NCBI GenBank assembly: GCA_022539475.1
Contig: VCMS01000204.1
Span: 111,367-175,366, forward strand
Reading direction: 5' to 3'
DNA length: 64,000 nucleotides
Source of the DNA: Gracilaria domingensis
Lineage: Eukaryota > Rhodophyta > Florideophyceae > Gracilariales > Gracilariaceae
Part shown: piece after piece, positions 1 through 64,000 of the stretch
Numbering within the stretch: the stretch's first letter is position 1
Layout of the letters: every line of letters starts with the position of its first letter
Translations under genes and position numbers: made by a program
The notes under the pieces: model-generated
What the model was told of the DNA's origin: nothing
What the model saw: only the letters and a program-made list of their open reading frames with translations
The model's database searches: none

Positions 1-746
1 TTGGTTACAGAGTTACCGCGTTTCGGCTTGGAAGTTCGCGTCCGAGAGGGTAGGACATTTTCAACAACTTGAAACGCTTCGGCCACTGACATTGCGGGCT
101 TCATGAAACCTTTAAAGTCCTTCCTCAATGGTGCGTATACCAGTTCAAGGTCAGTTTCCAAACGTTGCTGCAGTGCTCGAGGCTTCACAGATGCGACAAT
201 GTGCTTTACTGCCAGCTTGGGGTGATCTTTCATGACCCAGATGAGGCTGTTCCTACGTAATGACGATACATAGGAAGTGAATAATGACTTCATTCTCGAG
301 CGCGAGGAGCTGTCGGACATGTCCATTGAAAGTTCACGCTTGATAATAGCATCAATGTCCGTTACAGTCATCGTGTCCTTTTCTTCTTCTGCTTCCGATT
401 CCGGATACGCCCGGAGTTTCTCATCTGTCTGGTCTGCGGAGTCCTTTACACCGTTGATGTATTCCAGATCAATGCAAGATTGAAGCCATTCAGAGTCCAC
501 ACAGAAAGAAATGCTGACTGGTCGGACAGGTTCAGTGGTGGTTGAGTTCACAACGGACAGCTGTAGCGCCCGTGCGGTTACTTTTTTGACATATTGGTCA
601 TATTGGCCCAAAAACACCCTAATTGACTTTGGGTTAGTGTGCTTGAGTTTTGGATGATCCACGGAAAATGTCATGGAAGTGGGTTGGGAAAGAATGAAAT
701 CGTCATCTTCCCCAGACGTATTGTGTGGCGTAGAGGTGGACGCCAT
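1..746 (-). CDS. Retrotransposon Gag-like protein, N-terminal part, truncated by window edge
   Basis: An uninterrupted frame of 248 codons runs from an ATG at 746 down to base 1 with no stop, so the protein continues outside the window. The start is followed by a short acidic low-complexity leader, then a segment DFILSQPTSMTFSVDHPKL and a helical region with KSIRVFLGQYDQYV. This layout resembles the Gag of Gypsy-type LTR elements of red algae and oomycetes, which begin with a similar 'solve for a set of sites, then a helical capsid-like block' order; I recognise the style, not a specific family. Residues around 100-120 are acidic (EAEEEKDT). No zinc knuckle is visible yet; it would lie beyond the edge. 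It is the best-preserved element frame in the window and may belong to a young copy. The region 749-1,420 would be its leader and LTR. Confidence 0.6.
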   Translation of the reverse strand, partial: MASTSTPHNTSGEDDDFILSQPTSMTFSVDHPKLKHTNPKSIRVFLGQYDQYVKKVTARALQLSVVNSTTTEPVRPVSISFCVDSEWLQSCIDLEYINGVKDSADQTDEKLRAYPESEAEEEKDTMTVTDIDAIIKRELSMDMSDSSSRSRMKSLFTSYVSSLRRNSLIWVMKDHPKLAVKHIVASVKPRALQQRLETDLELVYAPLRKDFKGFMKPAMSVAEAFQVVENVLPSRTRTSKPKRGNSVT

Positions 747-748
747 CT

Positions 749-1532
749 TGAATCGAACGAAGGTGCGATACAACCGCCTGTATCGGTAGTGATCACTGTG
801 CGCTAGACGGTTCTTGCGCAGGAAAAAGTTGAAAGAGTGTTGGAGTTCGATGCCCCCGAAAGTTTATTGAGGAGGGTGTGAGAGTGACTTTAGTACACTC
901 GAGTGATTCCCAATCGGGAAACAGAACTAAACTAGGCTAGGTAATGACACGCCACCCAGAACGGTATGCTAGTCTGGGTGGCATTGTGCCCCTCGAACTG
1001 CGTGGGTGTCGCTACGCAGAATCACCGCTGATTCATCAGCTGAAGTAGATATTCTATCTACTACACTCACCTAGTAATGGTCGTCGCGTGAATAATGCTA
1101 TTGTTACGAATTCAAGGAGATCAAATCGTCATTTAAGTCTTTGGTGGCTCCCGAGCGTCTCTCTGTTGTCGCAACAAAACCCATTGAGGTAGGAGAGGAA
1201 ATATTTATGGACTACGGAAATCCGTATGACTAGGCGAGATCTCTTTCACATAATTCGTAGTCTTCATAGTCTCTTCAAGTAATACTTGGCATTGTAAATG
1301 AATCTATGTGTCTTTTGTATCTTATATAAACAGCTCGTAGGAAGAGTGAAGTTCGGACTAGTTTCATTTTGGCCATAGGTTGGTCACGTGGAAACATGAC
1401 ATAAAACTAGTCCAAAATAAGAGGTGCTAAACCGATTCATGGTGGGTTCTCTTCCGTTTCTCTCTGAGAGCTTCAAGCAGCAACGCCTGCCCTAAACCAA
1501 GACATCTTCTACTTGCCAAGCTACACGAAGAC
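749..1532 (-). other. Probable leader/LTR of the Gag-bearing element; no gene
   Basis: No convincing coding frame lies here. Read on the minus strand it sits immediately upstream of the Gag start, carries an AATAAA signal (plus-strand TTTATT at 863-868), a 10-bp perfect hairpin (951-960 with 973-982) and a short palindrome around 1,046-1,064. These fit a 5' LTR and leader, but the partner LTR is outside the window, so the boundaries cannot be set. Confidence 0.35.
951..982. repeat. Perfect 10-bp stem-loop in the leader/LTR
   Basis: GCCACCCAGA at 951-960 pairs exactly with TCTGGGTGGC at 973-982 around a 12-nt loop. It lies in the transcript leader of the Gag element if that reading is right. 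The role is unknown; packaging or dimerisation signals of retroelements often look like this. Confidence 0.6.
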
Positions 1533-3443
1533 ATGGTTACAGGAAAAGGTAAAAGGCCTTCTTCTTCTTCTCCTAGAAGTGCATTGAACCGCCTAAAACC
1601 TTCTGGGGTAGAGCGCATATCGAAACGAATACAGAGAGGTTGACAATCTCGGCAAGGAAGCTTTGCGAAAAAGCCACAAAAGGGACACATCGTAGTCGGA
1701 CAGCACCTCGCGAAGGGCTACCACGAAACGAGACTTCGAGCCTCCGACAACCGAAAGAAGTGACAGCAAGCTCGACAATCGGGAAGTCATAGACCCCGGA
1801 CAACCAAAAAGTACTGTGGAGGTGGACATAGAAATTTCTGGGGCACCCAACGATCTTGTAGGAGAGATAAAACCGTCCTCTGCGAGGGCACAAGTCTCCG
1901 AAAGGAATTGTACCCAGAATAATATACAAAGTCAAAGTAGAAGCAAAACAACCCCTGTTGCCGAAGGTGGTAGTGCAAGCGATAGGGAGAGACCCGGGAG
2001 AAGGAGGAAACTGACGCTAACTGGACCGGTGCGCAATCGTTCACCACCCTGAGTCTGTCGTGCCCTTGGAGAACAACATAACGTACGGACCGCAAGCCCA
2101 GTAGCGACCGTTCCACAGAGATTTCCGCTCGTTCAAGGTATCCATGGAGAAGGGGAAGAAGATGTTATCGGCGAAGTTGAGATTGAGAGGGGAATAGAAA
2201 TAGACTCTGGAAGAAGAGGGAACGAAATGGAACAGAAGAGCAGTGCGGAACAGATCGAGCTGGTGCATACGCTGAAGATACAACTACAGGAAAATGAATC
2301 CGCGAAAATGATGGCTGGAATATCTATGAAGTATGCGAAGGAGCAGAAGAAAAACCTCGAACGAAAGCTTCAAGACAGGGACTTAATAAATGAGAGTCCT
2401 CGTGGTGTCATAAACGTGAGAATAGAGAAGGTCACTGGTGTGAAGGAGCCAGAGAAAAGTGGTCGAAAGAAGTTGACTATCTCTGTTGAGATGAAATTAA
2501 GGGAGTTGCTCGGGGCGTATACCAAAATATGACGCAGTACGCGAAGAGGGAGACATGTGAGCTCGTTTTCGAAGAGAAAATTACTGAAAGAAACTGGAGG
2601 AATCGATCTGAATATCTATCCACTGATGCTTCGGAAGGCATAATAACGGAACGTGATAGTGGAAAAGTTTCGTGCCTAAATCGCCTGTCCAGCTTTTAGA
2701 TGGTCTTGGAGTGTACACACCCTCATTTTCAGGAGGTACAAGTGAGCTACTGAAGCACCTTGTCCATTTAGAATTGAAGCAAGTGATGTGGGACGGTATA
2801 AGAAGTTGTTGCTGGGAAGAGGGGTGTATAACGGAGGTTTGCACGGGCCTGTGTCTGCAACAGAGAATGAGTCAGACAATGAGTGATGTGGTAGGAATGA
2901 GAAAGAGAAATGCGAGCGAGAAGCTATTCTTTTTGCTCGGGTACGATCTTTTCTGGGGAAGGTCGAAAAGTACGACGGAGGACACCGAGGACCTGAAGAA
3001 ACAAGTGGAAGAGGCGCAAACAAAACTGTGGAAGAAAGACTCAATGGTTCTGCGGACACTTCCTGGTAGCGTAAGGCAACGTTAAGTGTTTGATGTACTC
3101 TGAACATAGTGCATCTTCACAGGACCTCGGAGGTGATGAACAGGATGAGTTGTTTGTGAACTCTGTTGAATTACAAGTTCTACAGGAGTTCAGAGGTTAT
3201 GACGTCAAAGACGAAGACGGCACACAAGTGGATGGTACAATACGTCTGTTTGCACGTCTAGATGCATGGGTATGCTCGGTGGTAAAGCTCTTGGAAACAG
3301 GGTCGGGGCGAGGCGGTCAACGTCAGAGAGAATTTAGTAAGGCTTTTGGAGAGATATTACCTGCCTTCATGGAACAACTACTCTATATCGCCTACAACCA
3401 TGTCGAGGAAAGACACAGCGTCGAACTCACAAACTATGGCTGA
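1533..3443 (+). pseudogene. Unrecognised frameshifted gene with basic N-terminus and coiled coil
   Basis: Successive plus-strand frames abut each other and read as one broken protein. It starts at an ATG at 1,533 with a Lys/Ser/Pro-rich basic leader, passes through a frameshift near 1,640, and continues in frames covering 1,796-2,052, 2,104-2,532, 2,530-2,700 and 2,940-3,070. It ends in a frame at 3,090-3,443 that closes with a well-formed helical segment (FSKAFGEILPAFMEQLLYIA). The 2,227-2,400 part is rich in Glu, Lys, Gln and Leu and looks like a coiled coil. I do not recognise the family. It converges on the transposase pseudogene at 3,725-6,668, so it could be the accessory gene of the same DNA transposon. 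At least four frame breaks make it non-functional as it stands. Confidence 0.4.
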
Positions 3444-3724
3444 GAACATTATGAATGGAGTGGTGTTGGGCGCAATGGTGTGCTGGAAGCCACAGTTGGA
3501 ATAAGAATGCCTTCCAGTGAAAAGTTTGTTCTGGTGTTGAAGGATGCGATTTTTTAATGACAATATGAGCGGTCGCCTTGGTCCTTTTCTTGACTGCTTC
3601 ATCGCCGAATGTGAGGAACAAGACATGAAGTTTCATAAGATTACATGCAAAATGAACACCAGTACTGAACTTGTGGAGCAGGATGGATGTGAGTGACAGG
3701 GTATGTCGTATAGTGATGTACTTG

Positions 3725-6668
3725 TTACGAAGCATTATGTTCTATAAAGCTACTTCTTTGTTGGTTCACGGTAGAAACAATTAACCTAGACACGGTGACC
3801 ATACCAGTGCGATGGATCTCGAAAGGGTCTGGCTGGATAATTAGAAAGAACGGCATGAAAGGTACCCAGAACAGCTGGTAGCGTTGTCCATCCATATCAT
3901 GGAGCAGTGTTTTGCACGCTTCTCGATCTGGAGACAGTAGCAATTGCCGGTGAGGTATGGTCCAATTCGTCATCAGTAGCCGATCGGAAGAGCACGCACA
4001 GAAGTACTCTGACTATGTTTGTAACGGGTGAAACCACCTCAAAGTATCGCATGAAAGCAAATTCCCTGGGTATGTGAGGGTGCGACTTTGAAGATATTCT
4101 AACAAGTACTACCGTCTGAGCAAACCATACTGACTCAGTACCTGATGCGTTTTCATCGTTCCCTTTTACCATAATGCGTGAGAACTTTGGAGTTCGCAAG
4201 GGCCCAAATGCTGGGCACGCAAAAACCCCCTGCTCTATTATGAACTTCTGCTCTGTCAAGGTGATGTTGTTTGTCACTTCTTCGTAGCCATGGAGAGTTT
4301 GAGGTACGGCTCCAATTATACAAGCAGACTTCACAAAGGAGAGAGTTGTATCTTTCATGACGTATTCTCTATTTTTTCTGAGAGCACTTCTTTCGTAAGA
4401 TTCACGAACGGTGTGATTCCTGTCTATCTGATTTGAGATAGTGCGGCTACTGTTTCTGAGCTGAACCGTTTTACAATGACGTTCGATAGAACGAAGTCGA
4501 ACGTGTCTGACGCTGATGATAATATAGATTCGCATTCAATGATATCATCGAGCTCGATATTGATCCCATCTCGGGACATTCTAGGAAATGTCTTTGGTGG
4601 CATGATTCGAGATGAAATGTTCTGGCGTGCGTGGAATACTTCTCTCCACTGCTTCTGTCGCTCTCGATGTTTAATGGATTTAATTGTCTCTGCGACCACT
4701 GAGTTGGTTCGACGAGATCTGAATACTTGGTGAACACGGTTGTAATGGGTACTTTCTCAGCTTCCCCGCCACATATGTCAAAAAAGGCCCCAATAAAAAG
4801 GAAGACCATATCTAACGCTTTGTAGTCCTTCGCTTCAAGCATACCTCTTAGACCAGCTTTTGTGACTATACCGTTTAGAGACTTTCCCTTCTCTTTTGTT
4901 GAAAAGTCGATAGTAAGCCCCGGTGCAGGGGCGTCCCTCCGGATAGGTGCAAGTATACAGATGGAATGGTTGAGGACAAGGGTTCGAATGGTCTTAAAAG
5001 TTCGAGGGGAACCTGATACAGCAGTGGTAAACAGCGACTCTGACTGTAGTCCCTCCCTGGCCGCTGTTTTTGAAAGCTTGGAAACGCCGAGGTTAAGGTT
5101 GTGAAGGTTTACGAAACAGAACAGACTGTACGGTGTAAGGCTTGGTATCCAATTCAGAGTGGGATACACTTCTAGAAAGGAATTAACATGCGAAAGCGAC
5201 TGTGACTGCAATAGAGCTTGTCCCTGGAGCTTTCTTTCTCTCGATTACCGAGTACGGCCGTTCTGGGCATCCTATTCGGACTTGGTAAGAAGAGATGAAT
5301 ATGCTGCTCGAACATCCTTGGTGTGGCTCAAGCTGCGGTCTGCTGCTCCACTGGGGATTGGATTTTGTAGTTTTTCTCTTGGTATCAAGCAAAGATGGCA
5401 TAGAAGTTTAGTGAGGGTGCCATGTGAGACAGAGAGTATATCCTTGGCCTCTAGGATATCGGCGCAATAACTTGCAAGAATAGGATTGCATACACGTCTT
5501 GTTTCATCTGCCGATGTGAACGGTATTCCGCACTTCCAGAGCTGGGGTAGAGGCTTCAAAATAAGCCGCAGAGACTGGGCTAGAACTTGCATTCTTGCTT
5601 CTCGAAAGGAAGCCGAAGGCACAGAAGGCATTCCATCAAACGAAGATTCGCTTCGTACCTCCTTTAGTTCTGTTGCCATGTAGGCAACAATAGTCAACTC
5701 CTCGGAGATACTCTTCTGGCGGAGTGTATCTGAGAGTTTGAGCAGGCTTAAGTGAAGAGGATAGGAGGAAACGGGAGATTGCTTCAAAGAGGTAGAAGAT
5801 TTATCAGTGTAAGGTTGTAGTAGACCAGCAAATGACTCAATTCCGCTTTCTCCGATTCTATATCACACATGCTCAACATCGGAGGAGTCCATGACATGAG
5901 AGATAAGATAGCGGTATACGCCTCTTGCCAGGCGGGCGGTCATGGGGTGTGAAAGAGTACCATGCGGGAAGCACCCGACCTGTGGTGGCTGGAAGAAAGT
6001 GTTCTCAGAGTTGGCAAGTCTGAGTTGTAGCAACAAGACGTTCAATGGGTCCTTGGAGTAGAGTTTGGCTCGGAACGTAACCGTCTGCGGTGGTAACGAA
6101 GCGCTCCTCAAACCAGTCTGCAGTGACGTATTTTTGAGATATGGAGTGCTTCAGCTCCGTGCAAGGCTTGGAGGAAGTAATTGTTTCATTGAACCTCTCT
6201 TGGGAGAAAAGAGGATTACGAAGAAGGGATATGAGCTCGTCCGCAGCCCTATGGCCTAGGTTCGACAGAACAGAGGCAAGACAGACCATGAGTTGGTCCG
6301 TGTGTAGCTCTTGCAACGAGCTTTCGGTTAGAGGCAGAGAGGGGGAAGATGCAAAAGTATTTGTGATAGTGAGCCAGGAGGCTGGGAATCAGTGGGAAGA
6401 ACGGGTATGTTGGGACTGGTTTCGTGCTTCGATAGCTGTGGAAGGGTTGAAAAGAGGCGCATCGTCGGTACGAGAGTCTGAAGGGGACGTTGATGATGGA
6501 GGCAGGGGGATATGGGTGGCTTTCTGACGCTTGGAGCTTCGTACTTCTGGTTCGGGTGAGGGAGCTTGCCGTCTCTGTGAAAGTCGTCGTTGGGGGCAGT
6601 TGGCGATGTGCTGGCGCAGAGACAGAATGCTCCTTGCCCTGTAAGGGCATCCTGGGGTGCTGCATCAT
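3725..6668 (-). pseudogene. Plavaka/CACTA-like transposase, copy 1 (decayed)
   Basis: The minus-strand frames align with the better copy at 24,327. The N-terminus (about 6,590-6,665) carries a zinc-finger-like C-x4-C-x12-H-x3-C with the shared core LSLRQH. It is followed by a Ser/Pro linker, then the conserved block NLGHRAADELISLLR (about 6,230). The central block at 5,272-5,787 has YPLHLSLLKLSD, the EAR-MQVL helix and NPILASYCADILEAKDIL, with the downstream CHLC pair. The C-terminal half (5,211-4,471, then 4,535-3,725) holds TIDFSTKEKGKSLNG and a long hydrophobic tail. This order (zinc finger, RNase H-fold core ending in a Cys pair) matches Plavaka-type transposases of the CACTA/EnSpm group. 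At least four frameshifts, and stops directly upstream of the zinc finger, show it is dead. Assignment to Plavaka rather than another CACTA branch is inference. Confidence 0.65.
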
Positions 6669-7562
6669 TAAGTCATGACCTGGTTTGCTTGGAAGAAAAG
6701 AGAAGAAGGAAGGGAGCCGCTCGTCAAGGAGAAAGGAGGAGTTTGTTGCCGAGTTGGTGAAAGAGAAAGTGAAGGGTGAGAATCGGAGAGGCAGTTGGCA
6801 GGAATTAATGCGTGTGCCAGTGCGGGGTTCATGGAGCATGCCGTGGAAAGGTAACCACGATGCTGTGCGTTCAAATTCAAAAACATGGCTGTGAGAAAGG
6901 TTTAAAATTTTCATTCAAGAGGTGTACAGATACTAAAGAAAGACGGGAGATCGACGGCGACTGTCTGTTTGAGCGATTCCCCTGCATCACTGTCTCGTCG
7001 TCCTTCTGGTGCTTCTCCGCCTGAGGGTTCGTTTTCTGATCGTGAGCAAGGGTTGTTCATGCGGTGTGTTTTTGTGAATGCGGGGAGGGGTCGAATTGAG
7101 GCTCCGTGAGATGTACATAGTAAGTGCTGCGACCTGTTCGAGCGTCGTATTGACTTGATTCTTGATGACTAACGTTGGTTTTGTCTCTCTGGTCGTGCAG
7201 AGAGTGTAGGTGTTGGGTTTGTTAGGGTTTGAGGTACTTTGAGAGAGAGAGTGAAGAACTTTTGTTGCTTTGTATAACGAGGGGGTCACCAACTGCAGCG
7301 ATTTCTGCTTTCTTTTGTACAGGTTTGGCAGATTTGTCTCCGGAGAATAGTGTTGTCTCACCAGATGTTCCTCAATCTAGGTAGCAACTAACAACTGGAG
7401 TTTCTGGTTTTCCTTTCGCTATGCATTCAGCAGACTCGGGCTGTGAGGATAGTACGTGTCCTGCCACACTTTTTCTCGGTCAACGAGGTAGTCATTCTAC
7501 TTGGCAGTATGACCACTTTGTTTAGTGCGAAAATGTGCCGCATGATGCCTCTGCTATTCTTC
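6669..7562. other. No gene seen; sequence 5' of transposase copy 1
   Basis: Short frames exist on both strands but none has domain content or codon-like composition. It may be the 5' untranslated or subterminal part of the transposon holding transposase copy 1. Confidence 0.5.
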
Positions 7563-8330
7563 CGCTTCATTTTCCTGTTGGCGGCGAGCTGCGTACTAAC
7601 TAAGTTTTTTTCCTTTGCTTTGGTTTTGGTTCATAACGATCTGGAGTGGTGCGTGGGAAGAGGGTGTGTGAAGCTGATGTTTTGTTAGGCGCTGCGTGAG
7701 GCTTGGGAATGCTGACTGGTGTTTATGTTGTTTTCACTATTGCGTGGAGAATCTAGATGGTTGCCTGGTGCGGTTGTATGGGTAAGTGTTATATTCTTTG
7801 GCTTCGTTTTCCTGTTGGCGGCGAGATGCGTCCTAACTAAGTTTTTTCCCTTTGCTTTGGTTTCGGTTCATAAAGAGCTGGAGTGGTGCGTGGGAAGAGG
7901 GTGTGTGATGCTGATGTTTTGTTGCGCGCTGCGTGAGGCTTGGGAATGCTGAGTGGTGTTTACGTTGTTCTCAGAAGTCTAGATGGTAGCCTGGTGCGAA
8001 TGTATGGGTAAGTGTAATATTCTTTCGCGTCCTTTTCCTGTTGGCGTCCTGATGCGTACTAACTAATTCTTTTTCCCTTTGCTTTGGTTTCGGTACATAA
8101 GGATCTAGAGTGGTGCGTAGGAAGACGGTGCGTGAAGCTGATGTTTTTCTGGGCGCTGCGTGAGGCTTGGGAATGCTGACTGGTGTTTATGTTGTTGTCA
8201 CTATTGCGTACAGAAGTCTAGATGGTGGCTTGGCGTGGTTGTACGGGTAAATGCTAACTGTTTTTGAGGCTTCGGCTGATGAAAAGTATCTGACGAAGTT
8301 TTTTCTCTCTGTTCTGTTTTGGTTCTGTGT
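7563..8330. repeat. Tandem repeat, ~227-237-bp period, about 3.3 copies
   Basis: The phrase TTTTCCTGTTGGCG starts units near 7,567, 7,805 and 8,034, and GCTTGGGAATGCTGA recurs at 7,701, 7,938 and 8,165, giving steps of 237 and 227 bp. A degenerate part-unit continues to about 8,330. Each unit also repeats the stretch around GAGTGGTGCGT. Two overlapping short plus-strand frames inside the first two units (7,443-7,688 and 7,719-7,952) are a by-product of the repeat. No function is evident. Confidence 0.85.
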
Positions 8331-8613
8331 TGATGTTTGATGTGAAGGGTGTTGCCTTGGTTTGCATGGTGGCGGTTGCGATTTATGCGGGTCGCGACAA
8401 GTTAGGCTATCCGGCGTACTGTTTCAGAGAACTCTGGAAGGCACGGCGTATCGCCCCTCCTACGAGTAGCGACAAGCCGTGCAGTCCAGAGTACTTTGTA
8501 TAAGCGTATACCGTTGCACGCATCGTGCGGGTGCTGGGAAGGGTATGAGATGCTACGATTGCAATGTGCGAGCGTAGATTAGATTGGAATAGGATATAGA
8601 ATAGGCCCATATG

Positions 8614-9057
8614 AACTAATACTAAAGAGCACGATTGACAGCAGAAGAGGCCGTAAACTAGCGACACTGGAAAAACGCACTAGTCATAACTACGGGCTAT
8701 GCTAGAAGAAATTAGGGGCTAAACTAGCAAGAAAGGAAAACGAGGCAGTTAAAACTGCATGTCTAAACTAGCGGAGAGGTAATAGGGGCTAGGATAGCAT
8801 CCATACGTAAACTAGCAAAGATGTAATACATAGTAGTTCACCATGCACGCGCCAACTAACACAGATATAAAAGAGCGTAGTTTATCATGCAGGGGCCAAC
8901 TAGCACAGTTGTAATAGCTGCAAGTAAAATTTTCACAAAAACTCTAGAGGAACAGGAGCAGCATCTAGCTGTTTTGTAACAGGAGAAACAGAGAATTTTT
9001 GAAAAATTGACTAGCGGACCAGGTGCAAAGTCTAGCGGAAAAGGCGCATGAACTAGC
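8614..9057. repeat. 22-bp-phased array of CTAG-centred motifs (44-bp degenerate units)
   Basis: ACTAGC or a one- or two-base variant starts at 8,657, 8,679, 8,701, 8,723, 8,767, 8,788, 8,811, 8,855, 8,899, 8,943, 8,964, 9,010, 9,031 and 9,052. All fall within one base of a 22-bp grid. ACTAAT at 8,614 also fits. The sequence between them is a degenerate 44-bp repeat with AACTAGC near its start and a weaker site in mid-unit. Such phasing puts every site on the same DNA face. Subterminal transposase-binding arrays of CACTA elements look like this, but no terminal inverted repeat could be tied to it. Confidence 0.85.
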
Positions 9058-9727
9058 GTTCCAGGAACACTGACGTAGTCAAGAAGTAACAGAAGAGTGA
9101 CGATGAGGTCGCCTCAGGAGTACAAGGTTTAGCTAAGTATGAAATTGTTGGCTCCAGTCGGCTTGTGAGGCGAGCAGATTGGAGGAGTGGCAGAATAGAT
9201 GGTGGAGGGATGCTCACGGAGTAAAGATGTTGCGGCAGCAGAAGCGTAGTGAGGCCAATGAAATAAAAAGATCCCAGCGTTGGAGGTGCTACGGCAAAAG
9301 GGCAGCAAGGCTGGTATAGTAAAGTAGTAGCTAAAATTAAAAAGGAGGCGCACAGACGAAAGCCGTGTGGCAAGGACCCACAACGTTTCGCCTGAGATTT
9401 CGCATAAGATGCACAAATGGCTGTGTGAATACAGATACGAACAGAGTGGTGCCTGTGACGCAGCATATGTTTCGAAGGCGCGATGGTGGTCATGCGTTTT
9501 ACGGCGTCGCTCTGATGAGTAAATGTGGCATTGAGTACGATACTATGATTGAGATGGGGCAGGGGTAGTTTGGAAATGGTGATTGGAACAGCGGCGATTA
9601 TGGTTTCAAGAAGCGGAAGAAGCCGTAAGTTTGGTTGCTCGCATCGCAGATTTGATCTGAGACATGAGCGCACGAAGCAAAATCTTGCTTTCTCTTATGA
9701 AGAAATGTGTTTCGAAATTGACAACCG
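9058..9727. other. No supported gene between the CTAG array and the Copia LTR
   Basis: A 206-codon minus-strand frame (9,053-9,673) spans it but has no recognisable domain and begins inside the phased array. I see nothing else definite. Confidence 0.5.
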
Positions 9728-9824
9728 TGTCAATCAGCATTACAGTAGCAGAAGCAGTAAAACGTAAGCGAGATATGCGAGGTCACGACAGTAAAGTGGA
9801 GGCATGAAGTCTGTCTTCTTTACA
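9728..9824 (+). repeat. 5' LTR of the Copia element
   Basis: Begins TGTCAATCAGCATTACAG and ends TTTACA. It is 97 bp long and differs from the 3' LTR at about ten positions, so the insertion is not recent. A plausible primer-binding site would start at 9,825 but I cannot match it to a tRNA. Confidence 0.8.
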
Positions 9825-9826
9825 GG

Positions 9827-11136
9827 TTGTGGTCCACACGCGCCACTAGCACAACTCAACTCCCCCATACCCGCACAGCCTGCAACAATCCAACCACGAC
9901 GGAAACGTACAACCGTCTCACCCGACGCCTCTGTCTGGAACCTCGACAAGAAACCGACGAACTAACCAAAGAGCTATACGCAAATGCAATCATAACACCC
10001 GACGACCACCACACCCCAATCGACAGGACACAACACCACACAATGCAGAAACAAACCGATAAAAAATCGCAGAACCACCTCCTACGTCTTAGCCCGAATA
10101 AGTACTTCTACTGGGAGTTCTCCATACGAAACCAAGTTCGAAAAATCTGAGCCTCTATTCCCCTTATATCCAATCCAACAGCCCCAGTAGATCCCGTAGG
10201 ACTCAGCGACTTCGAAGACAAACAGAGCACACTTCTCAACGCCATTTTCTGCAGTGTCCCAGCCACGATCCTCGGTCAAATATTCCAGCCCGGCGATGAC
10301 CCTACACCATTCGAACTCTACTAAAAATTCATCAACTAAATCAACCGCAACACCGAACAAGACCACGACTTCTTGAAAACTGAAGCTGAAAGCATCCTGT
10401 TCGATGAAGAAACTAAGCTCTATGATTACGTCAAGTCACACCGAGAAGTCAGAGAACGGATGCTTGCCACCGGCTTACCGAAGATCAAGGAAGAAAAAAA
10501 ACGGTAACATTCCTCATCGACGGCCCCAAATCCAATCCGGTACTCACAAATATTGCATTCCACTTCCTGATCAAAAAGCGTACCTCCATCCAGGAGTTGT
10601 ATAGTCGCTTCAAAGGGCTCTATAATTACAGCAAACGCATTCAGTGTCTCACATCCCAACGCTTTCCATCCTTCATCGGGGACTACGGACGCCCCGGTTC
10701 TTCTCGAGGATATTACTGTCAACTCTTTAGAGACAAACCATGCCAGCATCACCATCAAGAGAGAATTCGCCCGCAACATACGAATGCAGACGGCAGAAAC
10801 CCGGCCCACCCCAAGAACCGTCCCCCGAGCGCCAACTATGCTCAATTGAACTACCCGGCACTACCCCCCGCTCACCCTCCAGGCTTCAACCAGGTCCCTC
10901 CACGGCCGCCACCGGTAGATTTAACCTCGGAACCTGATACCGAAGCCATCGGTAAGTTCCTTCTGGACAGCGGCGCCAACCCGTCTCACATCACACATCC
11001 AACCTCAACCATTAAACCGCTAACACACATCACCTATAACCACACGGCGACCAAGCAGCCGAGCAGGTGCACGCCCCATGGCACCCTGCACATCCGGCCT
11101 CACAGGACTAACCAGTCCTACGCACCTACGCAGTAG
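9827..11136 (+). pseudogene. Copia Gag and aspartic protease region
   Basis: The Gag part reads from about 9,827 in one frame to about 10,490, with a TGA at about 10,150 and further stops. It then shifts by one base in a run of eight A residues near 10,490 and stays open in the new frame to 11,136. Gag landmarks are the aromatic segment NKYFYWEFSIRNQV and the helical part TPFELYKKF-like region around 10,310. The protease active-site motif DSGA is at 10,966-10,977 within FLLDSGANPSHI. A Cys/His-rich stretch (YYCQLFRDKPCQHHH, near 10,720) may be a degenerate zinc knuckle. The proline-rich linker between the knuckle region and the protease is typical of the family. The frame breaks make it non-functional. 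Confidence 0.7.
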
Positions 11137-12300
11137 CCGATGCCAACTCAAGCATAACCTGCTGTCAGTTCACGATCTAGCTCATCGCTACTGCTTCATC
11201 ACCTTCACAGCAGACAAACGGCAAATCTACAACACCAAAGTCAACCCTTCCCACCTACTGGCAACAGCACCGTGGACCAGATCCAAGTATGAACTCAGCG
11301 GCAAAATACAAACTTCTCCAATGGCCCTGGCATCAGGTACAATGCCGAGTAAACCCTCTAAGCACACAGATTCCAGAACACATCCACACTCGCCTCCGAC
11401 ACCCCCCCACACCACCCAATCTCAAAAAATACCGATCAACCAGTCCAAACCCCGACCATCATGACCCGTATCCATCCAAAACCTCCATAATCCGGTACCC
11501 CCCTGCCTTACGCACGAAACTTCAGACACAAACTCACGCGTGGCACCTCAAACTTAACCACGCAAACCCCGAGAAACTAGCCCTCACCGCGAAACACAAA
11601 CTTCTTCCCACCATGACACACACTCTACCACACGACACCCACCTCACATGTTCGGCCTGCAAACAGGCCAAAACGCAGCCAGAGACACACATTTCCAAAC
11701 AGCACGAATACCTCGTCGGAGCTTACATCAGCTCCGACACATGTGGTCCAATTAAGCTCACATCCACTAACGCCAACAACCATGTACTCATCCTAATCTG
11801 CGCCAGCAGCAAATTTGCTTCCACCCAATTCATCCGTGACTGCAAGGATATCCCACAGCATATAAAACAAACTCTATATCATACAGCCCACCGAATGCAC
11901 CATCCAGTATCAGAATTCCGAACCGATAACGTTAAAAAGTACACATCGAAACACATCAAAACGATCTACGACAAATACCATCTCAAGCACCACCTCCGAA
12001 CTCCTCACCAACCCCAGGAGAATTCGATCGCAGAGCGATACAATCGCCTTCTCATGGAAAAACGTTCGCGCACGGCTCACCGCTGCACATCTAACAGACA
12101 CCTTCTGGGAAGATGCAGCACGCGGTACAGTATTCACGTACAATCTACTGTATCACACCAACATCAGAACCTCCCCTTACAACAATTGGTACGGCCAGAC
12201 ACCAACTATTTCTCGCATTTACAACTTTTGTGAACTTGGAACCATCCTAATCTATGCACCGAGAAATAAGCTCCAACCGAGAGACCAACCCGTCAGATAC
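11137..12300 (+). pseudogene. Copia integrase
   Basis: The GAG-pre-integrase zinc-binding part shows WHLKLNHAN followed by CSAC (11,649-11,660). The catalytic triad is recognisable: Asp in SSDTCGP (11,736), Asp in FRTDNVKKY (11,935) and Glu in PQENSIAERYN (12,018). A frameshift near 12,065 moves the frame for the C-terminal part, which then reads FWEDAARGTVFTYNLL and SPYNNWYGQTPT, both typical of Copia integrases just before the RT. All three catalytic residues survive, although the reading frame does not. Confidence 0.8.
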
Positions 12301-14127
12301 ATGTATGCCACCTCACTCACACACCTCATGGTCTACAAACTGAACACCAAACAATACCAAGAAGTCAGAGCGCAGGACTTCCACCCTTACCACAACATAA
12401 CACACCCCATAACCACATACACAGCAGCCAATAAGGTTCTCACATGCACAGTCAAGCCCATTATCAGCAGAATCCAAGTCGACACACCACCACCAACCAC
12501 AGTCCAACAAGCTCGCATCTACCTCGACGCCACACTCTGGCAAAACGCGCATGATGATGAACTCCAAAACATCGACGAACACCAAAGCATCAAATGGTTA
12601 CCCCCACACTTCCAACCCCCATCCGAAAGCATCATACTCCTAATGATGCTTTACCACTACAAACGCTCAGCGGAAAGCACAGTCACAAAACTCAAAGCTC
12701 GCTGTAACCTGCGCAGGGACCTCATGAAACCGGGACTCCATTATAATCCCCTCAATCGCAAAACCTATGTAGCCGACTGGAAAACGCAACGAATACTCCT
12801 CGCCCTTCATGCGACACACACTCTTTCTCTCGAGCACTTTAGAATTAAGTCCGATTACCTCCATGAGCAGTATCAGCATTCCCGACTCGTGTACGTGAAG
12901 CAAATGACAAACGTCGATGGCATATACCGTCACAACAGCAAGTATGGCCTGCTGCAGAGCATTCTCTATGGCTCCTCCCCTGCCGCGTACTACCAAAACC
13001 ATAGACTGAAGACATATCTCGCCAAGCTTAAGTTCTAGCCCTCCGAGCACGACCCGTTTCTGTACACCAAAATAACGCCCAACGGATTCAAACTCATAAG
13101 CACAACCATTGATGACTTCTTTGTCCTCGCCACATCCAACAACCTCATGGATGACCTACACAAACAACTCCTGCACAAGTACAAAATCAAACGGCTCGGC
13201 CCAGCCACACGCTTCCTAAACTGGACAATCCGCCGAACCCAGCATGGCGTTCACTTCTTGCAACCAGACACCATCGATGCGCTTCTCGTTCAAACAGGTA
13301 TAGACCAATGCAACCCAGCGGATACACCATACAACAACATCCAACACCTGGATCAACAACTAGACACCCCGCTCTTGTCCTCCAAGCAAGCCACCACATA
13401 TCGAAGCATCCTGGGCGAAATCCGCTGTACCACGGATAGCACACGCCCGGAAATTATGTATGCCACCAATCAACTAGCTGAACATATGAAAATTCAGCAG
13501 AAACATCACTGGAAAGCCCTTAAAACACTGCTACGATACATCAAAGGCACCAAAACGTACGGTCTCCGCTATCGCACCACGCAACAAACAGGCAATCGTA
13601 GTCAGATCAGAGCCTACAGTGATGCCGACTTCGCAAAAGCCAAGAGCAGGAAATCAGTCACAGGGAACTTTCACAGGATTCAGCACACTCCAATCTCGTG
13701 AGAATCCTGCAGAGGAAACGTAGTCGCGCTCTCTACCACCGAGGTTGAATACATTGCAGCAACGAAGGCCACACGGTACACAAACTGGCTCCGTAACCTT
13801 CTACACTCATGCCCAGCCAAAAAAAGAACTCCCACACCCCAATTCATCGATAATCGCTCAGCAGTACTTATTGCCACGAACCAAGCACCAACGAAACGCA
13901 AAAGGTATATCGACATACGTCCCCATTATCTGGCCCATCATCTGGCCGCAAATCTCATTCGCATCCAACGCATACCAACCATGGCCATGTTAGCCGACAT
14001 ACTCACCAAGCCGCTGCACAAAGATGGATTCAAAGAACTCCGAAAATATCTGAACATCCTCCCCTGCCCCACTCAAAAAGCGAGTCAGCAACAGAGGACT
14101 GTCAATCAGCATCATCAACCTTGCTGA
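12301..14127 (+). pseudogene. Copia reverse transcriptase and RNase H
   Basis: One frame runs the whole length, interrupted by a TAG at 13,036-13,038 and a TGA at 13,699-13,701. RT landmarks are the WQNAHDDELQNI entry helix, KSDYLHEQ (first catalytic Asp near 12,852) and the polymerase motif, which reads TIDDF (13,108-13,119) rather than the usual YVDD. RNase H landmarks are YSDADFAKAKSRKSVTG (near 13,617), ALSTTEVEYIAATK and the closing LADILTKPL. The terminal stop is the TGA at 14,125. Loss of the Tyr before the Asp pair, together with the two stops, indicates an inactive copy. Confidence 0.85.
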
Positions 14128-14143
14128 TTCACATTTTTCTAGA

Positions 14144-14240
14144 TGACAATCAGCATTACAGTGGCAGAAGCAGTAGAACATAAGCGAGATGTGCGAGCTC
14201 GCGACAGTAAATTGGAGGCATGAAATCTGTCTTCTTCACA
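14144..14240 (+). repeat. 3' LTR of the Copia element
   Basis: Begins TGACAATCAGCATTACAG and ends TTCACA. It matches the 5' LTR in length and over nearly the whole sequence. No clear polypurine tract precedes it. Confidence 0.8.
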
Positions 14241-14571
14241 AATCGAAACAAAGGAAGGAGGGAATGTCACAAGGATCTACTACTGGGTGCATCCAGAAAT
14301 TCCCAGAAGGCCAGCCCACCAAAATACTGGCAGTGTTCACAATAAAATCGTGCACCACCTGGCCATATTTGGCGCCAATACAGGACAACCGAAACAGACG
14401 TTCAGAGTAGAGGAGGTCAGTACCTTCGTTTTAGTACAAAGCGTTTGACGCATAACAAAGTAGCCCTTTAAAAAGCGCTTGACGCATAATAGCTTTGTTC
14501 TCGAGCTAAGCCATTATCCATCCCAGTTTCGACTGCGCAGAAAACGTCGAACGCATCTAAATTATTAAATA

Positions 14572-15293
14572 ATGACGCCGCGACCACTCTTACCAAGCCA
14601 CCGACTCCAAAATCCAACCGTTCCAAATCGACCAAGGGACGAAGTGGCGCTCCCAACCACAGCCAAGACGATATCACAGCGTTGCAGGATATCTTCGAAG
14701 AGGTAAAACCTAATGGAGCGAACATGTGGGCACTAGTTGCTTCCAAATTTGATGCTCGGAGCAAAGCAACTACGCGACCACTACGAGATGAAACTCTCAA
14801 GAATAAGTATGACAAGCTTTGTATTTCAAAGAGAAAGACAGAAGATCCTTCTTGTCCGCCCGATCTTCGACGTGCGAAACATATTGCAAGAGATATACAA
14901 GCCAAAGTGGTGGCAATCGTTCTCGACCATGATGAAGAATCGGACGAGGAAAACTCGGACGCTGTTACTGAGTGTGGAAGGAAGAAGGAAGAGGAAGGAG
15001 ACGCTAATAAACTCGGGTTCAAGTGTAACAAACGAAACGTTGGATTTGCTGGGTTGGCTTCTAGGAAGCCAAAAACAGAGGATGTTCTGGAGGAGAAGGT
15101 CGACACCATGACTCGATTTATTGGAATGATTGCGGAATCTATGAAGTCTGCGAATGCTTATGCAGGAACGTTGAACGAGCAGAACGCTGTCAACATTGGA
15201 TTGCAAGAAGTTCAATCGGTAAAGGAAGAAGTGATGAAGGACATAGAAGAAGCGAAGTCGATGATTTCTGGCATGATTTTCGTGCTTCTCTAG
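14572..15293 (+). CDS. DUF6818-like Myb/SANT-type accessory protein of the Harbinger element
   Basis: The frame is open from about 14,488 to a TAG at 15,291. The only nearby ATG (14,572) is one base out of frame, so the start is unresolved: a frameshift or an intron. An N-terminal Ser/Lys/Pro-rich stretch is followed by a trihelix-like domain. It has DIFEEVKPNGANMWALVASK, a linker with Arg residues, LKNKYDKLC, and the signature CPPDLRRAKHIARDIQAK, as in DUF6818 proteins. A Glu/Asp-rich linker and a helical C-terminus follow (EVQSVKEEVMKDIEEAK). In PIF/Harbinger elements the second gene usually encodes a DNA-binding helper that brings the transposase to the ends; by position this protein probably plays that part. 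About 203 codons from the first Leu codon usable as a start (14,682). Confidence 0.65.
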
Positions 15294-15393
15294 TGGACAC
15301 AAAAGCTTAACACGGGAGCAGTACTACCGAATCAGCAGTATCGAGATTGACGGAGAAGGGTAGACACCTCTCAGGTTTTCCGCTCGCGCGTGC

Positions 15394-15459
15394 TGCCCGA
15401 GGAGTAAAGTACGCCTCAATGCTCGAAAGCTCGCATTGGCGGACTTTACTCCTCGGGCA
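15394..15459. terminator. Long hairpin between the convergent Harbinger genes
   Basis: TGCCCGAGGAGTAAAGT at the left pairs with ACTTTACTCCTCGGGCA at the right, and the stem continues through CGCC/GGCG and CAATGC/GCATTG to a loop of about ten bases. The arms are nearly perfect over about 28 bp. It lies about 100 bp past the stop of the plus-strand gene and about 40 bp past that of the minus-strand gene. A shared 3'-end signal is inferred from position only. Confidence 0.6.
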
Positions 15460-15497
15460 CAAACCCGCGCTCACAAATTAAAATGCGGATTATAGGT

Positions 15498-16708
15498 TCA
15501 CGCAATCTGATTTATCTCCATTAGTCTTGTTTTGCCGTTGAGCAATCCAACAGCAATATCTATTATCGTCCCTCGTCGCTCTGAATCTGCCAGGAGAGCA
15601 GTTTTGATTCGTTGAAAGGGCCCTTAATCGCACGAATGCCCCACTCCGCACTTTGCCTTTCACTCGGCATTATGCGCTGAACATCATATCGATGGCAGCG
15701 CTGTCCTTCGACTGCGGTATATCGCTCGTATCGTTAGACTTACGTGCACGTAGAAATTTTGCGTTTGTAGCGGTCGCATTTTTAACAAAAGCGGAGTCTC
15801 TAAGGATTGCCATTTCTGGTGGGGTTCGCTCATCAGAAAGTTTAGGGTAGTAGAGTCCAGACAGACAGGCCAGCTTGTTATGATGCCAGCTTCCAGGAAA
15901 ACTTATAGCCGCATGTATTACTTCTCCAAAGAAGTTAAAAACAAAAAGATTGGTGACCTCTTCCTGTTGAGTAAAACCTTCGTAAAAAGCATTCTGCAGT
16001 TCTTCGTTGCCATAGTTCTGACACTTAAACCTTCCACCATCCGTAATTCCAAACACAACTTTCAAAGGAGGACCAAACTCCTTACTCTTCTTCATCACAG
16101 TTTCAGAAGCCTTCATTTCTTCACCCGTGGGCCAACGAATAGAGAATTGTTGCGCATCAGTATGACGTAGTGCTTTTTGAAGTACGGCTAGGGTGTATTT
16201 TAACCAGAGAGTGATGGAAGACGAGACGATTTCAGAGAATGTAAAAATTTGTACTGTTTTGCACTGTGTCTTTATGTAGTAAGGAACGGGCGTAAGCAAA
16301 TCAGATGAGAACAGAAACGGTCGTCGCCCTCGCCTGCTGTTGCTTTTTTGGTAAGGACTTACGTAGATGAGTTGAGTTCATTGTGTAACGAACAACAGTA
16401 GTAAGAGTTTTGCAAAGACATTTCGCATTAAGGTGTTGATAGATATAAAGTCTGGAGCTGTGCCATTTGCATAGAGATGCTGTCAAGGCGTGTCCGGACG
16501 TTGGGAGACGGGATGGAGCCACCAACGACCAGGTTGCTTCGCCGCACGATGGGTTCATTGGGTGGTCGAGCGTTTCCTTATGGTCAGAACAGCACATAGC
16601 GTGGTAGTTACGGCTGCAAGACTGGCAGAAAGAGCTGCCTGTGCCAACATTTGCGCCATGTTGATCGATGTGGAGCGTTTGGCGGGCGAACTGATCATCT
16701 GGAAACAC
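15498..16708 (-). pseudogene. PIF/Harbinger DDE_Tnp_4-like transposase
   Basis: The minus-strand frame 16,299-15,670 has the first catalytic Asp in FGITDGGRFKCQ (residue 87 of that frame). It is followed by the family pattern NAFYEGFTQ, NLFVFNFFGEVIHAAISFPG and SWHHNKLA. The usual SWHD second aspartate is replaced by His (SWHH). The frame then breaks near 15,670, and the third catalytic Glu is found in the next frame in SAEWGIRAIKG. A further shift leads to the typical C-terminus RGTIIDIAVGLLNGKTRL ending at 15,498. The N-terminal part (16,708-16,301) is Cys/His-rich with SCSRNYHAM. Two frameshifts and the lost Asp mean no active enzyme. Confidence 0.75.
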
Positions 16709-16820
16709 CCTCCGTGAGTTTCTTCAGCTGGCCATATTTGGTGGTGCAGTGGTCAGGCTAAAGCGCATTTGATTGGCCAAAACTTGGCCAGCGCCCAGCT
16801 GGTAATTTCTGGATGCACCC

Positions 16821-17376
16821 ACTGTACAAAACTTGACGACTACCCAAACACAAAACTCTAACACATGTCTTGTTTTGTTGATTGTGTGTTACAATATATC
16901 CTGGCTCGGCGCAGACCTAATTGATCCCAAGCTTCTCTCCGATTTGCGCATAACGCTGCTGCCACCGGCGCCATTTTTATGTGCGCACCATACCAGCGCG
17001 GCCGCTTTGGCCGCCGCAACCGCGTTTAGCCGCAGCTACCCCGCCTCCCCCGCCACCGCATTTCAGTATAGTCGCGAGCACCGCGCCGCAGAGCCTGTAC
17101 GCAGTAGACCACTACTGGAGCGCGCTCCTTAGGCGAAGCCATTCCTCTTGCTAATCCTCCCGAGAAGTCGCAGCAGAGCGTTTGCGCCAGATTCATAAGC
17201 TTTTTCTTAAATAATTTATTCATAAATTGTACGCGCTATTCTCTGAAACGGATTCAAAGTGCTTTATACGAAACTGTTGACACTCTGGCGTGAAAGCATG
17301 AAAATTGTGTACTACCTATAAACATGACAACTAAGTTTCTTGGCCTGAGAAACGGTTTTCAATGCCACCATTTATA
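16821..17376. other. No gene seen; GC-rich patch near 16,960-17,110
   Basis: Short frames on both strands lack domains. The patch 16,960-17,110 is noticeably richer in G and C than its surroundings. Confidence 0.5.
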
Positions 17377-18022
17377 GTTTGCGTAGCTTGAAATGGTGCC
17401 AGAGCTGTAGAAGTAGAACGCAACAAACGATGTTTATTGCAAAGAGTTGGGATAATGTAGCCGTCGTAGGCGTCTTTTCTTCGTATAGAAAAGACTCTAG
17501 AGCCGCAAAAGGGTAGAGAGAACAAGCGTCTCAGCTGGCAGGAATCGAGAGAAACTCATTCCGTTTTGCAACCAGCAACCCCATCCAAATAGAACTCTGA
17601 AGATGTGCAGCTCTTTACCTTGCGCAATAAAATTGCCGCAAGAACCATCCTTTAACCAGAATGTGAAGCCTGGCTCATAATCCGGGAACCCCTGCGTGCG
17701 TAGCGATACACCAAGATATGCTGTTGTTGTTCTAACTTTAGCTTATGCAGAAAGGCTCTTCCATTGGTTAAATAATATCGCAGAGAACTGATGCACTTCC
17801 AGCCACCATGTAGAGCAATAGCTTTCGCAGACTGTCCATTACAAAAACAGTGAAATGCGTCGCCAATTCGTGCTGAGTGGGGAGAAATTTTTCCTTGGAT
17901 CCTAAAGAATTTGGCTGTATCCTTAATGTTACGAAGATAAGCGCTGTCGTTCAGGTTAAATAATCGTGACGGAAAGCACCTGGAGAGGTGACTTTGAAGA
18001 TATGTGACAATGGACTCTTCGT
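17377..18022 (+). repeat. Left inverted repeat of the DIRS-like element
   Basis: Matches the reverse complement of 21,278-21,925 with only scattered base changes, from GCGTAGCTTGAAATGG at the outside to the segment around GAGGTGACTTTGAAGATATG inside. Confidence 0.85.
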
Positions 18023-18830
18023 TAATGATAGTAAGCTGATTGATTCCTGTTTTTGCTTGAGGAACTCCAATTACAGCCGAATATGAGAATCCTAGAGCTT
18101 GAAGGCGTATGTCTCCAGAGAGAGCGACATCTACTGTACGAAGTGAAATTGTTTCTGAAGCTCGAAGATAAGCACCCAATGCTACAGCGATAGCAACAGC
18201 CGAGTGAGGATGCTTCGTTTCCTCTAGTCGTGCTACAAACTTTTGCAGTAACAAGAGGGTTAGTGGCAGAGACGCCTAGTGGGGAACGGAACGTTCCCAA
18301 GCGCAGATAACTCTTCGAGAGAGAAATAAATGTGATCGAAGTCCTGGAACGACAAAGAAGATATGGGCCAAGAGATTTACCGTTTCCTGCCGTTTTCCAG
18401 GAGAGGGAGTCTCGTCTTAAGTTGCCTGGATATAGCTTAGCAGTAGTTGATCTAGTTCGAAAGGTGTTCGTGGGAGATGGTTTATACTGTTGACAAAATT
18501 TATGTAAGCTTTGAGATGTCGTTTCTGCGTGGGGGGTTTCAAGCGCGTAACCAAGAGTGGGAAGGTTTTGAACGAAGTAAGACCATTCTGAAACAGGGAT
18601 GTCATCTCAGGCGAGAGATTATTTTGACAGAGCGTGAAACTTGGTGCTTGGAGAGGAGAAGCGATTGAGTGCCCAAAGTTGGAAGGGTGCTTCTTTCTAA
18701 TCAATCGATGGCTGCAGAAGGTCTCATAGAACATTTGGGAGATCAACATGGAATTGTTCTGGTCGAGATGGGGCGTCGGCAGGATTGAGAAGGGATGTGA
18801 TATACAGTATTCGAGAGCAGAGATCACTGA
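17652..18830 (-). pseudogene. DIRS-like tyrosine recombinase (YR) with residual RNase H end
   Basis: The conserved recombinase domain is in the frame 18,254-17,652. It has the box I Arg in GAYLRASETISL, the H-x-x-R motif in SPHSARIGDAF, the His/Trp of LHGGWKCISSL and the nucleophile Tyr in RYYL, so all catalytic positions are present. The N-terminal helical part is in the frame 18,827-18,417 in two overlapping phases (QSLHKFCQQY and related). A TAG near 18,275 and frame shifts separate it from the catalytic part. Near 18,770 the minus strand reads LLNPADAPSRPEQF, the typical C-terminal end of an RNase H, so the recombinase follows RNase H as expected in DIRS. YR enzymes integrate circular DNA without making target duplications. 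Confidence 0.75.
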
Positions 18831-18913
18831 AGGTTAAAGTGGGAAAACGATATCATTTGACACCGCGAGTTGTGTTGATTGATCGAAAGCACCTAAAGGA
18901 ATTTTCTGCAACG

Positions 18914-19800
18914 CTAATAACTTCGAGAAAGTCCTGGTAGTCGATTGGAATAGAACATGTTGCTAATGTCAGAATATATCCCGGATGGTTCAATGTCAGA
19001 CGACATTTTGATGTTGGAGAATAGATCTGGCGCGGGAAGATCTGTTAAGGGAAGACGGGGGATTAAGGAATTTTGTAGACGGCGCCAACTTACTAACCTG
19101 TCTCTCTTTTCATCCTTTACGACGGCGAATAATGTCATAGTTATCTTGTCGGCCAGTTGAGAGTAATGACGATTTTCGATGGGAGTACTGGACCAATAGG
19201 GCATTCCGGCATTCTGGAGTTTGCCGAAGAGTTGGGCGTAGTGGCCTCTCTTCACATGGGTGCGCGGTTTGGGCAAGGACCTGGCCTTTCGTAATTGCTG
19301 GAGTAAGTGATCTTTGAAGAAAGATAAATCTGGGTCCGAAAACGCTTGCGCGAGAGTTGGGGGCATATATCGTACCGAAGTCGGCTCCAGGCCATCCGGA
19401 GGGGATGGGACGTTGATTCGATCTAACGCAATGATTCGGAAGTCTCCACCGGAGGGTGATACGATGTCGATATCGCAAGTAATATTATGCACAAGTTCGG
19501 ACGCCTCCTATTCCTTTAGATCGAACTGTGGGCTGGGAGGGGATAGAGAGAGTTGGGAAAGAGATTGAAAGGTGTGGGGACTGGTAGTGCGCCGAAGAGA
19601 TGCAATTCGCTGAGATACGGATACTGTTGCTGCACTAGATATGGAACCGTTTGCGAAGGAGTTGGAAACGTTCTTAAGGCCTGCATATAATACGTTTAGC
19701 GCGGTGACAGCCGAGCATGTAATGCGACATTTGTTCTTGAAGGTAGTAGGATCAAGCAAGAAGGTTCGTGGACGGGTTATTGCTCTTGCTTCTGATCCGA
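18914..19800 (-). pseudogene. DIRS-like reverse transcriptase, N-terminal fragment
   Basis: One minus-strand frame is open from about 19,800 to 18,914, with a stop at 19,508-19,510. It has KNKCRITCSAVTALN near its start and a linker with PTLAQAFSDPDLSFFKD. It ends in RT-like blocks: VVKDEKRDRLVSWRRLQN, corresponding to the template-binding strand motif, and SDISNMFYSNRLP, corresponding to motif A with its Asp. The frame stops right after motif A, and the YxDD core is not found anywhere in the element. The pol frame overlaps the end of Gag, which suggests frameshift expression in the intact ancestor. Confidence 0.55.
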
Positions 19801-21005
19801 AGTACCTGGGCCATCCCGCTTGTTGTTGTCGCGCTTGCTTGCATTCCTTCGAGAACGAGTTTTGGCATTGCTTTGCATTGCCGCAGCGGCCTTCCTGAAT
19901 TGGATCGCATACCGGTTGAGGTATTGAGATAGGTAGACGCTTGTCAGGCGACCAGATCCCGATACCTCTAGAAGATGTTCGAAGTTTATCCAATGCGCTG
20001 ACCTGGTGAGAGCTGGATTTGATTGGTGATCTTGCTCTACGTTGACTACACAGAAGAGGCGCCTGATAGCGATTTCCATCCAATGGTTGTCTGAAAGTGC
20101 CTGATTCACGTTCCCCTTGTATTCGAGAATGGTATTGTGTAAATATGAAGCAATATGACGGGCTTTTTGCTCGGTCTGAGGTGACTTCTTTGGACTCTTC
20201 CATACATCCAGATTGTCCATATATCTCTCGACAGTTTGTCCGCGACGGAAGAACTCCATGATTAAGGTTCGTCCAAGGACATGGGGACGTGCAAGAATGG
20301 GCGTGGCAATGTCCCTCTGATTGTATGGGGGCACACGGGACCGATGTCGAGGGCGCATCTTGCCCGCATCGTGTAATGATTGATAAGATTCCTCTGTGGC
20401 TGGTTTAGGTAGTGGCACACCTCCAATTTGAGTAACCACTCCGTTTTCACGGGTAGAGGCTAAAATGAAATCATTGCCGCAGTTCCTCGGATCTTGCGGA
20501 ACTATGAAATTGTTTCCCAGGTTGGATTTCAATTGGTCGTCTTCTTCTTGCGGATTTTCAAAGAAGGATTCGCGGCACTGTGCGCGCCAAGCCAAGACTG
20601 CAGAAAGAACTTGATGTTGGTCTGAGTCGTCAATATCCATAGGGAGCAGATCTTCTTTGGCCTTTCTAGCATGAGCAACAATTGAGGACATGAGTGAGGG
20701 GTTGGAAGTTCCCATTGCAACCAATCATCTAGTGGTGTGTCAGTTATCTTTGTCAGAGCGGCGATTGGGGAAAGCTCGGGGGCTGGGTGGTGAGGTATAT
20801 CCTGGTTTGCTATGGTATCATGAAGGTCAAGTACACTGGATAGTGGGTTCGCCTTGTCATAGACCAGTTTCTCTGTTAAAGATGCCGGTGCTGCTTCAAA
20901 AATAGTTCGCAACGCCTCCTTTGATAAGCAGATAACGTCTCGGCTAGGATGATTTGGGAGATCCTCGGGTAAGATCGAAGGTGTCTGCGCCTTATTCGAT
21001 GACAA
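19777..21005 (-). pseudogene. DIRS-like Gag
   Basis: It starts at an ATG at 21,005 (MSSNKAQTPSIL), runs to about 20,700 and shifts frame at DDWLQWELP. It then continues open to a TAA at 19,777. The middle is helical with EQKARHIASYLHNTILEY and a conserved-looking segment QALSDNHWMEIAIRRLF. The C-terminus is strongly basic (KTRSRRNASKRDNNKRDG), as in nucleic-acid-binding Gag tails. About 410 residues when read through the shift. Position upstream of the RT fragment on the same strand supports the role; the sequence itself is not one I recognise. Confidence 0.55.
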
Positions 21006-21277
21006 ATGTTGAGCTATGGTGCTGGAGGCAGCGGTTTGGCGCGATTTTCGCCGTAAAAGTGTCTTCTTTATTGCTGTGTCTGAAGCAGAGAGTCGTCTTC
21101 TTCTGGAACGGGGACCAGTCGGGGTATCAGTTCTCAGAGCCGTTGTATCCCCAGAGTCTGTTTCGGTAGATTTGAAGGTGTTTGACGTTGGCAGTGGCTC
21201 ATCTGGAACCGGTGCAGGTGAAATTTCCTTATCGGTTTCTCTAAGTCAAGGTCGGGTTGACTGTTCATTCAGAGTCA

Positions 21278-21925
21278 AGAGTCCATTGTCACATATCTTC
21301 AAAGTAACCTCTCCAGGTGCTTTTCGTCACGATTATTTATCCTGAACGACAGCGCTTATCTCGTAACATTAAGGATACAGCCAAATTCTTTAGGATCCAA
21401 GGAAAAATTACTCCCCACTCAGCACGAATTGGTGACGCACTTCACTGTTTTTGTAATGAACAATCTGCGAAAGCTATTGCTCTACACGGTCGCTGGAAGT
21501 GCATCAGTTCTCTGCGATATTATTTAACCAATGGAAGAGCCTTTCTGCATAAGCTAAAGTTAGAACAGCAACAGCATATCTTGGTGTATCGCTACGCACG
21601 CAGGGGTTCCCGGATTATGAGCCAGGCTTCACATTCTGGTTAAAGGATGGTTCTTGCGGCAATTTTATTGCGCAAGGTAAAGAGCTGCACATCTTCAGAG
21701 TTCTATTTGGATGGGGTTGCTGGTTGCGAAACGGAATGAGTTTCTCTCGATTCCTGCCAGCTGAGACGCTTGTTCTCTCTACCCTTTTGCGGCTCTAGAG
21801 TCTTTTCTGTACGAAGAGAAGACGCCTACGACGGCTACATTATCCCAACTCTTTGCAATAAACATCGTTTGTTGCGTTCTACTTCTACAGCTCTGGCACC
21901 ATTTGAAGCTACGCAAGCGATAATA
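21278..21925 (+). repeat. Right inverted repeat of the DIRS-like element, with recombinase 3' fragment
   Basis: Reverse complement of 17,377-18,022. On the plus strand it encodes the last third of the recombinase (PHSARIGDALHCF through RYYLTNGRAF) up to a TAA at 21,643. A one-base loss near 21,350 breaks the frame at its start. Confidence 0.85.
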
Positions 21926-22235
21926 GTCTTTCAAAGAACGAGGAATATATTTCATCATGCATTGCGCATGGTGACGCACACACGCGTGCACGGTTCGCAT
22001 TGTGATGTCATGGCATCTTGACAGTCTTGTCATGTGAAACTCTGTTGAGATTACGGACTGTCAAACTGATCTACATTCCTTTAGTCAGGACAACTGCGGG
22101 GGATGTAGTGTCAATGTGTGTCGATCGACATTTTGTAACAGTCTAACATCACTCTCACTCAATTGTGTCTTCCGATCACGTCGGCCTTCTCTGTGAATAT
22201 CGGCCTTCTCTGTGAACAATAGTGTGAAGCCCGCA
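21926..22235. other. No gene seen
   Basis: A 310-bp stretch between the DIRS-like element and the start of the giant inverted repeat. Only a short direct repeat of TCGGCCTTCTCTGTGAA (22,181-22,215) stands out. Confidence 0.5.
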
Positions 22236-22670
22236 AACGTCTGTCTCTTGCAGATGCTAGTTTTTGGCGAGGGTCGTCCAGAAATTGGCAAGGGTCGTCC
22301 AGTAAATTTTTTGAAAAAATATCGAGATCAATTATTTCAAAATTTGCAGATAATTGCTTGGGTCGTCCAGAATCTCTGTGCAGTAAATACTGGGGGGTTT
22401 TCCACTCGTGCTAGTTATTTAGTCGAGGGCTACCTGAACCGTATTTCGCGAAGTCTAGGTTCAGTTTCCATTAAGGTGCACATTACACGATACCTTCTGC
22501 GGAATGATACCCTGCAACGCATGGAATACTAGTGCTAGTACAGATGATGCCCATTATGAAATCATACCGTTTTATTCGTATCTATTCTTCTATCGACCGC
22601 TTTTGCTAACCACTACTTCGCTATATTACATGTACCATTTCCCCATAATGGAGCGGGTGTAGGCGCAATC

Positions 22671-22820
22671 TGCGGCAGATGCCGCAGACTGCACCTCCAC
22701 CATAGTGCTGGATCGGTAGAACACATACGCACTCCGAGAGGATGAGGCGCGAAGCGCCTCATCCTCTCCGTTCCTCATGTAGGGAACCATGCCCAGATGC
22801 ATGGTTCCCTACTTGAGGAA
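22671..22820. repeat. Three consecutive hairpins
   Basis: TCTGCGGCA/TGCCGCAGA (22,671-22,690) is followed by a perfect 15-bp stem with a GAA loop (22,736-22,768). A 22-bp stem with one mismatch and a 6-nt loop comes next (22,771-22,820, TTCCTCATG... with ...TTGAGGAA). The same three structures recur near 52,170-52,330 in the other arm. Purpose unknown; possibly an end or recombination site of a transposon. Confidence 0.8.
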
Positions 22821-22862
22821 CCTGCACCTGCAACTCGTGAGCTACCTCCGCATCAAAAGTCA

Positions 22863-23199
22863 TTTACCTGTATACGCAAGCAGAAAGTATCCATAAGTTA
22901 GTCAATGATCCGTTGGATACATTTGAAATGCGATGGAACGTACCATTGAAACAGAAACGTTGCGCTAGAAAAGTCGAGGGACCTGGTAACTCGCAAACGG
23001 AAGAAGAAGCAGGAAAGGGATCGGTTAGATTACCAGCCCACCATATCATCGTAAACCGCGAAAGGTGTCGAAGCGAGAACTCACAAGCAAGGACACCGAG
23101 AATGCCCATGCAGCAAACATACCGCAAGACGCGATAAACGAGAATCTAGCCTATATCCCAAACAAGTACCAGAATCGCCTATCCCGAACAGTCAGGCAG
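22863..23199 (+). repeat. Direct repeat block, copy A (~335 bp)
   Basis: Starts TTTACCTGTATACGCAAGC and shares nearly all of its sequence with 23,270-23,612, including AAGTATCCATAAGTTAGTC and ACCAGAATCGCCTATC. The partner is 407 bp away. The spacer between copies contains a perfect-looking 25-bp inverted repeat. The right arm of the giant repeat also has two copies. Confidence 0.85.
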
Positions 23200-23202
23200 T
23201 AA

Positions 23203-23272
23203 AACGACCAATTTCATTTTGTCTCTCAAGATCGATGATGGATCTGGAGAGATGAAATAAAATTGGTCGTTT
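23203..23272. repeat. Long inverted repeat between the two direct-repeat copies
   Basis: AACGACCAATTTCATTTTG near 23,203 pairs with AAATAAAATTGGTCGTT near 23,270. The stem is about 24 bp with minor mismatches, around the loop AAGATCGATGATGGATCT. Confidence 0.7.
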
Positions 23273-23612
23273 ACCTGTATACGCAAGCAGAAAGTATCCA
23301 TAAGTTAGTCAATGCTCCGTTGGAAACATTTGAATTGCGATGGAACGTACCATTGATAAAGCAAAACAGAAACGTTGCGCTAGAAAAGTCGAGGGACCTA
23401 GTAACTCGCAAAAGGAAGAAGAAGAAGGAAAGGGATCGGTTAGATTACCAGCCCACCATCATCGTAAAGCGCGAAAGGTCTCGAAGCAAAAACTCACAAG
23501 CAACGACACCGAGAATGCCCATGCAGCAAACATACCGCAAGATGCGATAAACGAGACAGAAACCTATGTCTCAACCAAGTACCAGAATCGCCTATCGCGA
23601 ACAGGCAGAGCT
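23270..23612 (+). repeat. Direct repeat block, copy B
   Basis: Second copy of the 335-bp block. Two overlapping plus-strand frames stay open across it (23,263-23,550 and 23,340-23,636), both rich in Lys, Arg and Glu. I cannot tell which, if either, is coding, and I recognise neither. Confidence 0.8.
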
Positions 23613-23899
23613 AGAGCCTATGGCGCAACGAAATGAACTATTGGTCGCGTACTTACAGTCGTCGGTTTGGGTTACCGGGTTCCCGTTTTCACCCTTCAAC
23701 TCGTTCTATATCTTGAACAAATAGAAGAAGTTGAGGGTGATTAGCTTATTTCCTGCCGTTTCCATGTCGCAGAGCGCGAAGAAACGCGGTGAGGATTGGT
23801 TAGTTTAGAGCAAAGATACGTGGAAGGATATGGGAGAACGTACGAAAAGACTGCACGGAATACATCCCTGAGATACGGATGACTCCGTCCTACTTTCTT

Positions 23900-23941
23900 C
23901 CGCCCTCTACTTTATGGAGCCTCCATAAAGTGGAGGGCGGG
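23900..23941. repeat. Hairpin, ~19-bp stem
   Basis: CCGCCCTCTACTTTATGGAG pairs with CTCCATAAAGTGGAGGGCGG, one G-T mismatch, almost no loop. A counterpart lies at 51,045-51,075. Confidence 0.8.
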
Positions 23942-24326
23942 AAAACGTACGACGGAGCGGAGTATAACGCGATGATATCAATGGCATGGCTCACGACGGT
24001 AACGGAAGTTCGGACGTCGGAGGCGCGGCGGCGGCGGCGAAGGGATTAGATTTATTTTTCTGTGCGAGATTGGACAAGTGTACAGCGTACAACGTTGGGA
24101 AACCACAGGTTTATAACCAGTGGTAGATAATACGAGAAGTACACCCTTGTGTTGAGGTCGACGTGTACCTACGTTCCTTTTTGAACGAAAGCACGTGATT
24201 TAAACTCAAAATATATTCTCCGTTCTGAGCAACACGTCGATATTGACTGTCGCTCGACCTCCTTCTCCCTTCGGACTCCCTTCCCTTGCAGTCTTTGTCG
24301 TCGTTTCTCGTTCATTTCTTCTTCCC

Positions 24327-26290
24327 ATGGTCTACTACTGTACACATAAGAAGCGTGGGTGCCCCTTCGTTACTCGCCGAGGAGTCTTATCTCTTCAACA
24401 GCATGTCAACCATTGCCCGTTTCGTCTGAAAGCAGCGCTGGAAGACGACAATAGCCGGCCCATTCGGAGAAGCAAGCGTCTCAAGCTTTCCGCGCCCGCG
24501 CCCGCATCTTCCGAAACGGTCACTGCCCTTTGTCGCCTTCCCGAGCCTCCAGTGTCCGAGGACATCGTCGACCCCACTCCGTGCGCCCCTCCCATTCCGG
24601 ACACTTCGCATTGTGTTTCTCCTTCCCCGGGTCCCGTGGCATTAGAGCGAGAACACGGAAGCAGTTCCCGCCCAGTGCCTTCTGAGGAGGCCCTTGGTGA
24701 TTTGCATATGGATTATCTCACGGTTTGTCTGGCTTCAGTAGCTTCCAACCTTGGTCATCGTGAGGCGGACGAGCTAATTGGGCTACTTCGGGACCCGCGA
24801 TTCTCGCAAAAGCGATTCAACGAGACCATAACCAGTTCCAAGCGCTGTACAGAACTGAAGAACGCCATTTTCGAACGATACGCCTCAAAGGACGGTTTCA
24901 ATCGCAGAACTGTCTCGCCAGAAGGATGTAAGTTCAGCGCCACCCTCTACACGAGAGACCCCGTTCAGACACTTGTGAAACAGCTCCAGTTGGCTAACAA
25001 CGAAAACACATTCTTCCACCCTATACCTCAGACCCACTCCACGAAAATATCTCACCCCATGTCCGGCTCTCTCGCAAGAGACGACACCTCAAAACTTAAG
25101 GAAATGGTCATGGGCTCTTTGGATAGTAGAATAGTGTGGTACTCCCAAGAAATAAGTTACAGTGAATCTTTCGTAGGTCTTCTGCAGGTATACACCGATA
25201 AGTCTTCAACAACTCTAAAGCAAACATCGGTTACCGCCTATCCTCTTCACCTCATATTTCCCAACTTCTCCGACGAGCTTCGCCGTAAGTGTATCCGTGA
25301 TGACCTCACAGTAGTGGCATACTTCCCTACCACACTGATCGAGGTTTCCGCATCTGAAGCAGGCGCAATGCCATTTGTTTCTAGCAAGTCTCTAGGCGAG
25401 TCCAGGATGCAAATCCTTCAAGAATCTCTCCGCCAAGTCCTGGAGCCCATTCTAAATCTCACGCAGAAAGGTTTTCAGTTCATCGTGGAAGACAAACTAA
25501 GTCGAGTGTGCCATCCTCTGCTTGCAAGTTATTGTGCGGATATTCCTGAGGCTAAGGACATTCTGTCTATTCTTCATGGGACCAAAACGGAAAGCCCGTG
25601 TCATAGATGCAAAGCCCCTCGCTCATCTTTATGCAGTCCTATTCCCACCTCATTCAACGGACGTTCTCAAAAGCAAACGAAAAGTATCCGAAAGGCACAC
25701 ACAGCTATCCTACAACATGCACAAAAAGACGAGGCGGAAAGACGTCCCCGTCGTGCGAAAGGATATCTCAGGCGGATACTCTCAAGCGTTCTGATTACAT
25801 ATCTCATATTCTGTCGTTCATCGAAACCCTCTCTCGAAACCCTCTTGACCGTAGGATTGATCCAGAGGTTGTTTTTATGCAGTCTGTTGGAAACAATGAG
25901 ACCTCTATTCGAAAAGTTACGCAACTTGCATCTCGGCATATTGAAGCTGATTAATACTCCAGTAATCGAGAACCTGTAGTCAGAGCCTCTAATCCCTGCA
26001 ATAGAATCATCCGCGTCACGTTCATCTCAAACGATACGTACTCAAATCCGCAACTTTACAAACGCTAATCTGTCCCCCATGCATTGCAACTTTTCTCCCA
26101 GAGGTTTACATATAGAATTTTCCACGCCGAAGAAAGGCAGGTCACTGAATGAAACCATCACCGAGGCAGATCGCCTTTGAATGATGGAGGCCAAAGCATA
26201 CAAAGACCTTGACATGGTTTTCCTTTCATGAAGGAATTCTTTGAAATCTGACGGGGAGCGCACGACAGGGCCCCAATCAGAACAATTTTC
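24327..26290 (+). pseudogene. Plavaka/CACTA-like transposase, copy 2 (best preserved)
   Basis: The frame runs 550 codons from the ATG at 24,327 (MVYYC) to a TAG at 25,977. It continues in the same phase past that stop to TGA codons at 26,178 and 26,228. Residues 5-30 form a zinc-finger-like C-x6-C-x13-H-x3-C with LSLQQH. A Ser/Pro-rich linker with KRLK basic residues follows to about residue 125. Then come NLGHREADELIGLLR and the catalytic-type strand LQVYTDKSSTTL with YPLHLIFPNFSD. The helix ESRMQILQESLRQVLEPI and the block LSRVCHPLLASYCADIPEAK follow, ending in the Cys pair CHRCKAPR. The end matches copy 1 through IEFSTPKKGRSLN and DLDMVFLS. It resembles Plavaka transposases; catalytic residues beyond the first Asp are not certain. 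The three stops make it inactive. Confidence 0.7.
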
Positions 26291-27612
26291 TCTCAGTACT
26301 CGGACGTCGCTTTGACTAATTATAGGTGCAATCGTGGCGCATGATGTAATAAAAGTTCTATTTCGTCTCTTCGGTGGCAGATTGGAGCCTTTAAACGCTC
26401 CTCGACAAAGTCGTGGGCAGCAATTCATAGCTCTGGAAGTGGGACTCTGAAGTTTTATCACGGCTCTTAACGGAAGAAAAACGAACACCATTGGCAGCAT
26501 TTTACGGTATCTCCACAACACGTCGATTAATATCTTCTTGTGTATTGTTGGTGACAGGCCTTGTTAACGGGAGGTAGAGCGATACGATTTCAACATTGGA
26601 ACTATTGTCATGTGGTACCAGCTCAAGCACGCCGGGCTGAAGGATTTTCATGCCTACCATCTGTTTTGCTTTCCGCTACGACTCTCGTCGCCCCCTTGTT
26701 TCATACACTTTTGTAATGAATGAATGTAGCACATACGAGCTGCTACAGCCCCCGTTCTCTAATCCTGTGAGACTCATGTAGTAGTTAGCCTATCAGAACT
26801 CCATATAGTTATTTATAGTATTCCGTAGAGAGCTCTCTTACCCCTATAAATACGGTATTCTATGGTCGTTGCCGGCCTCCATCGTTGTTTGCCAGACCGT
26901 CACAACGAACGAATTAAATTCAGATATATACATTGAACGCCAGAGCGAGAGCGCTCATGCTATTAGGTAATACCTTACCTTCATCATCAAAACCGATGAT
27001 CGATAGAATTTGTATCTTCACCGGAAAAAATGGTGGCCAGTATTTACGTAGCTACATACTGCCGTCACTCTGTGTCTCTGTATTTCAACCCGGCGCATTA
27101 CCGCTTTCGTGCGTGCGGGTGTTGACGGGCTTCCATGGTACGTCTCTTCGCCGCTTTCAGCAGTTTAAACAGTGTATTCTGTCAATAACTACACAAATTG
27201 TACCAAGGTCGCGTATTGTGTTAATAGTTGAGGATCAATTGGATGCAAAAATTAGTTGATTCTTCTCTGATAGATTTATACTGAGCTCGCAACAAATTAT
27301 TTGCGAGAAATGCAGCCGATTGTGTTTCGGGAGGTGTGGGAACGCTACAACATGCCTCAAAATGTTTCTGTTGGAGAGGGGTTTTAGTGAACGTAGACTT
27401 ATGCGAGCAATCGTAGCGCTCTCCAGTCGTGCGTTTTGAAGCGCTCCTAATACTCAAGATACACCCTGATGAACGTACAGCTTTCTGCCCTCCCGCCAAT
27501 CCACGTGGACAGCGGCGCAACGTGTTGGCGGGCGGGGGCATCGTACTGAGTGCGGGAAGTGTCGAAGAAGGTGTTCTGGGAGGTCTCGGCATGGTGCCAA
27601 AATGTGACCACA
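26291..27612. other. No supported gene
   Basis: It may hold the decayed 3' end of transposase copy 2 up to about 26,700. After that only short frames appear. The same stretch in the other arm is at 47,220-48,400. Confidence 0.5.
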
Positions 27613-28055
27613 ACGTGCCCACGGGCGCGGGGGGGGGGTCGGTTGTGTTAGGGTGGCTACCCTAACACAACCGGACCCCCCTGTCCGCGGCCACGTTTTG
27701 GCCGGTTTTTTAAAAAATGTGCTTTTTTATGCCCGCGGACGGGGGGGTCAGGTTGTGTTAGGGTAGCTACCCTAACACGACCGGACCCCCCCACCCGCGG
27801 GCACATTTCGGCCGATTTTTTGAAAAATGTGCGATTTTATGCCCGCGGGCGGGGGGGTCCGGTCGTGTTAGGGTAGCTACCCTAACACAACCGGACCCCC
27901 CCGCCCGCGGGCACGTTTTTGCCTCGTTCTGGTAGCGTCAACAGACCTCCCAAAACACGCAACGCAGGCAACGCCAGCCAAAACGTAACGTGCCCGCGGG
28001 CAGGGTAGTCAAGTTGTGTTAAGGTAGCGACCGTAACACAACTTGTCCTCGCCCG
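27613..28055. repeat. Array of four long palindromes with TTAGGG/CCCTAA apex
   Basis: Palindromes lie at 27,613-27,696, 27,730-27,802, 27,840-27,913 and 27,991-28,055, with centres about 110, 110 and 150 bp apart. The core of units 2 and 3 is GTTAGGGTAGCTACCCTAAC, a perfect 20-bp palindrome. It is extended outward by ACA(A/C)CCGG, a run of seven C (or G) and CCCGCGGGCA. Whole stems are about 36 bp with almost no loop. Linkers are T- and A-rich with the shared GGCC(G/A)(A/G)TTTTTT. The fourth unit is diverged (TTAAGG/CCGTAA). The other arm has four counterparts at 46,727-47,215. Such DNA can extrude as a cruciform. No known family fits. Confidence 0.9.
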
Positions 28056-29906
28056 CTGCCAGTACGACAGAATGACATTATGACATGTCTGACGATGTCC
28101 TTCTGCAACAACCTGTCCGGCCATCTTCGATGCAAGTGGATCTGCAACACGTGCTCTGGATGGGTGAAGCAGTACGGCCGTCTTCTTTTCCAAAAACGGA
28201 AAGAACCGTTGCAAATCCAGATTAGGCGTGTAAGTCTTCAACATCTTTTGACCATTCAGGTGAACTATTCACCCGTATCGGCAACACTCAGGATTTCCTT
28301 GACTGTAGATCTTTGAAAGAAGATAGACTGCAGGCGAATGTCTGCCGTGACTAAATGCGGCGTTGTTGCGAACTGCAGAGCTTTATGCCAGTCTCTTGGT
28401 CTTCAACTCGCGGTCGACGGCATGGCTGACGCAAACTATGCGGGGTAAGGGTTCACCCATGTATGAAGTACCCTTCATACACCCCCCCGCTCTGCGGAGC
28501 AAGGAGCACATTGATATTAATGACTTCGCCAATATAATGAGACGTCTCGAACTTTTCGAGCTGGAAGACCGCTCATCGTCAGCAACAGAGTGAATCCATC
28601 GCGCCAGTCAGCTCCCCTGCCTACTCTCACTCTATCTCGCTGTATCAATACCTGTTATGCATCTTCCATTCACAAGTTCTATCATAAACATCCAAGTTTA
28701 CTATCCACGAAAATATTCACACAAGTCTTTGAAACCTCGGCTCCGAACGCCACAAACGCAAATCGCTGGTGTGCAATCCCCTGCACACATCTATCCTTAC
28801 AATATACAATAGTCAGCTATACAAATCCTATCCTTATACACCGTCCCATATACGCGTTCACAGTTCTTTGCTTCCCTAAGTCTGTTGTCTGTCCGAACAC
28901 GTTCAGGATTGCGAACAAATGCCCCCTACCCCAAGCGCACTTGTCGTACTCCCAGTCTTCAAGCCTTCGGGTGTATGCTCATCATCTGACCCCCACAACG
29001 GACCGCCATAAAAGCCTGTGCATCAGAGCGATTTCATTATTGACCTCCACGAACCTGACACAGATTATCGACCGCTGCACCTGACCGCAGCTATTCTCTT
29101 ATGCTTGAAAAGCTTCAACTATTACTGGTTCGGAAGGGATTTCGCAAAGGGTTTCAGCAATGGAGGTTTCACCACTTCGCAGTTATGCCTTATATGTCAA
29201 GATTCATATGCAGCGCCAGTAAGTGAAGCCTCGATGTAGTACTCCTGTTCTCACATGCAAACTTCTGACGGATCATAGAAGCGTAGAATGCCACCCAGTC
29301 GCACCGCGCCAAATCAGAGCTATCCGGTGGTCATCATATGATCGCAATGCTCCTTCCAGAGAAGCGCAATCCATTCAGAACCCGGCACGCTCAGACCCCA
29401 GAACGAGTTTAGACAGAAAGAACATCTCGTGACACAATTAGAACTTTCGGTCGCGACAATACTCTTCATCCCCTCAAGTCGTGGCCCTGAATACCTTCCA
29501 ATCTCGAATACTACATCTCTCACATCATAGGAAACATAGCGGTCAAGTCGGTGAATTGATTCCAGGTTGGAATCAAGCTCTCCGTTGTTCCCAGATTCTG
29601 CAATACCACCCGGTAGCACATACTGTTGTTGCAATCTTGATGCAGGTACCTGCGACATCAGCGATAGGTCAACGTTGTCCCACTCATTCGTGAGCTATAA
29701 AACGGCAACTCACAAGCAGTCGTACGCCGCAACAGTGTGCAATTCCCAGATCGACTGTGTACTTCCATTGTACCAAAAGAACTCATACTGGCGGCTGCGA
29801 AGCTCCAGTGCAGTTGGATACAATCGACTTCCATGCTACCGGTAATCCTTTGCCAAGATTCGAAAGAACACATATGGGATCGAGTTCAACGCCATCAGCA
29901 GGCACT
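28056..29906. other. No supported gene; several short plus-strand frames
   Basis: Frames at 28,083-28,215 (MSDDVLLQQP..., 44 codons) and 28,351-28,593 (ending RRLELFELEDRSSSATE) have protein-like composition. They might be two exons, but no convincing splice pair joins them and the frames differ. The 164-codon frame 28,590-29,084 looks like translated non-coding DNA. The interval is also present, noisily, at 44,700-46,700. Confidence 0.35.
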
Positions 29907-32900
29907 TCATTTTCCCCGGACATGTGCTTCTTTTCCCCCTTCTTCTCCTTCTCCTTCCTGTCTTCGATTGTAAGCACTTCTTCGAGGACCGCTGTCAAAC
30001 GACGTCGGGTTTAGAAGATTTGCCAAACTTGCAACTGCCTCAACGCGATGTCGCCCTCCTCCTCCTGTGGTCGAGTTATCTTCATAACTCTCCTGATGAA
30101 TTTCTGCCTTCCTATTCCGCATTACTCCTTTATCGCATCCAATCGGAACACTATGGCCATTTCTCATGGAAGCTTGTAACTTGCATTCAGTAGCGCCTTG
30201 ACTCTCGATGACCATTTTCTCCTGTCTCTGTGTGGATGATTTGATTCTCATCACCTTAAAGCTATTCGCTGAATGTACAAGAGGGATCATCTCTCTTGAG
30301 CTGTCACTGCTGGACGTGTTCACTGGATCGTTTTGCCCTTCAAATGATGCCCGATTGGGCATGTCCAACGTGGGATCCTCCTCGTTGCCACTGTGTGCTC
30401 TCGAAACAGCACTGGAGGGTTGTAATATCGGTGAACCTCTTCTCACCCCGTCCCTGCCATTCACAATAGTTCCAGTTTCGAGCATTCCCCGAGTAGCCTT
30501 TCCTTGATGCGCTTCGCTTCCGTTCTCGTCGTTCTCCTCTTTGAAATCGCCCTTTCGCGTAATCTCGCTTTCATTTGAGTGCATACCGCCTGCAGACATT
30601 TCGTTAATCTCTCCTACAATACTTCGCACACGACTATTTGAGTCAAGCTGTTGAACATCAGAATCTTTCTCATATAGACCAGTAAGCACCCGGCGTTCCG
30701 GGTGTCCACTGTCATCGTCACGACCGCCATAAACCGCACCATGCCCTGTGCTATTTTCAGGACTCTGATGCTCAGTGAAGTTTTCTACTGACCTTTTCAA
30801 ATTGGTGGTATGTTGATTCTCTTCCTTCGTGCGTTGCATACCACTAGGTGCCCCACGGTCTCTACTCGCACCCAGTAAATGTCCCCCGCTCTCGCTTTCT
30901 ATAATATCGCCAAGCTGACCGCTCTTAATCTTTTCATCGCGCGTAGAAAAGGTACCGAAATGCTGTCCTTGATGCTGATGTTCCTGATCCGTTGAGGGTG
31001 ATCGGGGGCGCTCCGGCGCGTAACAATCCTGTGATTCTTCCTCCAGTCGAACTTGCAACTCAATTCCCTGCTGAGGCTCTGAAAGTGCCAACGTATGACT
31101 ATCGTCACGTGCTTCGCCATCGTCCGAATGACCAACATCGGGATTGACCAGGCCGAAAGGATGATGTGAAGCCAACTGATCATCGTCAACATCATTTCCA
31201 TGATACAAATTTGACGGGTTGGGGTCAGTGTGGGGATGACTGATATGTTCGTCATCCGCGTCATCTCCATCATTGTCCAACACCTCACGAGGCACTTCTA
31301 CTTGGTGCATTGAGTCTTCATTATGGATGCACTCCCCTGTGTGAACAAGGGCCGATTGTTGATCTCCCATGCCAATGTGACTGTGTTCCACACTGTTGCG
31401 ATTCATATCCTCTACTTCTGCATCTTCTTCTTCTTCCTGGCTAAAACGGCTATGCGGAGGAGAACTGGTGCGCTGATGCACATCACTATCGCCCTGTCTT
31501 GAACTAAATTGCCCATCATGTCCAGGTGCGCGCAAATAATGATCCTGGTCATCCTCAGTCTGGTGATGGGTAAAACGGTTTTCTGAGTTTGACGACCGCA
31601 GATTCATTTCGTCATCAAGAGATTGACCCATACCATTTCGCGGGTTCCCGCGAGAGCCTAATTCATTCTCTCGCAAATTGCGTTGTTCGGACTGCTGTGG
31701 ATGATTGGCGTTACCTCTGTGGTTTCGAACCACCTCTTCCAGTGAATGACGATTAGGCCTCGGGACATGAACTTCTCGCTGGCTCTCTGAACCGCTTTCC
31801 CTTGAGACAAAGCGAGAGTAGCGAGAATTCATATCCTGTGCAGCGCTTTCCTCATTTGGAACAGGATACACCTCATTTGTAGGTTCACTGACACTGCGCT
31901 CCTTCAAGCCATGGAGAGAACGAAAATGGTTGGAATCGGTGACAACATGTTGTGCCACAGGCTGATGACGGTACGCATGTGCCGGATGAATCGGCGCTCC
32001 AAGAATCCTTACTGGCGGTGGTCTTTCTTCACGATGCATAGCGTAGGAGCGATGACCTCCTGCCGTTGTAACCGGTGGTTCGCGAGATATATGCAGTGCG
32101 GAGGATGAGTATGCCTGAGAAACGGTATCGAAATGCTGCGGGCTTGACATTGGTACAGGATGTACCGCGCTTCCATGATGCATGACTTCTGAAGCCCGAT
32201 GATCCGCTCGAGGGCCTAGGGTGTGGTGGACATGAGGTAAAGTCCTTTCTTCGAGAGATCTGGCAAACGCGGTGTCTTGTGGTGCAGCACCATTGCCAAC
32301 AAGCAACGAAGCATTGCTAGGAGTGACCAAAGATCTATGTTCCAACCGAAGTGGCATAGACATAGGTCTTGATTCCGAAGGGGTGTGCTTGGTCATTGCG
32401 GGAGACGGGTGCAAATAAAAGCCGGACAGGTTTGAACCGCGGATAGCTTCGCTCGGCTCTTGAACAGGCCTAGATCGAAGCATCTGGTGATAGCCAAACA
32501 CTGGGAGATTGTCGGAAGGGTGAGTTTGTGGAAGGCTATGGTTCCTCCTTACGTCACCCATTGGGGACACAAGCTCAGGGGTAACTCGCTTCGGATTCAA
32601 CAGAGACCTGTGCACCTGAGGGCGGTGAACATGAAGGGCCGGCAAACTGGGAAAAGCGAGTTTCTCAGAAACACGAGGGGTATTACGCAAGGCGATTGGA
32701 TGAGGTGGTTGTGAACGGACGCGCGGAGGTGAGGCTAAAGGAGTGGAAGGCGTCGGAGTAGATTGCAATGCAGGCGAAGAAGGAACACGGTTGTCCGGCT
32801 TGTCTGAAGTCTTGTGTGATTTGGACAGATTGCGCCATTTATCCTTGAGGTCTACGCTGATTCGTACCGGGTTGAAAAGGTTGGCATTCTCTCGCAGTAT

Positions 32901-33053
32901 GACGGCCCAGCGGCCCTCACCAAATTTCTGCACGCCACAGCGAAGCGCCTCGACTTCCTGCGGGGTCCACTTGATGCGCTTCTGACGCTTGGCTTTGTTC
33001 TGACTGACATTGCCGACGCGGCGAGCAAGAGCGGCGCGGCGTCGGCAGATCAT
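29907..33053 (-). CDS. Telobox Myb/SANT-domain protein, 1,048 residues
   Basis: A single open frame starts at the ATG at 33,053 and ends at 29,907 without an intron. The N-terminus is basic (KAKRQKR), then a Myb domain at about residues 27-77 shows the three spaced tryptophans W29, W49 and W73. It also has the telobox signature VDLKDKWRN at 67-75, the recognition-helix motif of telomere-repeat-binding Myb proteins. An N-terminal telobox is the layout of plant SMH/TRB proteins, whereas animal and fungal telomere proteins carry it at the C-terminus. Residues from about 90 on are disordered-looking: rich in Ser, Pro, His, Gln, then acidic stretches (DDADDEHISH, EEEEDAEVED) and many Ser. No linker-histone domain or other fold is visible. 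It is expected to act in the nucleus on TTAGGG-like DNA. It is the only long intact non-transposon gene in the window; a noisy copy is at 41,271-44,700. Confidence 0.85.
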   Translation of the reverse strand: MICRRRAALARRVGNVSQNKAKRQKRIKWTPQEVEALRCGVQKFGEGRWAVILRENANLFNPVRISVDLKDKWRNLSKSHKTSDKPDNRVPSSPALQSTPTPSTPLASPPRVRSQPPHPIALRNTPRVSEKLAFPSLPALHVHRPQVHRSLLNPKRVTPELVSPMGDVRRNHSLPQTHPSDNLPVFGYHQMLRSRPVQEPSEAIRGSNLSGFYLHPSPAMTKHTPSESRPMSMPLRLEHRSLVTPSNASLLVGNGAAPQDTAFARSLEERTLPHVHHTLGPRADHRASEVMHHGSAVHPVPMSSPQHFDTVSQAYSSSALHISREPPVTTAGGHRSYAMHREERPPPVRILGAPIHPAHAYRHQPVAQHVVTDSNHFRSLHGLKERSVSEPTNEVYPVPNEESAAQDMNSRYSRFVSRESGSESQREVHVPRPNRHSLEEVVRNHRGNANHPQQSEQRNLRENELGSRGNPRNGMGQSLDDEMNLRSSNSENRFTHHQTEDDQDHYLRAPGHDGQFSSRQGDSDVHQRTSSPPHSRFSQEEEEDAEVEDMNRNSVEHSHIGMGDQQSALVHTGECIHNEDSMHQVEVPREVLDNDGDDADDEHISHPHTDPNPSNLYHGNDVDDDQLASHHPFGLVNPDVGHSDDGEARDDSHTLALSEPQQGIELQVRLEEESQDCYAPERPRSPSTDQEHQHQGQHFGTFSTRDEKIKSGQLGDIIESESGGHLLGASRDRGAPSGMQRTKEENQHTTNLKRSVENFTEHQSPENSTGHGAVYGGRDDDSGHPERRVLTGLYEKDSDVQQLDSNSRVRSIVGEINEMSAGGMHSNESEITRKGDFKEENDENGSEAHQGKATRGMLETGTIVNGRDGVRRGSPILQPSSAVSRAHSGNEEDPTLDMPNRASFEGQNDPVNTSSSDSSREMIPLVHSANSFKVMRIKSSTQRQEKMVIESQGATECKLQASMRNGHSVPIGCDKGVMRNRKAEIHQESYEDNSTTGGGGRHRVEAVASLANLLNPTSFDSGPRRSAYNRRQEGEGEEGGKEAHVRGK

Positions 33054-33979
33054 GAAGGACTGCGGAGATCAGCACCTGAGTCGGCAGCGGCGATCACCGC
33101 CAATAGTCAGCCAGAGGAGGCGTGGCGAGACGCCTCCGCGGTATGCGGTCCAAATGCCAGCATTTGCTAGGATTGGAAGAATGGTTGACCAACTGCAATT
33201 CGAATGTTTTGCCATTCGTAGTACATCTTACAGTATATTCAAATGCGTTTAAAATAAAAAAATGCTTACGCCGGTCAAAGCAGTGGATGCATTCCAATGG
33301 AAATGGTGCTTCACCATTCATACTTGCGAAACCATTTGAATAAACATATTGGATTATCAGTCAAACCATTCAAAGCATTCAAATAGAAACCATTTTTTGG
33401 CAGCGGCTTGTGGCTGCGTTGATAGCACTGCCATCACCGCAGCCACAAGCCGGCAGTGGTCGCGCCGGACGCGGTGCGCCGTTGAGGCGGCCCGTATGTG
33501 TAGCGAAGGCGAGACGTGCTGCCTTACGGGGTGGCCCCTATGTAGTGCACGGCACTGAATTGAAGCAAGTATGCGCTCGTGCGCTCCGTTCAATCCCTCC
33601 ACGGAGCAGCGCACGCAGCTTAAAGGTGAGCGCTCCCACCGCCGTGCCGTGTGCGCCGCGCCCCGCGAATTGTGGTTATTCTGATGACGCGCGACGGCGG
33701 TATTATTAGTATGGGCATTCGAGGCATTGAAATGATTTTGCATTATAAGGATATATCATTCAGATGAAGAATGCACTCAAATAGTTTGCGGGCCACACTA
33801 TTCAATGTAAGGAATCCAGTCGATTGTATTGTAGCGCTCATCCCTTGTTCAGTATGGACCATTCCAATGGTTCTGAAAGAGCGTTATTCAAATGGAGAAG
33901 ACCATTTTAATGAGTGCTGCTTCATAGTATTCCGTTGTTTTAATTAGTCAAGGAATCTTAGTTTCCAATTGCTAGAAAT
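33054..33979. promoter_or_regulatory. Upstream region of the Myb gene with repeated ATTCAAATG-type motifs
   Basis: No gene. AT-rich blocks at about 33,160-33,400 and 33,700-33,920 contain many variants of CATTC(A/C)AATG and its complement, for example CCATTCCAATGG near 33,860, ATTCAAATGG near 33,890 and ACCATTTGAATA near 33,332. Between them lies a GC-rich core (33,405-33,690) that opens with a 14-bp perfect hairpin. A promoter or a small insertion element are both possible. Confidence 0.4.
33405..33451. repeat. Perfect 14-bp hairpin
   Basis: GGCTTGTGGCTGCG (33,405-33,418) pairs with CGCAGCCACAAGCC (33,438-33,451), loop 19 nt. It lies at the left border of the GC-rich core upstream of the Myb gene. 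Confidence 0.85.
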
Positions 33980-34097
33980 NNNNNNNNNNNNNNNNNNNNN
34001 NNNNNNNNNNNNNNNNNNNNNNNNNNNNNNNNNNNNNNNNNNNNNNNNNNNNNNNNNNNNNNNNNNNNNNNNNNNNNNNNNNNNNNNNNNNNNNNNN
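33980..34097. other. Assembly gap, 118 N
   Basis: A run of 118 undetermined bases within the left arm. Frames that cross it are not meaningful. Confidence 1.
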
Positions 34098-35410
34098 GAG
34101 GCGAGGGAGAGGGGAACGTGGTGATGAGGTAGAAAGGGGGTAGAATTGGAGTGGGAGGGGGTCTGCAAGAAGAGAAGGGGTGCTGGTGCATCTGAGTCAG
34201 TTAGAGGTTGGAGACTCACAGATCGAGAGTGGGGCGGGAGAGGGTGACAGGGAGATGCGTTTGTGGGGAAATTGAAGGCGAGGGTGGGGGATGTTGGGGT
34301 TGGTGATGAAGGGAGCAACTGGACGATGAATTGTGGAGATTGTAACGGAAATGTGGCGGTGTGGTGCTGAGTGGGGGTGGTAGTGGTGTTTCGGTTGAGG
34401 CGATTTCGAGCTTGCGGATTTCGTTGTCGGTATTTGGGAGTGGGATGAGAAATCATGTGTGAGTGGTATGGAGTGTGCGGATAGGGAGGTTTGGGAGAGG
34501 TGCGGGAGGAGAATAGGGTTCTGACGAAGTTGGACGTGCTGGAGAAGGAGGGTGAAGGAGCTGTGCAAGAGGCAAAGATTGGTGGAAGAGGAAGGGTGAC
34601 AGGAGGTCGTGGAGGGAAAGACGGAAAGGGAGTGTGGGGAAGGGTGGGAGTGCAGGAAGGGGTTCCTGTGACACCCTGAAGACAAAAAGGGTGTGGGGGT
34701 GTGGGGATGGGAAGAGCCGTCTGAAGAAGAGGCGTAGGAGAGTGAAGAAGGTGGGTGGAGCTGGAGGCGCACGGTGCGGAGGGGGTGGGAGCTACCGGTG
34801 GTGACCTGGGTTTAAGGAGTGCGGCGGAGGTAGCGCGCGGACTGGCCGAAGGGGAATTTCTGAGTGGGACAGGAGGAGAGGAAAGCGAGTGGGAGGGATT
34901 TGAAAGCCGTTTTGGGGGCGGAGCGGGTCATAGAGGCGAGAAGGGGAGGAGCTTGGTGGCCACGCTGACTTTCTACAAAAAGTGACGCGTGATGGGCGAG
35001 GAAAATGGGTAGGAGATAGACGGGGGTGGTGTGGACTTGGGAAGAAGTCGATGGGATGATTGAAGGTGGGATGACAGTTGCGATTTGGACATTGCACATG
35101 GGAGTAATTGAAGACGCAAACTAAGCACGAGTGCAGTTTTGAGTAGAGGGCGCGGGAAAAGAGTGAATGGGGTGGCGGCGAAGTATTAAGAACCTCTACA
35201 ACAACTAGGGGACTGCCCAAGCGAGTAAACCTGGCGCGAAACTGGAATTTAATATTCAATTTCTTACTTGTTTTGAGTGCCCGCCTCTGCTAGCGGGCTG
35301 GGGGGTGTGTAACCCGTGGCTGCGCGTGGGCCCAAATAGGCCTCGCCACAACTAGCTTAGTTTCCAACAACAGCGAACAGGACTGATATTCGATTTCACT
35401 TTGCAGAAAC
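34098..35410. other. Purine-rich inner end of the left arm; no gene
   Basis: From 34,098 to about 35,000 the plus strand is very rich in G and A, so the minus strand gives only Ser/Pro/His-rich low-complexity frames. The outer part (about 34,870-35,410) matches 38,618-39,130 in reverse complement. The part nearest the gap does not match the other arm. Confidence 0.55.
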
Positions 35411-38400
35411 ATCAGAGGGGAGAGATCGGAAGCTGTCAGGGGGGGCGTTCGACGGTTGGTGGCGGAGTTTGAGTGAGTTTAGGAGATGCAAGGTGAAAGT
35501 TTGTGAAGGGGGCGGCTCGAAGGAGAAGATTAAATATAGGGAGTGAGCAGTTGAGAGGAGTGATGTTGTGAAGAAGGAGGGTAGATTTAGAAAGGACATT
35601 TTTTTTTTTTTTTGTAGATGCGAGAGTGAGCACGTGGAGTGGACGAAGTTCCTGCGCTTCGTTCTCCTTGAGGTTCCTTGCAACCCGTGGTCTATGGGAG
35701 GAGGAGAGCAGAACTCCTGCCCTCGAAGAAGTACGCGGTCATCTGCTTTTTTTGGTTTGCAAAGGTGTGTGAGAGCGGTTCCGCTCTGCTGAGAGTAGGT
35801 TGGTAGAGGTTGAGTTTGAACGTAAAGAGGGAGACACGGTGGCAGGGTTTGCTTGGCTTTGTGCCATGAAGTAGCTGCGAGAATTCCCTTGGGGCTTCGG
35901 GGATGTCAGAGCTATGTAGTTGAGATGACTGGGATTGGCATTGACGTAAAGGACTCTTTGGCGTTCGCGGAAGGGCAGAGAGACCCTTCAGACCGATGAT
36001 GCGCGAGAGGTTTGATGGATGTTTCGTAGGGACTCCTGGACGAGGCTGCAAATGCGCACTAGGGGGGTCACTGCGTGTGGGTTTGAGGGAGCGGCTTCCA
36101 GAGGGGAATCTAGTGTCAGTGGAGGAACGGAGGTCGGGAGTGAAGGATGTGGTATGTATTGCCGAGCGCGGAGTGGGTTTCTGCGTGATGCACTTTGCTG
36201 GCGGAAGGAGTCATGAAATTGAGGAGGGTGATGTGAAAAGGATACGGTAACAGAGAACTTTTCGAAAAAGGTGGAAGACTTTGTCTGAATATAGTGAAGA
36301 GGGCGAGTGGAACGAGTCTGTGCCGGTGATACTGGATCGTGGCAGATGACGTCGGGGTCCGGAGAATGATGATATGCGCTCTGGATAGTTCGGGACGACA
36401 TGGCGGCCGAGTTCCTGAGCATAGGGTGTGCGATTGGCGGTAGTTCTTTGTTCTTGTTGTTTGGACTGGATGAAAGAGGAGTTGTGTCGGATGCGAGAAC
36501 GAAGTTTGTTGTAGGAGAACCCTGAAACTGGGGTCCTGAGGTAGAGGGTGGCGGAGACGGTTTTATCGGTTTTTGTCATGGATGGATGGTTGGGTGCCTG
36601 CGAGCTCGACCTGTCTTCTTCGAGAGACGTTTGGCATGGGCAGCTTCTCAGACCATTCGCACGCGAGTGATCTGGAGGTTCGTGGCCAGAGCGCGAAGAG
36701 CGGAAGTGGATTGCTTGAGAATCGTGGATTGAGGCTGCTCCAGCAGACGTTCTCCGACGTTCATTGTGCGCGAGTGGCAAGGATATGTAGGTGAACGAGG
36801 TTATGGATGTGGTCTTCTGTGAGGGTGGAGAGGGAGAAGAGCGTTACGAGGTGAGCCTGTGGAAGGGGACTGGGAGGCGAGCTGTCGAATCATAATATTT
36901 GCGGTATCATGCCACCTCCTTCCCGTTTCTTTTAAAAATCTGGTTTTAAAACCAATTTTCTGACCTATGAGTCTCAGACTTGTCTCTGGCAAGTGCTTGT
37001 GATGTAGGAACAAGTGTGAGGCGTCATGGTACAACAGTCGTCGATCGTAGAGGCACAAGTGAGTGTTTTGGGAGAAAAGCGCGAGCGGCACGAGTTGAGA
37101 GAAACGGCGCTTTGTTCAAGGGAGGAGTGTCGAAAGAGCTTCTTGTCGGTGAGTACGATGCGCACTCTCCTTTATGCTCTTTCTGTGGTCCTGTTACAGG
37201 GTTGCGCGAGAGGCACGGGAAAAGTTTTTTTTTGTTGGTACTGGAAGACCGGAGAGCCAGCGCATGCTATGCCTATTTGCAAGTCTGCGCAGTACTCTAT
37301 GGAATCGAAATTCATGCTGAGCGCCATAGTCGGCTGGAGTTTTTTCAAATGCACGTTCTGTAGCACTACTACCGCTGGTTTAATATGCTTCACGGTAAGA
37401 AGGAGAATGATGCCCTGTAATCAAAAATAATGTTCATATAAGTCGAGGTACTCGAAGTGACATAAATATTGCAATGTGGCTTCGAAGTGCTTGCTTAAAG
37501 AGGAATACTTTTACAAACAAGAAGACCTTAAAAAGGTTTTGCAAAGAGAAACTTTTGACGTGCAATTCGAATAGTAGTTGGTCAACAAATGTGGAAGAAA
37601 GAGGTTTTGCACAAATTTAAGAGTGTTTATCTGGATGAAATTCTTGGATGCAACTATTGTATATGGAATCTAGAAATCATCTCATGTATATAGCAAACGG
37701 AGGTTTTGGAGAAAGAGCGGAGGTGGTTAAAAAGAGCCATAGTTAGCAGATGCGCGACCTTTGCTTACTGTGCCTAAATGAGTGAGAGAACCCAAATAGC
37801 TGATGCTTTGCATTTTACGCAAGATACTTTGCTGCAGGAGGTATCCGAAAATCATCAGGTCCTGGAGTGTTCAGTGAAGAATTATATTTGTTCTAAATCG
37901 AAAGACGCAACTTACGCGGATGGACCTCATCACGTCCTTCAAAAAACTTGTTCCTTCCAGTATTGTAACAAATACCTTTGCGACATTGCGCTTTTATTTC
38001 ATTGACAGTGCAAAACACGTTTTTCCAGTAGAGATCACAAAACAAAAGTCCAAAGTTCTTAAAAGGAAACCAAGATGATATTTTCTTCACGTCTCTCAAA
38101 AAAACGAAAAACTGATAAAGAAAGCGTGTGGGAAATTTGAAAAAGAGATAACAGATGTTGGCCATTAAGAGAAGAACATATATTCAACTTGCTCGCGCCA
38201 ATATAAGAACATTTATAGAGTGACTGGTTTCCACCTTCAGTAAGGCATTGCTCAATTTGAAAAATCGATGTATACATAAACAAATGATATGCACGTGGAA
38301 CTTGAAATTAGGGAGGTGCATCTTCCTAGAGAGCCTGTCAACTGTTGGTCATTTAAACCATAATTGGTAACCCGTAGGAGGATGTGAATGTGCAAATGCG

Positions 38401-38617
38401 CGGACTGGGTGTTGTGTGCCACGTGGAGGTGGAATGACTAGTGCACTTTTTTCAGTAATTGGGAATTATTTTAGCTTGTCTTAATTTTAAAAACACTCTG
38501 AAGTGGGATTGCGTACGTGTAATAACTCTCCGCACGAGTGTGCACGTAACTAGCTGTAATCAGCAGAACCGACTATGCAGTCTTGGATCTCTTTGTGGGT
38601 GCAATTCTCATCGTCTG
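35411..38617. other. Unique spacer between the arms; no firm gene
   Basis: The sequence has no counterpart in the window. Minus-strand frames at 36,780-36,211, 36,422-35,988 and 36,051-35,692 are Ser/Pro/Arg-rich and could be a small disordered protein or chance. A run of 15 T lies at 35,599-35,613. From about 37,430 to 38,500 the DNA is AT-rich with no frame of note. Confidence 0.4.
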
Positions 38618-39129
38618 TGTTCTGCAAGTGGAATTAGTCCTGTTCGCGTTTGGAAGACTAAGCTCTATTTTGGGGCTATTTTGGGGGCGGCGAGAGCGGG
38701 TAGTCAGGCCTGGCACTGCAAAAATTTAAGAAATTTTGGAATATTAAATTACATTTTCGCGCAGTTTAGTTCTTGGGTCCCCTAGTTTTTGTAGAGGTGT
38801 TCTACTTCGCGCAACCACCCCATTCCTCTTTTCGCGACCGCTCTCTTCAAAACTGCACTCGTGCTAGCTTGGCGCTGTCTTCCATTTTCTCCCATGTTTT
38901 GCAATGCCAACTGCACTCATCCACCTCAGATCATCCCATCACTTCTCTCCAGTCCACACCACCGTCCGCTATTTACCGCGCATTTCTCGCCATACCACGG
39001 CGTTCCATCCTCATCTCCGTCTCAGCAAAAACGTCATTTTTTAAGAAAAGTCAGGTAGGCAACCCTCCCTTCTCGTATACCCGTCTCGCCCCAAAACGGC
39101 TTCAATCCCTCCCCCATCCTTCTCTCGGC

Positions 39130-40200
39130 TCTCGCAGTTGAAATCTGGGCCGCTCAGTTCGCCATTGGGCTCGATGCCTCGTAGCTTGAGCCGAATCCAG
39201 TCAATGACAGGAGGGCCTCGTATTGCATATCCTGGGCAACACTTTCAGCAGCTTCCTTTCTCCTTGACGCTTTTCTCCAAAAGACCTCTTCTAGTCTCGC
39301 ATAAACGCTACGCAAATATCGCCTTCGTTGGTCAAACATGGCCGTGCTCTGTCGCCACGAAACCCGCAAACGCCGCTGTGTTCGTTGGGCGTATTGGAAA
39401 TGAGTGTGAGGCTCTCACTGAGATCGAAGAAGTCAATACGATACACTGCAGAGCGAAAAGAGGTGCTGAGGCTGTGCGGAACTTCTAACCTTGTCGCATC
39501 GCGCTTTTGTGTCACCTCGGTCATCCCTTGGCTATCTTATTCTAGTTCTGCGCTGTGGACGCTTCTTTCGTTGAGAGAGCTTCGCATCTTGTTTACTGAG
39601 TGTTGTGTCTCGACAATTATGCGCTCCTTTAATTGCATTAAGAGAGTGTTTTTAACTGAGCGGTTGGCGCTGTCGACCTGGAGGACTGATTGTGATTTAC
39701 TACTTCTTTCTTGTGATGTGTTAAGAAACCCGTATAGCCTGTAGGTAGCGTCATGCTTTTTACATAGTAGCCATAGAGTTGTCCAGCTCTCGCTGCACCG
39801 GCTTGCTCGAGAAGTATCAGAAAGAATGCTAAATTGCAGCAACGGCGCGTTCTTGCTCAGAAAGTGTTTTGAGCATTCCGCAGAGTACTTTGGCGTTGGA
39901 AGCTGGCAGCAGCATGTCAAACACTAACATTTACTGAGAAAGGCCTCTTGCCGAGAAAAGCTGCACAAGCGCGCTTAGAGTGTCGCGCCCCGCTGCATTC
40001 GGCGGCGCCATCTGGCCTGCCATCGCGTGCGCGCCTAAGCGGGCAAGAGACTGCGGCATGAAGGCGCACGCGGTATGGATTGACCATGCTGATGGAAGGA
40101 CTCAAGAGAGAGCGGGGGGGGTCTGCTGCGCACTGGCGAAGTGGGGGACGTGACGTCTGGTATTTGCGCAAGGCTATTATACAGCAGTAGCGGGGCCCCA
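39130..40200. other. Right-arm-only segment; no gene seen
   Basis: It lies opposite the N gap and the purine-rich stretch of the left arm but does not match the sequenced part. Several overlapping frames of about 100-140 codons occur on both strands without domains. It may correspond to what the gap at 33,980 hides, or be an insertion. Confidence 0.4.
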
Positions 40201-41270
40201 GCATTTCTTAAGCATTTGGGAAGAATGATTCGCTTGACGGGGATTCAAGACAAGCGAATACTAGAGACAGCAACATGCATTAAATGGTCTTCGTCCATTT
40301 GAATAGAGCGCTCTTGAACCAATTGGAATGGGTCCATAAGCTTGAAGCAAGGGGTGATGAGCGCTACAAAGTACAGATCGACTGGGTTCCTTACATTGAA
40401 TTAGTGTGGCCGCGCAAACTATTGTTGAGGTGCATTCTGCATCTGAATGATATAGTCGCTTATAATGGCCAAAAGTCATTTCAATTGGCCTTGTTCGGAA
40501 TGCGCATACATAATAATATGCCGAGGGTTGGCGGGCTGTAGCGCGCATCAGAATATACACAATTCGGCGGGGCGCGGCGCCACGGGCATCGGCGGTGGGG
40601 CGCTGCACCTTTAAGCTGCGTGCGCTTGTCTCCGTGGAGGATTGGAAAGCGGAGCGCACGCGGAGCGCATACTTGGCTTCTAATTCAGGTGCCGTGCATT
40701 ACATAGGTAGGGCCACGCCCGTAAGAGCCACGTCTCGCGTCGGCTAAACACATGACGCGGCCGACTCGATACCGGCGCAACGCGCGTCGACGGGCGCGAC
40801 CACTGCCGGCTTGTGGCTGCGGTGTGATGGGCAGTGCTGAAGTCCACGCTCGAGACAAGCGGTGCCAAAAGATAATGGTTTCTATTTGACTGCTTTGAAT
40901 GGTTTGACGATAATTGACTCATATGTTAATTTTCCGAGAATGGTTTTCGCAAAGTATGAATTGGGTGAAGCACCATTTCCTTGGATATGTGCGTCCACGT
41001 GCTTTGACGCGGGGCGTAGAGCATTTTTTGAGTTTTAAACGGTCTTGCTCTTTGGCAATATACTGTAAGATGCTAATACGAAATGGCAAAATCGAAGATT
41101 GCAGTTGGTACAAGGCCATTTTCTGTTCGGAATGCGAGGGCAAATGCTGTGCAATTGGAGCGGCATAGCGCGAGGGGTCTCGCGCGCAAGCCTTCGTGCT
41201 GGCTGTGACTATTGGGCGGTGATCGCCGCTGGCTGGACTGCAGGTGCTGAATCTTCCGCAGTCGCCTTGC

Positions 41271-44200
41271 ATGATGCTGCCGACGGCCGCGGCCGCTCTT
41301 GTGTTCGCGCGCGTCGGAATGAGTCAGTCCAGAAAGCAGGCCTGAAGCGTCAGTATGAGCGGCATGTCAAGGGGACGCGCGTCCGGCAGGAAGTCGAGGG
41401 CTGCTTCGCTGTGAGCGTGCTGAGGAAATTGTGGTGAGGTGGCCGATGGCGTCATACTGCGTAGAGGGAATGCCAACGCTTTGCTCAGAGCCCGGTACCG
41501 GAATCAGGCGGTAGAGCCAGCAAGGATAATGCGTGGCAATCTGTCCAGAATGACACGCAAGACTTCGAGAGCGAAGCCGGAAACCGTTGTTGCTTCTTCG
41601 CGGCCTGGGCATTCAATCTGACTCCGGACGGGCCTTCCACTCCCTTTAGCGCTCACCTGGTGCTCGCGCGTCGTTCACACCCGCTGCATCACAATCGCCA
41701 TTGCGTTGAGAGCCCGCCATCGGTTTTCTGAAAGGAGCGCGCTTTTGCCAGTTGGTCCGGCCCCAGTCACTCGCCTCAGTGCACAGGTTCTCGTGATCTG
41801 TAATAGTCTGTAGTTACCCCTGAGCTTGTGTCCCAAATGGGTGACGTAAGAGGACCAATAGCCCTTCACAAACTCACCCTTCCGGAAATCTCCCAGTGTT
41901 TGGCTATCACCAGATGCTTTCGATCTAGGCCTGTTCAAGAGCCGAGCGAAGCTATCCGCGGTTCAACCTGTCCGGCCTGTGGATTGTGCCTAACCCGTCC
42001 CCGCAATAAACCAGGCACACCCCTTCGGAATCAAGACCTATTGTCTCTGCCACTTCGGTTGGAAACTATAGATCTTTGGTCATCGGCTGAGCAATGCTTC
42101 GTTGCTTGTTGGCAATGGGTGCTGGGCAGCGCACAAGATCAGCCGGCGTTGGCCAAGATTCTCTTCGCGAAGAAGGAAGCTTTACCGTCGATGTCCACCG
42201 GGGTGGGGGTGCGGTGGGGGTTGGCGAGGGGTGGTTTGGTGTGTGGGTGGGGGGGTGGGAGGGGTGGGCGACACCGCGATGGCCTCGAGCTGGATCATCG
42301 GGCTGTCAGAAGTTCATTGGGCATCGATGTGGAAGCGCGTGACAGAGTCCTGTACAGCAATGTCAAGATGCACGCGGGCATTTGGATATGCCGTTTCCTC
42401 AGGCATTCTCAGTCCTCCGCTATGCATTGAGTATCTCTGCGAACTGCATCCGGTTGACAACGGCAGGAGGTCTCGCTCCTATGGGTGACGCTGAGGCAGC
42501 GTGAGATGATAAGGACGCCAGCCGCCAGTAGAGGGATTGCCTTGGAAGGCGCGCCGATTTGCATCCGGCACATTGCGTACCGATGCATCAGCGCTGGGCA
42601 GCAAGACATGTCGTGTCGACACGATTCAACCATTTTCGTTCGCTCTCATGCTTGACAGGAGCGCACGTGTTCAGTGGAACCTACAAATGAGGGTGTGTGC
42701 GCCTGTTTCCGAAAGAGGAAGCGATGCACGATTATGGAATTCTCGGTCGTACTGGATGGCTCCTGGCTTTGTCTCGAAGGGAGAAGCCCACGCTTCAGAG
42801 AAGCCGAGCGAGAAGATGTCGAGCCTAATCGTACATTTCACTGAGAGAGGTGGTTCGTAAACGACAGAGTAACGCCAAATCGCCAACAGCAGTCCGAACA
42901 ACGCAATGTGCGAGAGAATGCAATTAGCTCTGGGGCGGAACCCGCGAAAATGGTATGGGTTAATCCTCGTGATGACGAAGAGTGAATCGCGTACGTCAAA
43001 CTCAGAAAGAACCGGTTTAACTTGAGCCCAGAACTGAGGATGACGAGATCATTAATTTGCGCGCACCGTGGACATGATGGGCAATTTTTCAGTTCAAGAC
43101 AGGGCGATAGTGAGTGTGGGCACAGCGCACCAGTTCTCCTCCGCAGTAAGCCGTTTTAGGCAGGAAGAAGAAGAAGATGCAGAAGTGATGGAGGATTATG
43201 AATCGCAACAGGTTGTGGAACCCAGTCACATTGGCGAAGGGAGATCAACAATGGCCCTTGTTCACGACAGGGGAGTGCATCATAATGAAAGACTCAATGC
43301 ACCAAGTAAAGTGCCTCGTGAGGTGTTGACAATGATGGAGATGACGCGGATGACGAAAACATATCAGTCATCCCCCACACTGACCCCCAACTCCGTCAAA
43401 TTTGTATCAATGGAAATGTGTTGAGGATGATCAGTTGGCTTCATATCCTTTCGGCCATAGGTCTTCCCGTGTCTGGTCTCGGGACGAATGCGGCACGTCG
43501 ATAGTCTGAGTTTGGCACTTTCAGAGCCTCGCAGGGGATTTGAGTTGCAAGTTCGACTTGGAAGGAAGAAATACACCAGGATTGTTGACGCGCCGCGGAG
43601 CCCCCGAGTACCCTCACGGATCAGGAACATCAGCACAGGAAGCATTTTCGGGTTTTTCTCCGCGCACGTGAAGATAGGGGCGGTCAGACTTGGCGATATT
43701 ATGGAAGCAAGAGCGGGGGAAATTCTGGGTGCGAGTAAGAGACCGTGGGGCCTAGTGGTATGGCAACCGACGAAGGAAGAGATACATACCACCAATTTTG
43801 AAAGGTCATAGAATTCCTGAGCATATCTCGTCCTGGCGGGATGGTGCGTTTTGGGGCGTGGCGATGACGTGGGCCCGCGGCACGCGGTGTTAGCTGTCTA
43901 TGGGTGTAGAGATTTTCTGCTGGTTCGGGCCAGCTTGACTCAATGGTCGGTGCGCATGTTGGTAGAGCGATTGTGTCACTGGGGTTGCCTACAGTGAAGC
44001 GAGATTTACCGAAAGTGGCGATGGTCAAGAGAGGAGAGACGACGAGAACGGAAGCGAGCGCAGTCAAGGAAAGGTACTCGAGAGGGAGAAATGCTCGAAA
44101 CTGGAACTATTGTGAATGGCAGGGAGCGGGGAGAATGAGGTTCAACGCGATATTAGCAGAGCCCTCCAGTGTCGTTGTCGAAGAGCACGAGCAGGGGAAC

Positions 44201-44700
44201 GAAGGAGGATCCCGGACGTGGAGCATGCCCAATCGGGCATCATTTGAAGGGCAAAACGATCCTAGTGAGCAGCGTCCAGATCAGTTGACAGCAAGAGGAT
44301 GATCCTCTTGTGACACTTCCAGCGAATAGTTCTGAGAGGGGAGTGAGAGAAATCAATCATCCGAGACGAGACAGGAGAAATGGTTCGAGTCGAGAGTCCA
44401 AGGCCGCTACTGAAGTGCAAGTGTACAAGCTTCGATGATGAAATGCGCATAGTGTTCCGTATTGGGTATGCGATAGTAGGAGTAATGCGGAATAGGAGCA
44501 TAGAAATTCATCAGGGAGGAGGTTATGAAGTAATAGACCACAGGAGTGGAGGAGGGCGACATCTGTTCGTTTGAGGCAGTTGCAAGTTTGGGCAAGAATC
44601 TTCTAGAACCCGACGGCGTTGTTGACAGCGGTGTGAAGGAAGTGCCTTATCAATCGAAGAGCAGTGAAGAGAAGGAGAAGAAGGGGAAAAGAAAGCACAT
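41271..44700 (+). pseudogene. Noisy copy of the telobox-Myb gene
   Basis: The counterpart ATG is near 41,271. The Myb domain part reads only across frame hops (CAGGAAGTCGAGG near 41,392; the sequence for the telobox near 41,510-41,540). Clear matches include RSRPVQEPSEAIRGS (near 41,930) and the acidic stretch EEEEDAEV (near 43,170). The C-terminal equivalent ends near 44,620. Frameshifts occur every few tens of bases. A G-rich insertion lies at 42,201-42,276. Whether this is a real decayed gene or an error-laden read of the intact gene is open. Confidence 0.75.
42201..42276 (+). other. G-rich insertion absent from the left arm
   Basis: About 75 bases consisting largely of GGGTGGGG-type runs lie between sequences that are adjacent in the left-arm Myb gene (near 32,220-32,235). 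It could be a quadruplex-forming insertion or a sequencing burst. Confidence 0.7.
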
Positions 44701-46726
44701 GTCGCGGGGAAAATGAAGTGCCTGCTGATGGGTTGAAACTCGATCGCCATATGGTGTTTCTTTACAGAGATCTTGGCAAAGGAATATACCGGTAGCATGG
44801 AAGTCGATTGTAATCCCAATGCTGCACTGGAGGCTTTCGCAGACGGCCGCCAGTATTGTAGTTCTTTTGGTACAATGGAAGTACAGGCAGTCGAGTCTGG
44901 GAATGCAGCGCACTGGTGGCATGACGACTGCTTGGTGAGTTTGGCGCCGTGTTGATAGCTGTCACAGAAGAGTGGTATAACGTTGACCTAGATCGTAGAT
45001 GGCGCAGGTACCTGCATCAAGATTTGGAGAGAGAGCAGTATTGCTAGGGGTGGTTATTGCAGAGTCTGGGAACATGAGCGGAGAGCTGTATTCCAACCTG
45101 GAAACAATTCATTCCGAATTGACCGCTATGTTTCCTATGAGGTGAGAGATGTAGTAGTTCGAGAGTGGAAGGTATTGCCAGGGCCAACGACTTGAGGGAT
45201 GAAGAGTATTGTGCGCGACGCAGAAAGTTTAATTTGGTGTCACGGAGATGTTCTTTTCTTGTTCTAGCGCTCGTTCTGGGTCTGAGCGTGGCCGGGTTCG
45301 GAATGGATTGGCGCTTCTCTGTAAGGAGCATGCGAGCAATATGGATGACCACGCGGATAGCTCTGATTTGGCGCGGGTGGGCGACTGGTGGGCATTCTAA
45401 CGTCTTCTATGATCCGTCAGAATGTGTGGCATGTGAAGGAACAGGAAGTACTACATCGAGGTTTCTTCACTTTACTGGCTGTCATATGATCTGACATATG
45501 GGGCATAAGGCGAGAGTGTGGAAACCTCCATTGCTGGTGAAACCCTTTGCGAAATCCCTTCTCGAAGCAGTATAGTGAAGTGTCGAAGGCATAATGAGAA
45601 TAGCTGCGGTCAGGTGCAGCGGTCGATAATCTGTGTCAGGGTTCGTGGAGGTCAATAATGAATTGCGCTCTGATGCACAGGCTTTAATGGCGGTGCCGTT
45701 GTGGGGGGGGTCAGATGATCGAGCATACACCCGCGAAGGCTTGAGACTGGGAGTACGACAAGTGCGCTTGGGGTAGGGGGCATTTGTTTCGCAATCCTGA
45801 ACGTGTTCGGACAGAAACAGACCTTGAGTGGAGAGCAAAGACTGTAACGCGTATATGGGAACGCTGTATAAGGATAGTGGGATTTGTATGCTGACTATTT
45901 GAGTATTGTAAGGATAGAGTGTGCAGGGGATTGCACACCAGCGCTTTTGGCGTTGTTTGTGGCGTTTTCGGAGCCGAGGTGTTCAAAGACTTGAGTGAAT
46001 ATTGTTGGTGGATAGTAAACTTGGATGTTTATGAATAGAACTTGTGAATGGAAGATGCATAGACAGGTATTGGGATACAGCGGAGAAGAGTGGAGGAGTA
46101 GGCAGGAGGAGGCTGACTTGGGCGCGATGGATGCACTCTGTTGCTGACGATGAGCGGGTCTGCCAGCGGAAAAGTTCGAGACGTCGTCATTATATGTGGC
46201 GAAGTCATTATATTTATCAATGTGCTCTCTTGCTGCCGCAGAGCCGGGGGGGGTGTATGAAGGGTAGTTGGTCATACATGCGTGAACCCTATCCGTCGCA
46301 TAGTTTGCCGTCAGCCATGCGTCGACGCGGGCGAAGTTGAAGAGCAAGAGACTGGCATAGAAGCTGTGCAGTTATCGCAACAGACGCTCCGCAGTTAGTG
46401 ACGGGCAGGAGCATTCGCGCGCTGGCAGTCTATCTTCTTTCAAGAGATCTACAGTCAAGGAAATCTGATGTTTGCCAGGATCGGGTGAATAGTTCACTGA
46501 ATGGTCAAAAGATGTTGGAAGACTTACACGCCTAAAATCTGGATTTTGCAACACGGTTCTTTCCGTTTTGGAAAAGTAAGACGGCCGTGATGAGTGTCTT
46601 TCACCCATCCAGAGCACGTGATGCGAGGATCCACTGGCATCGAAGATGGCCGGACGGTTGGTTGCAGGAGAGGGGAGTCGAGACGCATGGTCATATGATG
46701 TCGATTCTGTCGTACTGGAGCGGGCG
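44701..46726. other. Noisy counterpart of 28,056-29,906; no gene
   Basis: Only scattered short frames occur. The minus-strand frame 46,617-46,372 corresponds to the 28,083 frame and its continuation but is kept open by indels. Confidence 0.4.
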
Positions 46727-47215
46727 AGGACAAGTTGTGTTACGGGTCGCTACCGGGTTAACACATCTTGACTATCCTCTGCCCGCGGCACGTGTACGTT
46801 TGGCTGGCGTTGCCCTGCGTTGCGTGTATTTGGGAGGTCTGTTGTATCGGCTACAGAACGAGGCAAAAGACGTGCCCGCGGGCGGTTGGGTTCCGGTGGT
46901 GTTAGGGAGCTACCGCTAACACGAACCGGTACCCTCACGCCGCGGGCAGTAAATAGCAGGAAAATAACGTTTTCAAAAAATCGGCCGAAAATGTGCCCGC
47001 GGGTGGTGGGTCCGGTCGTGTTAGGGTAGCTACCCTGAGACACAACCTGACCGTCGCCGTCCGCGGCATGAAAAAAGCCCAAAAATTTTTTTAAAACGAC
47101 CGCGGCAAACGTGGGCGGCGGAGAGGGGGGGTCCGGTTTGTGTTAGGGTAGCCTAACGAGCGAGACGCGAGCCCCCCCCCCCCGCCCCTGGCGGCGCGCG
47201 CCGTGGGCACGTTGT
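46727..47215. repeat. Right-arm copy of the palindrome array
   Basis: Counterparts of all four palindromes occur in reverse order. GTTAGGG and CCCT sequences at about 46,900 and 47,020-47,040 are recognisable but with base insertions. The last unit (47,110-47,210) is distorted by extra C and G residues. Confidence 0.8.
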
Positions 47216-48310
47216 GGTCCAAACATTTTTGGCTACCATGCCGGAGACCGTCTCAGAACACCTTCTTTCGACACTTGTCCCGCCTCAGTACGATGCCTCG
47301 CCGCAACACGTTGGCCGCTGTCGCCGTGGATTGGCGGGAGGGCAGAAAGCCTGTACTCGTTGCATCAGGGTGTAGTCTTGAGTATTAGGCTAGCGGCTTC
47401 AGAGAAACTGCACGACTGGATGAGCGCGTAACGATGCTTCGCATAAGTCTACGTCCACTAGAAACCCCTCTCCAACAGAACATTTTTGAGGCATGTTGTG
47501 CGTTTCCCACACCCCCGCGAAACCAATCGGCTGCATTTCTCGCAATAATTTGTTGCGAGCTAGTATAAATCTATCCAGATGAAGAATCAAACTAATTTAT
47601 TGCATCCATTGATCCCTCAAGCTATTAGACACAATACGCGACGCTTGGTACAATTGTGTGTAGTGTATTGACAACTACACTGGTTTAGAGAGCTGGCTGA
47701 AGGGCGAAGAGAACGTTACCAATGGAAGCCCGTCAACAATAGGGCCCGCAATGCACGAAAGCGTAAGTGCGCCGGGTTTTGAAATACAGAGAACGACAGA
47801 GTGACGGCAGTATGTAGTACGTAAAGACTGGCCACCAGTTTATTTTCCGGTGAAGAATACAAATTCTAATCGATCATTGCGGTTTGATGATGAAGGTAAG
47901 GTATTACCTAATAGGCATGAGCGCTTCTCGTTGGCGTTCAATGTATATTATTTGAATTATAATTCGTGTCGTTGTGAGAAACACGATGGAGGCCGGCAGA
48001 CCATAGAATACTCGTAGAGTGATAGGGGTAAGAGAGCTCTCTACGGAGAGCTATAAATAACTATATGGGAGTTCTGATAGCTATACTACTACCAGTGAGT
48101 CTCACAGGATTAGAGCAACGGGGGCTTGGTAGCGAGTATGTGCTAGCCAATGTCATTCATTAAAAAAGTGTATGAGACAGAGGGGGTCGACGAGAGTCGT
48201 AGGCGGAAGCAAAACAGAATGGTAGGCATGAAAATGCGCCTTCAGCGCGGCGTGCTTGAGTCTGGTACGCGGTGACATGACAAGTAGTTCCAATGTTGAA
48301 GATCTCGTAT
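47216..48310. other. Noisy counterpart of 26,520-27,600; no gene
   Basis: Matches the left arm in reverse complement, for example AAGGTAAGGTATTACCTAATAG near 47,896. No supported frame. Confidence 0.5.
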
Positions 48311-50690
48311 CGCTCTACCTCCCTGTTAACGAAAGGCCCTGTACACCTACAATAGCACGAGAGAAGATATTATGCGACGGTGTTTGGTGGATGATATCCG
48401 TAAAATGACTGCGAATGGTGTTGCGTTTATTCCTTCGCGTTAGAAGGCCGTGTATAAAACTCAGAGGTCCGCACTTCCAGAGCTATGAATTGTGCGCGGT
48501 GCACGAAACTTTGTGCGAGAGCGTTTAAGAGGCTCCAATCTGACCACTCGGGAAGAGACGAAATAGAACTTTTTTACATCATGCGCCACGGAAGTTGCAC
48601 CTATGAATTAGTCAAAGCGAAACGTCCGAGTACTGAGAGAAAAATTGTTCTGATTAGTGGCTCGTCGTGGCGCTCTGCGCGTCAGATTTCAAAGAATTTN
48701 NNNNNNNNNNNNNNNNNNNNNNNNNNNNNNNNNNNNNNNNNNNNNNNNNNNNNNNNNNNNNNNNNNNNNNNNNNNNNNNNNNNNNNNNNNNNNNNNNNNN
48801 NNNNNNNNNNNNNNNNNNNNNNNNNNNNNNNNNNNNNNNNNNNNNNNNNNNNNNNNNNNNNNNNNNNNNNNNNNNNNNNNNNNNNNNNNNNNNNNNNNNN
48901 NNNNNNNNNNNNNNNNNNNNNNNNNNNNNNNNNNNNNNNNNNNNNNNNNNNNNNNNNNNNNNNNNNNNNNNNNNNNNNNNNNNNNNNNNNNNNNNNNNNN
49001 NNNNNNNNNNNNNNNNNNNNNNNNNNNNNNNNNNNNNNNNNNNNNNNNNNNNNNNNNNNNNNNNNNNNNNNNNNNNNNNNNNNNNNNNNNNNNNNNNNNN
49101 NNNNNNNNNNNNNNNNNNNNNNNNNNNNNNNNNNNNNNNNNNNNNNNNNNNNNNNNNNNNNNNNNNNNNNNNNNNNNNNNNNNNNNNNNNNNNNNNNNNN
49201 NNNNNNNNNNNNNNNNNNNNNNNNNNNNNNNNNNNNNNNNNNNNNNNNNNNNNNNNNNNNNNNNNNNNNNNNNNNNNNNNNNNNNNNNNNNNNNNNNNNN
49301 NNNNNNNNNNNNNNNNNNNNNNNNNNNNNNNNNNNNNNNNNNNNNNNNNNNNNNNNNNNNNNNNNNNNNNNNNNNNNNNNNNNNNNNNNNNNNNNNNNNN
49401 NNNNNNNNNNNNNNNNNNNNNNNNNCCTCGAGTCTATGACCGAGCTCCCCGTTTTGTCATGAAGAGTTAACAGAATGTCTTTACCCTCAAAAAGACCGCA
49501 CGGAAAAACTAGCAGAGGATGGCACACTCGACTTAGTTCCGCCGATGAACTGAAAAACTTTACTGCTGAGATTAGAATTGGCATCAGACTGACGAAGAAG
49601 ATATCTTGAAGGATGCATCCTGGACCGCGCGTCAGAGACCTTGCTAAAACGAATGCATTGCGTCTGCTTCAGATGCGGAAACCTTGATCAGTTGTAGGGA
49701 AGTTTATGCCACTTACTGTAGTCACACGGATGCACTCACGCGAAGCTCGTCGAAACTGAAAATATGAGGTGAAGAGATAGGCTCCGTAAACCATGTTTGC
49801 TTTAGAGTGTTGAAAGACTTAATCGTGTATACCGCAGAAAAGACCTACGAAGATTCACTGTAACTGATTTCGGAGTAACCACACTATTCCTACTATCCAA
49901 CGAGCCCATAACCATTCCTTAAGTTATTGAGGTGGCGTCTCTTCGATAGACCGACCATGGGTGAGATATTTCGTGGAGTGGGTCTCGAGGATATAGGGTG
50001 GAAGAAGTTTTCGTTGTTAGCCAACTGAGCTGTGTCACAAGGTCTGAACGGATCTCTCGTTAGAGTGGTGGCCGCGAACTTACATCCTTCGCGAGCAACA
50101 GTTCTCAATTGAAACCGTCCTTTGAACGTTATCGTCGAAAAATGGCCTTCTTCAGTTCTGCTACAAGCGCTTGAACTGTATCGGTCTCGTTGAATCCTTT
50201 TGCGAGAAATCGCGCGCGTCCCGAAGTACCCAATTAAGCTCGTCTGGCCTAACACGATGACCAACGGTTGAAGCTACTGAAGCCAGACAACGTGAATAAA
50301 TCCATATGCAAATCACCAGGGCCCCTCAGAAGCCACTGGCGAACTGCTTCCGTGTCTCGCTCTAAGACGCCGGACCCGGGAAGAGAAAACACAATGACAA
50401 GTGTCCGGAAGCGGAGGGGCGCACGAGTGCCGCGACCATTCCTCGGACACCGCGAGCTCCCGGAGCGACAAGGGGCAGGACCGTTCGGAAGATGCAGGGC
50501 GCGGCGCGGAAAGCTGAACGCTGCCTATCTCCGAAGGCAGCCTAGTCGTCTTCCAGCGCTGCTTTCAGACGGAAACGGCAATGTGACATTAGCTTTGAAG
50601 AGATAAAGACTCCTCGGGCATAACGAGAGGCACCCACGCTTCTTATTGTTTACAGTAGTAAGACCATCGAAGAAGAAATGAACGCAGAAA
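48311..50690 (-). pseudogene. Plavaka-like transposase, copy 3 (noisy, with N gap)
   Basis: Reverse-complement counterpart of the 24,327 copy. Recognisable blocks are NNTKKRGC-like zinc-finger sequence near 50,660, the LANNENFFHPI block (about 50,020) and LSRVCHPLL (about 49,530). The central part is lost in 726 N (48,700-49,425). The frame breaks very often. It is a duplicate of copy 2 by the giant inverted repeat, not an independent insertion. Confidence 0.75.
48700..49425. other. Assembly gap, 726 N
   Basis: Undetermined bases inside transposase copy 3. The apparent 260-325-codon frames here are artefacts of the gap. Confidence 1.
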
Positions 50691-52753
50691 CGACGACAAA
50701 ACTTCAAGGAAGCGTCGTCCGAAGGGAGAAGGAGTCGAGGACAGTCAAGCATCGACGTTCATGCTGAGAACGCAGAATATATTTGAGTTAAATCACGGTT
50801 TCGTTCAAAAAGGAAACGTAGGACACGTCGATCCTCAACACAAGGTGTACTTCTCGTAATATCTACCACTGGTTATAAACCTTGCGCTTTTCCAACGTGT
50901 AAGCGTACACCTGTTCCAATACTCGCAAAGAAAAAAATTCTTCCTTCCCGCCGCCGCCCCCGCCCCGACGTCCGACCTCTTCCGTCACCTCTGATCCGCG
51001 CCATCCACATCCTCGTTATACCACGCTCTCCTTCTTTTTCCTCCCTCTATCTTTATGGAGGCTCCTTAAAGTAGAGCGGAAAAAAAGAAGGAACGAGTCA
51101 TCCGTATCTCACGGATGTATCCGCTGCATCTTATTCGAACGTGCTTCCATATCTCTCCACGTATCTTTGCCTAAAACTAACCAATCCTCACCACGTTTCT
51201 TCCGCTCTCGACATGCAAAACGCAGAAATAAGCAATCACCCTTCAACTTCTTCTATTGCCTCAAGATATAGAACGAGTTTGTAGGGTGTTAAAACGGAAC
51301 CTGAAACCCAAAGCACGCAACTTAAGATACGCGACCCAAGTTCATTCGTTGCCCAAGCTCTAGTTCCCTCTGCCGACTTTTCAAAATAGCGCAAGACGCG
51401 AGAAGCTAAGCCTATAGCGCAACAAAACCAAGGTTGTTTCTTGGCGGCATCTGGATCTCTGACTGTTCCGGCAAGACGATTCTGTACTTGTGAGGACATA
51501 GGCTGCTCTCGCTTTATCACGCACTCTGCCGTATGTTGCTGCATGCGGCATTCTTGGTGCCGCTTGTGAGTTCTCGCTTCGCACACCATTCTTCGCGCTT
51601 TACGATAATGGGGCTGTAATCAAACCTATCCCTTTCCTCTTCTTCTCCTTTGCGAGTTACTAGGCCTTCGACTTTTCTAGCGCAACGTTCAGTTCGTTCA
51701 TCAATGGTACGTTCATCGCATTTCAAAAACACCCAACGAAGCAAATACTAACTTATGGATACTCCGCGCGTATACAGGTAAACGACCAATTCCATTTCGT
51801 CTCTCAAGATCAGCTGACTTTCGGATAGGCATTCTGCGAGCTTTGATTAACATAAGGCTGCTCTTCGTTTATGGCATCTCGCGCTATGTTGCCGCATGCA
51901 TTCTTGTGTCCTGCATTGTGAGTTCTCGCTTCGACACCTTTCGCGCGTTACGATGATCGTGGACTGCTAATCTAACCGATCCCTATCCTTCTTCTTCTTC
52001 CTTTTGCAGACTAGGTCCCTCGACTTTCTAGCGCAAAAGTTTCGTTTGTTTTATCAAATGTACGTTCCATCGCATTTCAAATGCTATCCAACATCTTTGA
52101 CTAAACTATGAATACTTCTGCTTGCGTATAGAGGTAAACGCGAATTTTGATGCGACGTAGCTCACCGAGTCAGGCACGTCCTCAAGTAGGAACCATGCAT
52201 CTAGGCAGTTCCCTACATGAGAACGGATAGGATGAGGCGCTTCGCGCCTCATCCTCTCGAGGTGCGTATTGTCTACCATACCGCACTATGGCAGTGCCCT
52301 CTGCGCGCATCGCCGCAGATTGCGCCTACACCCGCTTCATCATGGGGAAATGCTATATTAATATAGCGAAGTAGTGGTTAGCCAAAAAACGTGTCGATAA
52401 GAAGAATAATACGAATAAAACGTATTATATTTAATTAATGGGAACATCATCTGTACTAGCAAAACAGTATCCACGTTGCCCAGGTATCATTCGCAGAAGC
52501 GTATCGTGTAATGTGCACCTTAATGGAAACGGAACCTAACTCGCGAAAATACCGCTTCAGGTACCCTCGACCTAAAGAAACTAGCACAGCACGGGTGGGA
52601 AAACCCACCAGTACTTTACGCACAGCGAAGCGACACCCAAGCAATTATCTCAAATTTTAAAAATATACTCGATATTTTCAAAAAAATACTGACGACCCTT
52701 GCACTTCGGAACGACCCTACGCAAAAAACTAGCATCTGCAAGAGACAGACGTT
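50691..52753. repeat. Right-arm copies of the 335-bp blocks and hairpins; no gene
   Basis: It holds the counterpart of the hairpin at 23,900 (near 51,060), two copies of the 335-bp block (about 51,240-51,800 and 51,830-52,140) and the hairpin trio (about 52,170-52,330). Confidence 0.7.
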
Positions 52754-53313
52754 GAGCTGATACGCACTTCGGGCGGTCATGCACCACAATCAAACCAGCT
52801 CTTGCGTCTGCACTCTGACAACGTGTTCCAGGGCTTTCTTCACTAAGCAGGAAAGCAAGAACTTCACGCACGCACCGATGAGCTAAAAGGCGCAGTTTTA
52901 TACGTCAATGCGCAAGCATATGTCTGTGACCTTTTGAATAAAGAAGAAACATGCGCGTCGGATACCGCGGATGGCAACGCTGTCAACCATCTGCCGCCTG
53001 CCCCTGCTCTCTTCTCACCACGAGGAGTTTCCAACAACTTGCCAATGCTAGTGACGCATCTTTCCTCCTTCCTGCAGATTCGTTCTAAACACAAAAACTA
53101 CTCCGCAAAAACGTTGTCTAACAGAATCCGACATTCTCAAAAAGCAGAGTTTCGCCGCACATGGCAACATCGTCTGGAATAGCGTCAATCTCAATTTCAC
53201 CAAGCAGTCTTCGATGCCACGAGGTCAGTATAATCAAATTGGACGAAGTAGTCTGTTTGAGATGACGTCGAGTGAAATATCAGCACTTAGCTACATAGCA
53301 TAACAATGATGAC
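52754..53313. other. Sequence between the right arm and the Gypsy LTR; two short minus-strand frames
   Basis: Minus-strand frames 53,094-52,864 and 52,871-52,650 have protein-like composition (for example RLTALPSAV-type and KCVSAQRLSLADASF segments) and may be one broken gene crossing the arm boundary. I do not recognise it. Confidence 0.3.
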
Positions 53314-53848
53314 TCTAGCTATAGCCAGCCAGATCAACGCGGCTCTACAAGATCCAATGGTGACGCACGGCTCCCGCAACGCTGTGTCTACTGTACCACG
53401 TGCGGACGCGCCACGCCAGGCTTCAACAGACCTAATTAGCTAATCTCAGATTTAGAATTAATAATTACTAGAGTATAGATATGTGGCCGGGGTGCACCAC
53501 AAATGCCAACCTCCCGGCCCACGTGGCACTAGGCCCGGAGACCGAGGGGCGCTCGGTGCACTAAACACCCCGAGCGCCAAACCTCCCACACCAAAATGTA
53601 AAGCAAGCACCAACAGCCTAATGACACCAGTCGTTCTACAGCACCAATTGCTAAGTCTAGTAGTCTCTAATAGTTTCTGACCTCGAGGTTATACGGCCTC
53701 CGCACACCAGGCGCTATTTACCATTGGTCACCATGCACTATAGCAACGTGCGTGCTGCCGACCTATTAGGTCACGTGTTACACTCCTCCGCCGGGCACCC
53801 ACGCAGGACTCCCCACAGCAGCTCGCACCGATCGCTATACCACATAAT
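53314..53848 (+). repeat. 5' LTR of the Gypsy element
   Basis: Starts near TCTAGCTATAGCC and ends near TATACCACATAA. It aligns over its whole length with the 3' LTR (shared phrases CACTATAGCAACG, CACTCCTCCGCCGG, GCAGCTCGCACC) but with many one-base indels. Confidence 0.85.
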
Positions 53849-53861
53849 TGGTCTCCCGACC
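53849..53861 (+). promoter_or_regulatory. Candidate primer-binding site
   Basis: TGGTCTCCCGACC begins directly after the LTR with the TGG complementary to a tRNA CCA end. I cannot name the tRNA. Confidence 0.5.
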
Positions 53862-54360
53862 TAGAAATCTGGGAACCAAGGGTTGGAAGGGAGGATTTGA
53901 AGTCACAGATACCCGAGGCTTGGTTCCCGGCCGAAGCAATTGGCTCGACCCATTACCTAAAGGAGAAACGGAGGCGCCGCTACCCAAATAGGGCGCCGAG
54001 CCGTCACCAAGTGGTCACCCCATACGTTCAGTGTCCTATCCGCTGTGCGATAACCCGGGAGAACCTGATTCGGAAGGGAACGCCCCCGAGGGCAAGAAGG
54101 TTAGACCGAGAGGCTGGGCCCCTCGACCCTTCCCGGACTGACAAGTGGACGGAGAGCAAGGCTCCGCCAAGGCGGAGCCCTCTGTAACAACCCATGGTAG
54201 ACCAATATGGAGAGCCAGTCGACCGCGACTGACTGCACGAGTTTCACCCGATGGTAGTTGATCGAGCCTCCCAGGAGTCCCAACAAGGAACCTGTGTGTT
54301 ACAGTACCTCGAAAAACGAGTGCCAGGACACATCGACCGCATGTTATCTGCCTGCAGCAC

Positions 54361-56245
54361 AGGGGCTTAAGCTTCAACCTGAGATGGTGGCCCAGCGCCG
54401 CGCTCATGAACGCAAGCTCCCCCCCTGCAGTAGACGCCACCAAAACGCTTGGTATTCTCCACCCACCTTCCTACACAACGACTGTGAAGGATATATCGAC
54501 CCTATGGAAAAGGGGCATAGCCTCCAGGGATGAGGCCCGAGGTACGTTTACCCCCCCCAACCTTACTGGTTAGCTCCTCAGACCAAGTGGTGAACCCTGA
54601 TGGAAATTCGTCGAGCATCAGGAGACGAGCGCGAACGTAACAAATGTAAGAGAAGAAAAACCAAAAGGCGGAAAGAGAAAGAGTCGCCGTCGGACTACGG
54701 ACTCTTCGTCCTCACGACACCATCGGATTCTCAGGAGACGGACGACCGACAGCGTCACGACTCAAGAGAAAACTCTCGCAAGAAAAAGAAAAATCCCCGC
54801 CAAGTAACAAAAGATAACGATTCGACTCAACTTCCGACGAGAGACGACCTAGAGTGCTTACGCCGCTCAATGATTTATTCACCCAAAGCGGTGACATCGA
54901 CCTATAGGTTACAGAACAGACAGCTGAGTATACAAAGAGTAGCTCAGAAGATAACAACATCATAGCAAGCTTCGTTTCCAACTATGTGAAACTCGCTTAG
55001 CGCGGTAACCCTTGCATCATGAATTCCTTCAAAGGTTCAAGCATCGCTGTGATCAGAATGGTTTCAAAGCAGCACCATTGCTGCTTTAACAATTCTACCT
55101 AACTCGTCAGCTGGAGCTGCCCACAGCCGCCTCCAAGGAAAACACCATGGCGTGACGAAGACAAACGAAATTGACCAATATACCCAAGGTGGTTAACTTC
55201 CTACGGCAAACCTACCACCGATGCAGGTAATCCAGGAGCGTACGCAGATGCTTGCGTACCGCCAGCGCGCGGACAAACCAATTGGAATTCGCTCGCCTCC
55301 TGATGAGCATTAGTCTCCCGACTGTGGAAGCTCTTACTACCAAAAGGTTGAAATCGAAGTAACGCGACAACCGTGGCAAGTCTAAATCCGATCACAGGTC
55401 GAACTACCTAGCTACCAACCGCACGCTCACTAAAACGCACTAGCCCCCATGGCCACACGACTAGGCGACACCGTCGGTCAGGGCCCAGGAAAGACTCCGC
55501 ACCACTCGCAAACCATCGAAGGAGAGAAACGAAAGACCAGCGGTCAGTGTTGACAACGTAAGGAAGAGGAGACCACTTACGAGCTTCCACACCAATACGC
55601 CCCCAGTCACCCATCCACTCGTCATGCACAACCACAACTCGATCGCACGGTAAACCTCTTGGCGTCCAAGCTGGCTATCCAGCGACCACCCCAGACAAAC
55701 CTCAGCTCCCACCAATCACAGTACCGTACCGTCAGCCCGTCCAGCGGTACCATTCAAGCAATATTGAACAAACCATACCCGACAGCAACGAGCTACAGTA
55801 CCTACTGCAGCGCCTCCTCCATCCGCGCGCTCGTTCGCTCCGATGAAGACCCCACAACCTGCAACTCCCTCTGTTGTTCTGCTTGTCGCCCCACCACTGC
55901 AACAGCGTGCCCAAGTGTGGCTCCCCGCAGAAACAGCAAGCCTCTCCGACTCTCGTCCAGCAGAACCACCAGGATATATTGGCCCCCGCACGGACGCAGG
56001 CACGCGGACACGCCAAATAGCGCGACCCAAGCAGCCACAACCTCACACTACACCTCGTCACGAGCAGGACAAAACGACCCGCCCCGCACAAGGACGGAAA
56101 AACGCCGAAAAACAGTTGGATAGAGGCCTTCCCCAACGTCCGAAGACGGAAGCCTTCCAGAACCAATGTCAAGTAGACAATTACCCATTGGTTACAGGAG
56201 AGAGCCTCATGACGCACCGAACCATATGCTTCTCAAGCATATAAC
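54361..56245 (+). pseudogene. Gypsy Gag region (fragmented)
   Basis: Overlapping plus-strand frames (54,258-54,533; 54,600-54,965; 55,659-56,123; 55,843-56,244) have Gag-like composition. A strongly basic, Lys/Arg-rich start (KCKRRKTKRRKEKE) comes first, then a Pro/Thr/Ser/Gln-rich middle. A Cys-rich patch near 55,860-55,900 may be a zinc knuckle. No domain can be confirmed because of frame noise. Position between the primer-binding site and RT supports the call. Confidence 0.45.
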
Positions 56246-57099
56246 TATAAGTAAACTCACCCTCGGTTACTCTAACCACTTGTACCATGCGTCACTTCCT
56301 GACACCGGGCAGACCTAATCTGGAATGCCAAACTATAACTAACAACAACTAATAAGCTTCACCATGTACATTAACTAACCCACTGGTGACGCCAACAACA
56401 GACCACTAACCTCATGGAGCGCTACCAAATGTATTGATACACCATAGTCCGATCGCTTCATAGTCGTAACCAACTGCAACAACTGTATCCTCGAACAACT
56501 TTATAACCAGCATCAGGGCAATTTTCCACGTTCTAAACATTCTTTCCATAATGCCCCCGGATCCCATTATTTAACCACAAGGTGCCTCTACGAAAAGAAA
56601 CCGCACTCAACACCAACCGTCCCGGAAAACACCACTCTCCAACAAGGCGATTGCAAACGTAACAATACCGCCTATAACCACTGTATGAATCACATGCCAA
56701 CAACCTGCCTGTATCCATTCAGAACCATCACGGTTGCCGAACGACACATGACCTTAATGCGAATGTATATCGACAACATACCGACAAAACCTTCAGTCTA
56801 CCTAGAACTTCAGCAACCCCCGGTCAATTGCCAAAACACACCTAATTGTCTCCTTACCGCTCCCCGTACATCTTACATATACCACAATGTCCCACGAGTC
56901 GGATGCTAAGAAGGCAGTTCAATCGTGAATCGTCGCGAACAGACCATATGTGCAGCGACTAGCTGACAGAAAGACCAGAAACTGAGCTCGACCCATACCA
57001 ATGGAAGACGGATGAATATAGACTTGAAGGGAAACTCAGACTCGATCCTTGACTCCTTGAGCCATTCATACCATTGTCGTAAGCTGGACCATTAAGCCA

Positions 57100-59663
57100 C
57101 CCAGCACAGATTACCTCAAACCGACTCCCGTCCCATCCACCAACAGCCATACCCGCGACATAAGGCCCGTGAGTAGAGCTGAGGAGTAGAGCGGATGCCC
57201 CGAGGTTATAAACCGGCAAACTCGAATGGCTAGCCCTGTATGCTAGTCCAAAAACAGGAAACCCTATGAGTTCTGTATGACTACAGAAAACTTAATGCCT
57301 AACGTAAGACTCTACCCCATCCCGAGGATGGATGAATGCATCACTCCCTAGGAATGCGAACATCTTACCACACTGACGCCAACTCGGTATGCAGATCAAA
57401 TACCAGAGGTGACCGTATAAGACTCTTTACAGCCACGCAGCCTGTATCCTCTACGCATGCCGTTGTTTAAGAAACGCCCCCGCTACCTTCCAAAGGCGTT
57501 AGACATCATACGTCTAAATAAGGACAACCGCATTATACATAGATACGTAGTCATCTACTCGAGTCCATAGAGACACTTCTCGCACGTCCAATTACTGCAT
57601 TCTACAAGAGCAGCTACCCTCAAACTACGAAATGTATTTCTTCAACCAAGAGTAGATACCTAGCATACAATAAGCCCGGAAACTCGAATACCAAACGGAA
57701 TATCCGACGACAGGAAGCGAACTCCCTACGTCGCAACGGACATACATCCTTTATAGTCTATGCAACGTCTACCGGCTTCATCAAGGTTTGCAAAGATAGC
57801 CCACCCCTAACCGAGTTGCAGAAGGCACCCACACACTTTACCACCTGAAAGACGAGTAAGCTTCTATACATTAAACACGCTCTCTCCCCACCGTACTGCA
57901 TTGCCCAAAACGGACTCCCGTATACACTGACACGATGCTCGACGCCCAAATAGGTCTGCCTAATGCAGAACAGGAGACGGCAAGCTCCACCAATGTATGG
58001 AGTAACTCTAACCAACGACAAACTACACCTAACGGAGAAGAATGCCTAGCGTTGTTAGCATGCTCATGCTACTCCTACCTATATTTGCCTTCACGCTCCA
58101 ACGGATCACACTCCTTGATGAATTAGCTGGCGACGCATCGGTCGTCTGCCCGATCGTCTGAGACTCTCGGAGTTGATACGATTGCAGTACCCCCCGGTCA
58201 AGCACCGATCGATCATTGTCCCGTTGAATACCAAGATTGACACTGACCCAGGACGACACATCCCATCTTACTATAAACAGCTAACCACGAGTCAATGAAT
58301 TCTGAAGATACTGCATGATGACATACTACCAAGTGTATGAGACCCTCCTCCTGTGAGAAGAACACGCTCCAATCACCGTAAATTCTTACCGAACAATCAC
58401 CATAGTTGCCAAAACGCTCCTACTACTTGAAGAAATTCTCATTTCGACGTCGACCACAATGGTACCTCATCAGACGCTCACCTTTAGACGACTCTCCAGA
58501 ATCTACCTGATCATTAAACAAAGTTTATATCTGTCACACAATCCACGCTTCGGCACCCTGAGCCACGCGTTGTACTAACCCTTCAGGCAATCTACTCCGC
58601 ATATGCTAACAGTATATACCTATGGCCAATGCAATTCGTGCATAAACCCGATGGTGCAACACAGGAATACCTAAACTATCCCGCGCGGCCCTGGAATTCG
58701 TAGCAATCACATACTGGCCCCTGCCCAAACCTCAAGTTATCGCTTATAGTCATAACCACAGTTCACAAAGCTCACCAGACCATACCTCTGAAAACCAAAC
58801 GCAACACACTACACAGCCTTCCTGGAAATGGTCTACCCGTACGTCTCCCATTACCTACTGACCGATAACGTTCAACCTAGCTTCTAATTCTTCGAGCGTT
58901 TACAATGCTAGGTCAAGCACTACTTTACCACGCCTATCATCCGCAAACAAACGCCAAGGAACGCTCAATAAACCCTATGCACGCCTACCACTATGTCGAA
59001 GACACCAAACCACATGTCGAGTATGTCCAACCATTACATAGCGTACAACCTCCAGGCCACAGGTCACTCAAACAACCCCATTCGACCTGTACTTCCGAAC
59101 ACCACATGTATTATCTCCACCCGACCTGACCCTCGGAAGCGCCGGACACTCACACCGCGAAGTCAAGAAGACATACTCCAGAAGTACGCCCGCTTGGCTC
59201 TCCAAATTAAATACAGCAGCCCAAAACGGTATAAAGCGACATGACCGAACGTGAGCAAAGACCAAATGTAGCAGAACATGTCTCCTGACGTCCACCAAAA
59301 GTAAGCGACCAACCCCAGCGAATGAAGAGACATCCCCTGAGAGATATCAATTCTAAACTACTACCCAAGTCCACGACCATACAAGTATCCTCCGACGACA
59401 TACCGCTACGTCATAATGGAATTTGGAGAACACGTCTCCATCACAGATGTCAAGCCCACAACCGACGACAGCAATGCACAACCAATAGGAGCCAACGCAC
59501 AGAAGCGGAGAGGACAAACGTCTCCCATACCCCCTCCTATATGAGTCACCGAGCGTCAACCTTCCACCAGACCGTAACGGCTGACCCACGACCCAAGCGC
59601 ACAGAGATCAGCCTCGGCAAGACCAACGTCACACCACCCACGGAGCCACCACCCCATACCAAA
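57100..59663 (+). pseudogene. Gypsy Pol: RT, RNase H and integrase (fragmented)
   Basis: RT: PCMLVQKQE-type then the DYRKLNA-like motif near 57,270, YPIPRMDECI near 57,320, the palm strand near 57,370 and FKNAPATFQRALDII near 57,470-57,530. The YVDDVIIYS equivalent follows, here read as YVVIYSS with a missing stretch (57,545). RNase H: DAQIGL with MQ and EQE (57,940-57,975) and EECLALLA (58,038). Integrase: LTDN followed by FFE (58,860-58,900), the final catalytic region YHPQTNAKERSIN (58,938) and YVEDTKPHVEYVQPL (58,990). The C-terminal part fades out near 59,660. No chromodomain was recognised. The domain order RT-RNase H-integrase is Gypsy, not Copia. Confidence 0.75.
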
Positions 59664-62600
59664 TGAAGAGTCACACCCTCAAGTAACACTCAGATCCTAT
59701 GACACCATTATCACGAACACACCACAAAGGTATGCGCTACCGGTAAGATGTATGGATGTCCCCGAGCACACTCTATGAACCACCTGTCATATCCCTAACA
59801 ACTTCATCATCATACTGGCCAAACAAGGCGAACGCCCCCACCAACTGTATTGCTCGCTGTACGCGTCGCTAAGAAGGGGTTATCGAAGCCGTTAACCCAC
59901 GCTACACAAAAGCTAACAACTAACCTAACAGGAAAACAAAAGAAGATCAGAATCACAATCAAACACTTTATAGTCGAAAGAACCACGAGAGGAACCACGA
60001 GTACTTAGAGCCTGGAGACCCACGCCACGTCCGCGTCCACGACTGTTCCACGACCGCGACCACGTCCACGGAGTCCCGCGAATGAAGCGAACCTCCACGA
60101 CCAGAGACACCACATAGTCCGCGACTTCCCCCCCGCCGCTAGCCGCGCTCGGGCGCACCACCACTTGTAAGGAGCAAATACCAGCAGTCCCGCAGGTACC
60201 GCTGCTGACTACCGGCATGTATCGCAGACCAGGTGGATGAAGAAGCGTAAGCTAGACGAGGGAGCCACCAGAGTCGAGGAGCAAACCACTAGACGCCCTG
60301 CACCGGGTCAGACCATACGCCTAGACACCGGACGTCGCGGAAGCGGAGCCGAACGGAAAACCAGTTGAGAAACCACTTGTCTCCTTCCCATACTTGCTGA
60401 GAAGAGAACGTTAGACCAACGGAGTATGAAAGGCCGCAGATCACCACCAGGAGTCCACCAGGATGATACTACCAACCACCAAACCTACCATGGGCGCAGT
60501 CTTGACGCAGGAGCTACGGGTTGAAACTTCCACAGGGCGAGTAACGGCGCTGGCCTCCACAAGTGCTCAACTGACCAACATAGCTCACCTCACTAGAGAT
60601 TGCCTGGAAGTAGTCCGAACTGCGCAGCTCAGAAGCGCCGCTCTGGTGAGCAACCACGGAGCAATGGTAAGAGTATCCACACGGTAGATGTCATGGACCA
60701 GGACGGTTAAGTGCACCATCGAGGCTGTGAGACGACCAGACGCTCCTATCCGCCACTACACCACCAGGGCACCGATTCACCGAAGCACTGGAAACCAACC
60801 CGAAAGCCCCTGGCACCCGTCCGGAGGTGAGCACCGCCTGAGGTCGCCGACCACTTGAACAGCGCAGCCACGCTGTCGAGAGAGCCTGACAGTGCCACGA
60901 GGCAATGCGGACTCATGTCTCGCAGCCACCATCACGTATCGTCATTACCAAATGGTCTCGCCAGCCATGTGCTGCTTGGAGAGCACGATGCTATAACCTC
61001 CGGTCGAACATCCCAACCCTGTTCAGCCCCCAATTTGTTACTTACCGCAGGATAGCCATCCAACTGCTGCGCAGTATATTGGCCCTCCACATGTTGAGAC
61101 CCCATGCACGAATGTCGCCGACCACATCTGGGAATATTGAAGATACGACCAACTGGTTGAGTTCCGCTGATCCCGACAACTTGTCAGGCAGCCGTGTCCC
61201 AAGTCACACCTCCACGGAAGCCTGAAGGCGAGGATAGCCACCATACGCCCACTCGCTGCGCGCGACCGACCAAACGCATATGCGTTGTTCCTCCGAGGAG
61301 ATGCTACTACCAAAGTACCAAGACCGCGGGTCGGCACTTCCACCACTGACATACTCAATGTCCCACCAAGAGGTCGATGACATACCATGTCCGCGTGTGG
61401 TCGCTCTGCGACCAATACTCAACGTTGTGGAACAGAACATGTCCGCGTACGGTTTACGGACGAACACGGCTCTCACCATCCATCGGTCGCCCACCTCCCA
61501 CGTCAGTCCAATAATTGGTTCTAAAGGCGCTCAAACGCACGTACTCCAGATCGACCTCGATGGCGTAGCAGGTTCGTCCAAGCGTGAAGGATATCTACCA
61601 AACGGCAAGTAGGACCTCCCATCGCACGAGAAGGAGATCCGCGACGCCACGGATGTAGTATAGAAACTTCGTTGTCGCTGCCGCGCATGGAAACACTGTG
61701 TCGACCGAACCGGCTCTGCTTCTCGCCCTTGCTGTGAGGAGTCCATAGCAACCGCCTCCAACCGCACAATCCCAACGGCAATTGCGTATACTGCGTGAAC
61801 CCATGTGGCGAACCGCAAGACAGAGTGAGAACTGATGTGGAAAGCCAGTCCCCAGACGACCAATTCGCGGAGATATCGGCAAAGCGTGCACCATAGTGGC
61901 ATGCGGCTGCCCGTCGTCCTATTAAGTCATAGATTCAGCTGTTGAGCCTCCACCGTACCGCCACCGCAAGAGGTTAACGTGCTCGGGCCCGCGGCGGCTG
62001 CGTAGGGATCATACCCACCGCACCTAAGGTCTGACGAAACGCGTACTCACCCGTGTTAGGCTTGAAGATGCCACCTCCGCGCCGCGCCACCCAGGGTCTT
62101 CCAACATCCTCGACCGGAGCAACAGTTTCGCAACCGAACGTGACCTCCGCCAGGGAACTCAGAAGCCGAATATCCCTTTATAGGGTCGAAGTGCGGCTCC
62201 TCCAATACCAAGTGGTTGCCTCCACGGGAGCCTCGCGCCCGATGGAAAGACACAGGTGTACCGGTCTGACGCAGACAGGCTCGAAGAGTCATACCACGTG
62301 GTAATTCGATTGAAACGGCACGCGCCGTCGCACCCCCGGGTCCACCACAACGGGAAGCGCCGCGCTATCTCTTGCTCCTCGGCACCGTTCTTCACGGCTC
62401 TCTTATATCTCTATCGGACCAAACCCTGTTGGAAGCGCTTGAATCACCCATGAGTATAAAAGGCGCGAGTTGGAGCAAGAGCCGTGCCACGGGAGATACC
62501 AACGCGAGCAGGAGGGAACACCACCAATTGGATGACTAGATGAAACCTGAGGGCAACAGACAACGCACGCCCTCAGCGAGCTGACAACACTGTAAAATGA

Positions 62601-63403
62601 CCAGGGTGTGCGCCGCTGGACGGGGTGCTGTAACCAGGAGGGACAACCACCCCAGAAGGCAACCTAAAGCGACGGAAAGACCGCGAGGAACCAGTGGCAG
62701 GGCCCCTGAACCCACCAGTCGCTAAACCCCTCGGTGAACCTGAAGCAAGCCTGAACACCCCGATGAGGCGACACTAGTAGAACGCGTCAGCACCGTACGG
62801 ACTCACCGAAGTCGAAAGAGCCACGGGCAGAGCCTCCTCGACGCGGCCCCCAAGCAACGACACCCATGCCCCTCACTCAAGCGAAGAGACAGTACGTGTC
62901 GAAACCAACAAGTATCACCCAGTACGCACAAGACCAATGGCCAACAGAAATAGGAGCGACACCACGAGGGCCGGTTCCGATCGCGTGACAACTGCGAACC
63001 CCACCGAAGGGAAGGCCTCGAAACCAACTGGTAAGCCGAGACTAACCGCACCAGGGAACGACAAGAAGCATGGAGTGACGGACTCCTCCGGAGGGACAAA
63101 GAGGCGAAGCACAATCCACGTGTACCAGGCGGCGCGACAAGATCAACCGAAATGCAGTCGCGCGTTCGCGTTCGCGTTCCAATACACGAGGGACGTAAAA
63201 AAAAAAAATACGATCCAGCCTACCACAGAGGGTACGCAGCGGCGTGCGGTAATGGCCGCGCAGTGCATGGACGAACCGCGCACGTAGCACCGCGCCATCT
63301 CGCTCACGCGAGACGCGCCGTGCGCCAAGCGATGCGCGCCGACACCGTTTGTGAAAAGCGGCAAACCGCCGCTCGACCTTCGCCAGCCACGGGCTGCCTG
63401 TCG
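59664..63403. other. 3.7-kb 3' region of the Gypsy element, no recognised domain
   Basis: No plus-strand frame longer than about 110 codons occurs. Minus-strand frames are richer in Gly, Ser, Arg and Tyr (for example SRGRGRGVGLQ near 60,010, WAYGGYPR near 61,230, GFRGPATGSSRSFRRF near 62,690) but are broken. It may be a long 3' untranslated region or hold an antisense gene blurred by base errors. Confidence 0.4.
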
Positions 63404-63413
63404 GTAGAAGGGG
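63404..63413 (+). promoter_or_regulatory. Polypurine tract
   Basis: GTAGAAGGGG immediately precedes the 3' LTR, the position where plus-strand DNA synthesis of an LTR element is primed. Confidence 0.6.
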
Positions 63414-63949
63414 TCTTAGTATAGCTCGCCAGACCAAACGGGCTCTACAAGAACCAAGTGCTGAACGTCACGGGCTCCCGGCACGGTGTCTACTTACCAC
63501 GGGACGCGCCAGCGCAGGCTTGGACAGGACTAATAGCTATTCTCGATCATTTAGAATAAAATACTAATATATAGAATGTGCCGGCTCGTGCACCACAAAG
63601 CACCTCCCGGTGCCCCACGTGGCCACTAGGCCCGGCAGAGCCGGAGGCGCTCGGGTGACTAAACCCCGACCGCCCAACCTCCATCACCAAATGTAAAGTC
63701 AAGCACCAACTAGGCTAATTTGACACCAGTTCGTTCTACAGTCCACCAATTGTAAGTCATAGTCCCTCTAATATTTTGCGACCCCAGGTTATACGCGCTC
63801 CCAACACTCACTCAGCGTAATTACCACTTCACCGTGCACTATAGCAACGGGTGCTGCCGACATATTAGGGTCACGCTTTCACTCCTCCGCCGGTCGAGCC
63901 CACGCAGGCTCCCCACTAGCAGCTCGCACCATCGGCCCTTATACCACAA
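63414..63949 (+). repeat. 3' LTR of the Gypsy element
   Basis: Starts TCTTAGTATAGC and ends CCTTATACCACAA. The 5-bp ATGAC that follows equals the five bases before the 5' LTR. Confidence 0.85.
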
Positions 63950-64000
63950 ATGACCAAGTCTACTGACAATCTTTTCGTTCCTGCTCGGTTCTGTTCTGGA

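Follow-up and report, generated by a model that had tools for sequence, protein, structure and literature searches.

CTAG sites on a 22-bp grid in the right subterminal region of a Plavaka-type DNA transposon of Gracilaria domingensis

Features of the locus

The window (the whole 64,000-nucleotide stretch of contig VCMS01000204.1 analysed here) contained part of a DNA transposon with an array of CTAG sites at its right terminus, as well as the right end and the transposase gene of a second, high-copy family (Table 1). The two families are called F1 (the family of the array) and F5, respectively, and single copies are referred to by their labels (C20, C289, etc.). The array was the right subterminal region of a Plavaka-type DNA transposon of 15-20 kb. 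A further part of the window copy was present upstream of the window, past a 5.3-kb insertion, and its left end was not found by BLAST against copy C8.

Table 1. Coordinates of the features described in the window.
Feature	Position	Strand	Evidence and remarks
Window part of the F1 transposon copy carrying the array	1075..9075	.	BLAST against copy C8
Decayed F1 Plavaka transposase gene (frameshifts, stops)	4016..6914	-	PF18759, E 1.6e-14 on 5272-5862; tblastn with the C20 frame
237-bp tandem repeat between array and transposase gene	7555..8253	.	TRF, 2.8 copies, 7555-8200
Imperfect hairpin (35 bp) inward of the array	8425..8498	.	77% complementary, 4 nt between arms
Subterminal array of 13 CTAGs with 22-bp spacing	8655..9058	.	
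Block of 44-bp tandem repeats inside the array	8810..8916	.	TRF; unit number varies between copies (alignment)
Right terminal inverted repeat, ending ...GAACACTGACG	9059..9075	.	Last element base 9075
Right end of the high-copy Plavaka family F5	22238..22700	.	Terminus CGTCTGTC; at least 40 copies at 99-100%, itself included
F5 Plavaka transposase with related zinc finger	24204..26458	+	46% identical to the F1 transposase over 647 aa

The first-pass annotation of this DNA had placed a Plavaka transposase 2 kb from the array, and this gene proved to be part of the same element. The N-terminal zinc finger of the window transposase (6521-6676) contained two stops. Copy C20 carried an unbroken stop-to-stop transposase frame of 1048 residues (PF18759, E 7.8e-22), starting about 2 kb from the right end and reading inward, with an N-terminal zinc finger of the form C-x4-C-x12-H-x3-C (spacing counted by eye). 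The C20 element also included an unbroken 1186-residue frame (L020:4998-8555, minus strand) with a DGHHR motif and a weak DGQHR match (E 0.15), for which neither a Pfam family at E 0.1 nor a solved relative at E 10 was found. The C-terminal part of this protein looked, by eye only, like a 2-oxoglutarate/Fe(II) dioxygenase (HxD...H). The scans of reading frames against Pfam revealed no TNPA-like protein.

The hairpin just inside the array was also found elsewhere, as inverted matches in copies C6, C164 and C257, and the 237-bp tandem repeat was present in all six of the other long copies. Elsewhere in the window, a 110-bp tandem repeat (27632-27918, 2.6 copies) had a unit that seems to contain an inverted repeat. 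Runs of unknown bases were present at 48.7-49.4 kb and inside 33944-34927; the dip in G+C at 48-50 kb is probably due to such runs.

Position and spacing of the sites at the right terminus

A 501-bp query gave nine further genome matches at eight other places. In eight copies (the window copy and seven others) similarity ended at one and the same base, position 9075 in the window, 19 bp past the last CTAG; the stop fell right after an end resembling GAACACCGACG, and all eight flanks were different. The ninth place (C581) was a 57-bp fragment; the sharp common boundary was seen in eight of the nine places. An ordinary satellite with no link to transposon ends, put forward in the first-pass annotation as the finding that would overturn its reading, was not what was found: eight of the nine matching places reached a transposon terminus, and the array was not a head-to-tail array independent of the end of a mobile element.

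The terminal 17 bp recurred in inverted form (CGTCGGTGTTC...) at the left end; 16 of the 17 bp matched in C20, where the left end CGTCGGTGTTCTCGG was located, and 15 of the 17 in C289. A search with 1 kb from the left end of C20 returned ten places at 78-100% identity, counting C20, as well as 31 matches of lower identity (69-75%) to the first part of the query. Two copies could be read from left to right terminus: C20 (14,849 bp) and C289 (20,247 bp). A 2-bp target duplication was present in three of three end pairs (TA/TA in C20, TG/TG in C289 and TA/TA in C6), the pairing of the C6 ends being putative because they lie 41.8 kb apart. The termini were 5'-CGTC..GACG-3'. Both features taken to mark Plavaka membership, a PF18759 transposase inside the element and terminal inverted repeats with target duplications of 2-3 bp, were thus present, the latter with one putative pairing of ends. 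The earlier proposal that the sites form a subterminal array in a CACTA-like (Plavaka) transposon was borne out, and the array lies next to the terminus.

Thirteen exact CTAGs were counted in 8614-9057 (139 in the whole window), at positions 8658, 8680, 8702, 8724, 8768, 8789, 8812, 8900, 8944, 8965, 9011, 9032 and 9053, i.e. in steps of 22, 22, 22, 44, 21, 23, 88, 44, 21, 46, 21 and 21 bp. The highest number per 444 bp was 13 at the array and 6 anywhere else in the window, and dinucleotide shuffles of 8614-9057 contained 3.7 on average and 10 at most (n=1000). At 22.0 bp the Rayleigh R of the thirteen sites was 0.988, and no value as high occurred when 13 sites were placed at random 5000 times, whether the period was fixed or scanned over 10-60 bp. 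The 22-bp CTAG grid described in the first-pass annotation is thus real, and its periodicity is far stronger than in random placements. The array stood as described, with a corrected count: instead of fourteen ACTAGC or near variants on the grid, there were 12 with at most one mismatch, and one of these (8913) was off the grid. The exact 7-mer AACTAGC, which reads GCTAGTT from the terminus inward, was present at 8656, 8722, 8766, 8810, 8898 and 9051.

A degenerate 44-bp larger unit had also been proposed for the array. A 44-bp tandem repeat was indeed detected (Table 1), but 44-bp units covered only part of the array. The length of the grid is partly due to these tandem units, whose number varied between copies. 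An ordinary minisatellite, that is, a 44-bp tandem repeat in a transposon end whose grid is a by-product of duplication with no role in binding, would fit the TRF block, the differing unit numbers and the flanks of several site pairs outside the block, which were still alike. The phase was, however, held outside the block: the 11 CTAGs left after dropping its sites gave R = 0.987, and six sites at 20-174 bp from the terminus gave R = 0.964 (2 of 20000 random placements at 22 bp; 13 of 4000 when the period was scanned).

CTAG triplets spaced at 22 ± 1 bp were found at 15 places genome-wide (77.9 Mb, 680 contigs), and by their coordinates 12 of the 15 lay in right ends of the array's transposon family. 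At a control spacing of 27 ± 1 bp CTAG triplets were present at 3 places. The raw numbers are not high for a tetramer, since the reversed-pattern control (GATC triplets) gave 23 places at 22 ± 1 bp and 22 at 27 ± 1 bp; it is the contrast in spacing, together with location, that counts.

The suggestion that all sites would face one side of the helix had to be abandoned. R for the window sites was 0.206 at 10.5 bp per turn (0.955 at 11.0), and R for the majority sites of six copies was 0.239 at 10.5 bp per turn. A 22-bp step corresponds to a turn of 34 degrees; only the 21-bp steps, e.g. the two steps nearest the terminus, are in helical phase, and only this local phasing was kept.

The sites in other copies and families

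Exact GCTAGTT, or its complement, was found ten times in C20 (eight in the right 470 bp, two in the left 250 bp) and six times in C289 (four in the right 300 bp, two in the left 60 bp). All 16 were within 470 bp of a terminus and in one direction, from the terminus inward, and none was present between the end regions of these two copies read end to end; the motif was therefore repeated near both ends and depleted inside. The bare tetramer was spread more widely: of the CTAGs of C20, 12 fell in the right-hand 500 bp and 3 in the left-hand 500 bp, and a further 18 were present in the 13.8 kb separating these regions. In the right part of this copy, opposite and weaker matches (AAACTAGG and AAACTACG) occupied two half-step slots of the 44-bp units. 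The CTAG 20 bp from the terminus was present in seven of eight F1 right ends. The F1 left ends had 3-6 CTAGs in 520 bp and no 22-bp grid; those at 51, 164 and 244 were kept by the majority of copies in two families that resemble each other at about 71%, with the exception of L034 and L035, which were without some of them, and L033, in which they were shifted.

The array of the window copy was the tidiest of the F1 family. Four of its thirteen sites (8680, 8702, 8724 and 8789) were exact CTAGs in the window copy only, the other aligned copies mostly having one-base variants there (CTCG, CTAC, CGAG, CTGG), and C6, C164, C20 and C289 had an off-grid CTAG where the window copy reads CTAA. The neatness of the grid is therefore partly due to sites private to this one copy. 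The nine sites common to the window copy and at least one other copy gave R = 0.987 (0 of 20000 random placements). The majority sites of six copies, 12 including the off-grid one, gave R = 0.805, reached by 0 of 20000 placements at a fixed 22 bp and by 12 of 4000 when 15-30 bp was scanned. R in the seven other copies ranged from 0.60 to 0.96 (C35 having only 2 sites), and in C289 a 17-bp deletion shifted the inner sites off phase.

Purifying selection on the CTAG cores was not seen among six F1 copies, with C257 (similarity lost inside the array) and C35 (130 bp) left out: pairwise differences were 0.091 in the CTAG cores, 0.094 in the remainder and 0.075 in the 7-mer cores. This equal conservation is expected of decaying copies, but it gives no support to a role in binding, and it would also fit a minisatellite.

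The F5 right end had a CTAG 20 bp in, CCAG at 41, 62 and 130, and CTAG at 174 and 218; the site at 20 was found without being asked for. All six CYAG sites coincided with CTAG positions of C20, gap-free over 218 bp. This register was not matched once when the five sites beyond 26 bp were placed at random 200000 times, under a null which ignores the homology of the ends. Over the first 230 bp, ungapped, F5 and C20 were 52.5% identical (mean 26% at other offsets), with 71% identity in the site cores and 47% outside. Other F1 copies agreed with F5 at 65-77% in the cores and 46-49% outside. The window copy, which has a 1-bp deletion, gave lower values (34% ungapped overall, 38% in the cores and 33% outside). 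Taken alone, the F5 sites gave R = 0.976 at 22 bp (2 of 20000 random placements; 7 of 4000 when scanned). Since the register was kept between families differing at about half of their bases, the comparison suggests that protein-protein spacing, and not the motif alone, may be under constraint. An ordinary minisatellite is unlikely, given that F5 keeps the register at only 47% identity outside the sites and that the motif is also present at the left end and in the ends of other families. The at least 40 F5 copies, counted over the 463 bp of the right end, suggest that this family was recently active.

Two further families, F3 and F4, were found with a pattern that demanded the site at 20 (CTAG-8N-GAACACMGACG, up to one mismatch), which gave 151 genome matches, compared with 32 for the reversed pattern. 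Ten F4-type right ends were read: all had the demanded site at 20, four also had one at 41, and none had a 22-bp grid. The grid is thus not needed by all relatives, and it was rejected as a rule for all families with CGTC ends. Among the Plavaka matches listed (at least 123 domain matches in the genome), a domain in the expected direction was present within 6 kb of 32 of 48 F3, 7 of 40 F5, 5 of 56 F4 and 1 of 8 F1 termini, each terminus lying 1.3-4.1 kb upstream of the domain; a wrongly placed domain was within 6 kb of 2 of 152 termini.

Other termini of related families were also observed. An inverted copy of the F5 right end was present at 52294-52751 of the window (83% identical, many small gaps); 52751 was rejected as the partner end of the F5 copy at 22238, both ends being of the right type and differing by 17%. 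Another related family was represented at 38612 by a left-type terminus (CGTCTGTGTTCTGCAAGTGG) extending to higher coordinates. At three places (C487:7201/8401, C141:133939/135139 and C480:16986/15789) two terminus types stood about 1200 bp apart in one orientation; these look like one nested composite that was copied, given their common flank at the inner terminus.

Proposed function and comparison with known systems

The array probably serves as a set of recognition sites for a DNA-binding protein encoded by the element, most likely the transposase acting through its N-terminal zinc finger. The GCTAGTT/CTAG units, beginning 20 bp inside the terminus and following in steps of about 21-22 bp, would be the individual sites. 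Several protein molecules could occupy neighbouring sites of the right end and so label it, and this end would then be paired with the site-poor left end, directing excision. The row of sites would have grown in F1 by duplication of the 44-bp unit, which would have kept the spacing. The bound proteins may also control transcription of the transposase gene, given that its start lies about 2 kb off and that its reading direction is inward from this end. The same arrangement would suit promoter or enhancer sites for a host transcription factor driving the transposase gene, but the inward-oriented motif also occurs in the left end, which in C20 is over 12 kb away from the start of the transposase frame, and the position of the first right-end site is fixed relative to the terminus; a role of this kind is very unlikely.

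METHYLTRANSFERASE was linked with Plavaka elements: a PF01555 DNA methyltransferase domain lay inside C289 (E 4.7e-12). It was located at C289:28058-29494 (element positions 10708-12144) and was followed in frame, past one stop, by a weak match to SET (E 0.017, which does not pass the curated cut-off); the stretch was absent from C20. Compared with solved structures, the fragment gave weak matches only, the best (E 0.028) being an adenine-specific DNA methyltransferase. Among the matches listed (123 Plavaka and 150 methyltransferase), 40 pairs were within 15 kb of each other, where about 7 are expected by uniform scatter. The methyltransferase was downstream on the opposite strand in 33 of these 40 listed pairs, and in 26 of the 33 at a distance of 5.3-5.8 kb. 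This linkage raises the question of whether Plavaka elements modify their own DNA. Conceivably, though with very little probability, the array could be an address label written by the element itself, its own N6/N4-type methyltransferase marking the palindromic CTAGs of the ends and the transposase or the other large protein of the element reading the marks; transposition or escape from silencing would then be limited to the element's own family. Words beginning with “adenine” are absent from the main text of Kojima 2025 (PMC12730594), in which “6mA” occurs in passages on TET activity. No pairing of an adenine methyltransferase with Plavaka was found among the literature titles listed, which is no proof that it is unpublished.

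An anti-silencing array would involve the same genes in a different way, the sites recruiting a chromatin or DNA-modification factor encoded by the element, comparable to VANC, instead of the transposase. The VANC target motifs of the VANDAL transposons of Arabidopsis, as described in PMC5735166, are short, dense and in one orientation, and their arrays grow and spread by tandem duplication, all of which recalls the array studied here; candidate factors in the family would be the PF01555 methyltransferase and weak SET match of C289 and the 1186-residue C20 frame with its weak DGQHR match. No VANC-like protein was found in the Pfam scans. VANC sites are described in several noncoding regions of the element (PMC5735166), whereas the exact 7-mers of C20 and C289 were confined to the termini. 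One site is moreover fixed 20 bp from the end, and C20 keeps the array without the methyltransferase stretch. An anti-silencing role is accordingly held to be improbable, and recognition by the transposase is preferred.

The genome paper on Marasmius oreades describes Plavaka elements as understudied and attributes about half of the DNA elements to Plavaka and KDZ together (PMC8290104). The termini given in Kojima 2025 (PMC12730594) are 5'-TGT..ACA-3' for PlavakaA, with 2-bp target duplications, and 5'-CATCA..TGATG-3' for PlavakaB, with target duplications of 2 or 3 bp. The element described here resembles Plavaka in its PF18759 transposase and 2-bp target duplications; it is filed as Plavaka by its transposase domain and without a sublineage, because CGTC..GACG fits neither PlavakaA nor PlavakaB. 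Such termini may already be in print, as supplementary figures of Plavaka termini are said to exist (PMC12730594, PMC8290104). The words “subterminal” and “zinc finger” are absent from the main text of Kojima 2025 (PMC12730594). No reported binding site for Plavaka transposases was found in the passages of the Plavaka literature consulted, and the array offers a candidate recognition motif for them, with a spacing rule common to two families.

Iteron arrays of plasmid replication origins consist of direct repeats about 22 bp apart to which proteins bind cooperatively. Here, in contrast, the array belongs to a cut-and-paste transposon in a 77.9-Mb genome, and no replication initiator was seen. 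The nearest functional parallel, by analogy, would be the subterminal repeats of CACTA elements. CACTA/EnSpm termini are 5'-CACTA..TAGTG-3', and the subterminal repeats are cis-determinants of excision, recognised by TNPA in maize En/Spm. The soybean element Tgmt*, a CACTA transposon of 20.5 kb, is reported to have 4 repeats in 159 bp on the left and 24 in 732 bp on the right (PMC2613891). The element of Gracilaria shares with the CACTA elements a short motif repeated many times over several hundred bp near the ends, both direct and inverted and lopsided between the two ends, as well as short terminal inverted repeats, short target duplications and a size of about 20 kb. It differs from them in its termini (CGTC..GACG instead of CACTA..TAGTG), in its motif, GCTAGTT, set on a 21-22 bp grid common to two families, and in its candidate binding protein, which would be the transposase itself through its zinc finger.
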